A stretch of 64,000 nucleotides of DNA. It comes from Bacteroidota bacterium. GTDB lineage: Bacteria > Bacteroidota > Bacteroidia > AKYH767-A > OLB10. The notes beneath the pieces were generated by a model. It made no database searches. It saw only the letters and a list, made by a program, of their open reading frames with translations, and had not been told where the DNA came from. The stretch is taken from positions 1 through 64,000 of the forward strand of contig JAHEMF010000001.1 of NCBI GenBank assembly GCA_024643795.1, given 5' to 3'. Position numbers and translations under genes: made by a program. Shown here in pieces: positions 1-64,000 of this stretch (position 1 is the first letter of the stretch; each line of letters opens with the position of its first letter).

Positions 1-526
1 TTGATATAGGATCAATAAGTCCAAATTCATAAGGGGTTTGTTTGTCCAGTTCAGGATCATTACCTGATATGCCACTTATCAAAGGAAAACCTCCGGGGAT
101 TATAAAGTTAGCAGTAGGAACTGTTATTGATCCGGATATATCCCACCTGGTTGTTCCTTGTGAAAAGTTGAGTCCAGGAGAACCTGATTGAGGATCATAC
201 CTGTATAGGTGTTCGTTATCTTCAATCATAGGTTGTTGTAATACCAATACCTGACCAGCATGTTGATTTTCAGTAAGTCCGGGAAATACTGCAACGGCTT
301 TACCGTTTACTGAAGATACAGATAACCCACTAGCATCGAATTCTTCAGATTGAATGGCACATAAAGTTCCGGTATACGCTGGGTCAACAGGAATATAATC
401 CCTTATCGATACCTGACCACTAATTGGGTCATTTTCAGATGGATTTACATCTTCACCTTTTTTGCATGCTGCTATGAAAAGAATAATTAATAGCCAACCA
501 AGACGGTGACCCATTCCCTTTGTCAT
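1..526 (-). CDS. Lipoprotein of unknown function, 3' part cut by window edge
   Basis: An open frame of 175 codons runs leftwards from an ATG at 526 (a second in-frame ATG lies at 514) and has no stop before base 1, so the C-terminus is missing. Residues 1-21 look like a lipoprotein signal: a basic start, a hydrophobic core LLIILFIA and Cys21 in the context FIAAC-KKGE. The visible mature part is rich in Asp, Asn, Pro and Gly and shows no motif I recognise. It is probably anchored in the outer membrane, as is usual for Bacteroidota lipoproteins. It is divergent from the rhomboid operon. Frame and signal are seen directly; function is unknown. Confidence 0.75.
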   Translation of the reverse strand, partial: MTKGMGHRLGWLLIILFIAACKKGEDVNPSENDPISGQVSIRDYIPVDPAYTGTLCAIQSEEFDASGLSVSSVNGKAVAVFPGLTENQHAGQVLVLQQPMIEDNEHLYRYDPQSGSPGLNFSQGTTRWDISGSITVPTANFIIPGGFPLISGISGNDPELDKQTPYEFGLIDPIS

Positions 527-666
527 TCCCGATTAATTCTGCTTAGTGCTTACTTGTACACCCTTGTAGTGTTAGACAAATTAATAATATAAATCTCACA
601 TACACAAGTAAATATATTATTATTTATAACCTATTACTTTAACTAATACCAGAACTATCTAAATAC

Positions 667-674
667 TAACTTTG
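667..674 (+). promoter_or_regulatory. -7 promoter element of the rhomboid operon
   Basis: TAACTTTG matches the Bacteroidota -7 consensus TAnnTTTG exactly and ends 9 nt before the ATG at 684. It covers the upstream in-frame TTG at 672, which argues against that TTG as the start. No clear TTTG -33 element is seen at the usual distance. The rest of 527-683, the divergent spacer, is AT-rich with nothing else I recognise. Confidence 0.6.
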
Positions 675-683
675 AACTCACAT

Positions 684-1292
684 ATGACCAATTATATAGT
701 GATCTTAACAGTAATAGTCAGCCTATTTGCTTTTTCAAATAAGGAGCTGATGCTCAGGCTGATATTTAATCCATACATGGTTACTGAACACAGGCAATGG
801 TACCGATTTATAACTTCAGGATTTATACATGCTGATTTTATTCACCTTTTGGTAAACATGCTGGTTCTGTGGAGTTTCGGAAGGGTTGTAGAAAATGATT
901 TCACATTGATTTTTGGGACTCAGGCTACCTACTATTTCATCGTTTTATATTTAGGGGGTATCATCATCTCTATTACTCCAAGCTATAAACGAAATAAGCA
1001 TAACGCCGCATATAATGCCCTGGGAGCTTCAGGTGGTGTATCATCAGTGTTGTTTGCAGCCATCTTATTAAGACCTTTAGACAAGATCTACCTTTACGGT
1101 ATCATAGGGTTACCTGCTATTATAATGGGAGTTGCCTATCTGGCTTACAGCTATTACATGGACAAGAAAGGTGGCACTCATATTAATCATGATGCCCATT
1201 TTTGGGGAGCTGTTTACGGGTTACTTTTCCCAGTTTTACTAGAGCCAAAACTTGCTATTTTCTTCATTGACCAACTTACCTCATTCTTATGA
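684..1292 (+). CDS. Rhomboid family intramembrane serine protease
   Basis: This 202-residue polytopic membrane protein carries the rhomboid catalytic dyad: Ser116 in GASGG and His172 in DAHFWGA. The family's conserved His and Asn are in the second segment (HADFIHLLVN). About six hydrophobic helices are visible. Rhomboids cut transmembrane substrates inside the inner membrane; the substrate here is unknown. I chose the ATG at 684 because the upstream TTG at 672 lies inside a -7 promoter box. The stop overlaps the next start by 4 nt (ATGA), so translation is probably coupled to the phosphatase gene. Confidence 0.9.
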   Translation: MTNYIVILTVIVSLFAFSNKELMLRLIFNPYMVTEHRQWYRFITSGFIHADFIHLLVNMLVLWSFGRVVENDFTLIFGTQATYYFIVLYLGGIIISITPSYKRNKHNAAYNALGASGGVSSVLFAAILLRPLDKIYLYGIIGLPAIIMGVAYLAYSYYMDKKGGTHINHDAHFWGAVYGLLFPVLLEPKLAIFFIDQLTSFL

Positions 1293-1774
1293 AAAGAAAA
1301 GCTGTTTTTCTAGATCGCGATGGAGTAATAAACCGGGACATAAATGACTATACATATAAAGTTGAAGACTTCGAGCTTTTACCCGGAGTTGTTGATGCTA
1401 TTAAACATTGGAACCATAATGGTTATTGGGTAATTGTTATTACCAACCAAGGTGGTATCAGTAAAAAACTATATGATCATCATGATGTGAAACTGGTTCA
1501 TGAACATATGTTAGGATTAATACATTCTCAGGGAGGTGAGATACAGGAGATATACTATTGTCCACACCACGACAGGATTGAAAACTGTTTATGCCGTAAA
1601 CCGGGTTCCCTACTAATAGAAAAGGCGCTGGCAAGGTTTGATATTGATCCTTCAAAATCATACATGATTGGAGACAGAGACAGAGATGTAAAAGCTGCAG
1701 AAGATGCCGGTGTCACCGGATTAAAATGTGAAGTCAATTCGAATCTCATGAATATGATTCCGAAAATCTCCTGA
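1289..1774 (+). CDS. gmhB: HAD-family phosphatase, D-glycero-D-manno-heptose-1,7-bisphosphate phosphatase-like
   Basis: The protein has 161 residues. The HAD nucleophile motif LDRDGVIN is at 8-15 (Asp9, Asp11), motif II is TNQGG (52-56) and motif III is GDRDRD (128-133). A zinc loop, CPHH...CLC (Cys91, His93, Cys100, Cys102), is the signature of the GmhB/HisB-N group. GmhB removes the 7-phosphate from heptose bisphosphate on the way to ADP- or GDP-heptose for surface glycans. No other heptose gene is in the window, so the substrate is inferred from the family. It is cotranscribed with the rhomboid gene (4-nt overlap) and lies 3 nt before the aminotransferase gene. Confidence 0.85.
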   Translation: MKRKAVFLDRDGVINRDINDYTYKVEDFELLPGVVDAIKHWNHNGYWVIVITNQGGISKKLYDHHDVKLVHEHMLGLIHSQGGEIQEIYYCPHHDRIENCLCRKPGSLLIEKALARFDIDPSKSYMIGDRDRDVKAAEDAGVTGLKCEVNSNLMNMIPKIS

Positions 1775-1777
1775 CGA

Positions 1778-2602
1778 ATGAGTATTGTGATATTCAATTC
1801 CGAACTTAAACACAATATTGATGTTGATGCAATTACAGGCAGAGGTACTCTCCATCCCCGCAAGGGATTTTTTGAAAGTATGCGATACATGAACGGTGAA
1901 ATACCACTTTTGTACTTACACCGACAAAGAATTATGCAGGCTGCGGGGATGGTTGGTTTAAATATTAATGAACCTGAAGATCCTGAGATCTTAGAATATA
2001 TCAATATACTTACTAAGGACTTATCAGGTAACAATTTCAAGATCCGATTAACATTTTTCGAAGATCCTCAAATTTCTGAGCACAACTATAGCTGGATAAT
2101 GGAATCAGAACTTTTAAAGGATACTCCTTATTCAGCTAATGAGGATGGGTTAAAAATTATTTATACTCAACTGTCTCTTTCTGAAAACGAACCATTAAGT
2201 GGTATTAAGCACCTGAACCGGGCGGTATACAATGCTGCATTGACTGATGCAATTAAGTCGGGTGCTGACGATGCATTCGTAAATGACGATCGAAAATATC
2301 TTGCGGAATCATGCATGAGTAATATCTTTTGCTATCGCGATGGGCATTTTTTTACACCAAAACTCAGATCGGGTTGTGTTGGTGGTGTAATGCGAAGGTT
2401 ATTACTTGAAAAGTTGCCCCAATTAGGGTATACGGTTATTGAAACCGATATTGATATACCTATGTTGAGTGATATGGATTCTATCTATCTATCCAATGCA
2501 GTAAAAGGTGTTAATTGGGTAGTATCTGTGGATGATCTGGCTTTTGATAAAGGGCCCTTAGTTGAAATTGTTGATATGCTGAATCAACATATAGGTTATT
2601 GA
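1778..2602 (+). CDS. Class IV PLP-dependent aminotransferase / aminodeoxychorismate lyase-like
   Basis: This 274-residue protein has the fold-type IV layout of BCAT, D-amino-acid aminotransferase and PabC enzymes. The putative PLP lysine is Lys144 in SGIKHLN, and the cofactor-binding LAESCMSNIF follows at 175-184. An N-terminal RKGFFESMRY matches the family's substrate loop. Sequence alone does not separate PabC (4-amino-4-deoxychorismate lyase, folate pathway) from an aminotransferase; its length and divergence favour a PabC-like role. It is third in the rhomboid operon and overlaps the convergent ABC-F gene by 7 nt. Confidence 0.8.
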   Translation: MSIVIFNSELKHNIDVDAITGRGTLHPRKGFFESMRYMNGEIPLLYLHRQRIMQAAGMVGLNINEPEDPEILEYINILTKDLSGNNFKIRLTFFEDPQISEHNYSWIMESELLKDTPYSANEDGLKIIYTQLSLSENEPLSGIKHLNRAVYNAALTDAIKSGADDAFVNDDRKYLAESCMSNIFCYRDGHFFTPKLRSGCVGGVMRRLLLEKLPQLGYTVIETDIDIPMLSDMDSIYLSNAVKGVNWVVSVDDLAFDKGPLVEIVDMLNQHIGY

Positions 2603-4476
2603 TCAGCCTGATTTTTCTTTTCTTCAAGGATCAGCCATCTTTCAGTAAGCTGATCAATCTTTCTCTGTAATTCCCCATAAGCTTCTGACCACTTGTGTAC
2701 CTGCTGGTGGTCATCAGTTCCTTTGTCCATAAGAGCAAGTAACTCTTTGGCTTTTGATTCACTTACATTTAATTCAGATTCGATCTGTTCTAACTCATAC
2801 TTTTCCTTAAAGGAAAGGCCTTTCCGAGGTTTTGAAACTTTAGTATCATCAGGGCCATCCTTTTGACTGCCATTATTTGATTGCTCACGAGCTTTATCCT
2901 TGGCTTCATTGCGATAATCGGTATAGTTACCATGGATATCTTTTATAACTCCATTATCCTCAAAAACGAAAATATGATCTACGATCCTGTCCATGAAATA
3001 CCGATCATGCGTAACCATCATTAAACATCCCTGATATTCATCCAAAAATGCTTCAAGAATATTCAATGTAACAATATCAAGATCATTGGTAGGCTCATCC
3101 AGAATTAAAAAATTTGGATTGGTAACCAGAATGGAGAGCAAGTACAACCTCTTTTTTTCTCCTCCACTCAAAGTGCCTACTTTTCTGAATTGCTTATTGC
3201 CGTCGAAAAGGAAATGTGAAAGAAATTGCTTGGCATTCATGTAGCTCCCTTTACCAGTATCCACATATTCTGTAATGTCACGTATAACGTCAATTACTAG
3301 CTTCTCATCATTTAATTTAAGGCCATCCTGGCTGAAGTATCCAATATTGAGTGTTTCACCCTTTTTTATCCTGCCATCATCAGGTTTTATTTCACCTGTT
3401 ACCATCTTGAGTAAAGTTGTTTTTCCAGCTCCATTTTTACCAACTATACCTACCTTCTCTCCTTTCTTAAATACATGAGAGAAATCTTTTATGAGTACAC
3501 GCTTATCAAACGATTTACATAAGTTTTCAAACTCAATGATCTTGGAACCTAGCCTGTCCATTTGCATGGTAATTGACTTAGAGGATTCGGTTTTACCTGA
3601 GAATGCCTTGTCTTCTATTTCATCAAAGGCTTTTACTCTTGCCTTTTGTTTTGTTCCTCTGGCTCTTGGCTGCTTTCGCATCCAATCTAATTCCTTGCGG
3701 TACAGATTACGATATTTTTTGATCTCACTTTGTTCGGCCTCAATCCGTTCTTCGCGCTTTTCCAGGTAATAACCATAGTTACCCTGATACTTGAATAGTT
3801 TTCCATCTTCCAGCTCTAATATGGCGTTACAAACCTGGTCTACAAAATATCTGTCATGCGATACCAGCAAAACAGTTCTATTGAGCTTAACTAAATATTC
3901 TTCCAGCCATTCAATCATGTCCAGATCCAAATGGTTTGTGGGTTCGTCCAGGATAATCAGATCAAGATCATCCAATAGCAGTTGAGCCAATGCAGTTCTT
4001 TTCTTTTGGCCGCCGGATAACTCCTTTACCTTTTTATCAAAATCATGGAGTCCAAGGCGAGAAAGTACTTCTCTGATACGAGCTTCAAAAGACCAGGCAT
4101 TCGCATTATCAATTTTGTTAAGCAGTTCCTGCATCCTTTTAGGATCTTTATCATTTTTGGCAATGAGCAATTCATACTCATTCAAAAGTCCCTTGACAGG
4201 ATGATCTTTATCTAAAATTGCATCGATGACTGTAAGTTCAGGGTCAAGTACCGGATCTTGTTCAAGATAACCCAACTGAGTACCCTTTCTTATTACGGAT
4301 GTTCCAGTATCAGCAGATTCTCTGTTGGCTAGAATTCTTAACAATGTTGATTTGCCACAACCGTTTGCCCCAATCAGTGCAACCTTCTCCCCTTTTGTCA
4401 GAGAGATAGATAGATCTTGAAATAGTGGTTTATCGGAATACGATTTAGATAAATGATCTGCAGCAAGAATATTCAC
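2596..4476 (-). CDS. ABC-F family ATP-binding protein (Uup/EttA type)
   Basis: This 626-residue protein has two ABC ATPase domains and no membrane segments. Domain 1 has Walker A GANGCGKST (36-44), signature LSGGQKK and Walker B with LDEPTNHLD. Domain 2 has GKNGAGKTT near residue 345 and LSGGEKK. Between them is the charged ABC-F linker (YRNLYRKELDWMR region), and the C-terminus is a coiled coil of the Uup type. ABC-F proteins act on the ribosome; Uup-type members also bind DNA. The start is a GTG, the only plausible one in frame, and it lies just 4 nt from a -7 box, which suggests a leaderless mRNA. Confidence 0.93.
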   Translation of the reverse strand: MNILAADHLSKSYSDKPLFQDLSISLTKGEKVALIGANGCGKSTLLRILANRESADTGTSVIRKGTQLGYLEQDPVLDPELTVIDAILDKDHPVKGLLNEYELLIAKNDKDPKRMQELLNKIDNANAWSFEARIREVLSRLGLHDFDKKVKELSGGQKKRTALAQLLLDDLDLIILDEPTNHLDLDMIEWLEEYLVKLNRTVLLVSHDRYFVDQVCNAILELEDGKLFKYQGNYGYYLEKREERIEAEQSEIKKYRNLYRKELDWMRKQPRARGTKQKARVKAFDEIEDKAFSGKTESSKSITMQMDRLGSKIIEFENLCKSFDKRVLIKDFSHVFKKGEKVGIVGKNGAGKTTLLKMVTGEIKPDDGRIKKGETLNIGYFSQDGLKLNDEKLVIDVIRDITEYVDTGKGSYMNAKQFLSHFLFDGNKQFRKVGTLSGGEKKRLYLLSILVTNPNFLILDEPTNDLDIVTLNILEAFLDEYQGCLMMVTHDRYFMDRIVDHIFVFEDNGVIKDIHGNYTDYRNEAKDKAREQSNNGSQKDGPDDTKVSKPRKGLSFKEKYELEQIESELNVSESKAKELLALMDKGTDDHQQVHKWSEAYGELQRKIDQLTERWLILEEKKNQADQ

Positions 4477-4480
4477 TTTG

Positions 4481-4488
4481 CAAATGTA
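4481..4488 (-). promoter_or_regulatory. -7 promoter element of the ABC-F gene
   Basis: On the minus strand this reads TACATTTG, an exact TAnnTTTG. Only 4 nt separate it from the GTG start at 4476, so transcription would begin at or next to the start codon. Confidence 0.5.
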
Positions 4489-4585
4489 CTACAAGTCTGT
4501 CATATAAATACGTAAAATATACAATATCAATTATTTACATGTGAGTAATTTGTAACAAACCTATGCAAGAATCGTATACGGCGGA

Positions 4586-5179
4586 ATGAAAAAGTTCACT
4601 ACTATTCAATTTTACCTGTTTCTTGGACTGTTCTTAGTTTTCATGGGTTGTGCCAAAACTATTGACAATACAGGTACTTGTTCTGATGGGATAAAAAACC
4701 AGGGTGAACAAGGTGTTGATTGTGGGGGGCCTTGTCCTGGATCTTGTCCGAATTGTGCGGATGGTATACACAATCAGGGTGAAACAGGTGTAGATTGCGG
4801 GGGACCGTGTAGTCCATGCTTTCCAAGAATGGTTGCTACGGTTGATGGAAATGCATGGACCTCAACATCAAGGAACGCCTTTTTATCTGGTCCTTACAGC
4901 ATCACAATTTTTGGTACTGATCTTAACTCTACAATAACAATCACTTATTCAGGAACCTTCAAGACAGGTACTTATACCACTTCGAATGTATTTTCCTGCG
5001 AATACAGAGATTCAAATGGAACATTATTTCAGTCCGGTTCCGAAAGTAAATTGACGATCATCGAACTTGATACTATTCAGAGAAAGATAACAGCCGCATA
5101 TAACTTTAAAGCTATAGACCCATTAACAGGAGATGTTAAAGATATCACCAACGGATTCTTTAACGTGTTGGAATATTAA
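4586..5179 (+). CDS. Cys-rich repeat lipoprotein, hypothetical
   Basis: The protein has 197 residues. A lipoprotein signal (FLGLFLVFMGC, Cys22) is followed by two tandem 19-residue units with the pattern C-DGI-NQGE-GVDCGGPC (32-50 and 57-75). This Cys/Gly motif recurs in exported proteins of Bacteroidota and some other phyla. The remaining 120 residues begin VDGNAW and are predicted mainly beta; the shape resembles DUF6252-type lipoprotein domains, but I am not sure. It is probably exposed at the cell surface. Its end overlaps the convergent zinc-ribbon gene by 4 nt. Function unknown. Confidence 0.8.
   Translation: MKKFTTIQFYLFLGLFLVFMGCAKTIDNTGTCSDGIKNQGEQGVDCGGPCPGSCPNCADGIHNQGETGVDCGGPCSPCFPRMVATVDGNAWTSTSRNAFLSGPYSITIFGTDLNSTITITYSGTFKTGTYTTSNVFSCEYRDSNGTLFQSGSESKLTIIELDTIQRKITAAYNFKAIDPLTGDVKDITNGFFNVLEY
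4679..4810 (+). repeat. Two tandem Cys-rich DGI/NQGE/VDCGGPC units
   Basis: Repeat 1 is at 4679-4735 and repeat 2 at 4754-4810, each 57 nt and in frame, separated by 18 nt. The proteins differ at only three of 19 positions, while the DNA differs mostly at third bases. That pattern points to an old duplication under protein-level constraint. Each unit has three Cys, probably paired in disulfides or binding a metal. Confidence 0.8.
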
Positions 5180-5535
5180 TTGCTTTCAACTTTATCAATT
5201 AATATCACTGATTCGGAAACTATGCTGATTTTGTATTCAAAACACAAATACCCTATAGTTTTATCCAATCTATATAATACCGATGTACAGAGGTTAAAAT
5301 CATATCCTTCTGCTTTTAATTTCGTTCTCTTTATCTTCCTGGTACCAGCTTCATAAATTCGGCAAAGTATAATTCTGTTAAGACGCAATGCTACCAATAT
5401 CTTCTGATATTGAGTTTCAGGTCTTGTAGTGTGTTTATTGTGGAATGTGACCCTGCAATATGAACTACAGTATTTTTTATCTGATCGGCCAGATAACAAT
5501 GTGCCACATTCAGGGCAGTAACTTTTAATTGACAT
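5176..5535 (-). CDS. Small zinc-ribbon protein, hypothetical
   Basis: The protein has 119 residues and an N-terminal zinc-ribbon: CPEC (Cys7, Cys10), then KKYCSSYC (Cys23, Cys27), followed by RVTFHNKH. This treble-clef-like pattern is common in small Bacteroidota proteins of unknown role. The C-terminal 80 residues are basic and predicted mixed alpha/beta with no known motif. It may bind nucleic acid, but this is inference. It is divergent from ssb, with 154 nt between the starts. Confidence 0.7.
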   Translation of the reverse strand: MSIKSYCPECGTLLSGRSDKKYCSSYCRVTFHNKHTTRPETQYQKILVALRLNRIILCRIYEAGTRKIKRTKLKAEGYDFNLCTSVLYRLDKTIGYLCFEYKISIVSESVILIDKVESN

Positions 5536-5624
5536 GATTAGAAAAGCTCTTTAAAAAGTGAGAACTGTAAAATTTAAACGACTAAAATAAACGTTTAATA
5601 AACGCATACAAAGTAAATCAGTCT

Positions 5625-5632
5625 TATTTTTG
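5625..5632 (+). promoter_or_regulatory. -7 promoter element of ssb
   Basis: TATTTTTG is an exact TAnnTTTG, 57 nt before the ssb ATG. Upstream, AAACG occurs three times at 5576, 5589 and 5600, and the stretch from 5592 holds a short inverted repeat (CGTTTA-A-TAAACG). This could be an operator, but the evidence is weak. Confidence 0.5.
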
Positions 5633-5689
5633 CATTCCACTTCATTTAAAAATGTTTTTATTAGTGTTTTTCAATTTAATTAATTAATC

Positions 5690-6028
5690 ATGTATTCATT
5701 AAAAAACAAAGTAAACCTGATCGGTAATTTGGGATCAGACCCAGAGATCAAGGATCTGGATGGCGGCAAGAAGCTTGCAAAGTTCTCTATTGCTACCAAT
5801 GAAACCTACACCAATAATCAAGGTGAAAAGGTTACTGACACCCAGTGGCATAACTTAGTTGCCTGGGGCAAAACTGCTGAAATTGCAGGGAAACTACTAT
5901 TAAAAGGTAGCGAGGTTGCAATTGAGGGTAAGCTAGTGCATAACAGCTATACTGATAAGGATGGTAATAAGAAGTATGCCACCGAGATCATCGTAAACGA
6001 ACTTTTGTTGATTGGGGATCGTAAGTGA
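5690..6028 (+). CDS. ssb: Single-stranded DNA-binding protein, short form without acidic tail
   Basis: These 112 residues make one complete OB fold (NKVNLIGNLGSDPEIK ... WHNLVAWGKTAEIAGKLLLKGS ... EIIVNELLLIGDRK), as in bacterial SSB. SSB coats single-stranded DNA in replication and repair. The protein stops right after the OB fold. The usual flexible linker and the acidic tip ending in DDIPF, which recruits partner proteins, are absent. It is probably a paralogue of a full-length SSB encoded elsewhere, or a specialised version. It is monocistronic, followed by a strong hairpin at 6044-6073. Confidence 0.92.
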   Translation: MYSLKNKVNLIGNLGSDPEIKDLDGGKKLAKFSIATNETYTNNQGEKVTDTQWHNLVAWGKTAEIAGKLLLKGSEVAIEGKLVHNSYTDKDGNKKYATEIIVNELLLIGDRK

Positions 6029-6043
6029 ATCGGTTCTTTAATA

Positions 6044-6073
6044 TGGGGAGCCGGGCTTGAATCCGGCTACCCA
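6044..6073 (+). terminator. Hairpin downstream of ssb
   Basis: An inverted repeat with a 6-bp AGCCGG/CCGGCT core and a further 4-bp TGGG/CCCA outer stem across one mismatch; the loop is 8 nt. It begins 15 nt after the ssb stop and is GC-rich in an AT-rich context. No T-run follows, so it may be a 3'-end-stabilising hairpin rather than a classic terminator. Confidence 0.55.
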
Positions 6074-6093
6074 TAATTTATGTTATTGCCCTG

Positions 6094-6145
6094 AAACCAT
6101 GCCTTGTAAGGTTTTTACCACTTTTTATAAGTTTTGGCATGGTTT
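6094..6145. other. Long inverted repeat / structured element, function unknown
   Basis: A 10-bp perfect outer stem (6094-6103 with 6136-6145, AAACCATGCC/GGCATGGTTT) encloses 32 nt. Within these, CTTGTAA can pair with TTATAAG through one G-U pair, so a long two-part hairpin is possible. A short TTTT follows on the plus strand. It lies between ssb and the mini T9SS gene and has no coding potential. It could be a second terminator, a 5' leader structure or a small RNA. Confidence 0.45.
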
Positions 6146-6215
6146 TAGTCTACCTTGAATAAATTCATAAGTATTTCATGAGCCGGTCCTAGACTAGCAA
6201 GTAATATTCAATATT

Positions 6216-6596
6216 ATGATGAGAATTAACTTTAATAAATTGAGCCTATTATTCGGAATTCTGATTCTTGTAAATCTACATAGTTCCGCAAATAATATAT
6301 CTGATGTTGCATCGGATAATGAATCTGATAAGACAAGCAAACAGCTTGAACAAGATCTTAAGCTCTACCCTAATCCGGCTGTTGACTATATTTTTGTACA
6401 GAGTAATCAGGGTTTAATTTTGAAAAGAATTGCGGTACTTGATATGTTGGGTAATGTTGTTTGGGAAAATAAATTCCAGGACCCTTATCCTCAATATAAG
6501 TTTCAGATACCATTAGATAATATGAAAAAAGGAATATATTTTATTGAGATCGAAGCCAACGATCTTAGAATAGCCAGAAAAATTTCAAAAGAGTAA
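6216..6596 (+). CDS. Minimal secreted protein made of a signal peptide and a T9SS type A sorting domain
   Basis: The protein has 126 residues. Residues 1-27 form a signal peptide (LSLLFGILILVNLHSSA). After about 25 acidic, Ser-rich residues, a T9SS type A C-terminal domain starts at LKLYPNPA (about 50) and continues through the usual MLGNVVW and MKKGIYFIEI strands to a basic end. T9SS domains normally sit behind a large cargo; here almost no cargo is present. It may be a decay remnant, a small surface peptide or a decoy. A strong terminator follows at 6622. It overlaps the convergent nuclease gene by 12 nt. Confidence 0.8.
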   Translation: MMRINFNKLSLLFGILILVNLHSSANNISDVASDNESDKTSKQLEQDLKLYPNPAVDYIFVQSNQGLILKRIAVLDMLGNVVWENKFQDPYPQYKFQIPLDNMKKGIYFIEIEANDLRIARKISKE

Positions 6597-7982
6597 TTTG
6601 TTGGTATTAAGTTTAGGTGTGATCCCGTTGTCTGACGACAACGGGATTTTTAGTTTATTTCGGGCTATTTTATATTCAAATAGTACATCTGACTTACTTT
6701 CTTGAGAATTTAAGATCTCTGAACATAGCATGCTGCTTGCAATCTTAATGAAATTTAAATTCAAATTTGGGATATCCCGCATCCTCAAAACTTCGTTGGT
6801 AATTCCAAAGCCAAGAAATGAGCTATCTTCAAATAACAGATATGTATATTCATTTACAGTTCTACCCTTGGTTACTTTGATGGTATAAGGAAGGTTTTTA
6901 ATGTATTTCATTAAGGAGTCAATGCTATTATTGTGTTGGGTTGTGTTATAATATCCCGTTGTGGGCAGACTACAAACTGAAGGATGGAGATTAAATTTAT
7001 CAACATAAAACTTCAAGGTTTTCATCGCATCATTTCTATTGTAAAATGTTTGTAGACCTGCTTTCTTAATCGAACGTGAAATAGCAAGTCTCTTCACTCC
7101 TTTTCCATCTTCATAAACATGCAAATTATATTTGTATACGGGTGTTTTTTGAGCCCGGTTAAATCGGGGCCAATATTTTCTTATTTCATGATCTTCTAGT
7201 AAAGAAGCTAACCACATACTTGATGTTTCTGTATACCTTACTTCACTTATAGCATCAGAAAATGTGGTTTCTCTATTTTTGAGATTCGAATTTTGAAAGT
7301 GAGTTGTAACCCTTTTTTTAAGGTTTGAAGCCTTGCCAATATATTCGGGTTTACCAAATCTGTTTAACATATAGTATATACCGGCAGATTCTGGAATGTT
7401 GGTAACAATTTTAGAATTCACTGAAGCTTTTACATCAATTGTTTCTCGTTTTTCATTGCTTACCATCAAAAAATGAGGACTTCCGAACCGTCTGATCAGA
7501 TGATTGAAAAATTCAATGATAGCCATAGCATCAGAATCAGCTCTGTGTGGATTTTTATTAATATAACCTGCAATTGCTGCTAATGACTTTAAACTATATT
7601 TATTCAAATTAGGATAGAAGCCTTTTGCAAGTTCTTTAGAACATAGTACTCCCTCAGTGGTTAAGGTTCGGCCCAGAATGCCAAATTCATTTGCAATGAA
7701 ATTATAATCAAACCATACATTGTGTGCCACAAACACTCTTCCTTCAATCAATTCATTCAACGTGTTTGTAATTTGGTCAAATTTAGGTTGTCCTTTAAGC
7801 ATTAGGTTTGTTATTCCAGTAAGTTGTGTGATGTTAACTGGTACAGGCCTGCCTGGATCTACTAATGTTTGATATTTGCTGATAATACCTTTCTCACCAA
7901 AAATAATTATAGCTATTTCAATTATTTTGTCGGTTCTATGATCCAAACCTGTTGTTTCAATATCAATTACAGCAAATTCCAT
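6585..7982 (-). CDS. DnaQ-type 3'-5' exonuclease fused to a GIY-YIG (UvrC-N/Cho-like) nuclease domain
   Basis: The protein has 465 residues. The N-terminal DEDDh exonuclease has Asp7 and Glu9 (VIDIETTG), Asp102 (HNVWFDYNF) and a His146/Asp151 pair (HRADSDA). From about 205 a GIY-YIG domain follows with GIY at 211-213, YIG at 224-226, Arg234 and His238, then a 180-residue tail of unknown fold. Such fusions are known in bacteria and are linked to repair of DNA lesions. The ATG at 7982 has an AGGAG 4 nt upstream. The longer GTG frame starts inside a terminator stem and is rejected. Its last codons contain the terminator of the opposing gene. Confidence 0.85.
   Translation of the reverse strand: MEFAVIDIETTGLDHRTDKIIEIAIIIFGEKGIISKYQTLVDPGRPVPVNITQLTGITNLMLKGQPKFDQITNTLNELIEGRVFVAHNVWFDYNFIANEFGILGRTLTTEGVLCSKELAKGFYPNLNKYSLKSLAAIAGYINKNPHRADSDAMAIIEFFNHLIRRFGSPHFLMVSNEKRETIDVKASVNSKIVTNIPESAGIYYMLNRFGKPEYIGKASNLKKRVTTHFQNSNLKNRETTFSDAISEVRYTETSSMWLASLLEDHEIRKYWPRFNRAQKTPVYKYNLHVYEDGKGVKRLAISRSIKKAGLQTFYNRNDAMKTLKFYVDKFNLHPSVCSLPTTGYYNTTQHNNSIDSLMKYIKNLPYTIKVTKGRTVNEYTYLLFEDSSFLGFGITNEVLRMRDIPNLNLNFIKIASSMLCSEILNSQESKSDVLFEYKIARNKLKIPLSSDNGITPKLNTNKLLF
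6622..6651 (+). terminator. Intrinsic terminator of the mini T9SS gene
   Basis: An 11-bp perfect stem (6622-6632 with 6637-6647, ATCCCGTTGTC) and a TGAC loop are followed directly by a run of Ts. This is a textbook rho-independent terminator for plus-strand transcription, 26 nt after the stop at 6596. It lies wholly inside the C-terminal coding part of the opposing nuclease gene, where it encodes the segment around KIPLSSDNGIT. Confidence 0.85.
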
Positions 7983-7995
7983 TACTCCTAAAATA

Positions 7996-8027
7996 AAAAT
8001 ATCCACCCAAAAATGGGTGGATATTTT
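7996..8027 (-). terminator. Intrinsic terminator of the S8 protease gene
   Basis: A 13-bp perfect inverted repeat (7996-8008 with 8015-8027) has a 6-nt loop. Read on the minus strand, it is followed by a T-rich stretch. It begins 20 nt after the protease stop, so it should end that transcript before the nuclease gene. Readthrough would give a two-gene mRNA. Confidence 0.8.
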
Positions 8028-8047
8028 ACATTATTATACAAAAATGT

Positions 8048-11000
8048 TTACTTGATAACTGAAACTTTTCCGGTAAATAATTGACTCTTGTTGTTTATCT
8101 CAATAAAATAAACACCTTCTGCTTTTGATGACAGATCAATTGAAAATACCTTGTTATTGTTCAATGATTCAATTTTGCTTTGATAAATCACTCGACCACT
8201 CAGATCAATTACTTTTAGATCTGCCTCTTTTCCATCAAGGTTAGGTAAGGAAATATTAAATAATCCCTTGCCAGGATTCGGATATACCTCAATTGGGAGA
8301 TATTCCGGTGAATCGGAAAGTCCTGTTGAAGTTTCATCGAAATTGATATTATCCAGGAACAATGAATTTCCAAACCCATTGATATTAACAAACTTAAATA
8401 TCACAACATTGCCATTCCATGCAGACAGGTCAATTGTATCATTTCTCCAGTCGTTAATACCTGTTGGAGTCCAGTTAGTTGTTTGAGTAGCTACAGTGGC
8501 TAGAACAGTATTTTCCTTATAGTATCCTGTTGGCGAGAATGTTAGTCCGCAATCTGTTGAAATATCCACTCTTAATCCATCCCAGAATGTGGCAGAATAA
8601 GGAGCATAAGCAACATCAAAGGTTAATATTGGGCTTATTGCTGAAGTAAGGTCAAGCTTCTCTGTTATCAAACCATCTTCCTGACCAGGACTGTTATATG
8701 CAAAGTTATTCATCCAAGCTGCATTTGTATTGGCTCCTCCACTACCGGGAATTGCAGTTCTTTGAACCCAAGTTGTTCCAGCGTCTGTGTTTTCAATATT
8801 CCAATTCACAGGTGGGAAGTTTGCTGCCTGGAATGTTTCAACCAAGGGAATAGATGCCGACTGACCAACAACGATATAGCTATTGATGGTAGTTGAACTA
8901 TTTCCAAAGCCATTCGTAACAGATAATGTTACGTCATATACACCGCTAACTGAAAAAGTAAGTTCAGGATTTTGAGATGTGTTAGATGTTCCATTGATAT
9001 AAGTATATCCGGTTGCAGGATTCAGAGTCCACGCCCACGTATTCGGACTATTCTGCGACTGATCCATCAATGTTGTAGCCTGTCCGACACACAGGTCTGT
9101 ATTGGTAGCATAGAACCCGGGGATAGGTGGAGCCTGAACTTCATAAACCGAAATGTCATCAATTGCTATATCAGAAGTGAAATTGGGTCCCGTTTGAGCG
9201 CGGAATCTGATATTGATTATTCCTCCCACATATGGCGAAAGGTTTAAGGTTGACTGTAGCCATTGATTACCTTGATCACCTGAGATCGGTGCAATTACAT
9301 CAAGCTGCCACACATCGTTGTAAAGTACATCAACGTGCAATGTTCCCATTGCTGCACCATACATATGGTACCAAAATTCAAATTGTGGTGCTGTAGCAGT
9401 AGTCAGATCCAAGCAAGGTGAAATCAACAAACTTGATTTATTGAAACATACTGATGCTTCTGTGTATAAGTAGTTGCCAGAAGTAGTTCCTGGGTTATGA
9501 TCCTGATCAGGACCGGTATCAATAGATGGTGTAGAACCTTCGGAAGTCCTCCAATCAATGTCATCTGCAGTACCGTTAACTTCATTTATCCATCCATTGG
9601 ATAGCAGGCATACTTCCTGTTCACAGTTACTGGCACTTGAGCAAAGAGAGAAGGTTTCAAAGTTTTCAGTATAAGGCAAGGTCTGCAAGGTACCTGAGAT
9701 CACTTCAACCACTACTTCTATGGTATCATTATAGGTATTTCCGTCAGCAGGATATGCTGCCCATATTTTAATGTTGTATGTACCTGCAACCTGAAGATTA
9801 ATATTGGTGGCGAAAATGTGGTTAGCAGATGCACCTACAGCGAGTGTTCCAACATAAGTTTCAGAGACTGTAGGATTATTGTTAACACTATAGTTTACTG
9901 GAACATTTGTTAATGGGTTTTGGCCTTTGTTCTCAAGTTCAATTGATACTTCTATGCTGCTAAGATCCATACAGTCTTGAAGAACTCCTGCAGCAGGACT
10001 ATTTACCTGAGCTAATGAAGCATCTATAGCCACAGGACATGAAAATACACCCGGAGCCTTTTGGATAGCGTTTGCTCTTCTGCCTTTATTTCCGTTGGGT
10101 GCATAAGCTTTTACACTAAACCAATATTCCTGAACTGGATTAGTATTGGGAATTACAAAATCTGTATTTGTGGTATATCCTACAGAATCCATATACATGT
10201 TGCCAAGCATACTTACTTCATATCCCAAAGCTCCCGTAACTCCTGTCCATTCAAGTTTGATTGAGTCCGGGCAAGCCCAGGCAACCTGTATATTGGTTGG
10301 TAATCCAATGATTGTAAAATTCTCCATAGATTCTCCTGAAGCGGTCCCTTTGGTAACTCTTACTTTTGCTTGACCTGTTAGCACTGATGGAACCGTCCAA
10401 TCGTAATAATCCTGTGTTCCTGTTACGTTATTGGCAATCAGATTCCAGGAAGTTCCTCCATCTGTTGAATATTCAAGTGTGAAAGATCCGCTTGTATCAA
10501 AATAATCCCACCGGATAGTTTCGGTTTCACCCGGTACAAATCCTTCACCTCCTATTGGATAGGTAACCTCAATATCATCAGTAACAAATTCAACTACCAG
10601 ATAATATTTTTGCGGGCCTTGTGGTATGAGAAAACCATCCACATCAACAACATATGTACCGGCAACGGGATTATCCAGAGTAACCTGCTCAGAATTATTC
10701 AGATCATCAACACCACGTGTTGCAGGAGATGTTATAGCAGCTACTGTTGGAGTTGGATTCAGGACCCAGGGATCGTAAATCATACTGCTTGGATCCGTTA
10801 CTGTCATATTGATATCATTTACCAGTGCTTTGAGAGCTAACGGGTCACCTTCAACATCGGTCCAGTGAATCATGATACGCACCTGAGCTGTGTTAGGTGG
10901 TACAATGATTGAATGTTGGTTACTGCTACCTTGAGTTACAGAATCACTTAAATACCGATTTTCTTCCAAGGTTAATGCTGCTCTGTATGCATTTACCCGC

Positions 11001-12511
11001 CCATAGCCAAATGAATAATCAGGCCCCGGGTTACCAAGATCCTCAGCAGTATTAAGCATACAAGCTTTAATAAGTGCACCATCAGCTGTCATACCGCTGT
11101 TAAGGTCTCTGTATGCTTGTTGTAATTGAGTAACAATTCCGGCGATTCCGGGACATGCAGCGGAGGTTCCACCACCTACTTGATAGGTATTATTTTGATC
11201 CGTTGATAATTGATTAGTACCATTTGCACTGATATCAGGTTTAACTCTACCATCATGTGCAGGTCCACGACTACTTGAGGTAGTTCTTACTCCTTTATAA
11301 TCAAGATTAGCACATGCGATGACATTTTTGCCTTGTTTATAGCCTCCGGTTATATTTCCCCAACCTGCACCTGCTCCATAGTTGCAGTTGGAAGCTGCAC
11401 TGTTACCGGCCGAATAAACATGTAAAAGTGTTGGATTGTCATGCAGTATCTGATCACCTGTTTGTGTATCTGTTGTATACTCGTTACATCCCTGACTATA
11501 TGAAGTTGAAGTAACTAAAACACCTAAAGTTTGGTTTGTTACTGGTGAATTCAATATATGATTATACCCTCCTATATCATAAATATAAATAAAGGCTCCG
11601 GATCCCATTCCTTGGATGGTTGGATCAAGATTACCCGCACCCATCAGAATGCCAGATGTCATATCACCATGACTTCCACCTAAACCGGGAGAAGATACAT
11701 TGCTTTGATCTATCCTACCCGTATAATCAATATGAGGACCAACTGCGCCATCATCAGCAAGTGCAGCAGAAACTCCTGTACCGGAATAGTGTCTGCCCAT
11801 TGGCATATCGGTGTTGATGGTATTGGATCTATGTAAAGACCTGCCACGAAAATCATCAGGTTCTGATGGTGGGGCTATCGGTTCAACATTTGCAACACAT
11901 GGAAGTGAGGCAAGAAGAGATATCTCATTGATTGAAGAACTGATCTCAATCCAGTTTCCGAAATCATATCTTTTTCTGATCTGAAAACCATTTTGAAGTA
12001 AAGAAGCTGATACAGCATCTGCACTGAGGCCTTTATAATACTTTACGATGAGTATAATTTCTTTTTCATTGATCAAAGCATGCTCTGGATATTCAGCATT
12101 ATTGAGTGAATTAGAAAGTTTCCAGACAGGATCAATTGTAAGCACAGATCTAACACCTGAGTTTTCAAGTGAACGAAGGTTACTGCTAACATTGATCTGA
12201 GCCATAAAAGCATAGTTAGGCATATAACTTATCAGTCTGATGCCATTATCAGCCAACTCTTTTTTCTGTTGATCGGTAGGAATGTTTTCAAATTGGATCA
12301 ACCGGAAATAAGAATTACCGAATAATTCGTTTCCTGCGACTCTTTGATTGATCAAAAAGTCATTGAGATTTTTTTGAGGAATAAATTTGCCTGATCTAAT
12401 AAGCAACTCATGATTATTGGCTGCAAATAAGTCTATGATTGAAATGTTGGAAAGCATCCCAAAAAACATAATAAATAAGCAAAATTGCCTGATTCGAAGT
12501 TTTAACATCAT
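8048..12511 (-). CDS. Large secreted subtilisin-like (S8) serine protease with T9SS sorting domain
   Basis: The protein has 1487 residues. A signal peptide covers 1-30 and a propeptide-like region runs to about 235. The S8 catalytic domain covers about 240-515: Asp253 or 254 (LADDG), His281 (SHGDMTSG), oxyanion Asn370 (SAGN) and Ser450 (GGTSAACPG). Then come beta-sandwich domains, a fibronectin III-like module (about 735-820), MAM/jelly-roll-like modules, a PKD-like module (about 1170-1260) and a final T9SS type A domain starting at IEVYPNPG. It is probably exported by Sec, moved across the outer membrane by T9SS and kept on the surface or released, to degrade external protein. Monocistronic. 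Confidence 0.93.
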   Translation of the reverse strand: MMLKLRIRQFCLFIMFFGMLSNISIIDLFAANNHELLIRSGKFIPQKNLNDFLINQRVAGNELFGNSYFRLIQFENIPTDQQKKELADNGIRLISYMPNYAFMAQINVSSNLRSLENSGVRSVLTIDPVWKLSNSLNNAEYPEHALINEKEIILIVKYYKGLSADAVSASLLQNGFQIRKRYDFGNWIEISSSINEISLLASLPCVANVEPIAPPSEPDDFRGRSLHRSNTINTDMPMGRHYSGTGVSAALADDGAVGPHIDYTGRIDQSNVSSPGLGGSHGDMTSGILMGAGNLDPTIQGMGSGAFIYIYDIGGYNHILNSPVTNQTLGVLVTSTSYSQGCNEYTTDTQTGDQILHDNPTLLHVYSAGNSAASNCNYGAGAGWGNITGGYKQGKNVIACANLDYKGVRTTSSSRGPAHDGRVKPDISANGTNQLSTDQNNTYQVGGGTSAACPGIAGIVTQLQQAYRDLNSGMTADGALIKACMLNTAEDLGNPGPDYSFGYGRVNAYRAALTLEENRYLSDSVTQGSSNQHSIIVPPNTAQVRIMIHWTDVEGDPLALKALVNDINMTVTDPSSMIYDPWVLNPTPTVAAITSPATRGVDDLNNSEQVTLDNPVAGTYVVDVDGFLIPQGPQKYYLVVEFVTDDIEVTYPIGGEGFVPGETETIRWDYFDTSGSFTLEYSTDGGTSWNLIANNVTGTQDYYDWTVPSVLTGQAKVRVTKGTASGESMENFTIIGLPTNIQVAWACPDSIKLEWTGVTGALGYEVSMLGNMYMDSVGYTTNTDFVIPNTNPVQEYWFSVKAYAPNGNKGRRANAIQKAPGVFSCPVAIDASLAQVNSPAAGVLQDCMDLSSIEVSIELENKGQNPLTNVPVNYSVNNNPTVSETYVGTLAVGASANHIFATNINLQVAGTYNIKIWAAYPADGNTYNDTIEVVVEVISGTLQTLPYTENFETFSLCSSASNCEQEVCLLSNGWINEVNGTADDIDWRTSEGSTPSIDTGPDQDHNPGTTSGNYLYTEASVCFNKSSLLISPCLDLTTATAPQFEFWYHMYGAAMGTLHVDVLYNDVWQLDVIAPISGDQGNQWLQSTLNLSPYVGGIINIRFRAQTGPNFTSDIAIDDISVYEVQAPPIPGFYATNTDLCVGQATTLMDQSQNSPNTWAWTLNPATGYTYINGTSNTSQNPELTFSVSGVYDVTLSVTNGFGNSSTTINSYIVVGQSASIPLVETFQAANFPPVNWNIENTDAGTTWVQRTAIPGSGGANTNAAWMNNFAYNSPGQEDGLITEKLDLTSAISPILTFDVAYAPYSATFWDGLRVDISTDCGLTFSPTGYYKENTVLATVATQTTNWTPTGINDWRNDTIDLSAWNGNVVIFKFVNINGFGNSLFLDNINFDETSTGLSDSPEYLPIEVYPNPGKGLFNISLPNLDGKEADLKVIDLSGRVIYQSKIESLNNNKVFSIDLSSKAEGVYFIEINNKSQLFTGKVSVIK

Positions 12512-12540
12512 GCTGGATTTTTGATTTGGTTAGATTGGTC

Positions 12541-12571
12541 TAAAAATAGCCCTATTTTATTTAAAACTCAA
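12541..12571 (-). promoter_or_regulatory. Likely promoter of the S8 protease gene
   Basis: On the minus strand TTG (12571-12569) is followed after 20 nt by TATTTTTA (12548-12541), which is TAnnTTTG with one mismatch. It lies 29 nt before the start. A second, exact TACCTTTG at 12712-12705 directly follows the lpxH stop and is an alternative. Nothing else is recognised in 12512-12712. Confidence 0.4.
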
Positions 12572-12712
12572 GGTGGTTTCCCTATTAATTTCATTGATCT
12601 TTCGCAAATAAAATAATTGAATATCAATACGTTACAAGATTATAGGATTATTCTAATAATTAGGGCTGTGAATAGTTTAACAGTTGTAAAAGAGAAAAAA
12701 ACCGCAAAGGTA

Positions 12713-13459
12713 TTATGAGTAGGTCTTCAATTTAACTCCTGAATCGTCAGCTACAGCGTATGTAAAGTACTTTATCCAATCGCCGAGATTTATATACCTA
12801 CTGTCCTCGCCTACCGCTTTGTCTATCGGTAAATGCCGATGACCGAAAATAAAGTAATCGTAATGTTTTGATTTGAGCATGTCATTACAATACACATTCA
12901 ATCTTTCCTTTTCATCGCCCAAGTACTGATCCTCCGTGTTACCTGTTGCTATTCTGCTTTTTCTTGAAAAATATTGCGCAATTCCAACTCCAATATTTGG
13001 ATGTATCCAACCAAACAACCATTGACAAAACTTATTGGCAAATACTTTTTTTATGAATTTATATCCATGGTCACCTGGCCCTAATCCATCACCATGACCA
13101 ATTAGGAATGTTTTCCCAAAATAAATTCTTTCAATTGGCTCAGTATACATTGTTAATCCAATTTCATCAGGCAAATAATCAAATGCCCACATGTCATGGT
13201 TACCTGTGAACATTGTAAGCTTTATTCCCTTGTCTGACAATTCGGCTAGTTTACCCAACAGTCTTACATATCCTTTTGGAACTACATGTTTGTACTCGAA
13301 CCAAAAATCAAATACATCACCTAACAAATAGATCTCACTAGCATCTTGACTAACTTCATCAAGCCATTTTACCAGCATGATCTCTCTTTTCCGGCTACTT
13401 ACTTTGTTAGGAACTCCAAGATGAAAGTCTGAGATGAAATATATTTTGTCAGCTGCCAT
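12713..13459 (-). CDS. lpxH: UDP-2,3-diacylglucosamine diphosphatase (LpxH-type)
   Basis: The protein has 248 residues and belongs to the calcineurin-like phosphoesterase family. Metal ligands are visible as DFHLG (Asp11, His13), GDVFDFW (Asp48), GNHD (Asn87, His88), HGDG and FGHRH near the C-terminus. The WFEY and YKFIKKVF segments fit LpxH. The enzyme cleaves UDP-diacylglucosamine to lipid X in lipid A synthesis, at the inner face of the inner membrane. It is the last gene of gatB-M1-lpxH, 8 nt after the peptidase gene. Confidence 0.88.
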   Translation of the reverse strand: MAADKIYFISDFHLGVPNKVSSRKREIMLVKWLDEVSQDASEIYLLGDVFDFWFEYKHVVPKGYVRLLGKLAELSDKGIKLTMFTGNHDMWAFDYLPDEIGLTMYTEPIERIYFGKTFLIGHGDGLGPGDHGYKFIKKVFANKFCQWLFGWIHPNIGVGIAQYFSRKSRIATGNTEDQYLGDEKERLNVYCNDMLKSKHYDYFIFGHRHLPIDKAVGEDSRYINLGDWIKYFTYAVADDSGVKLKTYS

Positions 13460-13467
13460 TATTTATT

Positions 13468-16464
13468 CTAATATAACTTTCTCAGTTGAACTGGATTAAA
13501 CTTCTTGATATCCAATACAAATCTGATTCTATCACCAAAACCAATGTCATTTGTTTCATAATATTTATCGATATCTGCACTCACAAAAAGAGGTAAATAT
13601 ACTTCAAAACCACCTTTGAAAAAGGATAGCATGATTCCTGCATCATACATGATCAAATTATTAATATCAGCATAAACATCCTGAATACCATCATACGTAC
13701 CTATATCAATAAAGAACCTGATTGGAAGTGGGGTTGGGTTATCTAAGTAGATATTCAATGCTGAATTCCAATTATTACTTTGACCTACTGCAGTTGGGGT
13801 TTTGAAACCGCCATCCTTAAGAATGAATTGTCTGCTCCACAGTCCATCTTGCCTGTTCCTGCCAAAATAAAAATCATCATACAGGTAATCATTGCTTCCA
13901 CTCCAACCATCCATTCTAAAATTGTAGTTAAACTCATCCTCATTGTTGTAAATAAATTTCCCAAGATGAAATCTGATATCTAGCCCTTTATCTTTTTTCG
14001 CAAAGGAGAATCGATACTTAAATTCGAAAGCAGCTTTCAAATATTCTGATTCGTTTTCAAGCTTTATCATTGCAGAAAACGGGTCAATAGCTCTGTCATT
14101 CCTGTGATTGTAGGAAAGTGATGAGAAACCGAAATACCTATAATTTCTTTCTGGCACATAGTTGTTCTCAATAAAATCATATTCAATCAGTTCACGGTAT
14201 ACTGCCTGGTAATTAACATTTAGCCATGTTGACCTGTGAAAATATTTGTCGAGTTTGGTATACAGGTTTACACCTACACCTATCCGGTTGTATAGTAAAG
14301 GTGAATTTCCATACTTAAGCATCACGTCATCTGAAAATTCATCTTCATAAGCAAACCGAGCTACATCAGCAGAAACTTCCACTTGCTTGAATATACTAGA
14401 AACATTCTGCCATGTTGCAAGAACATTACCAACTCCTGCAATATTTGAATTTTTAAAATCGACTAATGGAATCAGATTAAATTCTAGTTTTTTTGGAATT
14501 AAGGCATGATTGTGAATTACAACTCCTGCCATAAATGAGTTGTAATCATTATATCCAATTGTTGGTAGTATGTAAGCAGATCTTTGATCCTTACCCAAAC
14601 CGGGAGAAGTGCCAAACTGAACTTTTAATGGTTTAGTTCTTTGACCACTATTGTTTATAGTATTATTATGTGGGTAAGGGTCAGGCAATGGGTAAGGTTC
14701 CACAGAAACGGATGAAATTGTACTCTCTGTTGAGATACGAGTTATAGTATCACCAATTGATTTCCAAATTGACTTATCATTTGACAGGTATGCTCTTACA
14801 GGCAATTTACTGGAATCCGTGTCAGAGGTTATCACAAAGCCATTGGCGTCTTCTGATATTATTCCAATGTCTGCTATATGGGAACTGTTTATCAATTCAT
14901 TCATAAAAAAGTCCAGCTCTTTTCCTGTACATTCTTCTAAATAGTTGATCAGGTCCTCCCCTTTTGGATGTTTATATTTCCAGGAATTATAGAATTTATT
15001 AAAGCATAGATCAAACAGATCAGAACCCAACCATTCTCTAAGTAAAAAGAATGATAGTCCCGTTTTAAGATAAACAGAATTATAATAAGAGTTTTGTGTA
15101 TGATCATCTGATTTAAATGATGCAGGCAACTCATTTCCTTCACGAACTGACTTTAAATATTGAAGTTGATATCCTTCAATAATATTTAAAGTGTTTAGCT
15201 TAGTAAATTTATCAATGTATGCGGCTGTAATTAAATTATTTCTTCCTTTTAAATCTTCTAAACTATAATTGGCTTGAAAATATACCATTTCAAAAAAAGT
15301 TGATAACCCTTCATCCAACCATGGCTCATCTCTCTCATTAAATCCTAATGCAGCATAATTCCACATATGTGCAACTTCATGAGCTATTACATCCTCTAAA
15401 CTGAATTCGGAAAATTGATCTCCAATTAGTATTAATGCCGGATATTCCATGTTGACACCGCTTATTGAACCTGCGTCTATAAGTGAGATCTTATCATATG
15501 GATATTCACCAAATAATTCGGAGTAGGTATTCAAAGATTTTATCAGATATGACTTTGCATTTGTCCAGATAAATTCATTGTAACCTCTCACACCAATTTG
15601 AAATTTTATTTCTTTTCCGGATTTCAGTAGCAATTTACCTTCATTAATTTTGAGCTCACTTGTTGCAACCCAAGCGAAATCATGAATATTCGATGATTCA
15701 AATATGTATTTCTTGAACTCGACAATATTTGAATCTTTTTTATTTGTAACATTAAATACTGTTTGTTCAATTAGGTTGCCTGTGGAAATAACATCAAATT
15801 CTTTATTGCAAATAATGTTGACTTTATAGTTGCCATACTCAGAATAATATTCTCCCTGTTCCAGGTATGGCATATAATGCCAACCGTTGTTGTCGTAAAC
15901 GGCAGGTTTGGGAAACCATTGTGTAATATAATATGAATCCTTCTCATAACCCATTCGGGATATTGATGCATCTGGCAACTTGACTTTGAATGGTGTAGTG
16001 ATTTTTAAGCTGTCCCCGGGTAATAAGGGAACTTTCAATTTCACTTTAGAGATCGTATTATCTTCTCCAACATAATCCCAGTTAAGTTGAATCCCATTGC
16101 ACTCAAAGTCTAAACTGTCAATGTAGCCTCTTTGATTATCTTTTGCGAAAAATGCCCTTGTATTTCGAAGCCTCAGCTGTTGCTTACTTAGCATGCTGTT
16201 TCTATCAGCATAAGCATTTGGATATAGATGAAAATAAATTTCAGACAGGGTATCTGTAGAGTTGTTCAAGTATGATACTGATATGGTTCCTGTGATTACT
16301 TTACTTTCGGTTTGAAGAAAAACTGAGATATCACAATCCACTTTTTGCTGAAAATATGGCCTCCCTGTTTCAGCTCTTGAAATTTGAGATAGAAATAAAA
16401 ATGAAAATAAACCTATGATGAGGTGTGCAATACGGATATGACAGTAGTAATTAAATGCCTTCAT
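13468..16464 (-). CDS. M1 family metallopeptidase with outer-membrane-barrel-like C-terminal region
   Basis: The protein has 998 residues. A signal peptide (LIIGLFSFLFLSQISRA) leads into an M1 aminopeptidase domain. The zinc site is HEVAH (362-366) with Glu385 exactly 18 residues on (NERDEPWLDEG). GVNMEYP stands where GAMEN is usual. From about 630 to the end the sequence changes to alternating aromatic/polar strands with short turns, ending in LRKLY, which looks like an outer-membrane beta-barrel. It would display a peptidase on the outer membrane. The ATG at 16464 overlaps the end of gatB by 14 nt; the TTG just upstream is less likely. Confidence 0.85.
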   Translation of the reverse strand: MKAFNYYCHIRIAHLIIGLFSFLFLSQISRAETGRPYFQQKVDCDISVFLQTESKVITGTISVSYLNNSTDTLSEIYFHLYPNAYADRNSMLSKQQLRLRNTRAFFAKDNQRGYIDSLDFECNGIQLNWDYVGEDNTISKVKLKVPLLPGDSLKITTPFKVKLPDASISRMGYEKDSYYITQWFPKPAVYDNNGWHYMPYLEQGEYYSEYGNYKVNIICNKEFDVISTGNLIEQTVFNVTNKKDSNIVEFKKYIFESSNIHDFAWVATSELKINEGKLLLKSGKEIKFQIGVRGYNEFIWTNAKSYLIKSLNTYSELFGEYPYDKISLIDAGSISGVNMEYPALILIGDQFSEFSLEDVIAHEVAHMWNYAALGFNERDEPWLDEGLSTFFEMVYFQANYSLEDLKGRNNLITAAYIDKFTKLNTLNIIEGYQLQYLKSVREGNELPASFKSDDHTQNSYYNSVYLKTGLSFFLLREWLGSDLFDLCFNKFYNSWKYKHPKGEDLINYLEECTGKELDFFMNELINSSHIADIGIISEDANGFVITSDTDSSKLPVRAYLSNDKSIWKSIGDTITRISTESTISSVSVEPYPLPDPYPHNNTINNSGQRTKPLKVQFGTSPGLGKDQRSAYILPTIGYNDYNSFMAGVVIHNHALIPKKLEFNLIPLVDFKNSNIAGVGNVLATWQNVSSIFKQVEVSADVARFAYEDEFSDDVMLKYGNSPLLYNRIGVGVNLYTKLDKYFHRSTWLNVNYQAVYRELIEYDFIENNYVPERNYRYFGFSSLSYNHRNDRAIDPFSAMIKLENESEYLKAAFEFKYRFSFAKKDKGLDIRFHLGKFIYNNEDEFNYNFRMDGWSGSNDYLYDDFYFGRNRQDGLWSRQFILKDGGFKTPTAVGQSNNWNSALNIYLDNPTPLPIRFFIDIGTYDGIQDVYADINNLIMYDAGIMLSFFKGGFEVYLPLFVSADIDKYYETNDIGFGDRIRFVLDIKKFNPVQLRKLY

Positions 16465-17902
16465 CAAGTGCTTCCTTTACAAGCTTACTTGCGACTTTTG
16501 GATCCGCTTTTCCTCCTGAAAGCTTCATCACTTCTCCCATAAATAATCCAAGCAATCCTTTTTTCCCTGATCTGTATTCAATTACTTTATCAGGATACAT
16601 AGCCATTGCTTTAGCTACATAGGGTTTCAGGGAATTTGCATCACTTTCCTGAATCAGGTTTAGTTCAATAAGTATACTATTGATATCCTTACCGGGATTT
16701 TTGAGCAGCTCTGGGAACAGTTGCTTTGTACCGGCTGTGAAACTGATCTTGTTATTATCAATCAATGCAATGATCTCTGCTATTTTTGAGGATTCAATCG
16801 GAAATTCATTTATAACAGCAGCATTTTCGTTAAGATATGATTTTACCGGACCGATCATCCAGTTAGCTGCACTTTTGAAGTTTTTAGTTTTACTCGTTAG
16901 ATCTTCAAAATATAATGCAAAGTCTTTGTTCTCGGTCAATACTGTAGCATCATAACTTGATAATCCGAATTCTTCAGTATACTTTTTAAACAGTTCGGCA
17001 GGTAAAGCAGGTATCAAGCTTCTTATCTTTTCAATAAAGCTCTCGGTAATTATTACAGGCCCTAGATCCGGCTCAGGAAAATAGCGGTAATCGTTGGCTG
17101 CTTCCTTTGACCTCATTGCGGTTGTGGTACCTGACACCGCATCGAAGTTTCGTGTTTCCTGATACAATGTTCCTCCCGACTCAAGTACCTCTACCTGCCT
17201 TTTAATTTCATATTCAATAGCTCGTTGGACATTCTTGATGGAATTCATGTTCTTCACTTCTACCTTGGTTCCAAATTTCTTAGTCCCTTTGGGTCTCACT
17301 GAAATATTTGCATCGCAACGTAGGCTTCCTTCTTCCATATTTCCATCACAGATCTCGAGGTACCTTACCAATTTCCTGACTTCAGTTACAAAAAGGTTTG
17401 CTTCTTCACTGGATCTTATATCAGGTTCTGAAACCATCTCCAATAATGCAACTCCGGCTCTGTTAAGGTCAATAAGCGTATTGAATGGATCTTGATCATG
17501 AATGCTTTTACCTGCATCCTCCTCCATATGTATCCTTGTTAATCTGACTTTATGATCTGCACCATCTTTGGTTTTAAAGCTTATCTCTCCTCCTGTGCAG
17601 ATTGGCGTTGTATCCTGCGTTATTTGGTATCCTTTAGGAAGATCAGCGTAAAAATAATTCTTGCGGGCATATTGATTTTCTCTCCTTAAATCACAACCGC
17701 ATGCCAAACCTAGCTTTATAGCAAACTCAAGCACTTTTTTGTTCACAAATGGTAAGGTACCCGGATGCCCAAGGGTTATCGGACTCACATGAGTATTTGG
17801 AGGCGCACCATAACTGGCCGGATCAGATGAATATGCTTTGGAATCAGTGGATAACTGGATATGTATTTCAAGTCCAATTACCGGTTCGTATTTATCTGTC
17901 AT
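16451..17902 (-). CDS. gatB: Asp-tRNA(Asn)/Glu-tRNA(Gln) amidotransferase subunit B
   Basis: The 483 residues match full-length GatB. Family motifs are EPVIGLEIHIQL at the start, the ARKNYFYADLPKGYQIT region, the MEEDAGKS segment and the C-terminal YqeY-like helical domain ending in SKLVKEALDEG. With GatA and GatC, GatB amidates misacylated Glu-tRNA(Gln) or Asp-tRNA(Asn); it carries the kinase and ammonia-channel part. gatA and gatC are not in the window. A -7 box lies 26 nt upstream. It heads the operon with the M1 peptidase and lpxH. Confidence 0.97.
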   Translation of the reverse strand: MTDKYEPVIGLEIHIQLSTDSKAYSSDPASYGAPPNTHVSPITLGHPGTLPFVNKKVLEFAIKLGLACGCDLRRENQYARKNYFYADLPKGYQITQDTTPICTGGEISFKTKDGADHKVRLTRIHMEEDAGKSIHDQDPFNTLIDLNRAGVALLEMVSEPDIRSSEEANLFVTEVRKLVRYLEICDGNMEEGSLRCDANISVRPKGTKKFGTKVEVKNMNSIKNVQRAIEYEIKRQVEVLESGGTLYQETRNFDAVSGTTTAMRSKEAANDYRYFPEPDLGPVIITESFIEKIRSLIPALPAELFKKYTEEFGLSSYDATVLTENKDFALYFEDLTSKTKNFKSAANWMIGPVKSYLNENAAVINEFPIESSKIAEIIALIDNNKISFTAGTKQLFPELLKNPGKDINSILIELNLIQESDANSLKPYVAKAMAMYPDKVIEYRSGKKGLLGLFMGEVMKLSGGKADPKVASKLVKEALDEGI

Positions 17903-17928
17903 TCAATAAAAAGCGTGAATTTAGGGTA

Positions 17929-17936
17929 CAAATTTA
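17929..17936 (-). promoter_or_regulatory. -7 promoter element of gatB
   Basis: TAAATTTG on the minus strand matches TAnnTTTG exactly. A TTTG at 17955-17952 could be the -33 element, though the 15-nt spacer is shorter than usual. It lies 26 nt before the gatB start. Confidence 0.55.
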
Positions 17937-18050
17937 GCATAAATGTCGGCCCAAAAAACTAGTTCCCTGCCCCTTTTGCATGTAAGTGATATTGGTCACG
18001 TCTCAATATGACCTAATTCATTAACATTGCATGGTTGTAATTTTAATTCT

Positions 18051-18131
18051 ATGACCAAATTATTAAAGATTGTTGTTGTATGTTTGATGTGTCTAGGGAT
18101 AATTTATATACTGGCCAGACTAATTCAATAA
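18051..18131 (+). CDS. Candidate 26-residue membrane peptide
   Basis: A short frame runs from ATG (MTKLLKIVVV...) to TAA. Positive residues at the start are followed by a continuous hydrophobic stretch of about 16 residues (IVVVCLMCLGIIYIL) and then an Arg, which would make a single membrane helix with the N-terminus inside. It ends 12 nt before the DUF2892 gene, so it could be a leader gene or a small membrane protein. No ribosome site is clear. There is no homology support, so this is tentative. Confidence 0.3.
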   Translation: MTKLLKIVVVCLMCLGIIYILARLIQ

Positions 18132-18143
18132 ATAAATCATGAT

Positions 18144-18341
18144 ATGAAGAAAAATATGGGTTCAGCCGACAGAATCATCAGGGTTATACTTGCTGTGATC
18201 TTTGGTGCACTTTACTTTACCGGTACTGTGTCCGGGGTATTGGGAACAGTATTGTTGATTTTAGGAGTTGTGTTTCTGATAACAGCACTAGTCCGGTTCT
18301 GTCCACTTTATACAATTGTAGGTCTAAAAACCTGCAAATGA
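18144..18341 (+). CDS. DUF2892 / YgaP-like inner membrane protein
   Basis: The protein has 65 residues and matches the DUF2892 pattern: MGSADRIIRVILAV, a helical hairpin of two transmembrane segments, and CPLYTIVGLKTCK with two Cys near the end. In E. coli YgaP such a domain is fused to a rhodanese; here it stands alone. Its role is not established. Its nearest upstream frame is the 26-residue peptide. Confidence 0.85.
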   Translation: MKKNMGSADRIIRVILAVIFGALYFTGTVSGVLGTVLLILGVVFLITALVRFCPLYTIVGLKTCK

Positions 18342-18384
18342 CATCTTAAGATACATATCTCTTTTCTCTTAATTACGTCATAGC

Positions 18385-18392
18385 TATCTTTG
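18385..18392 (+). promoter_or_regulatory. -7 promoter element of the 18399 lipoprotein gene
   Basis: TATCTTTG is an exact TAnnTTTG, 6 nt before the ATG at 18399 and 15 nt before the ATG at 18408. It covers the in-frame TTG at 18390, which is therefore not the start. Confidence 0.5.
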
Positions 18393-18398
18393 GGCAAA

Positions 18399-18986
18399 AT
18401 GATCATTATGCCCAACAAAATAAATTTTGCCTTTTTTCAACTGGTTGCAGTACTTTTTGTTATTTCTCTGATACTTACATCATGTATTGATTCAGATAAT
18501 TCTGCAAACTCCAATGAAAAAGAAATATCTACGTCATCAAAATCCCTTGTTAATACTCACGAAAACGAAGAGAAGGCTAATATAGGATTCGGTGATCCTG
18601 GTGAAGAGAGAAATGACTCTGTATTTATTATTGGTAAGTATATTTTATTCTTTGGGCCCTCATCTATAGAATTAGAGAATATTTACTCTTCAACTGATAT
18701 TCCTCCCGGATTTGAATCAAAAGTTAAGCAATTCACTCAGTCATACACTCCTGTTTTAGATAGCCTTCAAAGTACAAATACTTCAATACCTTCATCATTT
18801 AGTTCTGCAGCAACTATAAGTATAAAGATGAACAATGGAAGTAAGATGTATTTTAACCGAAAGGATCTAAAGTCAACAGTTGGTATGATTGTCAGTGACG
18901 GCCAGCAACCTCCGGTTATAATTACGAATGCAAATAATAAAGAAGATATCGAATCAGGTATAAAAAAGTATTTCATCCTGAATTGA
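18399..18986 (+). CDS. Lipoprotein of unknown function
   Basis: The protein has 195 residues from the ATG at 18399, or 192 from the ATG at 18408. A signal peptide with a lipobox-like SLILTSC gives a lipidated Cys, followed by a Ser/Asn/Glu-rich linker of about 45 residues. The rest is a small mixed domain without known motifs. The linker suggests it stands away from the membrane. It has its own -7 box. asnB follows after 51 nt on the same strand, but nothing links the functions. Confidence 0.7.
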   Translation: MIIMPNKINFAFFQLVAVLFVISLILTSCIDSDNSANSNEKEISTSSKSLVNTHENEEKANIGFGDPGEERNDSVFIIGKYILFFGPSSIELENIYSSTDIPPGFESKVKQFTQSYTPVLDSLQSTNTSIPSSFSSAATISIKMNNGSKMYFNRKDLKSTVGMIVSDGQQPPVIITNANNKEDIESGIKKYFILN

Positions 18987-19037
18987 AACAAATATTGATT
19001 TGCCTTTATGATAAAGCCAAATTAAAGAACAGTTTTT

Positions 19038-20936
19038 ATGTGCGGTATTACCGGAATAGCATCTTTAATTCAAACCAACGCTAACCTTAAGGCAAAAGTT
19101 GAGCAATCACTTGCCTGTTTGGCGAAAAGAGGTCCGGATCATCAGGGTTTATATCAATGCGACAATGTGATATTAGGTCACAGAAGACTTTCAATTATAG
19201 ACACTTCTGCTTCTGGTAATCAACCCTTCACTGACAGCAGTGGTAGATACACAATAGTGTTTAATGGCGAATTTTTTAATTATAAAAGTCACCGTAAATA
19301 CTTGCTTAATAACGGTATTAAACTACATTCTAACAGTGATACTGAAGTTCTATTGCAATTATTTATACATTCTGGAATAGAATGCTTACAAAAAGTCAAT
19401 GGTTTCTTCGCATTTGCGATTTATGATTCAAAGGAAAAGACATTAACAATTGCAAGAGACAGGATCGGTATAAAGCCCTTGTACTACTTTTCTGATGAAA
19501 CGATGTTTTGTTTTTCAAGTGAGATGAAGGCTTTAGTTGAACTTGGGATCCCCAGAAACCTGGACCGCACTTCATTGGTCAATTATCTGCAATTAAATTA
19601 TATACCGGGTCCATATTCAATATTTCAAGATGTTCAAAAACTTAAGCCCGGACATTACATACAATTGAATTTAAACCAGAATCATAACCCTGTCGCTGAA
19701 CAGCCATATTATAGGATTTCAACGACTCTTGATCCAACCTACGCCGGCAATTATACAAAGGCAAGTAATAAACTGAGAGAATTATTGATGGCCTCTGCCG
19801 AGAAAAGGATGATCTCGGATGTGCCTTTGGGTGCCTTTCTGAGTGGCGGTGTTGATTCTTCGGTAATTGTTTCACTGGCATCACAGTTTACCAATAAACT
19901 TCAAACATTCTCTATTGGATACAAAGATGAGCCTCTATTTGATGAAACTCAATTCGCAGAACTAGTTGCAAAAAAATACAATACTGAACATACCGTATTT
20001 AGTTTATCTAACGATGATATTTTCAATAACCTTTCAACGGTACTTGAATACACAGATGAACCATTTGCTGACTCTTCTGCACTTGCAGTAAATATATTGA
20101 GCATGCATACCTCGAAACAGGTAAAAGTTTCTTTATCGGGTGACGGCGGAGATGAACTTTTTGCAGGATACAATAAACATAGAGCAGAATGGATGATCAG
20201 GAACAGACCGGTTTACAATTTCGGTATTTCTGCTCTGAGTTCACTATTAAAACCAGTTAAAGGGTCCCGTAATTCAAAGGCAGGCAACTTTATCAGACAA
20301 ATACACCGGTATACAGCAGCCTCTCGTCTCCAAAATGCAGACAGATATTGGCGTCTATGCGCATTCATAGATGAAGTTGAAGTAGATCATTTAATAGATT
20401 TTCAATATGATGAACGTGAGTATTTTAGAAGGAAAAGAGATAAACTAATGCCATTTGGGAGTGGAAAATCAATAAATGATTTTTTATTGATGGATGTAAA
20501 TATGGTTCTGCAGGATGATATGCTGGTAAAGGTTGATATGAACAGTATGTGCCATTCTTTGGAAGTCAGGGTTCCGTTTCTCGATCATGAATTGGTTGAT
20601 TTCGCCTTTTCTCTACCCGATCATTTTAAGATCAATTCTAAGGGTCAGAAAATGATATTGAAAGATGCCTTCAGGCATGAACTTCCTGCAGAGATCTTTG
20701 ACAGACCTAAACACGGATTTGAAGTGCCACTGCTAAAGTGGTTTCAGGGTGACCTGAAGACGACAATAGAAAATGAATGGCTGAATAAGGACTTTTTAGA
20801 GCATCAGGGTTTATTTAACCTCGATGAGATCACAAACATAAAATCAAAACTTTACTCATCTGATCCGGGTGATACAGTGGCAAGAATGTGGGGATTGATC
20901 GTGTTTCAATACTGGTGGAAAAAATATATGGATTAA
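19038..20936 (+). CDS. asnB: Glutamine-hydrolysing asparagine synthetase-type amidotransferase
   Basis: The protein has 632 residues. Cys2 of MCGITG is the N-terminal nucleophile of the class II glutaminase domain, with RGPDHQG and FNGEFFNY marking its pocket. The synthetase domain has the PP-loop SGGVDSS near 272 and DGGDELFAGY. As the first gene of a surface polysaccharide locus it may, like other AsnB homologues in such loci, amidate a sugar acid rather than make free asparagine; this is inference. The next gene starts 11 nt after its stop. Confidence 0.9.
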   Translation: MCGITGIASLIQTNANLKAKVEQSLACLAKRGPDHQGLYQCDNVILGHRRLSIIDTSASGNQPFTDSSGRYTIVFNGEFFNYKSHRKYLLNNGIKLHSNSDTEVLLQLFIHSGIECLQKVNGFFAFAIYDSKEKTLTIARDRIGIKPLYYFSDETMFCFSSEMKALVELGIPRNLDRTSLVNYLQLNYIPGPYSIFQDVQKLKPGHYIQLNLNQNHNPVAEQPYYRISTTLDPTYAGNYTKASNKLRELLMASAEKRMISDVPLGAFLSGGVDSSVIVSLASQFTNKLQTFSIGYKDEPLFDETQFAELVAKKYNTEHTVFSLSNDDIFNNLSTVLEYTDEPFADSSALAVNILSMHTSKQVKVSLSGDGGDELFAGYNKHRAEWMIRNRPVYNFGISALSSLLKPVKGSRNSKAGNFIRQIHRYTAASRLQNADRYWRLCAFIDEVEVDHLIDFQYDEREYFRRKRDKLMPFGSGKSINDFLLMDVNMVLQDDMLVKVDMNSMCHSLEVRVPFLDHELVDFAFSLPDHFKINSKGQKMILKDAFRHELPAEIFDRPKHGFEVPLLKWFQGDLKTTIENEWLNKDFLEHQGLFNLDEITNIKSKLYSSDPGDTVARMWGLIVFQYWWKKYMD

Positions 20937-20947
20937 GCAGATCTTTT

Positions 20948-22153
20948 ATGCCAAAAGTATTACGAATAATAAATCGCCTTAATCTGGGTGGACCCACCTA
21001 TAATGCTGCATATCTGAGCCGTTACTTGAGTCCTGATTTTGAAACTATGCTTGTTGCTGGTATCAAAGAAGATACTGAAGAGTCTTCTGAATTCATTGTT
21101 AAGCAAATGGGCCTAGACCCAGTTTATATTCCTGAAATGCGTCGTGAAATCAATATTTCAAACGACTTTAAAGCTTATAAGAAGATCAATGAATTAATCA
21201 GGAAATTCAAACCCGATATTGTTCATACTCATGCAGCCAAAGCCGGAACAATAGGCAGACTTGCAGCTTTGTCAAATAATGTTCCGATAATTCTTCACAC
21301 TTTCCATGGCCATGTCTTTCACTCCTATTTTAATCCTGTTAAAACAACCCTTTTCAAGAGCATAGAAAGGTACCTTGCAAAAAAGACAACGGGAATCATT
21401 GCCATTAGTGAGATACAGAAAACAGAATTATGTGATCAGCATAAAATTTGTTTACCTGAACATGCTTATGTTATCCCTCTCGGGTTTGACCTTTCTAGGT
21501 TTCGAGAAAATATGGATAAAAAGCGAGCTGATTTTAGAAGTGAGTTGCATGCCAATCAAGAAGAACTCTTGGTTGGGATCATTGGAAGATTGGTTCCAAT
21601 AAAAAATCAATCATTGTTTGTAGAAGCTGTGGCAAAACTAAGATCAGAAGGTATCAAGTTCAAGGCAGTAGTAATCGGAGATGGTGAAGACCGGCAAATG
21701 TTGCAACAATTATCAGTTCAGCAAGGTCTTAAGGTTTCAGGTCCAAATGTGATTTCTAATGATTACGATATTGTATTTACTTCATGGATACTTGATATTG
21801 ACAGGGCTCTGGCAGGTTTAGATATTGTTGCCATGACATCTCTGAATGAAGGAACGCCGGTTAGCCTCATTGAGGCTCAAGCTGCGGGTAAGCCTATTGT
21901 TACTACCAATGTTGGCGGAATTGGAAATGTAATCCTTCCAGGTCAGACAGGCCTTCTATCGCAATCAGGTGATATTGAGGAATTTATGAGTAATTTACGC
22001 AATCTGATACTTAATCAGCATTTAAGAAGTTCATTATCTGAAATGGGTTGGGAACATGTAAAAACAAAATTCAGTTATGAACGATTGATAAAGGATATGA
22101 GGGACCTGTACATTCACTTGCTTAAGGATAAGGGCATCTTTGAAGGTAATTAA
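20948..22153 (+). CDS. Glycosyltransferase family 4
   Basis: The protein has 401 residues with the two-Rossmann GT-B layout. The N-terminal RLNLGGPTYNAAYL is the acceptor-side glycine loop. HTHAAKAGTIGRLAA and HTFHGHVF are typical of GT4 enzymes in exopolysaccharide clusters. The C-terminal half has GRLVPIKNQSLFVEA, GDGEDR and SLNEGTPVSLIEAQAAGKP with the E(x7)E donor motif. It probably adds a sugar to the lipid-linked repeat. The ATG at 20948 begins at MPKVLRI; the longer frame overlapping asnB is not needed. Confidence 0.9.
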   Translation: MPKVLRIINRLNLGGPTYNAAYLSRYLSPDFETMLVAGIKEDTEESSEFIVKQMGLDPVYIPEMRREINISNDFKAYKKINELIRKFKPDIVHTHAAKAGTIGRLAALSNNVPIILHTFHGHVFHSYFNPVKTTLFKSIERYLAKKTTGIIAISEIQKTELCDQHKICLPEHAYVIPLGFDLSRFRENMDKKRADFRSELHANQEELLVGIIGRLVPIKNQSLFVEAVAKLRSEGIKFKAVVIGDGEDRQMLQQLSVQQGLKVSGPNVISNDYDIVFTSWILDIDRALAGLDIVAMTSLNEGTPVSLIEAQAAGKPIVTTNVGGIGNVILPGQTGLLSQSGDIEEFMSNLRNLILNQHLRSSLSEMGWEHVKTKFSYERLIKDMRDLYIHLLKDKGIFEGN

Positions 22154-22177
22154 ATGATATTCAGGAGGAAAATTCCT

Positions 22178-22185
22178 TATTTTTG
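22178..22185 (+). promoter_or_regulatory. -7 promoter element within the polysaccharide locus
   Basis: TATTTTTG, an exact TAnnTTTG, 22 nt before the ATG at 22208. It suggests that the export genes can be transcribed separately from asnB and the glycosyltransferase. It also argues against the upstream ATG at 22154. Confidence 0.5.
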
Positions 22186-22207
22186 TCAATCTCTTCAATA
22201 TAACACT

Positions 22208-22981
22208 ATGCAAAAATCACGTTTTATTGCTTTGTTGGCGGTTGTCCTTTTAATGGGAGGTTGCGGCATCAACTCCAGCATCATGTTCAAAACCCCCAAA
22301 GATTACCCTTACAAAGTTGACCAGACCATTGGAAATGTTGAGTACCGGATAGCCACTAATGACATTCTAAGCTTTAGTGTATTTACTAATGATGGATTTA
22401 AACTTATCGACCTCACTACCAATGTTACAACATTTTCAGCCCAAGGTAACCAGTCGTTCAATAACACTAGTTCTACCCGCTTCAAAGTTGATGTGGAAGG
22501 TTATGTAAAACTACCTATCATAGACCGGGTCAAGGTTAAAGACCTTACTGTTCGTGAAGCTGAAAAGATGCTTGAAGAGAAATATGCGGTTTATTACAAC
22601 AAGCCTTTTGTTATGCTTGATGTTGTAAACAGGAGAGTAATGGTATTTCCAGGAGACGGTGGTGACGGGTTGGTAGTAACTCTTGAAAATGAAAATACCA
22701 CTTTGATTGAAGCACTTGCGCTTGCCGGTGGTATCAGTGAACGTGGTAAGGCAAAAAAGATCAAACTTATCAGAGGAGACAGTAGAAATCCGCAGGTTCA
22801 TTTAATTGATTTATCTACTGTTGAAGGTATGAAGCAGTCTAATTTACTTTTACAGGCAAATGACATTATTTATGTAGAACCAAGCAAAAGAGTTTCAAAC
22901 GAAGTGGCCCAACAGCTTTTACCTATAGTAAGCCTTTTAACGAGCTTATTGCTCATTTATGAAATTGTGATAAATAAATAA
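22208..22981 (+). CDS. Polysaccharide export outer-membrane lipoprotein (Wza-like)
   Basis: The protein has 257 residues. The signal RFIALLAVVLLMGGC gives a lipidated Cys19. A Poly_export domain follows (EYRIATNDILSFSVF, VDVEGYVKLPIIDRVKVKDLTVREAE), then an SLBB-like domain (NTTLIEALALAGGISERGKAKKIKLIRG). It ends in a hydrophobic segment (LLPIVSLLTSLLLIYEIVI) that would be the membrane-spanning helix, as in Wza. It should form the outer-membrane channel for the polysaccharide, partnered by the Wzc-like protein encoded next. Confidence 0.92.
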   Translation: MQKSRFIALLAVVLLMGGCGINSSIMFKTPKDYPYKVDQTIGNVEYRIATNDILSFSVFTNDGFKLIDLTTNVTTFSAQGNQSFNNTSSTRFKVDVEGYVKLPIIDRVKVKDLTVREAEKMLEEKYAVYYNKPFVMLDVVNRRVMVFPGDGGDGLVVTLENENTTLIEALALAGGISERGKAKKIKLIRGDSRNPQVHLIDLSTVEGMKQSNLLLQANDIIYVEPSKRVSNEVAQQLLPIVSLLTSLLLIYEIVINK

Positions 22982-23004
22982 TCAGGCTGTTTAAGAATTC
23001 ATAA

Positions 23005-25437
23005 ATGCCTAGAAAAAAGATAACCTCATTCAACGAGGAGTTTGATCTAAAGCTATTTGTCAACATAGCGAAGAAAAATGCTATCTGGTTTACCCTATTC
23101 ATTTTTTCTGCAATACTTTTTTCATTCCTATATCTCAGATACACTGAACCTGTTTATGAAGCTTCTGCAGTAATTAAATTATCGGACGAAAATCAGGCTG
23201 GGATTGTTCTTGATAAAACCAGTGAGGTATTTGAAAACATCAATCAACTTGCAGGTGATATTGAGCTTATGAGATCCAAAATCATCACAAAAAGGGCTTT
23301 AGAGAGAATGCCGGTTGAAATAAGTTACTATGCAAAGGGTACAGTGCTTGACTATGAGATGTATCGAAATTCACCTTTTTCGGTTGAGATCCAATTAAAA
23401 GATTCATCTATCTCAGGTATACCATTTTTTGTTGAATTTGAAGATAAAAACAGCTTTATACTGCGATACTCCTATCAAGGGAATAAGAATATTACCAAAC
23501 CTTATAAACTCAATGAGTGGGTATTATTACCATTCGCAAACTTCAAATTTAAGATCAATGATTTCGATAATATTTCGAACCAACAAATGGAGTTCGAACA
23601 AAGTGCCTATTATTTTGTAATAAACGATCTTAATCAATTGGTTAATGAGGTTGTTAAAAGAATAACTGTTACTCCATTGAATTTTGAAGCTAAAACAGTA
23701 CTTATTAAAATTAAAGAGAATAATCCTGTCAAGGCTGCTGAAATAGTAAATAATATAACTGATGAATTCAACCTTTATGATGTTGAAAGAAGTTCTGAGG
23801 CAGCTAATAAAATTCTGGAGTTTATTGATACAACAATTTATTCGGTAAATCTTGGACTCAGTGACTCTGAAAACGCATTGGAGGATTTTAAAAAGGAGAG
23901 CAGGATTTTTGATCCCAAAGAATATATTCAGGATGTGAGTGAGAAGATAAATGTATTAGAATCACAAAGAGCAGAGTTGCAGTTTGAGCTTTATTTATAT
24001 CAAAAAATGAGGGCGGAGATCAATGAAAATGAAGAGGTCAGCATTTTCCTTGTTCAACTTACAGGAATTAATAAAGATGGCTTGATAAATAATGAACTTG
24101 CTGCTTTGCATGACCTCTTAAACGAAAGAGATCAATTGTTAGTTCAATCTACTACCCAAACTGAGATATATAAATCTATTCAACTAAAAATAGAAAGCCA
24201 GAAGAATTTGTTGGTCAAGATTATTGAAAATGAAGAATCCACTTTAAAAGCCAAGATATCGAACTTGGATCAGCAATTGAATCAGTGGGAATCAAACTAC
24301 TCTACACTTCCAGAAAAGCAAGCTGCTTTTGGACGATTATCTCGTTTGTATGCGATAAATGAAAAGTTCTATGCTCTGCTGCTTGAAAAGAAGGCAGAAT
24401 TTTCAATTACACGCGCTGGTTTTGTACCCAAGAATATTATTCTTGAAAAAGCTCAACCATCAAATGTCCCGGTTTCACCTAAAAGATTATTGATTATAAG
24501 TACATCATTGATAATTGGATTTGTTGCAAGCTTTCTACTTATTATCACCAGATATTTATTTCACGATGAAATAGGGATAATTGATGATATTGAGCCCTAT
24601 ACAGATGCAGCGATCTTAGGAATCATTCCTAAGTATAAAAGGGAGATTCCCATTTCTCAAATGTTGGTGGACAAAAATCCAAAATCAATCATTGCTGAAG
24701 CTTTTAGATCAATAAGAACAAACCTGCAATTTATATCAAATGAACAAGAGTCTAAGATCATAGCAGTAACATCTACAATATCTGGTGAAGGAAAGACTTT
24801 TAATGCTATCAACCTTGCCGGTGTAATTGCATTTTCAGGTAAAAGAGTAGTGATCTTGGATTTAGATTTGCGGAAACCAAAAATTCACCTTGGATTTAAT
24901 GTTGAGAATAATCGTGGTGTTTCCACTTTGCTTATTGGCAAAGATTCTCTTGAAAGTTGTGTAATTAAAAGTTCAATAGAAAATTTAGATTTTATAACAG
25001 CAGGACCAGTCCCTCCTAACCCATCTGAGCTCATAATAAGTAAAAAGATGGATGAACTTTTGGATCACTTGAAGACAACATATGACATTATTATTATTGA
25101 TACTCCCCCAGTAGGAATTGTTAGTGATGGAATACCCATGATAAAAAGAGCAGATTTTCCTATATATATATTAAGAGCTAATTATTCTCGTAAATTATTT
25201 ATCCATAATATCAATAAACTGATCAATGAAAGTAAAATTGAAAAGTTGTCACTTATTTTGAATGGTGTTGATCTTGCCAGACTTAAGTACGGATATGGGT
25301 ATAACTATACATATAGCTACGGTTATGGTTACGGTTACGGATACACATATGGCTATGGATATGGGTATTACGAAGAAGATATGAAAGAGCCTACTAGGAT
25401 TGAAAAGATCAAGGCATTCTTGTTTAGAAAAGGTTGA
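23005..25437 (+). CDS. Wzc-like polysaccharide co-polymerase and BY-type tyrosine kinase
   Basis: The protein has 810 residues. A Wzz domain spans the membrane with helices near 31-48 and 495-517, and its long periplasmic part is coiled-coil rich. The cytoplasmic BY-kinase domain has Walker A STISGEGKT, Walker A' VVILDLDLRKPK and Walker B IIIIDTPP. The tail holds 15 Tyr in 28 residues (762-789), alternating with Gly. BY-kinases phosphorylate their own Tyr cluster to control chain length and export. Both halves are in one chain, as in E. coli Wzc. A LMW tyrosine phosphatase is encoded far away at 52334. Confidence 0.94.
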   Translation: MPRKKITSFNEEFDLKLFVNIAKKNAIWFTLFIFSAILFSFLYLRYTEPVYEASAVIKLSDENQAGIVLDKTSEVFENINQLAGDIELMRSKIITKRALERMPVEISYYAKGTVLDYEMYRNSPFSVEIQLKDSSISGIPFFVEFEDKNSFILRYSYQGNKNITKPYKLNEWVLLPFANFKFKINDFDNISNQQMEFEQSAYYFVINDLNQLVNEVVKRITVTPLNFEAKTVLIKIKENNPVKAAEIVNNITDEFNLYDVERSSEAANKILEFIDTTIYSVNLGLSDSENALEDFKKESRIFDPKEYIQDVSEKINVLESQRAELQFELYLYQKMRAEINENEEVSIFLVQLTGINKDGLINNELAALHDLLNERDQLLVQSTTQTEIYKSIQLKIESQKNLLVKIIENEESTLKAKISNLDQQLNQWESNYSTLPEKQAAFGRLSRLYAINEKFYALLLEKKAEFSITRAGFVPKNIILEKAQPSNVPVSPKRLLIISTSLIIGFVASFLLIITRYLFHDEIGIIDDIEPYTDAAILGIIPKYKREIPISQMLVDKNPKSIIAEAFRSIRTNLQFISNEQESKIIAVTSTISGEGKTFNAINLAGVIAFSGKRVVILDLDLRKPKIHLGFNVENNRGVSTLLIGKDSLESCVIKSSIENLDFITAGPVPPNPSELIISKKMDELLDHLKTTYDIIIIDTPPVGIVSDGIPMIKRADFPIYILRANYSRKLFIHNINKLINESKIEKLSLILNGVDLARLKYGYGYNYTYSYGYGYGYGYTYGYGYGYYEEDMKEPTRIEKIKAFLFRKG
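25288..25371 (+). repeat. Tyr-Gly repeat tract in the kinase tail
   Basis: These 84 nt encode alternating Tyr and Gly, Asn, Thr or Ser. At DNA level they form imperfect 6-nt GGTTAY-like units. In-frame gain or loss of units by slippage is possible and would change the number of phosphorylation sites. Confidence 0.8.
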
Positions 25438-25446
25438 TCCCTAAAT

Positions 25447-25989
25447 ATGGATATCAAACGATTTAATATATCCGGATTGATACTATTTACTCCAAGGGTT
25501 TTTAAAGATTCAAGGGGCGAATTTTTCGAATCATTCAATACACAGATTTTAAATGAGATTGATGGAAATCCGGAGTTTTGTCAGGATAACCAAAGTATTT
25601 CACATAAATATGTATTAAGAGGTTTGCATTTCCAAAAACCTCCCTGGGAACAGGGTAAGCTCGTTAGGGTTGTAACGGGAAGTGTACTAGATGTTGCAGT
25701 TGATCTGAGAAAGTCGTCTAAAACTTACTTAAAGCACGAAGCTGTCCATTTGTCAGAATCAAATAAGGGTATCTTTTGGATTCCTCCTGGGTTTGCCCAT
25801 GGTTTTATATCATTGGAAAATAACACCACCTTTCTTTATAAATGTACTAAAGCATATAATCAAGAATCTGAGTCAGGGATTCTCTGGAATGACCCTCTGT
25901 TGAATATTAATTGGGGACAATCCCGTCCTATTATTTCTTCAAAGGATATTGAACTACCGGAGTTAAAGGATATTGTTAACCCATTTTGA
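25447..25989 (+). CDS. rfbC: dTDP-4-dehydrorhamnose 3,5-epimerase
   Basis: The 180 residues match the RmlC cupin. Recognisable motifs are FKDSRGEFFESF, the QDNQS and VLRGLHFQ stretch with the catalytic His61, VAVDLRKSS, the FWIPPGFAHGF loop and the NDPLLNINWG end. It makes dTDP-4-keto-L-rhamnose, the precursor of dTDP-rhamnose. rfbA, rfbB and rfbD are not in the window, so they must be elsewhere, or only the epimerase is used here. It is in the polysaccharide operon, 9 nt after the kinase gene. Confidence 0.95.
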   Translation: MDIKRFNISGLILFTPRVFKDSRGEFFESFNTQILNEIDGNPEFCQDNQSISHKYVLRGLHFQKPPWEQGKLVRVVTGSVLDVAVDLRKSSKTYLKHEAVHLSESNKGIFWIPPGFAHGFISLENNTTFLYKCTKAYNQESESGILWNDPLLNINWGQSRPIISSKDIELPELKDIVNPF

Positions 25990-25999
25990 AATAATTGTA

Positions 26000-27130
26000 A
26001 TGAAAATATTTGTTCAAGAAAATTATTATCTGCTTGTATATCTTTCATTCTTTATATGTTCGATTGTATTTTCATTTCTAATAAACAGCCTTTTCCTAAG
26101 GTTTTTTAGAACTCTTGGCATTCGGAATAAAAATGATGGTACAATAATCAGATGGGGTACAATGTCAAAACCTGCTGTTGGAGGAATCTCATTCTACATT
26201 TTATTTCTTTTGGCAGTAGCTTCTTATTCTTTTTTCTTTAGTCCTTCACAGGCTTTTTATAACTCAAAATTCGTCGGACTATTACTATCCATGGCACTTG
26301 GTTTTGTGATTGGACTTGCAGATGATGCTTACGACACTAAGCCCTTTTTAAAATTTTTCATTCAGCTATCATGCGCTGCAATTATGATTGTTTCAGGAAT
26401 AAGTATTGACTTGACATCCTCCACTATATTTAATTATATTCTTACTGTTTTCTGGGTTGTGGGTATTATGAATTCTGTAAATATGCTTGATAATATGGAT
26501 GGAATCACCGCTACTGTCTCATTAGGCATTGTTCTAAATGCCATCTTGATCATTGTACTTAATCATGATCTTGAAAGTATGCATCTTATCATTCTTGTAG
26601 GTGTACTTTCTGCACTACTTGGGTTTTTATATTTTAACTGGAATCCTTCAAAAATGTATATGGGAGACACCGGCAGTCAATTTTTGGGAGCATTTCTTGG
26701 AGCAATTGGAATTATGTATTTCTGGCAGGATAATTACATGTTATCCCATGTGTCACCAGCCCGACAATTTACATTGGCAGTAATGGGTTTTATCCTTCCA
26801 ATCCTAGATACAACAGTGGTTGTGACTAACCGATTGTTAAAAGGACAGTCACCATTTGTTGGAGGGAAAGATCATACTACACATAGCTTGGCATATATGG
26901 GGTTATCTGATCGACAGGTTGCATTGGTTTTTCTGACATTGTCGATCGTTTCAATTTTCCAGGTAATTTTTATTGAAAGGTTCATTATTGAATGGACACA
27001 TACTTACACGATATTATTCAGTATATATTTCTTGACTTTACTTTTTTTCTTCTTTTATTCAACAAGACACTCAAATGCTTCTTTATTAAAAGAGTCGAAG
27101 AAAAAATTACGTAACATTAAAGTTACATGA
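26000..27130 (+). CDS. WecA/MraY-type undecaprenyl-phosphate sugar-1-phosphate transferase
   Basis: The protein has 376 residues and about ten membrane helices. Family motifs are GLADDAYDTKP, NMLDNMDGIT (catalytic Asp cluster), MGDTGSQFLGA and the KDHTTH loop, which is the WecA-like counterpart of the HxHH motif. It transfers a sugar phosphate, usually GlcNAc-1-P, to undecaprenyl phosphate to start glycan assembly. I chose the ATG at 26000, which begins MKIFVQE; the upstream TTG overlaps rfbC. The stop overlaps the next start (ATGA). Confidence 0.92.
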   Translation: MKIFVQENYYLLVYLSFFICSIVFSFLINSLFLRFFRTLGIRNKNDGTIIRWGTMSKPAVGGISFYILFLLAVASYSFFFSPSQAFYNSKFVGLLLSMALGFVIGLADDAYDTKPFLKFFIQLSCAAIMIVSGISIDLTSSTIFNYILTVFWVVGIMNSVNMLDNMDGITATVSLGIVLNAILIIVLNHDLESMHLIILVGVLSALLGFLYFNWNPSKMYMGDTGSQFLGAFLGAIGIMYFWQDNYMLSHVSPARQFTLAVMGFILPILDTTVVVTNRLLKGQSPFVGGKDHTTHSLAYMGLSDRQVALVFLTLSIVSIFQVIFIERFIIEWTHTYTILFSIYFLTLLFFFFYSTRHSNASLLKESKKKLRNIKVT

Positions 27131-27360
27131 AGAATTATATCATCTTTTTCTTTTCAATTGTAGTTTCACTAGCTCTATCATTCATTTATTCAGAATTAAA
27201 ATTCAAAGATGAAATTGCAAGAATGGATTGTCTTTCATCGCATTGCAGAGCAAATGCAATTGATTTACCTAAAAAGGTATTTTATGCAAACGCACTAGAT
27301 CTATCAGCCACTTTTAATTTAGGTGAAAAAATGGGAAAGGAGATTCACATTAATACATAA
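27127..27360 (+). CDS. Small membrane-anchored protein, hypothetical
   Basis: The protein has 77 residues with a signal-anchor at 4-20 (YIIFFFSIVVSLALSFI) and a soluble tail of about 55 residues. The tail has two Cys (CLSSHC) and no motif I know. It overlaps the previous gene by 4 nt (ATGA), and its stop overlaps the uvrB start by one base, so it is tightly packed in the operon. This packing is the main evidence that it is real. Confidence 0.65.
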   Translation: MKNYIIFFFSIVVSLALSFIYSELKFKDEIARMDCLSSHCRANAIDLPKKVFYANALDLSATFNLGEKMGKEIHINT

Positions 27361-29390
27361 TGGATTTTAAATTGATTTCGGAATATAAGCCGACAGGTGA
27401 CCAACCCGAAGCGATCAAACAGTTAACTGAAGGTGTACTAAGGGGTGATCAGGCTCAGGTTTTACTTGGAGTAACCGGTTCAGGTAAGACCTTTACCATG
27501 GCCAATGTTATACAGAATACTCAACGGCCAACTTTGGTGTTAAGCCATAATAAAACCCTTGCAGCACAATTATATGGTGAATTCAAGCAATTCTTTCCTG
27601 AGAATGCAGTTGAGTATTTTGTCTCCTATTATGATTACTACCAGCCAGAAGCATATATACCTACTTCAAATACATACATTGAGAAAGACCTTTCCATCAA
27701 CGATGAAATTGAAAAACTTAGGTTAAGTACTACCTCATCTCTTTTAAGTGGCCGTAGGGATATAATCGTTGTTTCATCAGTTTCATGCATCTATGGAATT
27801 GGTAATCCTGCTGATTTTACACAAGGAATAATAAGGTTGCAAAAAGGTCAACAGATAAGCAGAAATGCATTTCTTCATAATCTTGTACAATCACTGTATT
27901 CTCGGTCAGCATCTGAATTTGTGCGCGGAACGTTCAGAGTAAGAGGTGACACTGTAGATGTTTCTCTTGCTTATTCTGACTTTGCATACCGAATTTCGTT
28001 TTTTGGAGATGAGGTTGAAGAACTTGAATCCATTGACCCTACAAGCGGAAGGACAATTGAAGCACATGAGCATGTAGCAATATTTCCAGCAAATATCTTC
28101 ATAACTAATCCTGACAGACAGTTGAAAGCCATCTGGGAAATTCAGGAAGATATGGTTAATCAGGTGGATTATTTCAAATCGATTTCGCGCCCACTGGAGG
28201 CAAAGCGGATTGAAGACAGAGTGACATATGATCTTGAAATGATCCGGGAACTGGGGTATTGTTCTGGCATCGAGAATTACTCCAGATATTTTGATGGCCG
28301 AAGAACCGGAGATAGGCCATTTTGTTTACTTGATTATTTTCCGAATGACTTTTTAATGATGGTAGATGAAAGTCATGTTACTGTTCCTCAAATAAGAGCT
28401 ATGTATGGTGGCGACAGATCAAGAAAAGAAAACCTGGTTGAATATGGCTTCAGACTACCCGCAGCATTAGACAACAGGCCTCTTAAATTCGAGGAATTCG
28501 AGAGTATAATAAAACAAGTTGTATATGTAAGTGCTACCCCGGCTGAATATGAAATAGAACAATGCGAAGGTATAATTGTAGAACAGGTTATCAGACCTAC
28601 AGGGTTACTTGATCCGATTATTTATGTGAGATCCAGTAAAAATCAAGTTGATGATCTCCTTGAAGAAATCGATGAAACAGTAAAAAAGAGAGAGCGAGTA
28701 CTAGTAACTACTCTCACAAAGAGAATGGCAGAGGAGCTTACAAAATACCTTACCAGATTGAAAATTAAAACCCGCTATATCCATTCTGAAGTAGATACAC
28801 TTGAAAGAGTTGAGATATTAAGAGAGTTGCGTCTGGGAGATATTGATGTGTTGGTAGGTATAAATCTTTTACGTGAAGGATTGGACCTGCCTGAAGTATC
28901 TCTTGTTGCTATTTTAGATGCAGATAAAGAGGGTTTTCTTCGTTCAAACAGGTCACTCACGCAAACCGCAGGCAGAGCTGCAAGAAATATCAATGGAAGA
29001 GTTATTATGTATGCCGATAAAATTACTGACAGTATGCAACGAACCATTGATGAAACAAATCGAAGACGTGAAAAACAATTAAAATATAACGTAGACCATA
29101 ATCTAACTCCTAAAAGTCTCGCCAAAACAAGGACTGAAATATTATCACAAACCACTGTGGCTTCTTCTAAGAAATTAAATGAAAGGGAATATTCAGAAAC
29201 TATAAACCAGAATGATTTAGCTGCTGACCCGGTTATTCAATATATGAATTTAGAGCAGTTGGAAAAAATGCATAAAAAGATAAAAAAGCAGATGGAAGAA
29301 TCTGCCAAAGAACTTGATTTTATGGAAGCCGCAAGACTGAGAGACGAAATGTTTCAACTTGAAAAAATAATTGTGCAAAGAAAGGAATGA
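27360..29390 (+). CDS. uvrB: Excinuclease ABC subunit B
   Basis: The 676 residues match full-length UvrB. The start FKLISEYKPTGDQPEAI is the Q-motif region, and Walker A is GVTGSGKT near 39-46. The beta-hairpin YYDYYQPEAYIP clamps the strand. DESHV is Walker B, helicase motifs V and VI are present (GINLLREGLDLPEVSL, QTAGRAARN), and the C-terminal UVR helix (EKMHKKIKKQMEE) binds UvrC. It acts in nucleotide excision repair. It starts within the stop of the 77-residue gene, so it is coupled to the polysaccharide operon. Confidence 0.98.
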   Translation: MDFKLISEYKPTGDQPEAIKQLTEGVLRGDQAQVLLGVTGSGKTFTMANVIQNTQRPTLVLSHNKTLAAQLYGEFKQFFPENAVEYFVSYYDYYQPEAYIPTSNTYIEKDLSINDEIEKLRLSTTSSLLSGRRDIIVVSSVSCIYGIGNPADFTQGIIRLQKGQQISRNAFLHNLVQSLYSRSASEFVRGTFRVRGDTVDVSLAYSDFAYRISFFGDEVEELESIDPTSGRTIEAHEHVAIFPANIFITNPDRQLKAIWEIQEDMVNQVDYFKSISRPLEAKRIEDRVTYDLEMIRELGYCSGIENYSRYFDGRRTGDRPFCLLDYFPNDFLMMVDESHVTVPQIRAMYGGDRSRKENLVEYGFRLPAALDNRPLKFEEFESIIKQVVYVSATPAEYEIEQCEGIIVEQVIRPTGLLDPIIYVRSSKNQVDDLLEEIDETVKKRERVLVTTLTKRMAEELTKYLTRLKIKTRYIHSEVDTLERVEILRELRLGDIDVLVGINLLREGLDLPEVSLVAILDADKEGFLRSNRSLTQTAGRAARNINGRVIMYADKITDSMQRTIDETNRRREKQLKYNVDHNLTPKSLAKTRTEILSQTTVASSKKLNEREYSETINQNDLAADPVIQYMNLEQLEKMHKKIKKQMEESAKELDFMEAARLRDEMFQLEKIIVQRKE

Positions 29391-30058
29391 ACTCAATAAC
29401 CCCTACCCTTTTCGTTTTCACTATTACTGCTTATCTGGTAAGTATTGTAAGTGCAATGTTATTATCTTTTGTGCATAAAAAGTTGAACTCTGCTTTTGGT
29501 TGGTCAATCCTGATTATCCACATTATGTTTGGATTAATGTGGCTACTTACCCAAATGGTGATTGAAGTTAGGTCTGGACTATTCAATTACTTCTTTGTTT
29601 TGTATTTCTGCACTGGTATTATCCTTTCCAGCTATTGGCTATGGGTCAGAAGACATATTCTAATAAAGATATATTCCATGATATTTTTAGTATCTATCAT
29701 TTTCTTTATTATTTCCCCATCACGGGTCATAGGTTTTGTTGCAACTGGAAATTACTTGACCATAGATCCTGAAAGATGGAATATAACTCAGAACTACTAT
29801 CTGATTGAGCAAGAAGGAATTGATGAGATAGCAAGCGGCCATATCAGGTACAAAGTAGTAAGAGAGATGGGTTTTTTTCATAGAACATTGAAAAGGAACA
29901 TTGACCTTCCATTTATACCCGAAAGGGTTGAATTGGAATTATTAGTGAAGGATTCTATTATCATATTCAATTCATTCAATTTGAAGGAACGGGCTAGAAT
30001 TTCGGTGGGACTGAAAAGTAGTCCTGGGAAAAATGAAATAACCAGAGTGATAAAATAG
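29387..30058 (+). CDS. Four-helix membrane protein with soluble C-terminal domain, hypothetical
   Basis: The protein has 223 residues with four predicted membrane helices (about 6-27, 38-58, 66-86 and 93-112), then about 110 residues with alternating charged and beta-type sequence. No known motif. It overlaps uvrB by 4 nt (ATGA) and lies 10 nt before the oxidoreductase gene. Function unknown. Confidence 0.75.
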   Translation: MNSITPTLFVFTITAYLVSIVSAMLLSFVHKKLNSAFGWSILIIHIMFGLMWLLTQMVIEVRSGLFNYFFVLYFCTGIILSSYWLWVRRHILIKIYSMIFLVSIIFFIISPSRVIGFVATGNYLTIDPERWNITQNYYLIEQEGIDEIASGHIRYKVVREMGFFHRTLKRNIDLPFIPERVELELLVKDSIIIFNSFNLKERARISVGLKSSPGKNEITRVIK

Positions 30059-30068
30059 TTTCCGGAAT

Positions 30069-31130
30069 ATGGGAAAACTTAAACAATGTCGAAGAGTACT
30101 GATAATAGGTGGCGGGTTGTCGGGAACTACACTTTCATACTTTTTAAGTTTAAATGGAATTGATAGTACTATTTTGAACACCAGTTCCATAGGAGCTGCT
30201 AGTAAAGTTGCAGCTGGTCTCATTAAACCAATAACCGGTAAGAGAATAACCTTATCCTGGAATGCATCAGAATTTATTGAATTTTCAAAAGATTTTTTTC
30301 AATCATTGGAAAATAAATCGGGTATAAATTTGTATTCTGAAATGAATTTCCTGCAATTGTTTAAGACAATTGGTGAAAGAAATGAATGGCTTTCCAGGTC
30401 ATCAATTGACAGTCTAAAACCTTTTATATCAGATATTGCAATAGGAATTGAAAAAAATTCAGATATTAAGGCACCATTCGGAGGTATATATTTAAAGCAT
30501 TGTGCGATAGTTGATCCTACTGCTTACTTTGAAGCAATTTATTCAGTAGTTGCTGCATCAGCGACCATAATTGATGAAAAGTTTGAGGCTGATAAACTTG
30601 TATTGGATAATAATGGAGTTAGATATGAGTCTGAACAGTTGTTTGACCGGATCATTTTTTGTGATGGATACAGAGGCTATTTAAATGGATACTTTTCAAA
30701 AATCCCATTTAAACCTGTAAAGGGTGAGCTCATCAGTATTGAATGTGATGATTTACCTGATGAACTGATTATTGGATCAGGAACACATTTAATTCCAAAG
30801 GGGAAAGGTCAATTTCTCTTTGGAGCAACTTATGACTGGGATGATATGACACCCTACCCTACAACTAATGCTAGAAACCAGCTGATTAAAAAGCTTAAGA
30901 ATATCATCGCACATGATTTTATTATTACCGGACATTTTGCAGGAATAAGACCTTCTGTACAGGATAGACGACCTGTCGTTGGTTTCCTTGATGAATTTCC
31001 TCAGGTAGGAATTTTTAATGGTATGGGCTCTAAAGGCTATCTTATGGCTCCTATGTTGGCTAAACATTTTTCACAACATATTCTGGAAGGCACCCCTCTT
31101 TTCGAAGAAATTAGTTTGTCAAGATTTTAA
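30069..31130 (+). CDS. FAD-dependent oxidoreductase (DAO/ThiO/MnmC-C-like)
   Basis: The protein has 353 residues. A Rossmann GGGLSGTTLS (14-23) binds FAD. The SSIGAASKVAAGLIKPITGKR region and the C-terminal GIRPSVQDRRPVVG and FNGMGSKGYLMAP motifs match the D-amino acid oxidase superfamily, close to the MnmC oxidase domain and glycine oxidase. The substrate is not determined. It is the last gene of the operon and overlaps the convergent M48 gene by 4 nt. Confidence 0.88.
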   Translation: MGKLKQCRRVLIIGGGLSGTTLSYFLSLNGIDSTILNTSSIGAASKVAAGLIKPITGKRITLSWNASEFIEFSKDFFQSLENKSGINLYSEMNFLQLFKTIGERNEWLSRSSIDSLKPFISDIAIGIEKNSDIKAPFGGIYLKHCAIVDPTAYFEAIYSVVAASATIIDEKFEADKLVLDNNGVRYESEQLFDRIIFCDGYRGYLNGYFSKIPFKPVKGELISIECDDLPDELIIGSGTHLIPKGKGQFLFGATYDWDDMTPYPTTNARNQLIKKLKNIIAHDFIITGHFAGIRPSVQDRRPVVGFLDEFPQVGIFNGMGSKGYLMAPMLAKHFSQHILEGTPLFEEISLSRF

Positions 31131-32359
31131 GTATCCAAAGCTTTATCTATCCTTCTTATTCTTTGTAAAGTTGTAGGATGACTATACTTAAAGAACACAC
31201 TAAGTGGATGAGGGTCCGGGTTGCTAAAATTCTTACTGCTAAGTTTTAATAGAGCACTTTTCAATTCAGTACCATATGATGTAAGTGCAGCATACATATC
31301 TGCTTCATATTCATGCTTTCTGGAAAAGTAATTAAACAGTGCTCCAACGATCAATGAAAATGGACTATAAACTATACCAAATGCGAACAATGCAAGTTCT
31401 ATTGTATTGATTTCAGATCCTAATATCATACCAACAGTTTGATTGTCTATAAACCATGCAAACAACCATATCACAAAAGCCAACTGCAGCATTCCCTGAA
31501 ACAAGCCTTTAGAAACATGGTGGTGCTTATTATGCCCAACTTCATGTGCAAGTACCGCTACAATCTCATCATTATTGTGAGAGGATATTAAAGTGTCAAA
31601 TAATACTATTTTCTTTTTAGGACCAATTCCAGATAAAAAGGCATTAGCCTTTGTAGATCGCTTTGAACCATCCATTATATAGATATCATGAACTGGAAAA
31701 TTATTTTGATGGCAATAATTTTTGATCGCAAATTTGAGGTCACCTTCTGGCAATTTTTCAAGCTTATTAAACAATGGCAATATCAATGGAACATATATCA
31801 AATTACCTACCAGCATCAATATTCCAATGGAAAGCCATGTATAGACACAGAATGTACTTCCGGCTGTTTCATACAAGTATACAAAACCGGATATCAATAT
31901 ACCTCCAAGAATGGATGCAATCACCGTTGTTTTTAGACAATCAGAAATAAACAATCCCGGTGTTACTTTATTAAAGCCGAACCTCTCTTCAATGCTGAAT
32001 GTTTGATATATTTCAAAAGGAAGGTTGAGTAGAAATGATCCAATGGAGATCACAGCAAAAAAAGATAGTGCTGCAGGAATACCCGGTGAAAATAATTCAT
32101 TCAGGTATTGATCCAGTTTACCAAATAGTCCAGTTGCAATAAGGGTCACAACTACTATCAGAGAAAAAGAATCGGAGAGAATAGAATTTCTAAATGTCAG
32201 TTTATGATATTTTAATGAATTCTTGTACGATTCTTCATCATAAATATCTTTGTATTGATCGGGGCGATTTGCTTTCCACCTGTTATTATCTAACACCCTG
32301 ATGATCTGATTTATCAGGTAATTGAAAAATACAATAACAACAAGTAAAGTTAGACTCAT
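31127..32359 (-). CDS. M48 family membrane metalloprotease (Ste24/CAAX protease-like)
   Basis: The protein has 410 residues and about seven membrane helices. The zinc motif HEVGHNKHH (HExxH) lies in VAVLAHEVGH, with a second Glu ligand in YFSRKHEYEADMYA. The DGSKRSTKANAFLSGIGPKK stretch is the Ste24/HtpX signature. The length and N-terminal helices fit eukaryote-like Ste24 enzymes common in Bacteroidota. It may take part in quality control of membrane proteins. It lies 9 nt after the VWA gene, so the two are probably cotranscribed. Confidence 0.93.
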   Translation of the reverse strand: MSLTLLVVIVFFNYLINQIIRVLDNNRWKANRPDQYKDIYDEESYKNSLKYHKLTFRNSILSDSFSLIVVVTLIATGLFGKLDQYLNELFSPGIPAALSFFAVISIGSFLLNLPFEIYQTFSIEERFGFNKVTPGLFISDCLKTTVIASILGGILISGFVYLYETAGSTFCVYTWLSIGILMLVGNLIYVPLILPLFNKLEKLPEGDLKFAIKNYCHQNNFPVHDIYIMDGSKRSTKANAFLSGIGPKKKIVLFDTLISSHNNDEIVAVLAHEVGHNKHHHVSKGLFQGMLQLAFVIWLFAWFIDNQTVGMILGSEINTIELALFAFGIVYSPFSLIVGALFNYFSRKHEYEADMYAALTSYGTELKSALLKLSSKNFSNPDPHPLSVFFKYSHPTTLQRIRRIDKALDT

Positions 32360-32368
32360 ATAATTAAC

Positions 32369-34450
32369 TCAGTATGTACCGGCCCTTTTCCGGAAAAACC
32401 ATTCAAATCCTATTAACAACATGATAAGTGCAAATATCCATTTGATATTAATAATATCATCAAGACTCTTATGTGAGTAGCTTATAGGTTTGAGTTCCTC
32501 ATCGTTTAACAATAAACTGGCCAAAGTGTTTACATATCCTGGATAAACCATTGTTCCACCTGATCTCATCGCAATGGTGTTTAGCAACTGATGGTCAGCA
32601 ACTGTTTCTGACAGTTCTGCCTGTAATGGGGTGATACTGAATGTTCCTTTTTTGTTATATGAGATTCCAGACAATACAACAGTGGTTTGATATTTATATA
32701 TACCTGGCTCAAAAATCCCTGCATTCAATATGTAGTTCTTATTGGATCTGCTGAATGTAAAATCAAAATTATCACCTGATTCATTTGTTAATGTAAGTTG
32801 AATATCAGGATCGTTTACCAATTCTCCTGTTGCATTTGTTAATTCCGCTTCAATTATAATTGGTTCCGATTCAGTATATTTATTTTGTAAATATATCTTA
32901 AAGGGTTCTTTTTGAGAGGTTGATATCAGATACTGTACTGATTTCAAAATGAGAGAATTTACAATTGGATTTTTTATACCATTGCGATATTCATATAAAT
33001 GCCACTTCCATAAACCTTCTCCGGCAAGTACAGCCATCCGATTTGTATTAGAACCGCTGTAATACAATAACGGCATATCAGTATTTACACTTCCAATTTT
33101 TTGTCTTAACAGGATGCTGACATCTTGTTTTGGAAGATAATTTCCAAAAGGGTTGGTCAACGGTGGGTATTCCACGAGCTGACTATATAATTCACTTTCA
33201 TAGCTGAATAATGAAAAATTTGGGTTTAATATCGCTTGAACCTCATTAGTGTTGTTTTTATTATCCTCAATCGTAACTCCACCTATATTAAAATTTAAGA
33301 TTGAAAGTTGAGTTTGGGAACCTAAAATGAAAAATGAAGGAATACCAGCCTTTTGTAATGACTCGAACATCCCGGTTGCCGGGTATCTGGCAGAAGGTAA
33401 ATTGTGAAAAATGACAAGATCATACTTGCTTATATCCTGATTAAAATCTGATATCAGATAACGCGACACTTCATAGGAAAGAGAAGTTTCGAGGATGTCT
33501 TTTAATGTGGATATATCTGGGTGAGGTGCATTTGCTAAGACAAGTATTTTTTCTCTTTTATCAATTATGTCAACAAAGAAGTCTTGGTAATTGTTCCTGA
33601 TATTTTCTTCCAGATCTAATACATCTAATTTTATCTTGTAATGGTGAGTCCCGCCTGAATTTGCATCAATGTAAATGATCTCAGGCTTTGAATACGATTC
33701 TGAATTTATGTTAAGCTTCTTTGTTAGTAATACCTTATCGCCTTCAAATAGAGTAAATCCTAGTTGTTCACCCTTTGCATCATTGGCATTAATAAGAATT
33801 TCTACAGGAAAAGAGTTGCCGAGCAACGCTGTGTTATTATGCCTTACTCTGGCAACCTTGACATCTCTTTTTACAGTTGTATCCCCCAAAGCAATCACGT
33901 GAACGGGAACAAGCAACTTGCCATATTCATACACAGGATTCAACCCTGAATTATACAAGCCATCACTTGCCAGTATCACAGATGCTAAATTCCTGCCACC
34001 AAACCTGGAATTAAGCTCAGGTACAATAGTTGATAAATCGGTTGATTTATCCTTATAATCGGCTGTATTACCAATTTTAAAACTACTGCCGGTTAAATAA
34101 TATCGGATATCAAACCTGCTACTAAGTTTCTTAACAAGATCATCAATTGTATCAGTGTAGGATCCTTTAATAAAAATACTATCTGACAGATACACTGAAG
34201 CTGAATTATCCTGCACAATGGCAATAATTGGCTTTTCTGTTTCCGTTCGGGACGTTCTTAACATCGGTGAAAGCAAAAGAAGGCAAATCATAGTGACTGA
34301 AATGGAACGAAAAAGCCACATGAGGGTGAATTGCCAGTAACCGTTTTCACTGATCGACCTGTCTCGGAAATACAATAAAAAGGCATATAATGCCCCTGCT
34401 AAAAAGCATACAGGTACTAGCCAGGGTGAACTATCTATAATTAGATCCAA
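32369..34450 (-). CDS. VWA-like membrane protein with GATase-like region
   Basis: The protein has about 693 residues. Two N-terminal helices are followed by a VWA-like domain with a MIDAS-type DNSAS (Asp81, Ser83, Ser85 from this start), then a beta-rich stretch. A flavodoxin or glutamine-amidotransferase-like domain has LANAPHPD and DLVIFHNLPSA. A Gly-rich and beta C-terminal part ends in one helix (IFALIMLLIGFEWF). Similar proteins are widespread in Bacteroidota without a proven role. No ATG lies near the start. The TTG at 34474 sits inside a -7 box, so I chose the TTG at 34450. Confidence 0.8.
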   Translation of the reverse strand: MDLIIDSSPWLVPVCFLAGALYAFLLYFRDRSISENGYWQFTLMWLFRSISVTMICLLLLSPMLRTSRTETEKPIIAIVQDNSASVYLSDSIFIKGSYTDTIDDLVKKLSSRFDIRYYLTGSSFKIGNTADYKDKSTDLSTIVPELNSRFGGRNLASVILASDGLYNSGLNPVYEYGKLLVPVHVIALGDTTVKRDVKVARVRHNNTALLGNSFPVEILINANDAKGEQLGFTLFEGDKVLLTKKLNINSESYSKPEIIYIDANSGGTHHYKIKLDVLDLEENIRNNYQDFFVDIIDKREKILVLANAPHPDISTLKDILETSLSYEVSRYLISDFNQDISKYDLVIFHNLPSARYPATGMFESLQKAGIPSFFILGSQTQLSILNFNIGGVTIEDNKNNTNEVQAILNPNFSLFSYESELYSQLVEYPPLTNPFGNYLPKQDVSILLRQKIGSVNTDMPLLYYSGSNTNRMAVLAGEGLWKWHLYEYRNGIKNPIVNSLILKSVQYLISTSQKEPFKIYLQNKYTESEPIIIEAELTNATGELVNDPDIQLTLTNESGDNFDFTFSRSNKNYILNAGIFEPGIYKYQTTVVLSGISYNKKGTFSITPLQAELSETVADHQLLNTIAMRSGGTMVYPGYVNTLASLLLNDEELKPISYSHKSLDDIINIKWIFALIMLLIGFEWFFRKRAGTY

Positions 34451-34471
34451 GATTATTAATTTATTAGTCCA

Positions 34472-34479
34472 CAAATATA
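34472..34479 (-). promoter_or_regulatory. -7 promoter element of the VWA gene
   Basis: TATATTTG on the minus strand, an exact TAnnTTTG, 21 nt before the TTG start at 34450. It faces away from a similar box for the ABC gene 45 nt further on, so the two divergent promoters lie close together. Confidence 0.5.
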
Positions 34480-34523
34480 CGATTGTGTGGCCCCTAAATG
34501 ATAAAAGACTGGATTTGTCATGT

Positions 34524-34531
34524 TATATTTG
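34524..34531 (+). promoter_or_regulatory. -7 promoter element of the LolD-like gene
   Basis: TATATTTG, an exact TAnnTTTG, ends 5 nt before the ATG at 34537. That start fits the family, and the upstream ATG at 34498 would lie before the promoter. The mRNA would be leaderless or nearly so. Confidence 0.5.
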
Positions 34532-34536
34532 CCTTT

Positions 34537-35193
34537 ATGATCCTTGAATGTATAGGAATTCACAAATATTATAAATCGCTTCATGTTTTGAAGGGAATTG
34601 ACCTTAGTATCCAGGAATCAGAAGTAATAGCTATCGTTGGTCCATCCGGAGCAGGAAAGACCACTCTTTTACAGATCTTGGGTACTTTAGAATTGCCAGA
34701 CAAGGGAATGGTCAAGTTTGAGGGGGAAAATATAAGTGAACTTTCTACAAGAAAATTAGCAGGAATACGCAATCAGAAGATTGGTTTTGTATTTCAATTT
34801 CATCACCTGCTCCCTGAGTTTTCAATCAAAGAGAATGTGGCATTACCGGCTATGATAAATGGAGTCCCTAAAGATCTTGCTTTGAATCAGGCTACAGAAC
34901 TATTGGATTATTTTGGTTTGATCAATCGAATTGAACACAAACCCTCAGAGTTATCTGGAGGTGAACAACAACGTTCTGCTGTTGCAAGGGCATTAATTAA
35001 TAAACCCAGAGTAGTATTTGCGGATGAACCCTCAGGAAACCTTGACTCTGCAAATGCCAAAGATCTTCATGAATTGTTTTTTAAATTAAGGGATGATTTC
35101 AAGCACAGCTTTGTGATTGTGACCCACAACGAGGAACTCGCCGGTATGACAGACAGACGACTTCACATGGCAGATGGACTGATAGTTTCCTGA
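34537..35193 (+). CDS. LolD-like ABC transporter ATP-binding protein
   Basis: The protein has 218 residues. Walker [11 protein letters not shown]-loop [10 protein letters not shown], signature [15 protein letters not shown] and Walker B with ADEPSGNLD place it in the MacB/LolD/FtsE group. LolD with LolC/E moves lipoproteins from the inner membrane; the many lipoproteins here fit that, but no permease lies beside it, so LolD is a family-level call. It ends one base before the convergent selD stop. Confidence 0.88.
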
Positions 35194-36243
35194 TTAATGT
35201 AGGATAATCCTGTATTCAGAATATTCTGCCATTACCCCTATTGGTATCATAGCCGAGTCGTGCATTTCTGCTTCAGTCATGAGTTTTTGAAACTCCCCAA
35301 GAATTGCAGGGTCTATTGAAATCAAGAGTCCTCCGCTTGTCTGTGGATCTGCTAGAATCTTTTTGATTTCATCAAAACCGGGGTTTATTTTATCACCATA
35401 ACTATGGAGATTCCTGTTTGTCCCTCCAGGAATGCATTTCTGATCTACATAGTGATACAAATTTTCAATAAGGGGAATGTTCCCGACATTCAGATGAGCT
35501 GAAGTATTGCTACCTGTTGTCATCTCGACCAAGTGACCCAATAACCCAAAACCAGTAACATCAGTCATTGAATGGACTCCATTAAGTTTAGCAAGTTTCT
35601 CGCCTACAATATTAAGTGTGGTCATCCATTTGATTGAATTCTTAAGATCCGTATCTGAGATCAAATCCCTTTTAGATGCAGTTGATAGAATACCAAGGCC
35701 CAAAGGTTTGGTCAAAAAGATGAGATCACCGGGTTTTGCAGTATCATTCTTTTTTAGATTGGTTGGATGAACCAACCCATTCACTGATAGTCCAAATATT
35801 GGCTCAGGTGAATCAATACTATGACCTCCTGAGAGTGGAATACCTGCCAATTCGCATACATCAACAGCACCCTGTATAACATCTGCTGCTATTACCGGAT
35901 CGATCTTATCAATAGGCCATCCTAATATAGCGATGGCCAGTATGGGCGATCCTCCCATTGCATAAATATCACTGATGGCATTTGTTGCAGCTATTCGCCC
36001 AAAATCATAGGGATCATCAACAATTGGCATAAAGAAATCAGTTGTACTGATCAGAGCCTGATCTTCGCTTATCATTAAAACAGCTGCATCGTCTCTGCTT
36101 CCGTTACCAACAAGAAGTTCCTCTCTTGGTGCAACACCTGATACTTTTTTCAAGATAGAATCTAGCATGGCAGGAGATATCTTACATCCACAACCCGCAC
36201 CGTGACTAAATGATGTAAGCTTTATTTTATGTTCGTTTATCAT
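35194..36243 (-). CDS. selD: Selenide, water dikinase
   Basis: The 349 residues match full-length SelD. The active-site loop GAGCGCK has Cys18 and Lys21, so this is the Cys form, not a selenocysteine form. DDAAVLMI, GGHSID and LTDVTGFGLLGHL-type motifs (here MTDVTGFGLLGHL) bind the phosphates and metals. It makes selenophosphate from selenide and ATP. It lies 12 nt downstream of selU in the same transcript, which points to tRNA selenation as its use. selA, selB and tRNA-Sec are not in the window. Confidence 0.96.
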   Translation of the reverse strand: MINEHKIKLTSFSHGAGCGCKISPAMLDSILKKVSGVAPREELLVGNGSRDDAAVLMISEDQALISTTDFFMPIVDDPYDFGRIAATNAISDIYAMGGSPILAIAILGWPIDKIDPVIAADVIQGAVDVCELAGIPLSGGHSIDSPEPIFGLSVNGLVHPTNLKKNDTAKPGDLIFLTKPLGLGILSTASKRDLISDTDLKNSIKWMTTLNIVGEKLAKLNGVHSMTDVTGFGLLGHLVEMTTGSNTSAHLNVGNIPLIENLYHYVDQKCIPGGTNRNLHSYGDKINPGFDEIKKILADPQTSGGLLISIDPAILGEFQKLMTEAEMHDSAMIPIGVMAEYSEYRIILH

Positions 36244-36255
36244 ATATTTTTGTGA

Positions 36256-37293
36256 TTAAGGATTGTATTTCGCACTCTGATGTAGCAACATTTCTATAAC
36301 TTCATCATCGTTACCATCAGCTGCATCAATAATTCTGATATTGGCTTTATCACGCAATGAATTACCATATTCATACTGACGATCATAATATTCGATCATC
36401 ATTTCTAACCATGAATTAAAGTCATTGTTGTTTAAATGTTCTAATGCTACCTTCAAATTATTCGGTCCTAGCCTCTTTTTGATCTTGATGGTACAATTTC
36501 CAAGTAACTCATTGCTATATACACCATATTCTTTTGTAATCTGTTCCTTCCTTTTTAGAACAGACCTGTCAAGCTCGATCAAGGTTGAACTGCGCATGGA
36601 TTCAAATATCGGTCCAGGAATGATACATGTTCCGATGGATCTACTTTCATTTTCAATCCATATTGGTTTAGAGGGATCCAGTTTGTTCAGGTTTTGAGCC
36701 AGTTTGTTTTCAAACATTTCGATAGATGGCTGTGGTTCCATTCCTAATGCTCCAAATGCAGAACCTTTGTGGCTTGCTAAGCCTTCCAGATCAATTACTT
36801 GCTCTCCCAGGTCAATCAATTTATGTAACAGACTCGTCTTGCCACTTCCGGTTTTACCACCCAACACTAAAAATTTATAGTCTTTATTCAGGGATGCTAA
36901 AACCCAGTTTCTGTAAGCTTTATATCCGCCTTTCAAAACCACAGCATCAATAGCAGCCAACCGCAATATCCATTGCATGATTCCACTACGCATGCCTCCT
37001 CGCCAACAGTAAAGGTTAATATGATCATTCACTGAATGCTTACGGATATCAGAAATCATCTGATGAAAATCAGGACCTGCCAATTCAAATCCTTTTTGTA
37101 CTGCTGCTACCCTGCCTGAACGCTTGTATAATGTTCCTACAACTTTCCTGTTATCATCATTAAGAATGGGAATATTGATGGCACCCGGAATATGTGCATG
37201 AGCATATTCAGATTCACTGCGTACATCGATACATTCGTTTTGGGTATGCTGTACAAAATCTGCAATATCAAGTGTATGATGGGTATCACTCAT
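36256..37293 (-). CDS. selU: tRNA 2-selenouridine synthase
   Basis: The protein has 345 residues. An N-terminal rhodanese domain carries the catalytic Cys96 in YCWRGGMRSG, and a P-loop GGKTGSGKT (145-153) precedes the C-terminal domain. This two-part layout is that of SelU/MnmH, which converts 2-thiouridine at the tRNA wobble position to 2-selenouridine via a geranylated intermediate. It needs the selenophosphate made by the next gene, selD. A -7 box lies 5 nt before the ATG. Confidence 0.96.
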   Translation of the reverse strand: MSDTHHTLDIADFVQHTQNECIDVRSESEYAHAHIPGAINIPILNDDNRKVVGTLYKRSGRVAAVQKGFELAGPDFHQMISDIRKHSVNDHINLYCWRGGMRSGIMQWILRLAAIDAVVLKGGYKAYRNWVLASLNKDYKFLVLGGKTGSGKTSLLHKLIDLGEQVIDLEGLASHKGSAFGALGMEPQPSIEMFENKLAQNLNKLDPSKPIWIENESRSIGTCIIPGPIFESMRSSTLIELDRSVLKRKEQITKEYGVYSNELLGNCTIKIKKRLGPNNLKVALEHLNNNDFNSWLEMMIEYYDRQYEYGNSLRDKANIRIIDAADGNDDEVIEMLLHQSAKYNP

Positions 37294-37298
37294 ACCTG

Positions 37299-37306
37299 CA
37301 AATATA
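37299..37306 (-). promoter_or_regulatory. -7 promoter element of selU-selD
   Basis: TATATTTG on the minus strand, an exact TAnnTTTG, with 5 nt before the selU ATG at 37293. The transcript would be leaderless or nearly so. Confidence 0.5.
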
Positions 37307-37360
37307 CGCTTGTGAAGCAGCTTTGCAGATATATAAAGGAAATTGAAACCTGAGGTTATT

Positions 37361-37924
37361 CTAGTTCAGGGAAGGGTCTTCAGGAAATTCTGCCATGCGG
37401 GCATATTCTTTACCCATACTGCGTAGCACTTGCTTCCACAACATTGAAGGGTTCTTGTAAAAAGAATAACTCATTGATCCACTGGAAATCAACCATGCAT
37501 GTTCCTTTAGCTCCATATCAAGCTGATCATTATCCCATCCCGAGTAACCGGCATAGAATCTTATCTGGTCAGGAGTGACTGTACCTGAAAGTATCAGTTC
37601 CTTCAACTGTTCGAAACTGCCTCCCCAATACACGCCATTCATAATCTCACGACTTCCTTCCAATTGCTCGCCTATAGTATGGATGTAATATAAAGTATCA
37701 GTACTCACCGGACCTCCAAAGTATAATGGAGCATCAAAAACTGGGAAATCATCAATAGCATCATTAACAGTGATGTCGGTTGGTTTATTTAAAATAAATC
37801 CAATTGATCCTTCAACATCATGTTCGCTCAATAGTACAACAGACCGCTTAAAATACATATCTGCCAAAAATGGTTCAGAAATTAAGATCAGTCCTGCTTC
37901 GGGTCTAAAGTTTGATTCATTCAT
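37361..37924 (-). CDS. YqgE/AlgH family protein (UPF0301)
   Basis: The 187 residues match the YqgE/AlgH fold: GLILISEPFLAD at the start, SIGFILNKPT, LYFGGPV, the RFYAGYSGWDNDQLDMEL motif and a C-terminal helix. The role is not settled; AlgH was first linked to alginate regulation in Pseudomonas. It starts with ATG at 37924, 4 nt behind a strong Shine-Dalgarno AAAGGAGGG (37937-37929). Such a site is rare in Bacteroidota and in this window. Confidence 0.92.
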   Translation of the reverse strand: MNESNFRPEAGLILISEPFLADMYFKRSVVLLSEHDVEGSIGFILNKPTDITVNDAIDDFPVFDAPLYFGGPVSTDTLYYIHTIGEQLEGSREIMNGVYWGGSFEQLKELILSGTVTPDQIRFYAGYSGWDNDQLDMELKEHAWLISSGSMSYSFYKNPSMLWKQVLRSMGKEYARMAEFPEDPSLN

Positions 37925-37928
37925 AACG

Positions 37929-37937
37929 CCCTCCTTT
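37929..37937 (-). promoter_or_regulatory. Strong Shine-Dalgarno before yqgE
   Basis: AAAGGAGGG on the minus strand ends 4 nt before the ATG at 37924. Most genes here have no such sequence, so it marks a start read by a different mode, or a chance match. The rest of 37925-38210 contains AT-rich spacer and the pdxH promoter. Confidence 0.6.
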
Positions 37938-38160
37938 GGTTATATATTTGAACGTATTGGAAATGAGAGGTTGAATGGTTTTATTTGTTTTAATTACACC
38001 TCAGGAACATCTCCATTTTAACTTCAATATGTTCCAATATCATGCCATTACCCTACTTTTAACAAATATCTGCAGCTAAATGGTTTATAATCACATTGAT
38101 TTTATTAAAATTTGAACATATTCTTACAATATGTAAACAAAACTTCCCTATTGTATGGAA

Positions 38161-38193
38161 TTTGTTACAATACACAAGGGATAATCACCTTTG
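38161..38193 (+). promoter_or_regulatory. Likely promoter of pdxH
   Basis: TTTG (38161-38164) is followed after 21 nt by CACCTTTG (38186-38193), which is TAnnTTTG with one mismatch. It ends 17 nt before the ATG. It is one of the few places here with both -33 and -7 elements. Confidence 0.5.
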
Positions 38194-38210
38194 AATCAAT
38201 TACTTAACCT

Positions 38211-38861
38211 ATGAAAGAAGTCAATAAGATCATTAATAAACTCAGAAAAGATTATGATAAGGATCACTTGAATGAATCTAATCTTGAATCTGAACCATTA
38301 AAGCAATTTGGTAAATGGTTGGAATATGCAATCAGCTCAGGTGTTGAGGAACCCAATGCTATGAACCTGGCTACGGTAAGCAATTCCGGGAAACCAAGTT
38401 CCAGAATTGTATTACTTCGTAATGCCGATGAACAGGGACTTGTATTTTTTACAAATTATAATAGTCATAAAGGTCAGGATCTTGACACTGGAAATCATGC
38501 AGCAATAAACTTTTTTTGGCCAACAATCCAGCGCCAGATCAGAATTGAAGGGGTTGCTGAACGCATAGATATCAAGGAATCTGATGAATATTTTGATTCC
38601 AGACCTCTCGAAAGTAAAATTGGTGCATGGGCATCAGAACAAAGTGAAGTGCTTTCTTCGAGGCAGGTGCTTGAAGCTAAATTCGCTGATTTAGAAAAAC
38701 AATTTAAAGGAAATGTTGTTTCACGACCAGAGCACTGGGGCGGATACAGGCTTATACCCGATTATTTTGAATTTTGGCAAGGACGAATGAACAGACTGCA
38801 TGACAGGATAGCCTATAAACTTATCAGTGGGACCTGGGAAATTACCCGTCTTTATCCTTAA
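38211..38861 (+). CDS. pdxH: Pyridoxamine 5'-phosphate oxidase
   Basis: The 216 residues match PdxH. Visible are EPNAMNLATVS, the FMN-binding SSRIVLLRNADEQGLVFFTNY, the SRPLESKIGAWASEQSEVL motif and the C-terminal YFEFWQGRMNRLHDR that binds the substrate. It oxidises pyridoxamine or pyridoxine phosphate to PLP using FMN and oxygen. The metallophosphoesterase gene starts 12 nt after its stop. Confidence 0.97.
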   Translation: MKEVNKIINKLRKDYDKDHLNESNLESEPLKQFGKWLEYAISSGVEEPNAMNLATVSNSGKPSSRIVLLRNADEQGLVFFTNYNSHKGQDLDTGNHAAINFFWPTIQRQIRIEGVAERIDIKESDEYFDSRPLESKIGAWASEQSEVLSSRQVLEAKFADLEKQFKGNVVSRPEHWGGYRLIPDYFEFWQGRMNRLHDRIAYKLISGTWEITRLYP

Positions 38862-38873
38862 TTATTAAGTTAC

Positions 38874-40163
38874 ATGTTATTTCGTATTGCTATTATTTTG
38901 GTGATCCTTTTTCTTCTGGATCTTTATGTTTTCCAGGGTGTAAAACATCTTACCAGAACCTTAAATCCTGCGAGCTCAAGATTTTGGAATTACCTCTTTT
39001 GGTTCGTAACCATCTCTTGTTTTGCTATAATAATTTCATCTCAACTTTGGGAATGGAGGCAATGGCCACAATGGCTCAGATCATATTTGTTTGCTTTCGT
39101 TTTTATAACCTATCTATCAAAAGTATTCATGGTAGCCTTTCTTTTGATAGATGATGTTTTGCGTGCATTTCGTTGGACATATCAAAAGTTAACAGGAGCA
39201 ACTCAAAAGAATATTATTGGTGATTCTGTCCCTTCTCAAGTTGGCATTTCAAGATCTGATTTTTTAGTTCGTGTTGGAGCTATAATTGCAGCCATTCCTT
39301 TTGCAACGTTGATAATGGGCATGATGAAAGGAAAATACGAGTATCAGGTCCGTAAATTCAGCTACAGGTCGCCAAGAATACCAGATAGCTTCAGAGGCTT
39401 CAAGGCAGTTCAGATCAGCGATCTGCATCTTGGAAGTTTTTCTGATAGTGAGCCTCTGGAACGGGCTGTAGAGATGATAAATGATTTAAATCCGGATGTG
39501 ATATTTTTCACCGGTGACCTGGTAAATGACAGATCACTGGAAATTGTACCCCATATCAATACACTGAAGAAATTAAGTGCCAAATTTGGGATCTATTCCA
39601 TCCTTGGAAATCATGATTATGGAGATTATTACAGATGGAATTCTGATAGTGATAAGTTGAATAATCTTCAGCATCTCAAAGATCTTCAAAGATCATTAGG
39701 ATGGAAGTTGTTGCTAGATGAAAATGAAAAATTGATCCTAAATAGTCAGCATATTACGGTTGCCGGTATTCAAAATTGGAGTAGCAGAGCTAATTTTGCC
39801 AGATATGGTGATTTTGATAAAGCTACCTCTGAAATTGACAATGATAGTTTTACCATTTTACTATCACATGATCCTTCTCAATGGAGAAGTCAGGTTGTAG
39901 ATCATGACACTTTTATCGACCTTACTTTATCAGGACATACTCATGGATTCCAATTTGGTGTGGACATTCCAGGATTTAAATGGAGCCCAGTTCAGTATGT
40001 ATATAAAGAATGGGCGGGAGCTTATTCTACAAAATCAAAGACACTTTATGTGAACAGAGGGTTGGGATTTCTGGGCTACCCAGGTAGAGTTGGCATATTA
40101 CCTGAGATCACTCTTTTTGAGTTTAATAATTCTGAGACATTGTCCATTCAGGCGGTTTCATAA
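38874..40163 (+). CDS. Membrane-anchored metallophosphoesterase
   Basis: The protein has 429 residues. About five N-terminal helices (to about 150) are followed by a calcineurin-like domain with ISDLHLGSFSD, FTGDLVND, LGNHDYGDY, LLSHDP and LSGHTHGFQFG. These five metal-ligand blocks are those of YkuE/YaeI-type enzymes, which cleave phospholipid precursors or UDP-linked substrates at the membrane. The exact substrate is not known. It overlaps the convergent dapA by 16 nt. Confidence 0.88.
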   Translation: MLFRIAIILVILFLLDLYVFQGVKHLTRTLNPASSRFWNYLFWFVTISCFAIIISSQLWEWRQWPQWLRSYLFAFVFITYLSKVFMVAFLLIDDVLRAFRWTYQKLTGATQKNIIGDSVPSQVGISRSDFLVRVGAIIAAIPFATLIMGMMKGKYEYQVRKFSYRSPRIPDSFRGFKAVQISDLHLGSFSDSEPLERAVEMINDLNPDVIFFTGDLVNDRSLEIVPHINTLKKLSAKFGIYSILGNHDYGDYYRWNSDSDKLNNLQHLKDLQRSLGWKLLLDENEKLILNSQHITVAGIQNWSSRANFARYGDFDKATSEIDNDSFTILLSHDPSQWRSQVVDHDTFIDLTLSGHTHGFQFGVDIPGFKWSPVQYVYKEWAGAYSTKSKTLYVNRGLGFLGYPGRVGILPEITLFEFNNSETLSIQAVS

Positions 40164-41044
40164 ATAGCATCAATTGCTGCTTGAAGCTTATTTTGATGAG
40201 CTTTCGAGACTGGAACCAGTGGCAGTCGTAAATAATCCTCACAAATTTCCTTAATTGACAGTACAGCCTTGATCCCGGAAGGGCTACCCTCAGAAAATAA
40301 CATTGGAATAATAGAACTTAATCTGTAATGTATCATTCTTGCTTTTTCTGTTTGTCCTTTCAAAGCTAACCGTGTCATTTCTGAAAACTCTTTTGGAAAA
40401 GCATTAGCCACCACTGAAATAACACCATCGGCCCCACTGGCTATCATAGGTAAGGTTAAAAGGTCATCACCTGAGATTGTAAGGAAACTTTCAGGTGTAT
40501 TGTGAATGATATTCATGATCTGTTCAAAGTCTCCGGAAGCTTCCTTAATGCCAATAATATTCTCAAACTCATTTGCAAGCGAAATTGTAGTTTCGGCACT
40601 GATATTACTGCCAGTTCTGGAAGGAACATTGTATAAGATTACTGGTAATGGTGATTCGGAAGATATAACTTTGTAATGTTGGTATATGCCTTTTTGTGTT
40701 GGTTTATTATAGTAAGGTGAAACAGATAAAATAGCTGACACACCTGAAAGATCATATTTTTCCAAACCTTTCAATATTTCATTGGTATTATTTCCGCCGA
40801 GCCCTAAAATAACAGGTATTCGACCGTCAACTGTATCAACCACAAAATCGAGGATGGCCATCTTTTCATCTGTACTTAAAGTAACAGATTCACCGGTAGT
40901 TCCAAGGGGAACTAAATATTCCACTTTCCCATCTATAAGGTGTGTGATCAATTTTTCAAGACATTTAAAATTAATACTTCCGTCTTTATGAAATGGTGTA
41001 ACTATAGCTACGCCTGTACCTCTAAGTTTTTTGGTGGATATCAT
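40148..41044 (-). CDS. dapA: 4-hydroxy-tetrahydrodipicolinate synthase
   Basis: The 298 residues match DapA. GTGVAIVTPF begins the barrel, PLGTTGES is the phosphate and substrate loop, ILYNVPSRTG holds the catalytic Tyr, and IGIKEASGDF holds the Schiff-base Lys. It condenses pyruvate with aspartate semialdehyde in lysine and diaminopimelate synthesis. It overlaps the end of the DUF6913 gene by 23 nt, so ligA, DUF6913 and dapA form one operon. Confidence 0.97.
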   Translation of the reverse strand: MISTKKLRGTGVAIVTPFHKDGSINFKCLEKLITHLIDGKVEYLVPLGTTGESVTLSTDEKMAILDFVVDTVDGRIPVILGLGGNNTNEILKGLEKYDLSGVSAILSVSPYYNKPTQKGIYQHYKVISSESPLPVILYNVPSRTGSNISAETTISLANEFENIIGIKEASGDFEQIMNIIHNTPESFLTISGDDLLTLPMIASGADGVISVVANAFPKEFSEMTRLALKGQTEKARMIHYRLSSIIPMLFSEGSPSGIKAVLSIKEICEDYLRLPLVPVSKAHQNKLQAAIDAIYETA

Positions 41045-41582
41045 TTTTTATTTTATTTAAGTAATGCCTGGTTTCCTTAAGATAATCGTCAAGGTTTGTA
41101 GTATCATCTACACTAAGCATCATGTCATATAAATTTGTACTCAATTCATCATACCTTCCTATTTTGAATAGAGCTTTACTTTCTGAAGCAATATATTTTA
41201 ATGGGATAATTCGATTAATATTTAAGCAAATCAAAATATCATATTTTGTATTTATAAAATTTTCAACTATAGGTCCGGATGGTTTAAGTTTCCAATTAAG
41301 TGTCTTTTTAGTAAAAAAATCAAGCCCAAGTTTAACAAATCTGTTTGTTGGCAGGTCTTTGTCGTTTATAAATCCCAGTGCAAGCACATCTTTATGATCA
41401 GCACGAAGCTGCCTTACAAATTCTTTAACCAATTCATAACTTTCTTCTTTGGTTGCTTCATATAAGATTCCAATTGAATGTGCTCTTTCAAGTGATATGA
41501 AATCGGCATCTCTCTTTTTGAGAGCACCTTCTTTATAAAATAAGTAACTGGCCACTTTCTGGCGAAAACCTTTGCTACCCAT
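41022..41582 (-). CDS. DUF6913 family protein
   Basis: The 186 residues resemble the Bacteroidota family DUF6913, which is often found beside dapA and ligA. Features are a short basic helix (KGFRQKVASYLFYKE), RAHSIGILYEA, and a KPSGPIVENFINTKYDILICLN segment with a buried beta strand. No signal peptide and no catalytic motif are seen. Function unknown; neighbours suggest only a shared operon. It overlaps ligA by 8 nt and dapA by 23 nt. Confidence 0.8.
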   Translation of the reverse strand: MGSKGFRQKVASYLFYKEGALKKRDADFISLERAHSIGILYEATKEESYELVKEFVRQLRADHKDVLALGFINDKDLPTNRFVKLGLDFFTKKTLNWKLKPSGPIVENFINTKYDILICLNINRIIPLKYIASESKALFKIGRYDELSTNLYDMMLSVDDTTNLDDYLKETRHYLNKIKNDIHQKT

Positions 41583-43650
41583 TTAACAGATTCAAAAAAT
41601 CTTTCTCAGTAATAATCTTTATATCCAGCTTAGCAGCTTTCTCACTTTTACTAGGGCCACTTTCCTCTCCTGCGACAAGGTAGCTTGTTTTTGATGATAT
41701 ACCACTTGATACCTTACCACCATTTAACTCAATTGTTTCCTTCAATTCATCACGGCTAAATTTAGTAAACTTACCTGAAACCACAAATGTCAATCCTGAT
41801 AGTTTGTTGCTCATTAGTTTCACCTGTTCTCCGAGATCAAATTGCAAACCATTATCCTTAAGCTTAGCAATTAACTCAAGATTTTCAGGTTGGGCGAACC
41901 AATGCTTTATACTCTCAGCAATTTTTTCCCCAATCTCAGGCGCATCTTTCAATTCTTCTATTGTGGCTTCACGGATCCTGTCAATGGAACCGAAATGAGT
42001 TGCAAGTTTTTTAGCTACAGTTTCACCTACATATCTGATTCCAACCGCATATAACACTCTTGGAAATGAAACTTCTTTTGATTCCTCAATTCCCTTTAGG
42101 ATCTTAGATACTGATTTTTCCTGCAGACTGATTTTTTTTTGGCTCCCATTGCTATCAAGAGTCTTTTCTAAGCCTATTATATCAGAGTGCTTTAGCAAGT
42201 AAAGATCAGCTGCATCCTTTATAAGCCCATGATCATAGAACATTTCAATTTTCCCTTCACCCAAACTATCAATGTTCATTGCCTTTCTTGAAATAAAATG
42301 TTCGATCTTTCCTTTTATCTGAGGCGGACAAGTCGATTGATTTGGGCAATAATGAACAGCTTCACCTTCGAGTCTGATCAGCGTAGTATCACATTCTGGA
42401 CATTGCACAGGGTATTTTATTGGTTCTGCAGATGGATCTCTGTGCTTCAAATCAACTGATGTGATCTTCGGAATGATCTCTCCTCCTTTTTCCACAAACA
42501 CATGGTCGCCTAATCTGAGGTCCAGCTTCTCTATTTGATCTGCATTATGTAGTGAAGCTCTTTTTACAGTAGTTCCTGATAATTGAACAGGTTTGAGGTT
42601 GGCAACCGGTGTAATTGCTCCAGTTCTTCCAACCTGATATGAGACAGAATTTAGGATAGTAGCAACAGATTCAGGTTTATACTTATAGGCAATTGCCCAT
42701 CTTGGCGATTTAGCAGTAAACCCAAGTTCAGTTTGTAACTGGTAGTTATTAACCTTTACAACTACGCCATCAGTCTCAAAGGGAAGCAAAAACCTCTCGG
42801 TTTCCCATTCTTTTATATAGTCCAGTACACCTTGCAAATCCTTAACTTTTACAATGTATTCTGAAACTTTAAACCCCCATTTACGGGCAGCCTTAAGGCT
42901 TTCATAATGGTCGCTGAATGGAAGATCCTTGCCTAATAAAAAATACAGAAAACAATCTAGTTTTCGTTTAGAAACTATTCTGGAATCCTGCATTTTCAAA
43001 GTTCCGGAAGCTGCATTCCTTGGATTTTTTAATAACTTCTCTTTAATCTCTTCTTCATCAAAACCATCCTCAGTTAATTCATCATGAATTTCTTTGTTGA
43101 TACCATTAAAGACTGATTTGGGCATGAGGATCTCCCCACGAATTATGAACTGATCAGGATAATCAGAATTATGAAGTTCAAGAGGGATACTCCTTATAGT
43201 TTTAACATTTGTGGTAACATCGTCTCCTTGCTCGCCATCTCCTCTGGTTACTGCCTGTACTAATTTGCCCTGTACATACTTCAAAGAAATAGCTACACCA
43301 TCAAACTTCAACTCACATACATATTCAAATTTATCACCTATTGATTTCCTGACTCTGTTATCGAACTCAGTAAGTTCTTCTTCGGAGTATGTATTACCTA
43401 ACGAGAGCATGGAATAATCATGCTTTATAGTATTGAAACTCTTGGTAATTGTTCCGCCTACCCGTTGTGAAGGTGATTCTGGCGAAACAAGATCAGGAAA
43501 TGCTTGTTCAAGAGTTATTAATTCTTCAAGCATTTTATCAAATTCAAAATCCGAAATTGAAGGTTTATCCTGAACATAATATTTATAATTATGCTGATTT
43601 AGAACTTTGGTAAGTTCGGATATTTTCTTTTTCGCCTGTTCTTTTGTCAT
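41575..43650 (-). CDS. ligA: NAD-dependent DNA ligase
   Basis: The 691 residues match LigA. The adenylation Lys is in ELKFDGVAIS. Next come the OB fold, a zinc finger CPECD with CPNQSTCPP, helix-hairpin-helix repeats (DAPEIGEKIAESI) and a C-terminal BRCT domain (LSGLTFVVSGKF ... KTSYLVAGEESG). It seals nicks in replication and repair. The ATG at 43650 fits the family; the GTG at 43665 gives a longer frame without support. It heads the ligA-DUF6913-dapA operon. Confidence 0.98.
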   Translation of the reverse strand: MTKEQAKKKISELTKVLNQHNYKYYVQDKPSISDFEFDKMLEELITLEQAFPDLVSPESPSQRVGGTITKSFNTIKHDYSMLSLGNTYSEEELTEFDNRVRKSIGDKFEYVCELKFDGVAISLKYVQGKLVQAVTRGDGEQGDDVTTNVKTIRSIPLELHNSDYPDQFIIRGEILMPKSVFNGINKEIHDELTEDGFDEEEIKEKLLKNPRNAASGTLKMQDSRIVSKRKLDCFLYFLLGKDLPFSDHYESLKAARKWGFKVSEYIVKVKDLQGVLDYIKEWETERFLLPFETDGVVVKVNNYQLQTELGFTAKSPRWAIAYKYKPESVATILNSVSYQVGRTGAITPVANLKPVQLSGTTVKRASLHNADQIEKLDLRLGDHVFVEKGGEIIPKITSVDLKHRDPSAEPIKYPVQCPECDTTLIRLEGEAVHYCPNQSTCPPQIKGKIEHFISRKAMNIDSLGEGKIEMFYDHGLIKDAADLYLLKHSDIIGLEKTLDSNGSQKKISLQEKSVSKILKGIEESKEVSFPRVLYAVGIRYVGETVAKKLATHFGSIDRIREATIEELKDAPEIGEKIAESIKHWFAQPENLELIAKLKDNGLQFDLGEQVKLMSNKLSGLTFVVSGKFTKFSRDELKETIELNGGKVSSGISSKTSYLVAGEESGPSKSEKAAKLDIKIITEKDFLNLLNG

Positions 43651-43738
43651 CACATTATTATGCACAATAAAACAAAAAATGCATCAATCTATTTAGGATA
43701 TTGTATAAATTAACATCATCTATTAATACTCGCAGCAA

Positions 43739-44260
43739 ATGTATAATCTAAGGTATCCAATTGGCGAATTTGAGTCGCCAAAAGTCTTAAATTTAGTTCA
43801 AATTAACACGGATATAGAACGAATAGAACGACTTCCTTTACTTGTTAAAAATCAATACATTAGATTCAATAATAAAAATCTGCAGGACCCTTATCGACCC
43901 GATGGCTGGAATGCTAAACAACTTATCCACCATTTAGCCGAAAGCCATATGAATGCATACTGCAGATTTAAGTTGGCACTAACTGAAGAAAAACCAGTCA
44001 TAAAGCCTTATGACCAAAACAAATGGTGTGTTACCGCCGATAATGAATTGACCTCACCGGAAGTTTCTATTTCAATCCTTGTTGCACTACATCAAAAGTG
44101 GACAACACTTTTACGTTCAATGAATGAAATTGAATGGGGGCGTACCTTTTATCACCCTGAATATGATATATTGATACCTCTATATGAATCGGTGGCTCAA
44201 TATGCATGGCATGGAGAACATCATTCAGCCCACCTTCAGTTGATACTGGATAATAATTGA
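43739..44260 (+). CDS. DinB/YfiT-family metal-dependent protein (bacillithiol S-transferase-like)
   Basis: The 173 residues match the YfiT/BstA group of the DinB superfamily. The start LRYPIGEF and the PYRPDGWNAKQLIHHLAESHMNAY helix carry a metal-binding His, and the HGEHHSAHL helix carries the other two. Related enzymes bind a divalent metal and transfer a thiol cofactor such as bacillithiol. It is divergent from ligA with 88 nt between starts. The specific thiol used is not known. Confidence 0.88.
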   Translation: MYNLRYPIGEFESPKVLNLVQINTDIERIERLPLLVKNQYIRFNNKNLQDPYRPDGWNAKQLIHHLAESHMNAYCRFKLALTEEKPVIKPYDQNKWCVTADNELTSPEVSISILVALHQKWTTLLRSMNEIEWGRTFYHPEYDILIPLYESVAQYAWHGEHHSAHLQLILDNN

Positions 44261-44279
44261 TTTTAATGCTCGATACCTG

Positions 44280-45071
44280 TTAGCTTTCAATGAATCTCAA
44301 AAGCTCAGACCTGGAATTTTGAACATCTTGGTCTTTTATAGAAATTGAAGCATTGGTATCAGTGTTTTCGTAACTCTCACCAAATAGTTCACTGAGAACA
44401 CTTATACCATCAATTGCTATATCTCTTGATAATTGCAAACCCGCTTCGATCAATGAAGCGTCCACCAAGTCATCTGAAGCTTTAATTACCATAAGCCGGT
44501 TCGATTGTAGTTGAGCTTGTGTTTCTTTGATCTGCTTTTGTTTTTTAATTATGTAGTACCCAAAACCAATCACCAGAATAATGGAAATAATGGTTCCCCA
44601 TGTTGTGTATGTTACTTTTAAAGAGGTTACTTTATTATGATTCAGTTCTAATTCCTTAATAGTAGCATCAAGGTTATCGATCCTAGATGTTTCTGAGTTT
44701 TTAATTTGCATGTGAACTGCTTCAAGACTATCAATTGTAAATCGGGCAGCAGCCAATAAATATTTTTCTTTGAAAAATAAGAAGCTTTCATATGTATCTG
44801 CAGCATTTTTAAAGTGATTTCTGTTGCTAAAACCATACGCAAGTTTCTGGTAAGCTTCACACCATAAAGCCAATGTAACCGGATCATCAGTTGCTGTGCT
44901 ACTACTGATCCGCTTCAGATTCATACGACAAGTATAGAGTTGTTCAACTTTGGAAGCATTTTCAATATCTGTTATTATGTTTTGAAGATCTGTATTTGAC
45001 GATAAAACCGTCCCAGATGATAACAGGATCATGACAAAAACCAAATTGAAAAAGTATTTGAATGGTTTCAT
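44280..45071 (-). CDS. Single-helix membrane protein with periplasmic and cytoplasmic helical parts, kinase partner?
   Basis: The protein has 263 residues. A signal peptide (to about 25) precedes a helical domain with TPR-like features (ADTYESFLFFKEKYL), a membrane helix at 155-175 and a cytoplasmic part (KKQKQIKETQAQLQSN...). The layout is that of the sensor half of a TPR-type histidine kinase, but no HATPase follows. It overlaps the kinase-like gene by 4 nt (ATGA), so the two are made together. I infer a sensor partner; no function is known. Confidence 0.7.
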   Translation of the reverse strand: MKPFKYFFNLVFVMILLSSGTVLSSNTDLQNIITDIENASKVEQLYTCRMNLKRISSSTATDDPVTLALWCEAYQKLAYGFSNRNHFKNAADTYESFLFFKEKYLLAAARFTIDSLEAVHMQIKNSETSRIDNLDATIKELELNHNKVTSLKVTYTTWGTIISIILVIGFGYYIIKKQKQIKETQAQLQSNRLMVIKASDDLVDASLIEAGLQLSRDIAIDGISVLSELFGESYENTDTNASISIKDQDVQNSRSELLRFIES

Positions 45072-46318
45072 ATCATGTTTTGATTGAATGGGAACCTCAT
45101 GATAAAATCAGAACCATCGCCTTCATCAGACTCTACCATTAATTCACCTTTATGTAATTCAGTCATGATCTCATTACATTTTGTAAGGCCCACTCCTACT
45201 GAATCCACTCCAGGTTTTCCGGAATAAAAGGCATCGAAAATATTGTCAAGTTCCTTTTTATTAATTCCAACCCCATTGTCCTTGATCCTAACTTGTATAA
45301 ACCTTGGAAGTTTGCGAGACGTTATGGTAATTGTTGGAGTATATCCCGGTAAATCTTTCAGTGCTTTCTTTATAACAGCATCAGTGGCATTACTTAGTAA
45401 ATGAAATAATACGAACCTGACACGTTCTCTATCTAAATGCACTTGAGGTAATATATCTTCAAGGTCTTTTACTATTACAGGAGCGACATCTGCTTTCTTA
45501 TAACTTATTATTAGCAAAGACATTTCTTCAATCAACTCATTCAGATTAGATAATTCAAATTGAGGTTCAATATTCATTTTATCTGAAAATTCAGAAGCTG
45601 CATTGATTGCATTTATGGATGATTTTACCTTATTAAGAAAATGAACAGCCTTACGGGGATTCTCAAGCTGTCTTGATTGATGAGAAAGATCACTTAAAGG
45701 TTTTAGATTTAAAAGTTTATTGGCGATTTCATTGAAAGAACCGAATCTTTCATGCAGTTTGGCCCTTCCTTCCGGAATCCAATTTAGTCTTTCCTGAACG
45801 AATTGCTTTTGTTTTGCAGACACTTCAAGTGCCTTCTCTAATAGGGATAGCCTCTTCATTCTATTGAAAAGCAGAGAGGAACCTATCCCCATGATCAATG
45901 CTATATATAAAAGTGCTTTTCTGGCAAGAGAACTGTTTTCCGATTCAATAGTTCCAGACTGAGATCTTAGCTCTGCTATTCTGGACTCTTTTAATCTGAT
46001 GGAATCCTGCCGCTTCTTTTGTTCAATAATAAAAGATCGTACAGAATGCTGAGTAGCCGATACTTCTTGTTCATTGATATCATTTACCATGGCCTTATGG
46101 TATGATTTTAACGATTCAAGTGCTAGATTGTTCTTTCGCTTAGCCAAATGATCTCTTGCATCACTTCTCAATTTGGTCATTTCTTGAGTTTGCCGGCTTA
46201 ACACCGAGTCTGACCATGATACTGAGTTAGAAAAACTAAGAATAGGAATTAAAAGAATAATCCCTGAAATGATAATTCGATCTATCAAAATCCTAAATCT
46301 TAAATGTCTGAAAAACAT
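45068..46318 (-). CDS. Sensor histidine kinase-like protein with HATPase domain and unclear His box
   Basis: The protein has 416 residues. An N-terminal hydrophobic segment (10-30) leads to a charged helical region to about 130, then a membrane helix at 135-153 and a coiled-coil part. The C-terminal HATPase domain has the N box HLLSNATDAV (Asn310), G1 DNGVGI (347-352) and G2 GVGLTKC (375-381). I find no clear HisKA H-box; the nearest His is in SDLSHQSRQ. No response regulator lies nearby. A -7 box is 8 nt upstream. Confidence 0.82.
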   Translation of the reverse strand: MFFRHLRFRILIDRIIISGIILLIPILSFSNSVSWSDSVLSRQTQEMTKLRSDARDHLAKRKNNLALESLKSYHKAMVNDINEQEVSATQHSVRSFIIEQKKRQDSIRLKESRIAELRSQSGTIESENSSLARKALLYIALIMGIGSSLLFNRMKRLSLLEKALEVSAKQKQFVQERLNWIPEGRAKLHERFGSFNEIANKLLNLKPLSDLSHQSRQLENPRKAVHFLNKVKSSINAINAASEFSDKMNIEPQFELSNLNELIEEMSLLIISYKKADVAPVIVKDLEDILPQVHLDRERVRFVLFHLLSNATDAVIKKALKDLPGYTPTITITSRKLPRFIQVRIKDNGVGINKKELDNIFDAFYSGKPGVDSVGVGLTKCNEIMTELHKGELMVESDEGDGSDFIMRFPFNQNMI

Positions 46319-46326
46319 GAGATTGA

Positions 46327-46334
46327 CAAATATA
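46327..46334 (-). promoter_or_regulatory. -7 promoter element of the sensor-like pair
   Basis: TATATTTG on the minus strand, an exact TAnnTTTG, 8 nt before the ATG at 46318. It makes the pair a separate unit from prmC upstream. Confidence 0.5.
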
Positions 46335-46389
46335 AATAATGAGAGATAATTTACCCTTTAAATTTATTAACATCCGAAACTAGTATTTT

Positions 46390-47241
46390 TCAACTTCTGA
46401 TCTTAAGAAAGCGATACTTACCTGACATATCTTTTGAGACCTCACAATACTTAAATCCTCTGTCAGCAGCCATTTCACATATTAAATCAGTATAGGCCGG
46501 GTTGCTTTCAAAATATAATGTTCCGGATTCAGACAGATTATTATAGGCAAAATCTACTATTTTCCTGTAAAAGATCACAGGGTCATCATCAGGGACAAAA
46601 AGTGCTAAATGAGGCTCATTTTCTAACACCTGCTTATCAATAAGATGTGATTCTTTAAAGGGTATATATGGTGGATTACTCATTATGATGTCAAACATTT
46701 CATTTAGCGAAACTTCATCCTTCAAAATATCAGTCACTTCAAAGGCTGCATTCAAACCTTGATTTTTAAGATTTTTTCTGGCTAAGGATACCGCATTCTC
46801 ACTGATATCAAGTCCGAAAAGGGAGTGATTCTTCAGATTAGCACCAACTGCAACTAACAAGCAACCAGAACCACATCCAATATCTAAAATATTTAAGCTT
46901 CTATTTACACTCCTTTGATCTTTAATTATGATATCTGCCAACTCCTCTGTTTCCGGCCTGGGAATTAGTACAGAATTGTTTACTTCAAGTTTCATTCCAT
47001 AGAACCAAGCTGTTGAGGTAACATATTGAACCGGAATTCCTGACTTTAACTTAACTAGTCTTTCATTCAGGATATCCAATTCCGAGGTAGTAAGCTGATT
47101 TTTTTTAATGCGGCTAGCTTTACCAGGTTCTATGCCCAATGTATCTTCTAGTAAAATTATGGCTATCAGGGCAGATTCTTCCTTTCCATACAAAGATGAG
47201 ATAGAATCTTTTGCAAGTTCCATGAATTCATTGACTGTCAT
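46390..47241 (-). CDS. prmC: Peptide chain release factor N5-glutamine methyltransferase
   Basis: The 283 residues match PrmC/HemK. The methyl-donor loop is ILDIGCGSGCLLVA, and the catalytic NPPYIPFKE is NPPY as in all N5-glutamine enzymes; the GIPVQYVTSTAWFYG segment links the helical N-domain. It methylates the GGQ motif of RF1 and RF2. It is divergent from ribD with 55 nt between starts. Confidence 0.95.
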   Translation of the reverse strand: MTVNEFMELAKDSISSLYGKEESALIAIILLEDTLGIEPGKASRIKKNQLTTSELDILNERLVKLKSGIPVQYVTSTAWFYGMKLEVNNSVLIPRPETEELADIIIKDQRSVNRSLNILDIGCGSGCLLVAVGANLKNHSLFGLDISENAVSLARKNLKNQGLNAAFEVTDILKDEVSLNEMFDIIMSNPPYIPFKESHLIDKQVLENEPHLALFVPDDDPVIFYRKIVDFAYNNLSESGTLYFESNPAYTDLICEMAADRGFKYCEVSKDMSGKYRFLKIRS

Positions 47242-47273
47242 AGTTACATTAAACGGTGAAGGTAAAAAAGGAG

Positions 47274-47281
47274 TACATTTG
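47274..47281 (+). promoter_or_regulatory. -7 promoter element of ribD
   Basis: TACATTTG, an exact TAnnTTTG, 15 nt before the ribD ATG at 47297. No -33 element at the usual spacing. Confidence 0.5.
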
Positions 47282-47296
47282 AATGGAAGATTTTAG

Positions 47297-48331
47297 ATGC
47301 TTCAAGACGAAAATTTCATGCAACGATGTTTTGACCTGGCAATGATTCCGGGGTCAAATGTAGCTCCAAACCCTTTGGTAGGTTGTGTAATTGTACGTCA
47401 AAATAAGATCATTTCAGAAGGTTACCATCAGTACTTTGGAGGTCCACATGCTGAGGTTGAAGCCATTAAGTCTGTGCAGGACGCTGGAAAATTAACTGGT
47501 GCCACCTTGTATGTTAACCTGGAACCATGTTCCCATCATGGAAAAACTCCACCATGTGTAAATTTGATATTAGGTGCAGGTATCAAACGAGTAGTTATAG
47601 CTAATTCAGACCCAAATCCTCTTGTAAACGGTAATGGTATCCGTATACTTCAGGAAAATAATGTAGAAGTACAAATAGGGGTTCTTGAGAAGGATGGTGA
47701 ATTCCTTAACAGGAGATTTTTTACCCAAATTCTTAAAAAGAGGCCTTATATTATTTTAAAGTGGGCAAAAAGCAGTGATGGGTATATCAGCAAAATGATA
47801 GATGGATACCCTGTTCAAACACAAATCAGCAATCCGCAATCAATGGTCCTATCCCATAAATGGAGAAATGAAGAACAAGCTATTTTGATTGGTCATCATA
47901 CACTTAGTGCAGATAAACCTACACTTACCACTCGACTATGGCCAGGTAAAAATCCGCATAAAGTGGTCATAGCAAGTTCCCCTCTTTCTGAAGCTGATCA
48001 AACACATCTTAAAAATAACCCCGGATTTAATGTAATTGGTCTCCAAAATGGGCAAAATAGAGAATCTTCTTCACAGCATTTTGTAGCTGAGACTGACCCT
48101 GGTTCAATTTGTAAAGTTCTTAATGATCTCAATTTCTCTTCAGTCTTAGTTGAAGGTGGTACCAAAATTCTTCAATCATTTATCAATTCAGGACTTTGGG
48201 ATGAATGCAGGATAATTACCAGCAATATGAATTTACATTGTGGAGTTGAACAACCGATAATGATGAATAAACCCGCCTATAGAAACACTCTTGGGAATAA
48301 TATCATTGAATACTACTTTAACTTTGAATGA
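47297..48331 (+). CDS. ribD: Bifunctional riboflavin deaminase/reductase
   Basis: The protein has 344 residues. The N-terminal deaminase has HAEVEA and PCSHHGKTPPC as zinc ligands. The C-terminal reductase domain begins near 150 with RPYIILKWAKSSDGYIS and ends with VEGGTKILQSFI. It carries out the second and third steps of riboflavin synthesis. It starts the operon ribD, DMT transporter, yigZ, with 9 nt to the next gene. Confidence 0.96.
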   Translation: MLQDENFMQRCFDLAMIPGSNVAPNPLVGCVIVRQNKIISEGYHQYFGGPHAEVEAIKSVQDAGKLTGATLYVNLEPCSHHGKTPPCVNLILGAGIKRVVIANSDPNPLVNGNGIRILQENNVEVQIGVLEKDGEFLNRRFFTQILKKRPYIILKWAKSSDGYISKMIDGYPVQTQISNPQSMVLSHKWRNEEQAILIGHHTLSADKPTLTTRLWPGKNPHKVVIASSPLSEADQTHLKNNPGFNVIGLQNGQNRESSSQHFVAETDPGSICKVLNDLNFSSVLVEGGTKILQSFINSGLWDECRIITSNMNLHCGVEQPIMMNKPAYRNTLGNNIIEYYFNFE

Positions 48332-48340
48332 TCTTCATTT

Positions 48341-49201
48341 ATGGAATTTTATGTGGTACTGAATATCATTGCTTCCACCTCCCTATTTCTGCTATTCAAA
48401 TTTTTCACGAAAAGAAATATTGATACACGTCTGGCTATTGTAATAAACTATCTCACGGCTTCTTTTTGTGCATTCATATATCTGAATAAACCAATTATTC
48501 ATAACGAGCCGGAACATGTTATTATATCAGCAGTTCTTGGTCTTTTATTCGTTTCTGTTTTTTGGCTAATGGCCAGAACAGCTCAAACTGCTGGAATAGC
48601 AGTGAGTTCTATATCTTCCAAAATGTCAATGATCATTCCCGTCATGGCCGGTATTATGCTATATAATGAACAGCTAGGACTTATTAAGGCGTTGGGCATG
48701 TTGCTTGGTTTAGCTGCTGTTTATATGAGTTCTATAGGTTCAAATCAAGCAATCAAGGTCAACAGAGGAATACCATTTGCTATTATGCTTTTCTTGGGTG
48801 CAGGAATGATTGATACAGCCATAAAATTCATTCAACACTCCTATGGAAATCGTATGGAGATTAATCACATCAGTTTGTTGATCTTTCTTTTTGCCGGATT
48901 ATGGGGGATTTTCTTCTTTTTAGCAGGCCGCTTTACTATTCTGAAGCTGAATCTTCTTCACACGGTCCTAGGTGGGTTGGTTCTTGGGGTTGTTAATTAC
49001 ATTTCAATTATTGCATTATTGAAGGCATTAGAAATGCCAGGGACTGATTCAGGAGCCATATTTGGCTTGATCAACATTTCAGTGGTATTATTATCTTCCC
49101 TGCTTGCATGGATGATCTTCGGGGAAAAATTTAACCTGCAAAAAAAGATTGGTTTGGGATTAGCTATAATTTCAATAGCTGCCCTCTCCTGGTCTGTTTA
49201 G
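48341..49201 (+). CDS. DMT/EamA family transporter
   Basis: The 286 residues form about ten helices with an inverted duplication, as in EamA transporters. AGIAVSSISSKMSMIIPVMAG and PGTDSGAIFGLINISVVLLSS are the matching repeat motifs. The substrate is unknown; its place after ribD might hint at flavin or a related metabolite, but this is a guess. yigZ starts directly after its stop. Confidence 0.85.
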   Translation: MEFYVVLNIIASTSLFLLFKFFTKRNIDTRLAIVINYLTASFCAFIYLNKPIIHNEPEHVIISAVLGLLFVSVFWLMARTAQTAGIAVSSISSKMSMIIPVMAGIMLYNEQLGLIKALGMLLGLAAVYMSSIGSNQAIKVNRGIPFAIMLFLGAGMIDTAIKFIQHSYGNRMEINHISLLIFLFAGLWGIFFFLAGRFTILKLNLLHTVLGGLVLGVVNYISIIALLKALEMPGTDSGAIFGLINISVVLLSSLLAWMIFGEKFNLQKKIGLGLAIISIAALSWSV

Positions 49202-49819
49202 ATGGATAAAGACAGGTATAAAGGGATAAAGGAACATGTCTCTGGTGAATTCAGGGAAAAAGGCAGTAGATTCATTGCTCATGCATTCCCTCTCGGTGAT
49301 GAAACCGTTATCAAGTCAATAATAAGCGAACTTAGAAAAAACCACCCAAAGGCAAACCATGTATGTTTTGCCTATATAATTGTTGAAAATGGGTTAAAAA
49401 GTCACTTTAGCGATGATCGGGAGCCATCAGGTTCGGCCGGAAAACCGATAATGGGAGCTTTGAATTCAATGCAACTTTCCAATGTTTTGGTAGCTGTTGT
49501 AAGGTACTTTGGTGGGACAAAATTGGGAATACCTGGACTAATTAAAGCCTACCGGGAGGCAGCAATAAACGCCCTCAATAAAGCAGATATTATTGAATTC
49601 ATTATTCACCGATCTATTACAATAGTGTGTGCTCACCGTGATATTAACGAAGTATTCAGAATTGCCAATAACCTTCAGGGTATAGTTGAAATTATGGATT
49701 CAAAGAATACAGGCATAACGATCAGTTTAAAGGTTCCGGCAGCTTCTATTAAAGAATTGTTAATTCAACTTAACAGCACATATCCATTAAATGAAAATCT
49801 GAAAATACTGAAAAATTGA
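49202..49819 (+). CDS. YigZ/IMPACT family protein
   Basis: The 205 residues match the YigZ/IMPACT family. The KGSRFIAHAFPL start, HPKANHVCFAYI, the FSDDREPSGSAGKPIMGAL signature and RYFGGTKLGIPGLIKAYREAA are all present, followed by a ferredoxin-like C-terminal domain. The eukaryotic relative regulates translation; the bacterial role is unclear. It is the last gene of the ribD operon. Confidence 0.92.
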   Translation: MDKDRYKGIKEHVSGEFREKGSRFIAHAFPLGDETVIKSIISELRKNHPKANHVCFAYIIVENGLKSHFSDDREPSGSAGKPIMGALNSMQLSNVLVAVVRYFGGTKLGIPGLIKAYREAAINALNKADIIEFIIHRSITIVCAHRDINEVFRIANNLQGIVEIMDSKNTGITISLKVPAASIKELLIQLNSTYPLNENLKILKN

Positions 49820-49830
49820 TAAATGCTAAT

Positions 49831-50229
49831 TCAACTACTTAACTGTTTCAGAATGAAATCTGGTGCAACCATGGGTTTCATCGTATTTTTATCAATAAAA
49901 ACTAAAGTAGTTGCTGCTTTATTTATCAGTGAACCTTCCTCATTATACGTTTCATATTCGAATTGAATTCTTGCCCCAGGCAATTGAGGAATTGAAGTTC
50001 TGATAGTTAAAAAGTCGTCATAATATGCGGGTTTTATGTACTTGATCTGATAGTCAAGCACTGGAAGCAAGATTCCACTATCCTCTAATTTCTTATATGA
50101 AACACCTTTGCTTTTTAAAGCTTCTACTCTGGCAACTTCAAAATACATTGCATAATTGCCATAGTACACATATCCCATGCGGTCAGTTTCACTATACCTT
50201 ACTCTAATTTTTGTTTCAAATGAATTCAT
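49831..50229 (-). CDS. Acyl-CoA thioesterase, YbgC/4-hydroxybenzoyl-CoA type
   Basis: The 132 residues form a single hotdog domain with the YbgC-type RYSETDRMGYVYYGNYAMYFE motif, whose Asp and Tyr form the active site. The LINKAATTLVFIDK strand completes the fold. It hydrolyses an acyl-CoA of unknown chain. It is convergent with yigZ across 11 nt. Confidence 0.92.
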   Translation of the reverse strand: MNSFETKIRVRYSETDRMGYVYYGNYAMYFEVARVEALKSKGVSYKKLEDSGILLPVLDYQIKYIKPAYYDDFLTIRTSIPQLPGARIQFEYETYNEEGSLINKAATTLVFIDKNTMKPMVAPDFILKQLSS

Positions 50230-50816
50230 ATCTTCTTTGCGTTATAACGGATTGTGTAACAATTTTGACTGTCAATGACACATGTTGTTTACTGCATTAT
50301 CATAGTGTACATCATATTTTAATTTATCAGCACTCTGCAATTTGGTATCCTGAAGATAAGATAATACAATAGATCTTTCACTTACAAAGTGTTTATTAAA
50401 TCCTAAACATAAGGTGGTGTTAAACCTGAATAATAAATACGATATTTATCAATCTCATTCGGTTATTTTACATCAAAATAAATCGCTATCTTCCTACGTG
50501 GAATTTGGGTGGTCAATTTTAAGTTTTGCATGCAAAAACCCTACCAGTTTATAATACCCAGATCACTAAAAAAACTCTCAGAAAATTCGCTAATTATATT
50601 GATTTTTATTTACAGACTTTTTTATATCTTGAGGGGCTCCAAAAGGCCGTAAAATCGGGGTGGTAACTTGCATCTAAGTTTTTTAAAAATCAAGAGTAAT
50701 TAAATTTTTTTTTTATTTTTTTTTCAAGAACATTTGCATAATTATACCAAGCGGGATTTTATAACCGACTGTTGAACAGGGATTAAATTTTAAAAGTTAG
50801 GATACGATAAAAAGAT
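50230..50816. other. Long AT-rich spacer upstream of dnaA
   Basis: This is the only gap over 300 nt. It is AT-rich with T-runs near 50707-50725. A perfect 14-bp palindrome, TTTTGCATGCAAAA, is at 50524-50537. I looked for DnaA boxes (TTATCCACA) on both strands and found no cluster, and no exact TAnnTTTG promoter box. An origin next to dnaA is therefore possible but not supported. No ORF of useful length is present. Confidence 0.6.
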
Positions 50817-52262
50817 ATGCAGAAAAGTGATGAGAAAACCTTAGAGATTGTTTGGCAAAACTGTCTCAAATTGATAAAAGATAACGTAACATCACAAAAC
50901 TTTAAAACCTGGTTTGAACCTATCAAACCTGTTAAGCTTGAAAATACGATATTGACCATTGAGGTACCCAGCCAATTTGTTTACGAATGGCTTGAGGAAC
51001 ATTATCTTGACCTGCTCAGAAAGACCATCCGCAAAGAGCTTGGTAATCAGGGTAGACTGGAATATTCCATCATTATGGATAATCCCCAGAGCAATTCTCA
51101 GCCCTACACGGTTCGATTCCCGGGTAAAACCAGTAATAACCTGAAAAACCCTTCGGTTGCCATGCCTCTGGATATCAGCACTACTATCAGAAACCCATTT
51201 GTAATACCGGGGCTGAAAAAGCTGGACGTTGATTCTCAATTAAATGCAACTTATTCATTTGAAAATTTCATTGAAGGAGATTGTAACCGACTGGCCAGAT
51301 CAGCAGGTTATGCTGTAGCCAATAAGCCGGGAGGTACATCATTTAACCCGTTGCTGATCTATGGTGGTGTAGGCCTAGGAAAGACACATCTGGCACACTC
51401 AATAGGAATTGAGATAAAGAACAACTTCCCGAATAAAACAGTTCTTTATGTTCCCTCCGATCGGTTTATGCATCAGTTTGTAGATGCCGTAAAGAACAAT
51501 TCTCAAAATGACTTCATTCACTTTTACCAAATGATCGATGTTCTGATCATTGATGATATACAGTTTTTGGCCGGTAAAGAGAAAACACAGGATGTTTTCT
51601 TCCACATTTTCAATCATTTACATCAGAATAACAAACAGATCATCCTAACTTCTGACAAGGCCCCTGTTGACCTTCAGGGTATGGAGCAGCGTTTGCTTAG
51701 TCGCTTCAAATGGGGGTTATCAGCCGATCTGCAGACACCTGATCTGGAAACCAGGATAGCGATCCTGAAAAAGAAAATGTATGTAGACGGAATAGAGTTG
51801 CCCAATGAGATCACCGAGTACATTGCCATGAGTATCACAAGCAATGTTAGAGAACTGGAAGGTGCATTGATATCAATAATAGCACAATCATCTCTTAATA
51901 AGAAACCTATAACGCTTGAATTGGCCAAGCAGATGATAGATAAATTCGTGAAAAATACTGTTCACGAAATATCAATAGACTTTATTCAAAAGGTTGTTTG
52001 TGACTACTTCGACTTGCCTCTCGAGGTTTTGAAATCAAAGACCCGAAAGCGGGAAGTAGTGCAAGCCAGGCAGTTAGCTATGTACTTCTCGAAAAACCTC
52101 ACCAAGTCCTCACTTTCCAATATAGGGATACACTGTGGTGGTAAAGATCATGCAACGGTTCTTCATGCCTGTCGTACCGTAAATAACCTCATGGAAACCG
52201 ATAAGAAGTTTAAAACCTATGTCACTGATATCCAAAAAAGGATACAGGTTCACGAAAAATAA
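50817..52262 (+). CDS. dnaA: Chromosomal replication initiator protein
   Basis: The 481 residues match DnaA. Domain I (WQNCLKLIKDNVTSQNFKTWF) binds DnaB and SSB partners. Domain III has Walker A GGVGLGKTH, Walker B IDDIQFLAGK and the sensor II RELEGALISI. Domain IV carries GGKDHATVLHACRTV, which reads the DnaA box. It opens the origin and loads the helicase. LMW phosphatase and RsmI-like genes follow downstream. Confidence 0.98.
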   Translation: MQKSDEKTLEIVWQNCLKLIKDNVTSQNFKTWFEPIKPVKLENTILTIEVPSQFVYEWLEEHYLDLLRKTIRKELGNQGRLEYSIIMDNPQSNSQPYTVRFPGKTSNNLKNPSVAMPLDISTTIRNPFVIPGLKKLDVDSQLNATYSFENFIEGDCNRLARSAGYAVANKPGGTSFNPLLIYGGVGLGKTHLAHSIGIEIKNNFPNKTVLYVPSDRFMHQFVDAVKNNSQNDFIHFYQMIDVLIIDDIQFLAGKEKTQDVFFHIFNHLHQNNKQIILTSDKAPVDLQGMEQRLLSRFKWGLSADLQTPDLETRIAILKKKMYVDGIELPNEITEYIAMSITSNVRELEGALISIIAQSSLNKKPITLELAKQMIDKFVKNTVHEISIDFIQKVVCDYFDLPLEVLKSKTRKREVVQARQLAMYFSKNLTKSSLSNIGIHCGGKDHATVLHACRTVNNLMETDKKFKTYVTDIQKRIQVHEK

Positions 52263-52333
52263 GTGATCCGGATAAAGGTTTTAAGATGTTGGAATAATCC
52301 AGACACTTTTGTGATCATACAAACTCAATTTCT

Positions 52334-52807
52334 ATGAAAGTTCTGATGGTTTGTCTAGGTAATATCTGCAGAAGTCCTTTGGCAGAAGGTATTTTGAGAT
52401 CTAAACTGTTAAAAAGTGGGATAGCCATTGACGTAGATTCTGCAGGAGTCAGTGACTATCACACGGGTGAACAGCCTGATAAGCGTGCCATTGAAGTGGC
52501 TGATGAATTTGGTGTTGACATATCTTCACAAAGAGCCCGAAAAGTTCAAGATCAGGATTTTACAGAATTTGACCTGATACTTGCGATGGATAAAGCCGTA
52601 CTTGAAGACCTGCAATTCATTACTCAGTCAATTGATGTCACCTCCGATATAGAATTGTTTTTAAACTATTCCGGCTTGCAGGATCCAGTTGATGTACCTG
52701 ATCCGTATTATGGTGGACATCAGGGTTTTGTAGATGTTTACAAACTTATTGAGAATGCCTGTGAACGAATAATGGATCGTTGGCAAATGATGGACGTGGG
52801 ATCATGA
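52334..52807 (+). CDS. Low-molecular-weight protein tyrosine phosphatase
   Basis: The 157 residues match LMW-PTPs. The catalytic loop is CLGNICRS (Cys7, Arg13, Ser14), and the acid Asp is in VPDPYYGG. In polysaccharide loci the partner Wzb removes phosphate from Wzc-type kinases. Here it is about 27 kb from the kinase gene, so the link is only an inference. It is 71 nt after dnaA and overlaps the next start by 4 nt. Confidence 0.93.
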   Translation: MKVLMVCLGNICRSPLAEGILRSKLLKSGIAIDVDSAGVSDYHTGEQPDKRAIEVADEFGVDISSQRARKVQDQDFTEFDLILAMDKAVLEDLQFITQSIDVTSDIELFLNYSGLQDPVDVPDPYYGGHQGFVDVYKLIENACERIMDRWQMMDVGS

Positions 52808-53520
52808 AATCAAAGTCGGGAACCCTTTTCATGCTTCCTTGTACTTTAGGTGATATAGATGTTTCCGCAACCATTCCGGCTGGAACTATAAAAGTGATTC
52901 ATTCTTTAAAGTTGTTCATTGCAGAAAATTCAAAATCTGCAAGAAAATTTCTTAAATCCGCAAACCACCCTTTACCACAAAATGAGATCGTTGTTAATCA
53001 GATCAATAAACATGATCCAACAGAAGGTGTGCCGGATGCAATGCAGATGCTGACTTCAGGAGTCGACATTGGGTTTTTAAGTGAAGCAGGACTACCAGGT
53101 GTTGCCGACCCCGGCGCCATATTTGCCAGAAAAGCCCATGAATTAAACATACCTGTACACAGTTTAACCGGTCCATCATCTCTGTTATTAGCTTTATCTG
53201 CATCCGGTATGAACGGACAATCATTCAGTTTTCACGGGTACCTTCCCAAAGAACCGGAAAAGCGAAAAGTTCAGATCAGACAGTTAGAATCAGATTCCAA
53301 AAAAGAAGGCTCCTGCAAGATCTTTATCGAAACACCATACCGGAATCGTGCACTTTTTGATAGTATTATAGAAGTGTGTGGTGTTGGGACATTATTATGT
53401 GTCGCAAGCAACCTTACACTTGAAGATCAATACATTAAGACTTTGAGTATTAAGAGCTGGAAGAATAACCCTCCTGATATCAATAAAAAACCTACGGTGT
53501 TTATACTGGAAGCTCAATGA
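52804..53520 (+). CDS. RsmI-like SAM-dependent methyltransferase
   Basis: The protein has 238 residues in the tetrapyrrole-methylase fold. LSEAGLPGVADPG and VHSLTGPSSLLLALSASG are the binding loops of the RsmI family, and SFHGYLPKEPEKRK follows. It is shorter than RsmI (about 280), so it is probably a Bacteroidota paralogue; the rRNA target is not certain. The ATG at 52804 overlaps the phosphatase stop (ATGA). The TTG at 52780 is rejected. Confidence 0.88.
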   Translation: MKSKSGTLFMLPCTLGDIDVSATIPAGTIKVIHSLKLFIAENSKSARKFLKSANHPLPQNEIVVNQINKHDPTEGVPDAMQMLTSGVDIGFLSEAGLPGVADPGAIFARKAHELNIPVHSLTGPSSLLLALSASGMNGQSFSFHGYLPKEPEKRKVQIRQLESDSKKEGSCKIFIETPYRNRALFDSIIEVCGVGTLLCVASNLTLEDQYIKTLSIKSWKNNPPDINKKPTVFILEAQ

Positions 53521-53532
53521 CCGTTGGAAGGG

Positions 53533-54402
53533 TCAACGACCATCGATAATATCTATTACCTCGATGTCAAAAACCAGTGTGCTGTATGGGGGTACTTCAC
53601 CAACATACCTGTTTCCAAATGCGAGATCAGAAGTGATGAAAAATCGAGCCTGACTGCCTTCATTCAGGTAAGGCATACCTTCCTCCCATCCTGGAAGTAC
53701 CATATTTTCGCCTAATACAAATTTGAAGGGTTCCTCCTTCCAATCACTATTGTCAAATATCTTTCCACCCAGTAATGCTCCTGTGTATTTAACTTCGATG
53801 GTATCTCCATTTTGTGGGAATCTTCCCACACCAACCCTATTGATTTGATAATACAACCCATTCTCAGTTGGTGAAAGATGAAGGTCTCGTTCAGTAAAAT
53901 AGGCTTCTAGTTTTTCAAACTCAGCCTCGCGGCTCTTTATATCTGTGACTTTTTCTATGGAGTCATATACAGACCTTTTTATGAAAGATTTCATCTTAAC
54001 TCTGAATGTTAGATCTGATCCAGGGGTAATGTATTGAGGTGTTTTGCTGAAAAAAGTTACTTGGAAAATGGAATCTGCTGGAACTTTAAGGATTACACTA
54101 TCACCAGGACTCATCTTAGCAAAGCCTTCTTCTACACCTCCTGCAAAGGTAGGCTCAACCAGTTTTACCAGAAAAGAGTCGCTTTCAGAGTTTGAATCAA
54201 ATAAGATTGAATCTTTTGAAGTAGAGTATGCGAGGTGTAAAACCATAATATCATCGATTTCCGGTGAATCACCGTCCTTATCAATAATGAATTTATAGCG
54301 TAATCCGGAATCAGTAACCTTAAAACCATCAGAATCATTGCCTGTGCAAGCAACAAGATATATGACCAAAAATCCTAAAACTGAGATACAGTAACTTTTC
54401 AT
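53533..54402 (-). CDS. Tandem FKBP-type peptidyl-prolyl isomerase lipoprotein
   Basis: The protein has 289 residues. Lipobox FLVIYLVAC gives Cys19. A first FKBP-like domain (about 45-135) lacks several canonical residues. A second, canonical FKBP domain (about 195-289) has VKYTGALLGGKIFDNS, VLPGWEEGMPYLNEG and AFGNRY. A helical linker separates them. It is probably a periplasmic or outer-membrane lipoprotein chaperone for exported proteins. It follows the smaller FKBP gene by 9 nt. Confidence 0.88.
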   Translation of the reverse strand: MKSYCISVLGFLVIYLVACTGNDSDGFKVTDSGLRYKFIIDKDGDSPEIDDIMVLHLAYSTSKDSILFDSNSESDSFLVKLVEPTFAGGVEEGFAKMSPGDSVILKVPADSIFQVTFFSKTPQYITPGSDLTFRVKMKSFIKRSVYDSIEKVTDIKSREAEFEKLEAYFTERDLHLSPTENGLYYQINRVGVGRFPQNGDTIEVKYTGALLGGKIFDNSDWKEEPFKFVLGENMVLPGWEEGMPYLNEGSQARFFITSDLAFGNRYVGEVPPYSTLVFDIEVIDIIDGR

Positions 54403-54411
54403 ATTATTTGA

Positions 54412-54975
54412 TTATTCAACTTTAACCAACTTAGTATCAACAACCAAAGCTTCGTAGTAACTTATTTTATTACCATCACCTGTAAGCCCATAAGCCAAAT
54501 GTGCAGGTATTATCATTAACGCCCTATTTCCTTCATACATGTATTTGACAGCTTCCTGAAAGCCGCTAGCAACTTCAGATTTATCTAACTGAAACTTAAG
54601 CAGTCCTGTGCTATCTGAATTATAAATTTCCGTTCCATCCAGTAATGAGATCTTATATTCCACCTCAACAATATCATCTGTTATTGGCTTAATTCCTGTC
54701 TTGCTGCTATCATAGATCATATATCTTAAACCTGTTGGAGTCAGGATCATCTTATATCCCCGTCTGGTCAGATAAGCCTCAATCTCAGCAGACTGATCCT
54801 TTACTATCTTTTGATTGGTTCTGATAAGGTCTTCGGAAGCAGGTAGTGATTGCTCGCGGTCTTTTTTGGGGTTTCTTGATGAACACGAAGGAATCAACAG
54901 CAGAACGTTTGACAGGATCGTTAAACCCACCAAAACCGTGAATATTTGCAATGGATATGGTTTATGTCCTACCAT
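54412..54975 (-). CDS. FKBP-type peptidyl-prolyl isomerase lipoprotein, short
   Basis: The protein has 187 residues. A signal with lipobox LLLIPSC gives Cys31. A basic helix region (EDLIRTNQKIVKDQ) precedes one FKBP domain (about 95-187) with DGTEIYNSDS, FQEAVKYMYEGNRALMIIPAHLAYG. The AYG motif is canonical. It is second in the nrnA-FKBP-FKBP operon, 5 nt after nrnA. Gene duplication of FKBP lipoproteins is likely. Confidence 0.88.
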   Translation of the reverse strand: MVGHKPYPLQIFTVLVGLTILSNVLLLIPSCSSRNPKKDREQSLPASEDLIRTNQKIVKDQSAEIEAYLTRRGYKMILTPTGLRYMIYDSSKTGIKPITDDIVEVEYKISLLDGTEIYNSDSTGLLKFQLDKSEVASGFQEAVKYMYEGNRALMIIPAHLAYGLTGDGNKISYYEALVVDTKLVKVE

Positions 54976-54980
54976 TTTTA

Positions 54981-56012
54981 TCAGAGCTCAGTATTTAGTA
55001 GTAAATCTTTTAAGCTTGGAAGTATATCCTTAAACTTCTGTATTGTATCATCTAATGAAAGCGTCGATCTTCCGCCTGCTGCATTAAGATGTCCACCACC
55101 ATTAAAGTGTTGTGCAGCGATGTCACGAACCGAAAAATCAGCTTTAGATCTGAACGAAATCTTGATTATTCCTTCTTGCTCATAAAAGAAGGCCGCCATT
55201 ACCATGTTTTTCACTGCAAGAGCATAATTAACAATTCCTTCAGTATCACCGGTTTGGTTTCTGAACTTGCTCTGTTCTTCCATGGTAACAGAAATATAAG
55301 CAACTCTCAATTCAGGCAGGATCACCAACTTGTTTGAAAGACAATAACCAAGAAATCTGGTTCGGTTGGCACTAAATTCATCAAAAACACGGTCGTGAAC
55401 TTTATGGCTTTCAACCCCAATAGCCATAAGTTCAGCAGCTACCCTGAGTGTATCGGGTGAAGTTGAACTAAACCTGAAAGAACCTGTATCAGTAACTATT
55501 CCGGTATAAAGGCATTCACCTACCTGCTTGTTGATTTGAGATTTGTTGAGTTTGATAAGAATATGATAAAGGATTTCGCAGGTAGCACAGGACTTTTGGA
55601 AAGAAAAGTTTAATTCACAAAAATTATCAGGTTCTAAGTGGTGGTCAATCAGAACTTTAACTGCAGTTGATCGAGAAATTACTTCAACTAGCTTATCTAA
55701 TCGTTGTGGCTGATTAAAGTCCAGACAAAAGATTAATTCAGCCTTTGAAATAGCTTCTTCAGCTTTTTGAACATTCCTTGGATAGATACAAACTTCATTA
55801 TTACCAGTCATCCAATGCAGAAACTCCGGGTAATCACTTGATGTAATAACAAGAGGCTCATGGCCTCCTTGTTTCAGGAAATTATACAAGGCCAATGATG
55901 ATCCCATCGCATCGCCATCAGGCTTGTGATGAGTGGTGATAATTACTCTTTTGGGCGTTGCCAGCATTTCTGAAAGTCTGACAAAATCTGGAATATCTAG
56001 GTTTGGAATCAT
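54981..56012 (-). CDS. nrnA: Bifunctional oligoribonuclease / PAP phosphatase (DHH family)
   Basis: The protein has 343 residues from ATG 56012. The DHH domain has ITTHHKPDGDAMGSSLAL, LDFNQPQR and VLIDHHLEP; DHHA1 at the end has HFNGGGHLNAAGG. NrnA degrades short RNA and the nucleotide pAp. The TTG at 56030 lies in a -7 box and is rejected. It heads the FKBP operon. Confidence 0.94.
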   Translation of the reverse strand: MIPNLDIPDFVRLSEMLATPKRVIITTHHKPDGDAMGSSLALYNFLKQGGHEPLVITSSDYPEFLHWMTGNNEVCIYPRNVQKAEEAISKAELIFCLDFNQPQRLDKLVEVISRSTAVKVLIDHHLEPDNFCELNFSFQKSCATCEILYHILIKLNKSQINKQVGECLYTGIVTDTGSFRFSSTSPDTLRVAAELMAIGVESHKVHDRVFDEFSANRTRFLGYCLSNKLVILPELRVAYISVTMEEQSKFRNQTGDTEGIVNYALAVKNMVMAAFFYEQEGIIKISFRSKADFSVRDIAAQHFNGGGHLNAAGGRSTLSLDDTIQKFKDILPSLKDLLLNTEL

Positions 56013-56027
56013 ATCTGCTAAGGGGCG

Positions 56028-56035
56028 CAAAAATA
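56028..56035 (-). promoter_or_regulatory. -7 promoter element of nrnA
   Basis: TATTTTTG on the minus strand, an exact TAnnTTTG, 15 nt before the ATG at 56012. It overlaps the rejected TTG at 56030, which supports the shorter start. Confidence 0.5.
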
Positions 56036-56100
56036 AGGATTAATACTCCTTAACAGCTAATTCCCTCATAATTGATGTTCCTTACAACCGAAAATTGATA

Positions 56101-56108
56101 TACCTTTG
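56101..56108 (+). promoter_or_regulatory. -7 promoter element of ndk
   Basis: TACCTTTG, an exact TAnnTTTG, 26 nt before the GTG start of ndk. Confidence 0.5.
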
Positions 56109-56134
56109 CGCTCCAATAATCTAAATAAATCAAG

Positions 56135-56554
56135 GTGGCAACTAACATCACTTTTACAATGATCAAACCAGATGCTGTTCAAAATGGACATATGGGTGCG
56201 ATCATAGACAAAATTATCAAGGCAGGCTTTTCGGTAAAAGCCTTGAAATATACATGGTTAACCCCAGATCGTGCTGGTCAGTTTTATTCTGTACATGCTG
56301 AAAGACCTTTTTATAATGACCTCGTAAAGTATATGTCTTCTGGTCCTATTGTAGCAGCAATACTTGAAAAAACAAATGCTGTGGAAGATTTCAGAAAGTT
56401 GATCGGAGCAACTGATCCTTCAAAAGCTGAACCAGGCACCATCAGAAATCTTTTTGCCAAATCTATAGAAGCAAATGCTGTTCACGGATCAGATAGCGAT
56501 GAAAATGCAGCAGTTGAAGGTGCTTTCTTTTTCAGCGGACTAGAAAGGTTTTAA
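56135..56554 (+). CDS. ndk: Nucleoside diphosphate kinase
   Basis: The 139 residues match Ndk. [18 protein letters not shown] is the N-terminal motif, and the catalytic His is in [12 protein letters not shown]. The Kpn loop and [15 protein letters not shown] are present. It balances NTP and dNTP pools. The start is GTG, giving the family's usual N-terminus. It ends 2 nt before the convergent DUF721 stop. Confidence 0.97.
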
Positions 56555-56556
56555 GA

Positions 56557-56859
56557 TCAGGCAACTTTAATTGACCGGATAATTATTTGTCCAAGTTCTT
56601 CATTCAGCTTTTCTACTACCTGAACTCCCATGCTGTTCAACTCCTCTCTGAGAGGTGCTGATGTTACCTTTACATGCAATATTCCATCACGGAATGAGAC
56701 TTTCGTAGTCCGGTTCAATATAGTTGGTGGCATCACATTTTCCCATGCATGGACAACCTTGACCTCATCATAGCGCGATCTCAACCGATACTTATCAATA
56801 ATAGCGTTAACCAGCTCACCAACAGTAGCCAGATTCTTATTTGAATTACTATAGCTCAT
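56557..56859 (-). CDS. DUF721 (DciA-like) protein
   Basis: The protein has 100 residues. The DUF721 core is VHAWENVMPPTILNRTTKVSFRDGILHVKVTSAPLREELN split over two beta strands and a helix. DUF721 is the N-terminal part of DciA, the helicase loader of many bacteria, and lies by recF in Bacteroidota. The role in DNA replication is inferred from family and place. The start at 56859 (MSYSNSNK) overlaps recF by 11 nt; a longer frame from 56901 is less likely. Confidence 0.85.
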   Translation of the reverse strand: MSYSNSNKNLATVGELVNAIIDKYRLRSRYDEVKVVHAWENVMPPTILNRTTKVSFRDGILHVKVTSAPLREELNSMGVQVVEKLNEELGQIIIRSIKVA

Positions 56860-57973
56860 GCAGTTGCTGTTCAGTTTGTAATACTTTTCCATCCGAAACA
56901 TGAAAGATCTTATGCTTTACCTGAACCTTTTGAAAAACTGATGAAAGTTTTGTCTCACTGGTATCGGTAACGAAAAGTTGACCAAAACGATCCTGGCTTA
57001 CCAACTCCATCAGTCGGGATACTCTGTTGTCATCCAGTTTATCAAAAACATCATCCAGTAACACCATGGGTTTTGAATATCCTATTTTTGAAAGGTATTC
57101 AAACTGAGCCAATTTAAGTGCAATTGTCACAGATTTTTGTTGTCCCTGAGAAGCATATCGTTTTACAGGATATCCATTGATAAAGATCTGAAGATCATCT
57201 TTGTGAATTCCAAGAGTGGTATACCTAAGTTCTATATCTTTTTTAAGGTTCTTTTCCAATGCAGCTTTAAAATCTTCATCACTCAAAGATGATTGGTATT
57301 GAAGGTCAGTTGATTCTGTACCACCACAAATGAAATTGAAACTTGCATTGAATAATGGCTGAAACTCATTGATGAATGCGGTTCTTTTTTCGTAAACAGG
57401 GCCTGCCAATTCCACAAGTCTTTCGTTCCACAGATCAATTGTACCAGCATCCATAAATCCTGATACAGCTACTTTTTTGAGCAGCGCATTACGTTGGAGC
57501 AATGCCTGATTATAACTCATAAGTGTGAACAAATAGCTTTTGTCTACCTGAGAAATGATCCCATCGATGAACCTACGTCTTACATCACTCCCTCCGGTAA
57601 TTATTATATGGTCGTTTGGACAAATAACAACCACCGGAAATCGTCCAATATGCTCGCCCAGTCTGTCATATTCGGTCTTATTTACCAAAAACTGTTTTTT
57701 CTGTCCTGACCTCAAAGTACATGACACGGTATCAAGGCCCCTTTCGGTAACAAATTCAGCCTGAATGTGAAACATTGAAGCATCGTGTCTTAAATTCTGG
57801 GCATCGGTAGTGCTGAAATAACCCTTGGTCATGGCCATATAATGTATGGCTTCCAACAAGTTGGTCTTACCACCTCCATTTGAACCGGTAAAGCAATTTA
57901 CATGCGGATCAAATGTCAATGAAGCTTCTTCGTAATTCTTGAAATTGAGGAGTTCTATTTTCTTCAGAAACAT
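56849..57973 (-). CDS. recF: DNA replication and repair protein RecF
   Basis: The 374 residues match RecF. Walker A is GSNGGGKTN, with the signature and Walker B at YASQGQQKSVTIAL and MVLLDDVFDKLD. It begins MFLKKIELLNFKNY, the usual RecF start. It loads RecA at ssDNA gaps. The start at 57973 is an ATG only 6 nt behind a -7 box; upstream codons in frame lie in that box. It overlaps DUF721 by 11 nt. Confidence 0.96.
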   Translation of the reverse strand: MFLKKIELLNFKNYEEASLTFDPHVNCFTGSNGGGKTNLLEAIHYMAMTKGYFSTTDAQNLRHDASMFHIQAEFVTERGLDTVSCTLRSGQKKQFLVNKTEYDRLGEHIGRFPVVVICPNDHIIITGGSDVRRRFIDGIISQVDKSYLFTLMSYNQALLQRNALLKKVAVSGFMDAGTIDLWNERLVELAGPVYEKRTAFINEFQPLFNASFNFICGGTESTDLQYQSSLSDEDFKAALEKNLKKDIELRYTTLGIHKDDLQIFINGYPVKRYASQGQQKSVTIALKLAQFEYLSKIGYSKPMVLLDDVFDKLDDNRVSRLMELVSQDRFGQLFVTDTSETKLSSVFQKVQVKHKIFHVSDGKVLQTEQQLHEL

Positions 57974-57979
57974 ACAAAG

Positions 57980-57987
57980 CAAAGGTA
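57980..57987 (-). promoter_or_regulatory. -7 promoter element of recF
   Basis: TACCTTTG on the minus strand, an exact TAnnTTTG, 6 nt before the recF ATG at 57973. The mRNA would be leaderless or nearly so. It covers the in-frame TTG at 57982. Confidence 0.5.
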
Positions 57988-58144
57988 ATGATTAAAGATA
58001 TCAGCAAGTACTTCAGAACCTATATAGCCAGATATCTCAAAGACTTAAGTAAAATACCGAAGCTATTGTAAAATAACCAGTTATAAGTCATATATTGGTG
58101 TGAATAACTTTGAATAGGGAACTGGTGTTGACACCCTTTTTTCC

Positions 58145-58152
58145 TAAATTTG
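58145..58152 (+). promoter_or_regulatory. -7 promoter element of the TPR-ComA operon
   Basis: TAAATTTG, an exact TAnnTTTG, 22 nt before the ATG at 58175. A TTG at 58128-58130 lies 14 nt upstream, closer than the usual -33 spacing. Confidence 0.55.
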
Positions 58153-58174
58153 TGAAACGTTCAAATCCGATTAT

Positions 58175-59599
58175 ATGGAAGAAGATGATGAGTTAGAGAA
58201 CCAGGACGAACTCAATGAGAATATACAGTTCTCGGTGAGTCGGTTCGAGGAAATGATAAAGAACCAGGATCAGTATTTTTTTGATGTAGATGCTCTCCTA
58301 AAAATAATAGACCATTATATAGATAAAGGGGAACCAGGTAAGGCTCTCGAAGTTTCAAGATATGCTGAAACCCTCCATCCGGCTTCAGTAGAATTTTTAA
58401 TGAGACAAGCTCAACTATTGGCACTTACTGGTCAGGACAAGCAAGCACTGGCTATTTTGGAAAAGGTGGAGCAGATATCTCCTTATGATCTTGAGATCTA
58501 CTTTATCAGAGGAAATATTTTTAACACACTGGGAGATTATAAATCTGCGCTCAGCAATTTTCAGAAAGCTTTGCCCTTGACAGAAAACAAAGATGAGATC
58601 TATTTGAGTCTTGCTGTGACTTATCAAAATATGCTCGATTATGACAAATCGATAGAATTTTTCAAAAGAGCAATAGTTACCAACCCAACTTACGAGTTGG
58701 CTATGGAAGAGTTAACAGCTTGTTTTGCTATCACAGGTCGACTAGAGGAGGCAGTTGTATACTTCAAAAGCCTTATAGACATAGACCCCTACTCTTATTT
58801 GGCATGGTTCAACCTGGGTGATGTGAAATGCAGACTGGGAATGTATGAAGATGCGTTGCATGCTTTTGATTATTGCATCCTTATCAAAGATGATTACACT
58901 CCTGCCTACCTTGATCAGGCACATGTATTGGCTTTGTTGGGACAGTATGAGGCAGCGATACAACGGTACAAACAAACATTTGAATATTATAAGCCAGACG
59001 CAATAACCTATTTTAACCTTGCAGAATGTTATGAAAAGCTTGAACAAATGGAAGAGGCCAGAACTTATTATAAGAAGTCTGTCAAGCATCTTCCTCAACT
59101 TGCTCAGGCATGGTATGGCATTGCGCTAACCCTTGAATTTGAAGAACGCTGGTATGAAGCCATACACTATGTCCGTAAAGCCATTGAAAAAGATAATCAG
59201 AATGGTGAGTATTGGTTGTTATTGGCCGATTGTGAATTTAACCTGAGCAACTTTAAGGAAGCCGAAGATTGTTACCTCAAAGTCATTGAAGATGATCCTG
59301 GCTTAGTTGAAGGCTGGATGTCTTATGCATATTTTTTGGCAGAAACCGGAAGACCTGAGGAAGCATACAGTATAACAGAAAAAGGATTGACCTATCATGT
59401 AGATTCAATTGAACTGACTTTTAGACAAGTGGCTAATCTGTACGCTACCGGTAGGCTCAATGAGTCTTACAGACTTTTGGAAGCTTCTATTGATAGTGGC
59501 ACAGAGGAAATAAGTTTACTTTTTAATATGATTCCTCAGATCAAGGATGATAAGGTTTTGTTGGGTATTATCGGTAGAAACAGAAGATTTAATTCATGA
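58175..59599 (+). CDS. Tetratricopeptide-repeat protein
   Basis: The protein has 474 residues and at least ten TPR-type helical pairs from about 55 to the end (such as LAVTYQNMLDYDKSIEFFKRA and AWFNLGDVKCRLGMYEDAL). The N-terminal 30 residues are acidic. There is no signal peptide, so it is probably cytoplasmic and binds partner proteins. It starts an operon: the next gene overlaps it by 4 nt (ATGA). The partner is unknown. Confidence 0.85.
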   Translation: MEEDDELENQDELNENIQFSVSRFEEMIKNQDQYFFDVDALLKIIDHYIDKGEPGKALEVSRYAETLHPASVEFLMRQAQLLALTGQDKQALAILEKVEQISPYDLEIYFIRGNIFNTLGDYKSALSNFQKALPLTENKDEIYLSLAVTYQNMLDYDKSIEFFKRAIVTNPTYELAMEELTACFAITGRLEEAVVYFKSLIDIDPYSYLAWFNLGDVKCRLGMYEDALHAFDYCILIKDDYTPAYLDQAHVLALLGQYEAAIQRYKQTFEYYKPDAITYFNLAECYEKLEQMEEARTYYKKSVKHLPQLAQAWYGIALTLEFEERWYEAIHYVRKAIEKDNQNGEYWLLLADCEFNLSNFKEAEDCYLKVIEDDPGLVEGWMSYAYFLAETGRPEEAYSITEKGLTYHVDSIELTFRQVANLYATGRLNESYRLLEASIDSGTEEISLLFNMIPQIKDDKVLLGIIGRNRRFNS

Positions 59600-60384
59600 A
59601 TTTTGATATAAGTCAGCTCCCTGACCGGAGCAAAAAACCCAGAAATTCCGGGTTAACAATGGTGATGGATAAGGGTTTATCGCTGCGCGAGACTGAAGAC
59701 TTTATTTCCAGCGGAAGTGAATTTGTTGACATAGTTAAACTTGGTTTCGGCAGTTCACTGATCACGGCTAATCTGAAAGATAAAATCGCGCTGTATGATG
59801 AGGCTAAGATCCCACTATATTTTGGTGGAACTCTATTGGAAGCTTTTTTGATCAGAGATGAATTTGATAAGTACTTGAAAGTTATTGAGAAATTTGGACT
59901 TCGATACGCTGAAATTTCAGATGGGTCAATTACTATGCCGCATGAATTGAAGTGTTCATTGATCGAAAGATTATGCAAATATGTTACGGTAATTTCAGAA
60001 GTTGGAAGTAAAGAAGAAGGTATCATAATTCATCCTAACCGCTGGATCGAAATGATGCAAAAGGAACTTGAAGCAGGTGTTTGGAAAGTTATTGCAGAAG
60101 CCCGCGAAAGTGGAACAGTCGGTATTTACAGGCCCAATGGGAAAGCACATGTGGTTCTGATCAATAAGATTGTAAATAAGATCCCACCTGAAAGTATTAT
60201 ATGGGAAACTCCAATTAAATCACAGCAGGTTTATTTTATCAAGCAATTTGGAGCGAATGTAAATCTTGGAAATATAGCACCTGCTGAACTCATTGCTCTG
60301 GAATCATTGAGGTTAGGTTTGCGTAGCGATACTTTTTTTGATTTTCTGGACAGCAATACTAAAGAAGTTACTAACGTTAAATAA
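59596..60384 (+). CDS. Phosphosulfolactate synthase (ComA-like)
   Basis: The protein has 262 residues in the ComA family TIM barrel. KPRNSGLTMVMDKGLS, VDIVKLGFGSS, YFGGTLLEAF, AEISDGSI and the E-V-G-S-K-E-E stretch are conserved. ComA joins sulfite to phosphoenolpyruvate, giving phosphosulfolactate. In archaea it feeds coenzyme M; in Bacteroidota no CoM is known, and sulfonate for sulfonolipids or sulfolactate is the likely product, by inference. It overlaps the TPR gene by 4 nt and lies 10 nt before the rhodanese gene. Confidence 0.9.
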   Translation: MNFDISQLPDRSKKPRNSGLTMVMDKGLSLRETEDFISSGSEFVDIVKLGFGSSLITANLKDKIALYDEAKIPLYFGGTLLEAFLIRDEFDKYLKVIEKFGLRYAEISDGSITMPHELKCSLIERLCKYVTVISEVGSKEEGIIIHPNRWIEMMQKELEAGVWKVIAEARESGTVGIYRPNGKAHVVLINKIVNKIPPESIIWETPIKSQQVYFIKQFGANVNLGNIAPAELIALESLRLGLRSDTFFDFLDSNTKEVTNVK

Positions 60385-60394
60385 AGAATGATCA

Positions 60395-60709
60395 ATGAAT
60401 GAAATTACAGTTCAGGAATTGAAAGAATTGCAAGACAGTCACGAAGACTTTGTACTGATCGACGTGCGGGAACCCCACGAATATGAGGCCGCAAATCTGG
60501 GTGGAGAATCAATCCCCATGAGTACTCTGATGAATTCTCTCGACATGATTCCAAAAGATAAGAAAGTAGTTGTTCATTGCAGAAGTGGTGCCCGCAGCGG
60601 AGCAATTATCAGGGAATTGGAATCGAATCATGGCTTCAGCAACCTTTTCAACCTAAAGGGAGGACTTATAGCCTGGGCTGAACAAGTAGATCCATCTATA
60701 CAGCTTTAA
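60395..60709 (+). CDS. Single-domain rhodanese-like protein
   Basis: The 104 residues form one rhodanese fold. The active-site loop is HCRSGARSGA (Cys62), with LIDVREPHEYEAANLGG before it. A short acidic N-terminus and no signal peptide point to the cytoplasm. Rhodaneses move sulfur from donors such as thiosulfate. Its place after the sulfite-using synthase fits sulfur metabolism but is not proof. Confidence 0.92.
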   Translation: MNEITVQELKELQDSHEDFVLIDVREPHEYEAANLGGESIPMSTLMNSLDMIPKDKKVVVHCRSGARSGAIIRELESNHGFSNLFNLKGGLIAWAEQVDPSIQL

Positions 60710-60712
60710 GAA

Positions 60713-61669
60713 ATGAGTTCAGAATATGGCAAACACAATTTTATAGATTGGGTAAGGTTGTATTTCAAGGGCATTGGTATGGGTGCCGCTGATGTAGTAC
60801 CCGGAGTTTCAGGAGGTACCATCGCATTTATTACCAATATTTATGAAGAGTTGATACATTCGATCAAAATAATCACTTCAGCTCTCCACTCCAAGTTATT
60901 AAAAGGCGACATCAAAGGATTTTGGAATGAGATTAACTTTTCTTTTCTAATACCCCTGTTAGCAGGAATTGGAACAAGTATTGCTATTTTGTCAAGACTG
61001 GTCCTATATCTACTGAACACCTACCCTATAGCAATATGGTCTTTTTTCTTCGGTTTAATAATAGCCTCAGCCATAGTTGTATATCGCAAGGTGAAATCAC
61101 ATAATACAGGAGTCATTATTGCCGCTTTAATTGGTGCTCTCATTGCATTTTTTATCACAGTTATTTCACCGGCTCAAACTACTGAAGCATGGTGGTTTAT
61201 TTTAATATCCGGTTTTATCGCAATTTGTGCGATGATCCTACCTGGTATATCCGGTAGTTTCATTTTACTTTTAATGGGTAAATACGAGTTTATCCTGAAT
61301 GCAGTTCGTGAACTGAATATCTTTATAATTGTGCTTTTTGCATCAGGTTGTGTTTTAGGGTTAGCAGCCTTTTCAAACTTACTGGACTGGATGTTAAAAA
61401 AATATCATGATATAACCATAGCAATACTTGCCGGATTCATGATAGGTTCTCTGAACAAGGTTTGGCCATGGAAAAATACATTGGAATATTTTACAGATTC
61501 TCATGGTGTTCAAAAGCCACTGGTGGAAGAAAATCTACTTCCGGGTTCATTTCAACTGATAACTGGAACAGACCCTCAGCTCTTTACAGCGGTGTTACTA
61601 AGTATTATAGGTTTTGCTATTGTGATACTTATTGAGAGATATTCAACAATCCGTGATGAAAAATTTTAA
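60713..61669 (+). CDS. DUF368 membrane protein (undecaprenyl-phosphate translocase-like)
   Basis: The protein has 318 residues and about eight helices. GMGAADVVPGVSGGTIAFI at the start and MILPGISGSFILLLMG are the two inverted DUF368 signatures. Members have been shown to carry undecaprenyl phosphate across the inner membrane for reuse (the PopT group). This fits the glycan genes elsewhere in the window, but the local operon has a different theme. It overlaps aroE by one base. Confidence 0.92.
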   Translation: MSSEYGKHNFIDWVRLYFKGIGMGAADVVPGVSGGTIAFITNIYEELIHSIKIITSALHSKLLKGDIKGFWNEINFSFLIPLLAGIGTSIAILSRLVLYLLNTYPIAIWSFFFGLIIASAIVVYRKVKSHNTGVIIAALIGALIAFFITVISPAQTTEAWWFILISGFIAICAMILPGISGSFILLLMGKYEFILNAVRELNIFIIVLFASGCVLGLAAFSNLLDWMLKKYHDITIAILAGFMIGSLNKVWPWKNTLEYFTDSHGVQKPLVEENLLPGSFQLITGTDPQLFTAVLLSIIGFAIVILIERYSTIRDEKF

Positions 61670-62412
61670 TGCAGATCTACGGTCTTGTCGGACATCCCTT
61701 ATCACACTCTCGTTCAGCCGAGTTATTTAATGATCAGTTCCCAAATTCAAAATTCAAAGAACTCGAATATCGTTTATTTGACGAGACTAACCTTGCAAGC
61801 TTTATAGATACAGTAAAGGGTGATCAGAATATTTGTGGATTTAATATTACAATACCATATAAGCAAACTATAATCCCTTTCTTGCAAAGCAGTTCACCTG
61901 AAGTGATTAATACAGGTGCAGCAAACACTGTAAAAGTAATACGTGAAGGTGGATATATTTTTTTTCATGGACACAACACTGATGTCTTTGGTTTTGAAAG
62001 ATCTCTAAGTGATATTGATATATTGCAAATCCAAAATGCGATTGTATTAGGTACTGGCGGCGCATCAAGATCCGTTCAATTTGTATTGAACCAGTTAGGG
62101 TTGGATGTTAAAATAATCAGCAGACAACCTGTGTCTCAAAATAATACTAAAGGTTATGCAGATCTGGAAGTTAATTTTCCTGATAATACAATAGTTGTGA
62201 ATTGCACCCCTGTTGGAATGTATCCAAATAATTCAATAGTATCATTCCCTTATGACTTGATTAACGATACTCATATATTTTATGACCTGACCTACAACCC
62301 TGAAAAGACCAAATTTCTCAAGGAGGCGGAACTAAGAGGTGCGAGAATCATTAATGGTGAGTTGATGTTGAAAGAACAAGCAAAAGAGTCGTGGAAATTC
62401 TGGGGACTTTAA
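61669..62412 (+). CDS. aroE: Shikimate dehydrogenase
   Basis: The 247 residues match short AroE. GLVGHPLSHSRSAELFN binds shikimate, GFNITIPYKQ carries the catalytic Lys, and LGTGGASRSVQFVL is the NADPH loop. NCTPVGMYPN and ELMLKEQAKESW near the end are conserved. It reduces dehydroshikimate in aromatic amino acid synthesis. Its start overlaps the DUF368 stop; 13 nt separate it from the next gene. Confidence 0.95.
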   Translation: MQIYGLVGHPLSHSRSAELFNDQFPNSKFKELEYRLFDETNLASFIDTVKGDQNICGFNITIPYKQTIIPFLQSSSPEVINTGAANTVKVIREGGYIFFHGHNTDVFGFERSLSDIDILQIQNAIVLGTGGASRSVQFVLNQLGLDVKIISRQPVSQNNTKGYADLEVNFPDNTIVVNCTPVGMYPNNSIVSFPYDLINDTHIFYDLTYNPEKTKFLKEAELRGARIINGELMLKEQAKESWKFWGL

Positions 62413-62425
62413 TTATTATCGGCAC

Positions 62426-63847
62426 ATGAATGGCAGCGAGGAATCTAAATCAAATATGTTTAGGATAAGTTCAGCCTTCGCTATTCTTTTTTTATTACTC
62501 CTTCCCCTCTTTTTTATCAATATTGATGAATTTTATGATTGGGGAGATGATTTTGCTCATTACCTGTTACAGGCGAAATATTTTACTGGACAATTAAATG
62601 AACTTCCCGTTTATTGCATTGAATCATATAGCCCTTTATTTAAGGGAACTATGTTCTCAATCATGCTTTCACCAATTTATTTGTTTGGAGGCAACGACAT
62701 CATTTTGGCAAAATATCTTGTATGTACATTCAGTTTTATCACCGGCATATTCATATTCAAGTTCTGTGCATTTTACTTTGATAAATGGTCTAGTCTGCTA
62801 TGTGCACTTGTAGTATCTTATAACTTCATCCTTGTTGCTCTTAAAAACCAGATCTTACCAGACTCGTTTTTTGTAGGAATTTTATTTCTGGGTTTGGTAG
62901 TTTATTATTTAAAATTCAGGTACAAATTTATCACACTGGCACTAATTTCATTAGCTCTGATTCTGATCAAACCTGCAGGACTTGTCTTCACGATTGCCAT
63001 TATTTTTGATAGCATATTCAAGGTTTTTAAGAAGTCAACTAATACAAGTCAATTACTCAGATTCATTGTCACATTCAGCTTAGGTTTGCTCATTCTAGTT
63101 GTGACTTTTGGGCCATATCCTACAATTTCATCCATTTCCTGGTATTATGATAAGTTAACAGTACTTATAGATTACCAGAGTATTTCCAATAAGATTCGAT
63201 TGTACTGGTATGCTTTTTTAACATTTTATGATTCTGACATCCCATTTTACCTGAATAAATTAATAAAAGGATCAGCTGCTCTTTTAATTTTCACTGGCAT
63301 TATAGTCAGCTTCAAAAGAAATCCATTAACCTTTTGGATAGTAATAATGTATTTGATTGTACTTTTGATGTACCCATATGATAAGGATCCGGTGCGTTTG
63401 TTTTCAATCCTGTATCCATTCACTGTTATCCTTCTTCTTCATGGGATATGGTATTATAGTTACCATTTGTTTCGGATCAGAGCCAGAATATTTACTATCC
63501 CATTTTTCTTGATTTTAATAATGGCAAATATCCCCAACTTACTAATCAGTGCTAAAGGATTGAGAAACACAACAGGACCGTTTGATGCAGATGCAAACCA
63601 ATTGTTCAATTTTATAAATTCCCGAGCCGACGAAAATGACCGTATCATTTGTAACAAGCCATGGTTATTTGCATACAAAACCAAAGCTCTTTGCCGTCCT
63701 TTGGGGGTCAAAAGAGGTGCCCAGGATTGTGAATCAGACTATTATATTTTTAATCTGAATGAGTCACCTGCTGATATTCAAGGCCAGGAAGTATTCCGAA
63801 ATAACAGCTTTTGTGTCAAAGACTTGAGAATTGCCAAAACTTACTAA
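62426..63847 (+). CDS. Polytopic membrane protein, GT39/ArnT-like
   Basis: The protein has 473 residues and about ten helices. An early loop has WGDDFAHYLLQAKYF, with acidic residues placed like the catalytic Asp of GT-C glycosyltransferases such as ArnT or PMT. Later helices are hydrophobic without clear repeats, and a C-terminal soluble part of about 100 residues follows. It may add a sugar from a polyprenyl donor, but this is inferred from layout only. It ends the operon begun at 58175. Confidence 0.7.
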   Translation: MNGSEESKSNMFRISSAFAILFLLLLPLFFINIDEFYDWGDDFAHYLLQAKYFTGQLNELPVYCIESYSPLFKGTMFSIMLSPIYLFGGNDIILAKYLVCTFSFITGIFIFKFCAFYFDKWSSLLCALVVSYNFILVALKNQILPDSFFVGILFLGLVVYYLKFRYKFITLALISLALILIKPAGLVFTIAIIFDSIFKVFKKSTNTSQLLRFIVTFSLGLLILVVTFGPYPTISSISWYYDKLTVLIDYQSISNKIRLYWYAFLTFYDSDIPFYLNKLIKGSAALLIFTGIIVSFKRNPLTFWIVIMYLIVLLMYPYDKDPVRLFSILYPFTVILLLHGIWYYSYHLFRIRARIFTIPFFLILIMANIPNLLISAKGLRNTTGPFDADANQLFNFINSRADENDRIICNKPWLFAYKTKALCRPLGVKRGAQDCESDYYIFNLNESPADIQGQEVFRNNSFCVKDLRIAKTY

Positions 63848-63906
63848 AATTCAGTATGTTAATAAAATTGGTATTCTCTAGCGGCTCATTAAAGACTGTA
63901 AAAGGT

Positions 63907-63914
63907 TAAATTTG
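63907..63914 (+). promoter_or_regulatory. -7 promoter element of the right-edge gene
   Basis: TAAATTTG, an exact TAnnTTTG, 22 nt before the ATG at 63937. Confidence 0.5.
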
Positions 63915-63936
63915 CAGTAATACAATCAAACTACTC

Positions 63937-64000
63937 ATGATCAACGACCTACAAATAACAACAAGATTGAAAGTTATACTCGGACTAATCATTCTCGCAT
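63937..64000 (+). CDS. N-terminus of a membrane or sensor protein, cut by window edge
   Basis: Twenty-one codons from an ATG run off the right edge. A polar start (MINDLQITTRLK) leads into a hydrophobic stretch (VILGLIILA), which looks like the first membrane helix of a sensor kinase or chemoreceptor, though too little is visible to say. A -7 box precedes it. Confidence 0.45.
   Translation, partial: MINDLQITTRLKVILGLIILA

Follow-up and report, generated by a model that had tools for sequence, protein, structure and literature searches.

Two overlapping minus-strand genes in the 64,000-nucleotide stretch of DNA analysed here (the window) encode membrane proteins that we call K and S, and that we tentatively interpret, with confidence close to even, as an obligate two-subunit pseudo-histidine-kinase that would bind ATP and signal by contact rather than by phospho-histidine. 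Sequence shows that K and S are consistently paired and homologous, that both lack an H-box, that the motifs of the ATP site are conserved, and that one pair of genomes bears the mark of purifying selection. A more specific account is possible but clearly less secure: K and S would be two diverged pieces of TPR sensor kinases that have both given up phospho-His chemistry, with the ATP site under the strongest constraint in K, and together they would form a two-subunit membrane sensor, fixed in its lineage, that is gated by ATP and acts through its conformation. The window is located on a 180-kb contig (C89) of an assembly (G000) of 2.88 Mb in 110 contigs that is 99.8% complete, and the ORF coordinates of both genes, K then S, were verified. 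The features of the pair are as follows.

45068..46318, minus strand: K gene, putative membrane pseudo-histidine-kinase of 416 aa with a HATPase domain; directly upstream of S in 16/16 genomes with the pair
44280..45071, minus strand: S gene, partner of 263 aa without HATPase; in the same 16 genomes as K
45068..45071, minus strand: ATGA overlap of K stop and S start, 4 bases common to both ORFs
46235..46291, minus strand: K N-terminal hydrophobic stretch, residues 10-28, signal peptide or anchor (hydropathy)
45926..46210, minus strand: K outer (periplasmic) helical part, residues 37-131, resembling the last TPR helix and coiled coil of TPR sensors (predicted topology)
45863..45919, minus strand: K inner membrane helix, residues 134-152 (hydropathy, borderline at 1.6)
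45551..45862, minus strand: K linker and DHp-like helical hairpin without H-box, residues 153-256 (conservation, weak-confidence model, profile scans)
45083..45430, minus strand: K HATPase (ATP-binding) domain, residues 297-412, N, G1 and G2 boxes intact (Pfam and alignment)
44997..45053, minus strand: S N-terminal hydrophobic stretch, residues 7-25 (hydropathy)
44604..44882, minus strand: S outer TPR-like and coiled-coil part, residues 64-156, homologous to K (hhalign)
44547..44603, minus strand: S inner membrane helix, residues 157-175 (hydropathy)
44283..44546, minus strand: S cytoplasmic tail, residues 176-263, without His, aligning with the linker and first DHp helix (alignment; H-box scaffold not significant in f1, the window's own family)

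Much of this architecture had been proposed in a preliminary description of the same DNA, and it held up on closer analysis. The two genes do overlap by ATGA; hydropathy and structure models give both proteins the export-type N-terminus, periplasmic helical part, single inner helix and cytoplasmic part that had been proposed, with topology predicted from hydropathy and the S helices taken from the relative in genome G029; and one protein alone has a HATPase, as HATPase_c (PF02518, E 5.6e-18, residues 297-412) is the sole Pfam domain of K above cut-off and S has no Pfam match above cut-off. We attribute the common layout to homology, since hhalign matches S with K at E 1.6e-11 over 167 columns, colinear through the outer helix, coil and membrane helix, a score to which coiled-coil and membrane composition may contribute part. 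Comparison of K with NCBIfam gave 66 models, the 25 of them listed being kinases or related, none near its cut-off and all after residue 200. Weak, below-cut-off matches to DUF6377 in 2/14 S and 2/13 K (best E 0.0047) perhaps reflect the same outer-coil-membrane module in other regulators. Elsewhere in the window, two proteins (6216-6596 and 8048-12511) carry type IX secretion sorting tails, and one of them, of 1487 aa, has weak subtilase-type matches; taken with the kind of kinase present, these tails suggest Bacteroidota.

The recurrence of the pair is more than chance, as it occurs in 16 of the 42 genomes of the order and dN/dS is well under 1 in one genome pair. A single-sequence search found S in 14/42 genomes, and a profile built on 14 rows recovered stand-alone S genes of ~260-300 aa, at least 87 bits each, in 16/42; the next matches, of which two are K, score at most 38 bits and lie in longer frames of 335-1122 aa. 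The K profile in turn found K at 287 bits or more in precisely the 16 genomes holding S; its next matches reached at most 210 bits in open frames of 386-1178 aa, besides the other half (237 aa) of the K of G030, which is split over two contigs by a contig end. In every one of these genomes K immediately precedes S on the same strand, at spacings that, across 14 related loci measured, are -4 in seven, +3 in four, and -29, -26 and +40 in the rest (-4 in the window, +3 in G030). Co-occurrence, which the preliminary description had named as a check on its proposal, was complete at the cut-offs used: K and S stand together in 16/16 genomes having either, and neither a lone K nor a lone S, the partner that might have occurred by itself in most relatives, was seen among the 42 genomes. 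A partner with an ATPase and a partner without one are thus present together in all 16, as would be expected of a split kinase. The pair was not found in the other 26/42 genomes. Outside the order, no stand-alone S was among the matches listed for 296 genomes of the class, where the frames were at least 381 aa, no match to S in 392 genomes of the phylum reached E 1e-13, and the K profile at E <=1e-58 gave only two matches in the 296 genomes, the rear parts of 679- and 736-aa frames. All these searches scored no more than the top 6 to 8 candidates of each genome, and absence from a draft genome is no proof. The pairs fall into two families, f1 (that of the window, with six S proteins) and f2 (ten genomes).

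K is, on its alignments, a descendant of TPR sensor histidine kinases that has lost its H-box: a profile of 15 K proteins matches 15 canonical kinases of the order at an hhalign E of 8.5e-57, in an alignment that starts at the membrane helix and runs to the end. In a tree of 37 ATPase domains, which leaves out a duplicate of the K of G004 and two long rows, a single branch (98/96; 98% of bootstrap trees) separates all 15 K from the rest, and the K divide into f1 and f2; the pair therefore probably arose before f1 and f2 parted. The ancestry of S is less sharply drawn. S matches the canonical kinases at an hhalign E of 4.3e-7, with its motif 'hriAxLG' falling on KMASLGQLTAGIAHEI, and a mixed K/S alignment placed the S-only rows on K and not on the S half, the common layout being visible. 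The 10 of 21 S-profile matches outside the order that were scanned with Pfam comprise five with SpoIIE phosphatase, three with HisKA_3 and HATPase, one cyclase and one with TPRs only; given these mixed outputs, S is best described as a relative of TPR sensors. The case for a kinase ancestor depends on the H-box scaffold, and since f2 alone shows this clearly, we are less sure of kinase descent for S in f1, the window's family. Five TPR sensors in genomes of the class (L055, L057, L060, L062 and L071) combine a front end like that of S with a SpoIIE phosphatase output, and one sensor module seems to serve several outputs.

The absence of an H-box from K is supported by several approaches. HATPase_c (PF02518) is present in all 15 K scanned, and HisKA is listed for 0/15 in a protein-by-protein Pfam scan at E up to 10, in which the program's filter drops most matches above about 0.1; for comparison, a canonical kinase of the window's genome gives HisKA at 1.5e-5, just below its cut-off. 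Because MAFFT places the H-box ambiguously in f1 K, which has linker deletions, we scanned with a gapless profile of 13 distinct H-boxes against shuffled sequences at three profile widths, and found no convincing His-bearing H-box in the 15 K. Sites with p<0.05 in the wide scan are N229 (window), Q180 (G029), Q189 (G002) and S204 (G006), none of them His, the G002 site being a Gln at the expected H-box position, and H189 of the window K, which is followed by Glu, ranks sixth with p 0.87. Three His sites do reach p<0.05, namely G029 H176 (0.01), G019 H238 (0.02, second helix) and G010 H200 (0.04); each does so at one width of three among 15 proteins, and we treat them as chance. The first of these is replaced by Gln in G030, the genus mate of G029, its neighbour H175 being kept in both, and the His-Glu candidate H181 in the first helix of G019 has likewise given way to Gln in the genus mate G020. 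No aligned column of the K cytoplasmic part outside the ATPase has His in at least 4 of 15 proteins, and conservation within K is lowest in the linker and DHp-like part, with 2/104 columns at least 80% identical against 38/156 in the ATPase. By Pfam, by profile scan and by the loss of candidate His residues within two genera, then, the 15 K proteins lack the phospho-acceptor His in an H-box that marks a histidine kinase, and they correspond to a pseudo-histidine-kinase of the DivL type, a kinase homologue whose orthologues lack that residue. The preliminary description had seen no normal H-box in the HATPase protein and had suggested a non-canonical kinase, and the scans agree with it on both points, with no HisKA match in any K to speak against it.

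The ATPase-less partner tells a related story in f2. The best H-box-profile site of S falls on the H-box position in 8/10 f2 proteins (all but G002 and G006), with p <=0.01 in six, and the residue there is H (G003), A, D, S, A, S, S and N; reading the alignment gives N in G002 and K in G006, hence nine of ten without His. We read f2 S as retaining an H-box-like scaffold in which the His is replaced in 9/10 genomes. The six f1 S proteins have no significant H-box site in the profile scan (p 0.11 to 0.94). Across all 16 S, alignment places His at the H-box position in G003 only; that of G032 has a His one residue beyond the aligned position, and the S proteins of the window, G029 and G030 have none after the membrane helix. 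The proposal that the partner supplies the His is therefore not borne out, and of the earlier phrase "split or non-canonical histidine kinase" the second half stands, with no HisKA in 15 K, and the His-bearing partner does not. A split kinase of the CheA3/CheA4 type, whose ATPase-less partner carries the phosphorylated His, is likewise not what we see, a relocated His in f2 being conceivable. All 15 complete pairs retain one or more cytoplasmic His residues outside the ATPase, so that clade-specific phospho-His sites may exist, and a phospho-His common to all pairs is ruled out at the level of alignment, in which no His column is common to all (K, 15 proteins; S, 16). The best S His column holds His in 8/16 proteins, all of them f2 (HR/HG; 8/10 f2 genomes), and this His is absent from each of the six f1 S and from the S of G003 and G006.

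The ATP site of K is, by comparison, intact. The N-box Asn, DNGxG and GxG are identical in 15/15 aligned K, and a HATPase with N, G1 and G2 boxes, as a histidine kinase should have, is thus present in all of them. Between G029 and G030, the Nei-Gojobori dN/dS of this one genome pair is 0.016 for the ATPase end of K (169 codons), 0.137 for its front (225 codons), 0.111 for the part after the membrane helix (91 codons) and 0.072 for S (261 codons), and both genes are under purifying selection in this pair. A structure model of K (mean pLDDT 79.7, pTM 0.46) shows a helix from residue 63 to 203 through the membrane, a second helix at 219-247 and then the ATPase; residues 171-250 are weak (pLDDT 47-69), and the underlying alignment held four canonical kinases, by which the hairpin is biased. 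A Foldseek search with this model returned, as its first ten matches, the cytoplasmic parts of the kinases ZraS (7.2e-14), HK853 and YycG over 232-259 columns, with the DivL structure 4q20 at rank 30. K and S of G029, in frame and folded as one read-through chain, gave a pTM of 0.47, with only four rows paired and no between-chain confidence, a model uninformative on contact.

None of the 38 receiver matches in the genome lies on C89, the 180-kb contig with the window, and two receiver queries, which matched each other at 1e-6 to 1e-7, found no receiver domain in 214 ORFs of 14 related loci, in keeping with the earlier remark that no response regulator is nearby. The surroundings differ between f1 and f2, and there is therefore no third gene fixed to the pair in the stretches seen. 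Neighbours in f1 read as prmC, ribD, dapA and ligA (prmC alone having been scanned with Pfam), and the gene after S encodes a small protein in three f1 genomes (L107:1770-2255, L108:3984-4475 and L109:11044-11343), the three clustering together and the one scanned being DUF456. A protein of ~650 aa adjoins the pair or lies near it in 10/14 loci (L112:11348-13291, L114:7261-9204, L108:4472-6388 and seven more); both of the two scanned have a domain of the GT51 peptidoglycan transglycosylase type, one with a below-cut-off DUF748 match in front. We rejected GT51 as an obligatory partner: two genomes that bear the pair, G000 and G032, gave no match to the long form, and 23/26 genomes without the pair did give one (in one of them in two pieces). 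The window's genome, G000, has only a short transglycosylase and no long GT51 form. Within that genome the best match of K is a TPR histidine kinase with a normal H-box on contig C49 (L120:4075-6054, 30% identity), which we regard as a candidate interaction partner of the pair; the nearest receiver match on its contig is ~20 kb off.

We propose a mechanism in which K would contribute an intact ATP-binding domain together with its membrane part and a DHp-like stretch that lacks the H-box, and S its outer part, membrane helix and, most clearly in f2, what may be a relic of the first DHp helix, with no ATPase. The outer remnants of both proteins would sense an envelope signal, and their membrane and DHp-like helices may pack together in a bundle. 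K would bind ATP, the signal would change the state of K, and ATP binding would set that state. The predicted output is contact with a protein encoded elsewhere, for example an ordinary TPR histidine kinase or a response regulator.

A working kinase, too, would be expected to keep its ATP-site motifs fully conserved, and this counts against the pseudo-kinase reading, as do the S front end, which is not kinase-specific, the lack of a significant H-box scaffold in six f1 S, and the His residues kept in S (HR/HG, 8/10 f2) and in K (H175, G029 and G030). An unlikely alternative that draws on these motifs and on the S His kept in eight of ten f2 genomes is a true split histidine kinase with a relocated phospho-acceptor, in which the K ATPase would phosphorylate a moved His in trans or in cis, the candidates being the His of 'HRIAxLG' in f2 S, which lies fourteen residues ahead of the old site, and, in f1, a K His such as H189. 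Phosphorylation in trans between two subunits has a precedent in CheA3/CheA4, according to the available text (PMC3591291), but the S His is absent from all six f1 genomes, G003 and G006, the window S has no cytoplasmic His, and candidate His residues of K become Gln within two genera. We consider it rather improbable that K is instead an ordinary histidine kinase whose H-box has diverged beyond recognition (H189-E190 in the window), with S as an accessory sensor. A Glu does follow H189, as in an H-box, a linker one heptad shorter would by hand count put H189 there, and the modelled hairpin and ATPase resemble kinase structures, with the bias of four canonical kinases in the alignment; however, H189 scores no better than shuffled sequence (p 0.87), no aligned K column there has His in at least 4 of 15 proteins, and the linker and DHp-like part is where K is least conserved (2/104 columns).

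GHKL serine kinases without an H-box exist (RsbW/SpoIIAB and PDK), and with its intact ATP-site motifs K might be a GHKL protein kinase acting on Ser, Thr or Tyr of S or of a protein elsewhere, an explanation to which we assign a distinctly low probability. SpoIIE-type phosphatases oppose GHKL Ser kinases in other systems, and the S front end is common to SpoIIE-phosphatase sensors. RsbW/SpoIIAB and PDK, however, have a Glu four residues before the N-box Asn, a position at which K has H, N, S, C, F or D and in 15/15 proteins never E, and from its membrane helix onward K can be aligned with histidine kinases. It is very improbable that the genes are a decaying pair without function: the lost H-box and the 26/42 genomes of the order in which the pair was not found would fit decay, but frames are intact and gene order is kept in 16/16 (the K of G030 being cut by a contig end), and dN/dS values of 0.016-0.17 in one genome pair contradict it.

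If the two-subunit pseudo-kinase that we favour is correct, K and S would represent a natural kinase-derived pair in which the phospho-acceptor has been lost and the ATP-site motifs have stayed invariant over two bacterial families, a compact two-gene system that would separate the role of ATP binding from the role of phosphorylation in a sensor kinase. It would also be a caution that annotation by HATPase alone counts K-like proteins as histidine kinases.

Among the known systems close to the pair are the canonical TPR sensor histidine kinases of its order, with which it shares an outer TPR/coil part, an inner membrane helix, a DHp-like stretch and a HATPase, but in K the H-box is missing and the TPR part reduced to a remnant, S lacks an ATPase, and two genes stand in place of one. 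Among the literature matches listed, in a collection that covers few subscription journals, we found no paired TPR kinase without an H-box. Kinase functions are spread over two proteins, with the ATPase in one only, in CheA3/CheA4 of Rhodobacter sphaeroides, a split kinase (PMC3591291), and in Hik36-Hik43 of Synechocystis (PMC7656254); as described in the accessible parts of these papers, the partner carries a dedicated His domain (P1/HPt). These systems are CheA-type, whereas K and S are of the membrane TPR type and have no His common to all relatives in either partner. An inactive kinase that tunes an active one has a precedent in a ChrS pseudokinase variant of Corynebacterium, which acts through HrrS and alongside which RetS-GacS is cited (PMC9491836, available portions); in that laboratory-evolved variant the ATPase part was lost and the His retained, so that the missing half is the opposite of the one missing here. 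DivL of Caulobacter, as portrayed in the text available to us (PMC4211667), is a pseudo-histidine-kinase with Tyr at the His position, other kinase motifs kept and weak ATP binding, and, as is probably true of K, it has a kinase fold without the phospho-acceptor His; DivL, however, is one protein, whereas K lacks the whole H-box, has invariant ATP-site motifs and is always accompanied by a second protein, S. We expect the pair to work most like a pseudo-kinase of the DivL type, with a two-gene layout like that of a split kinase; strictly, it belongs to neither class.
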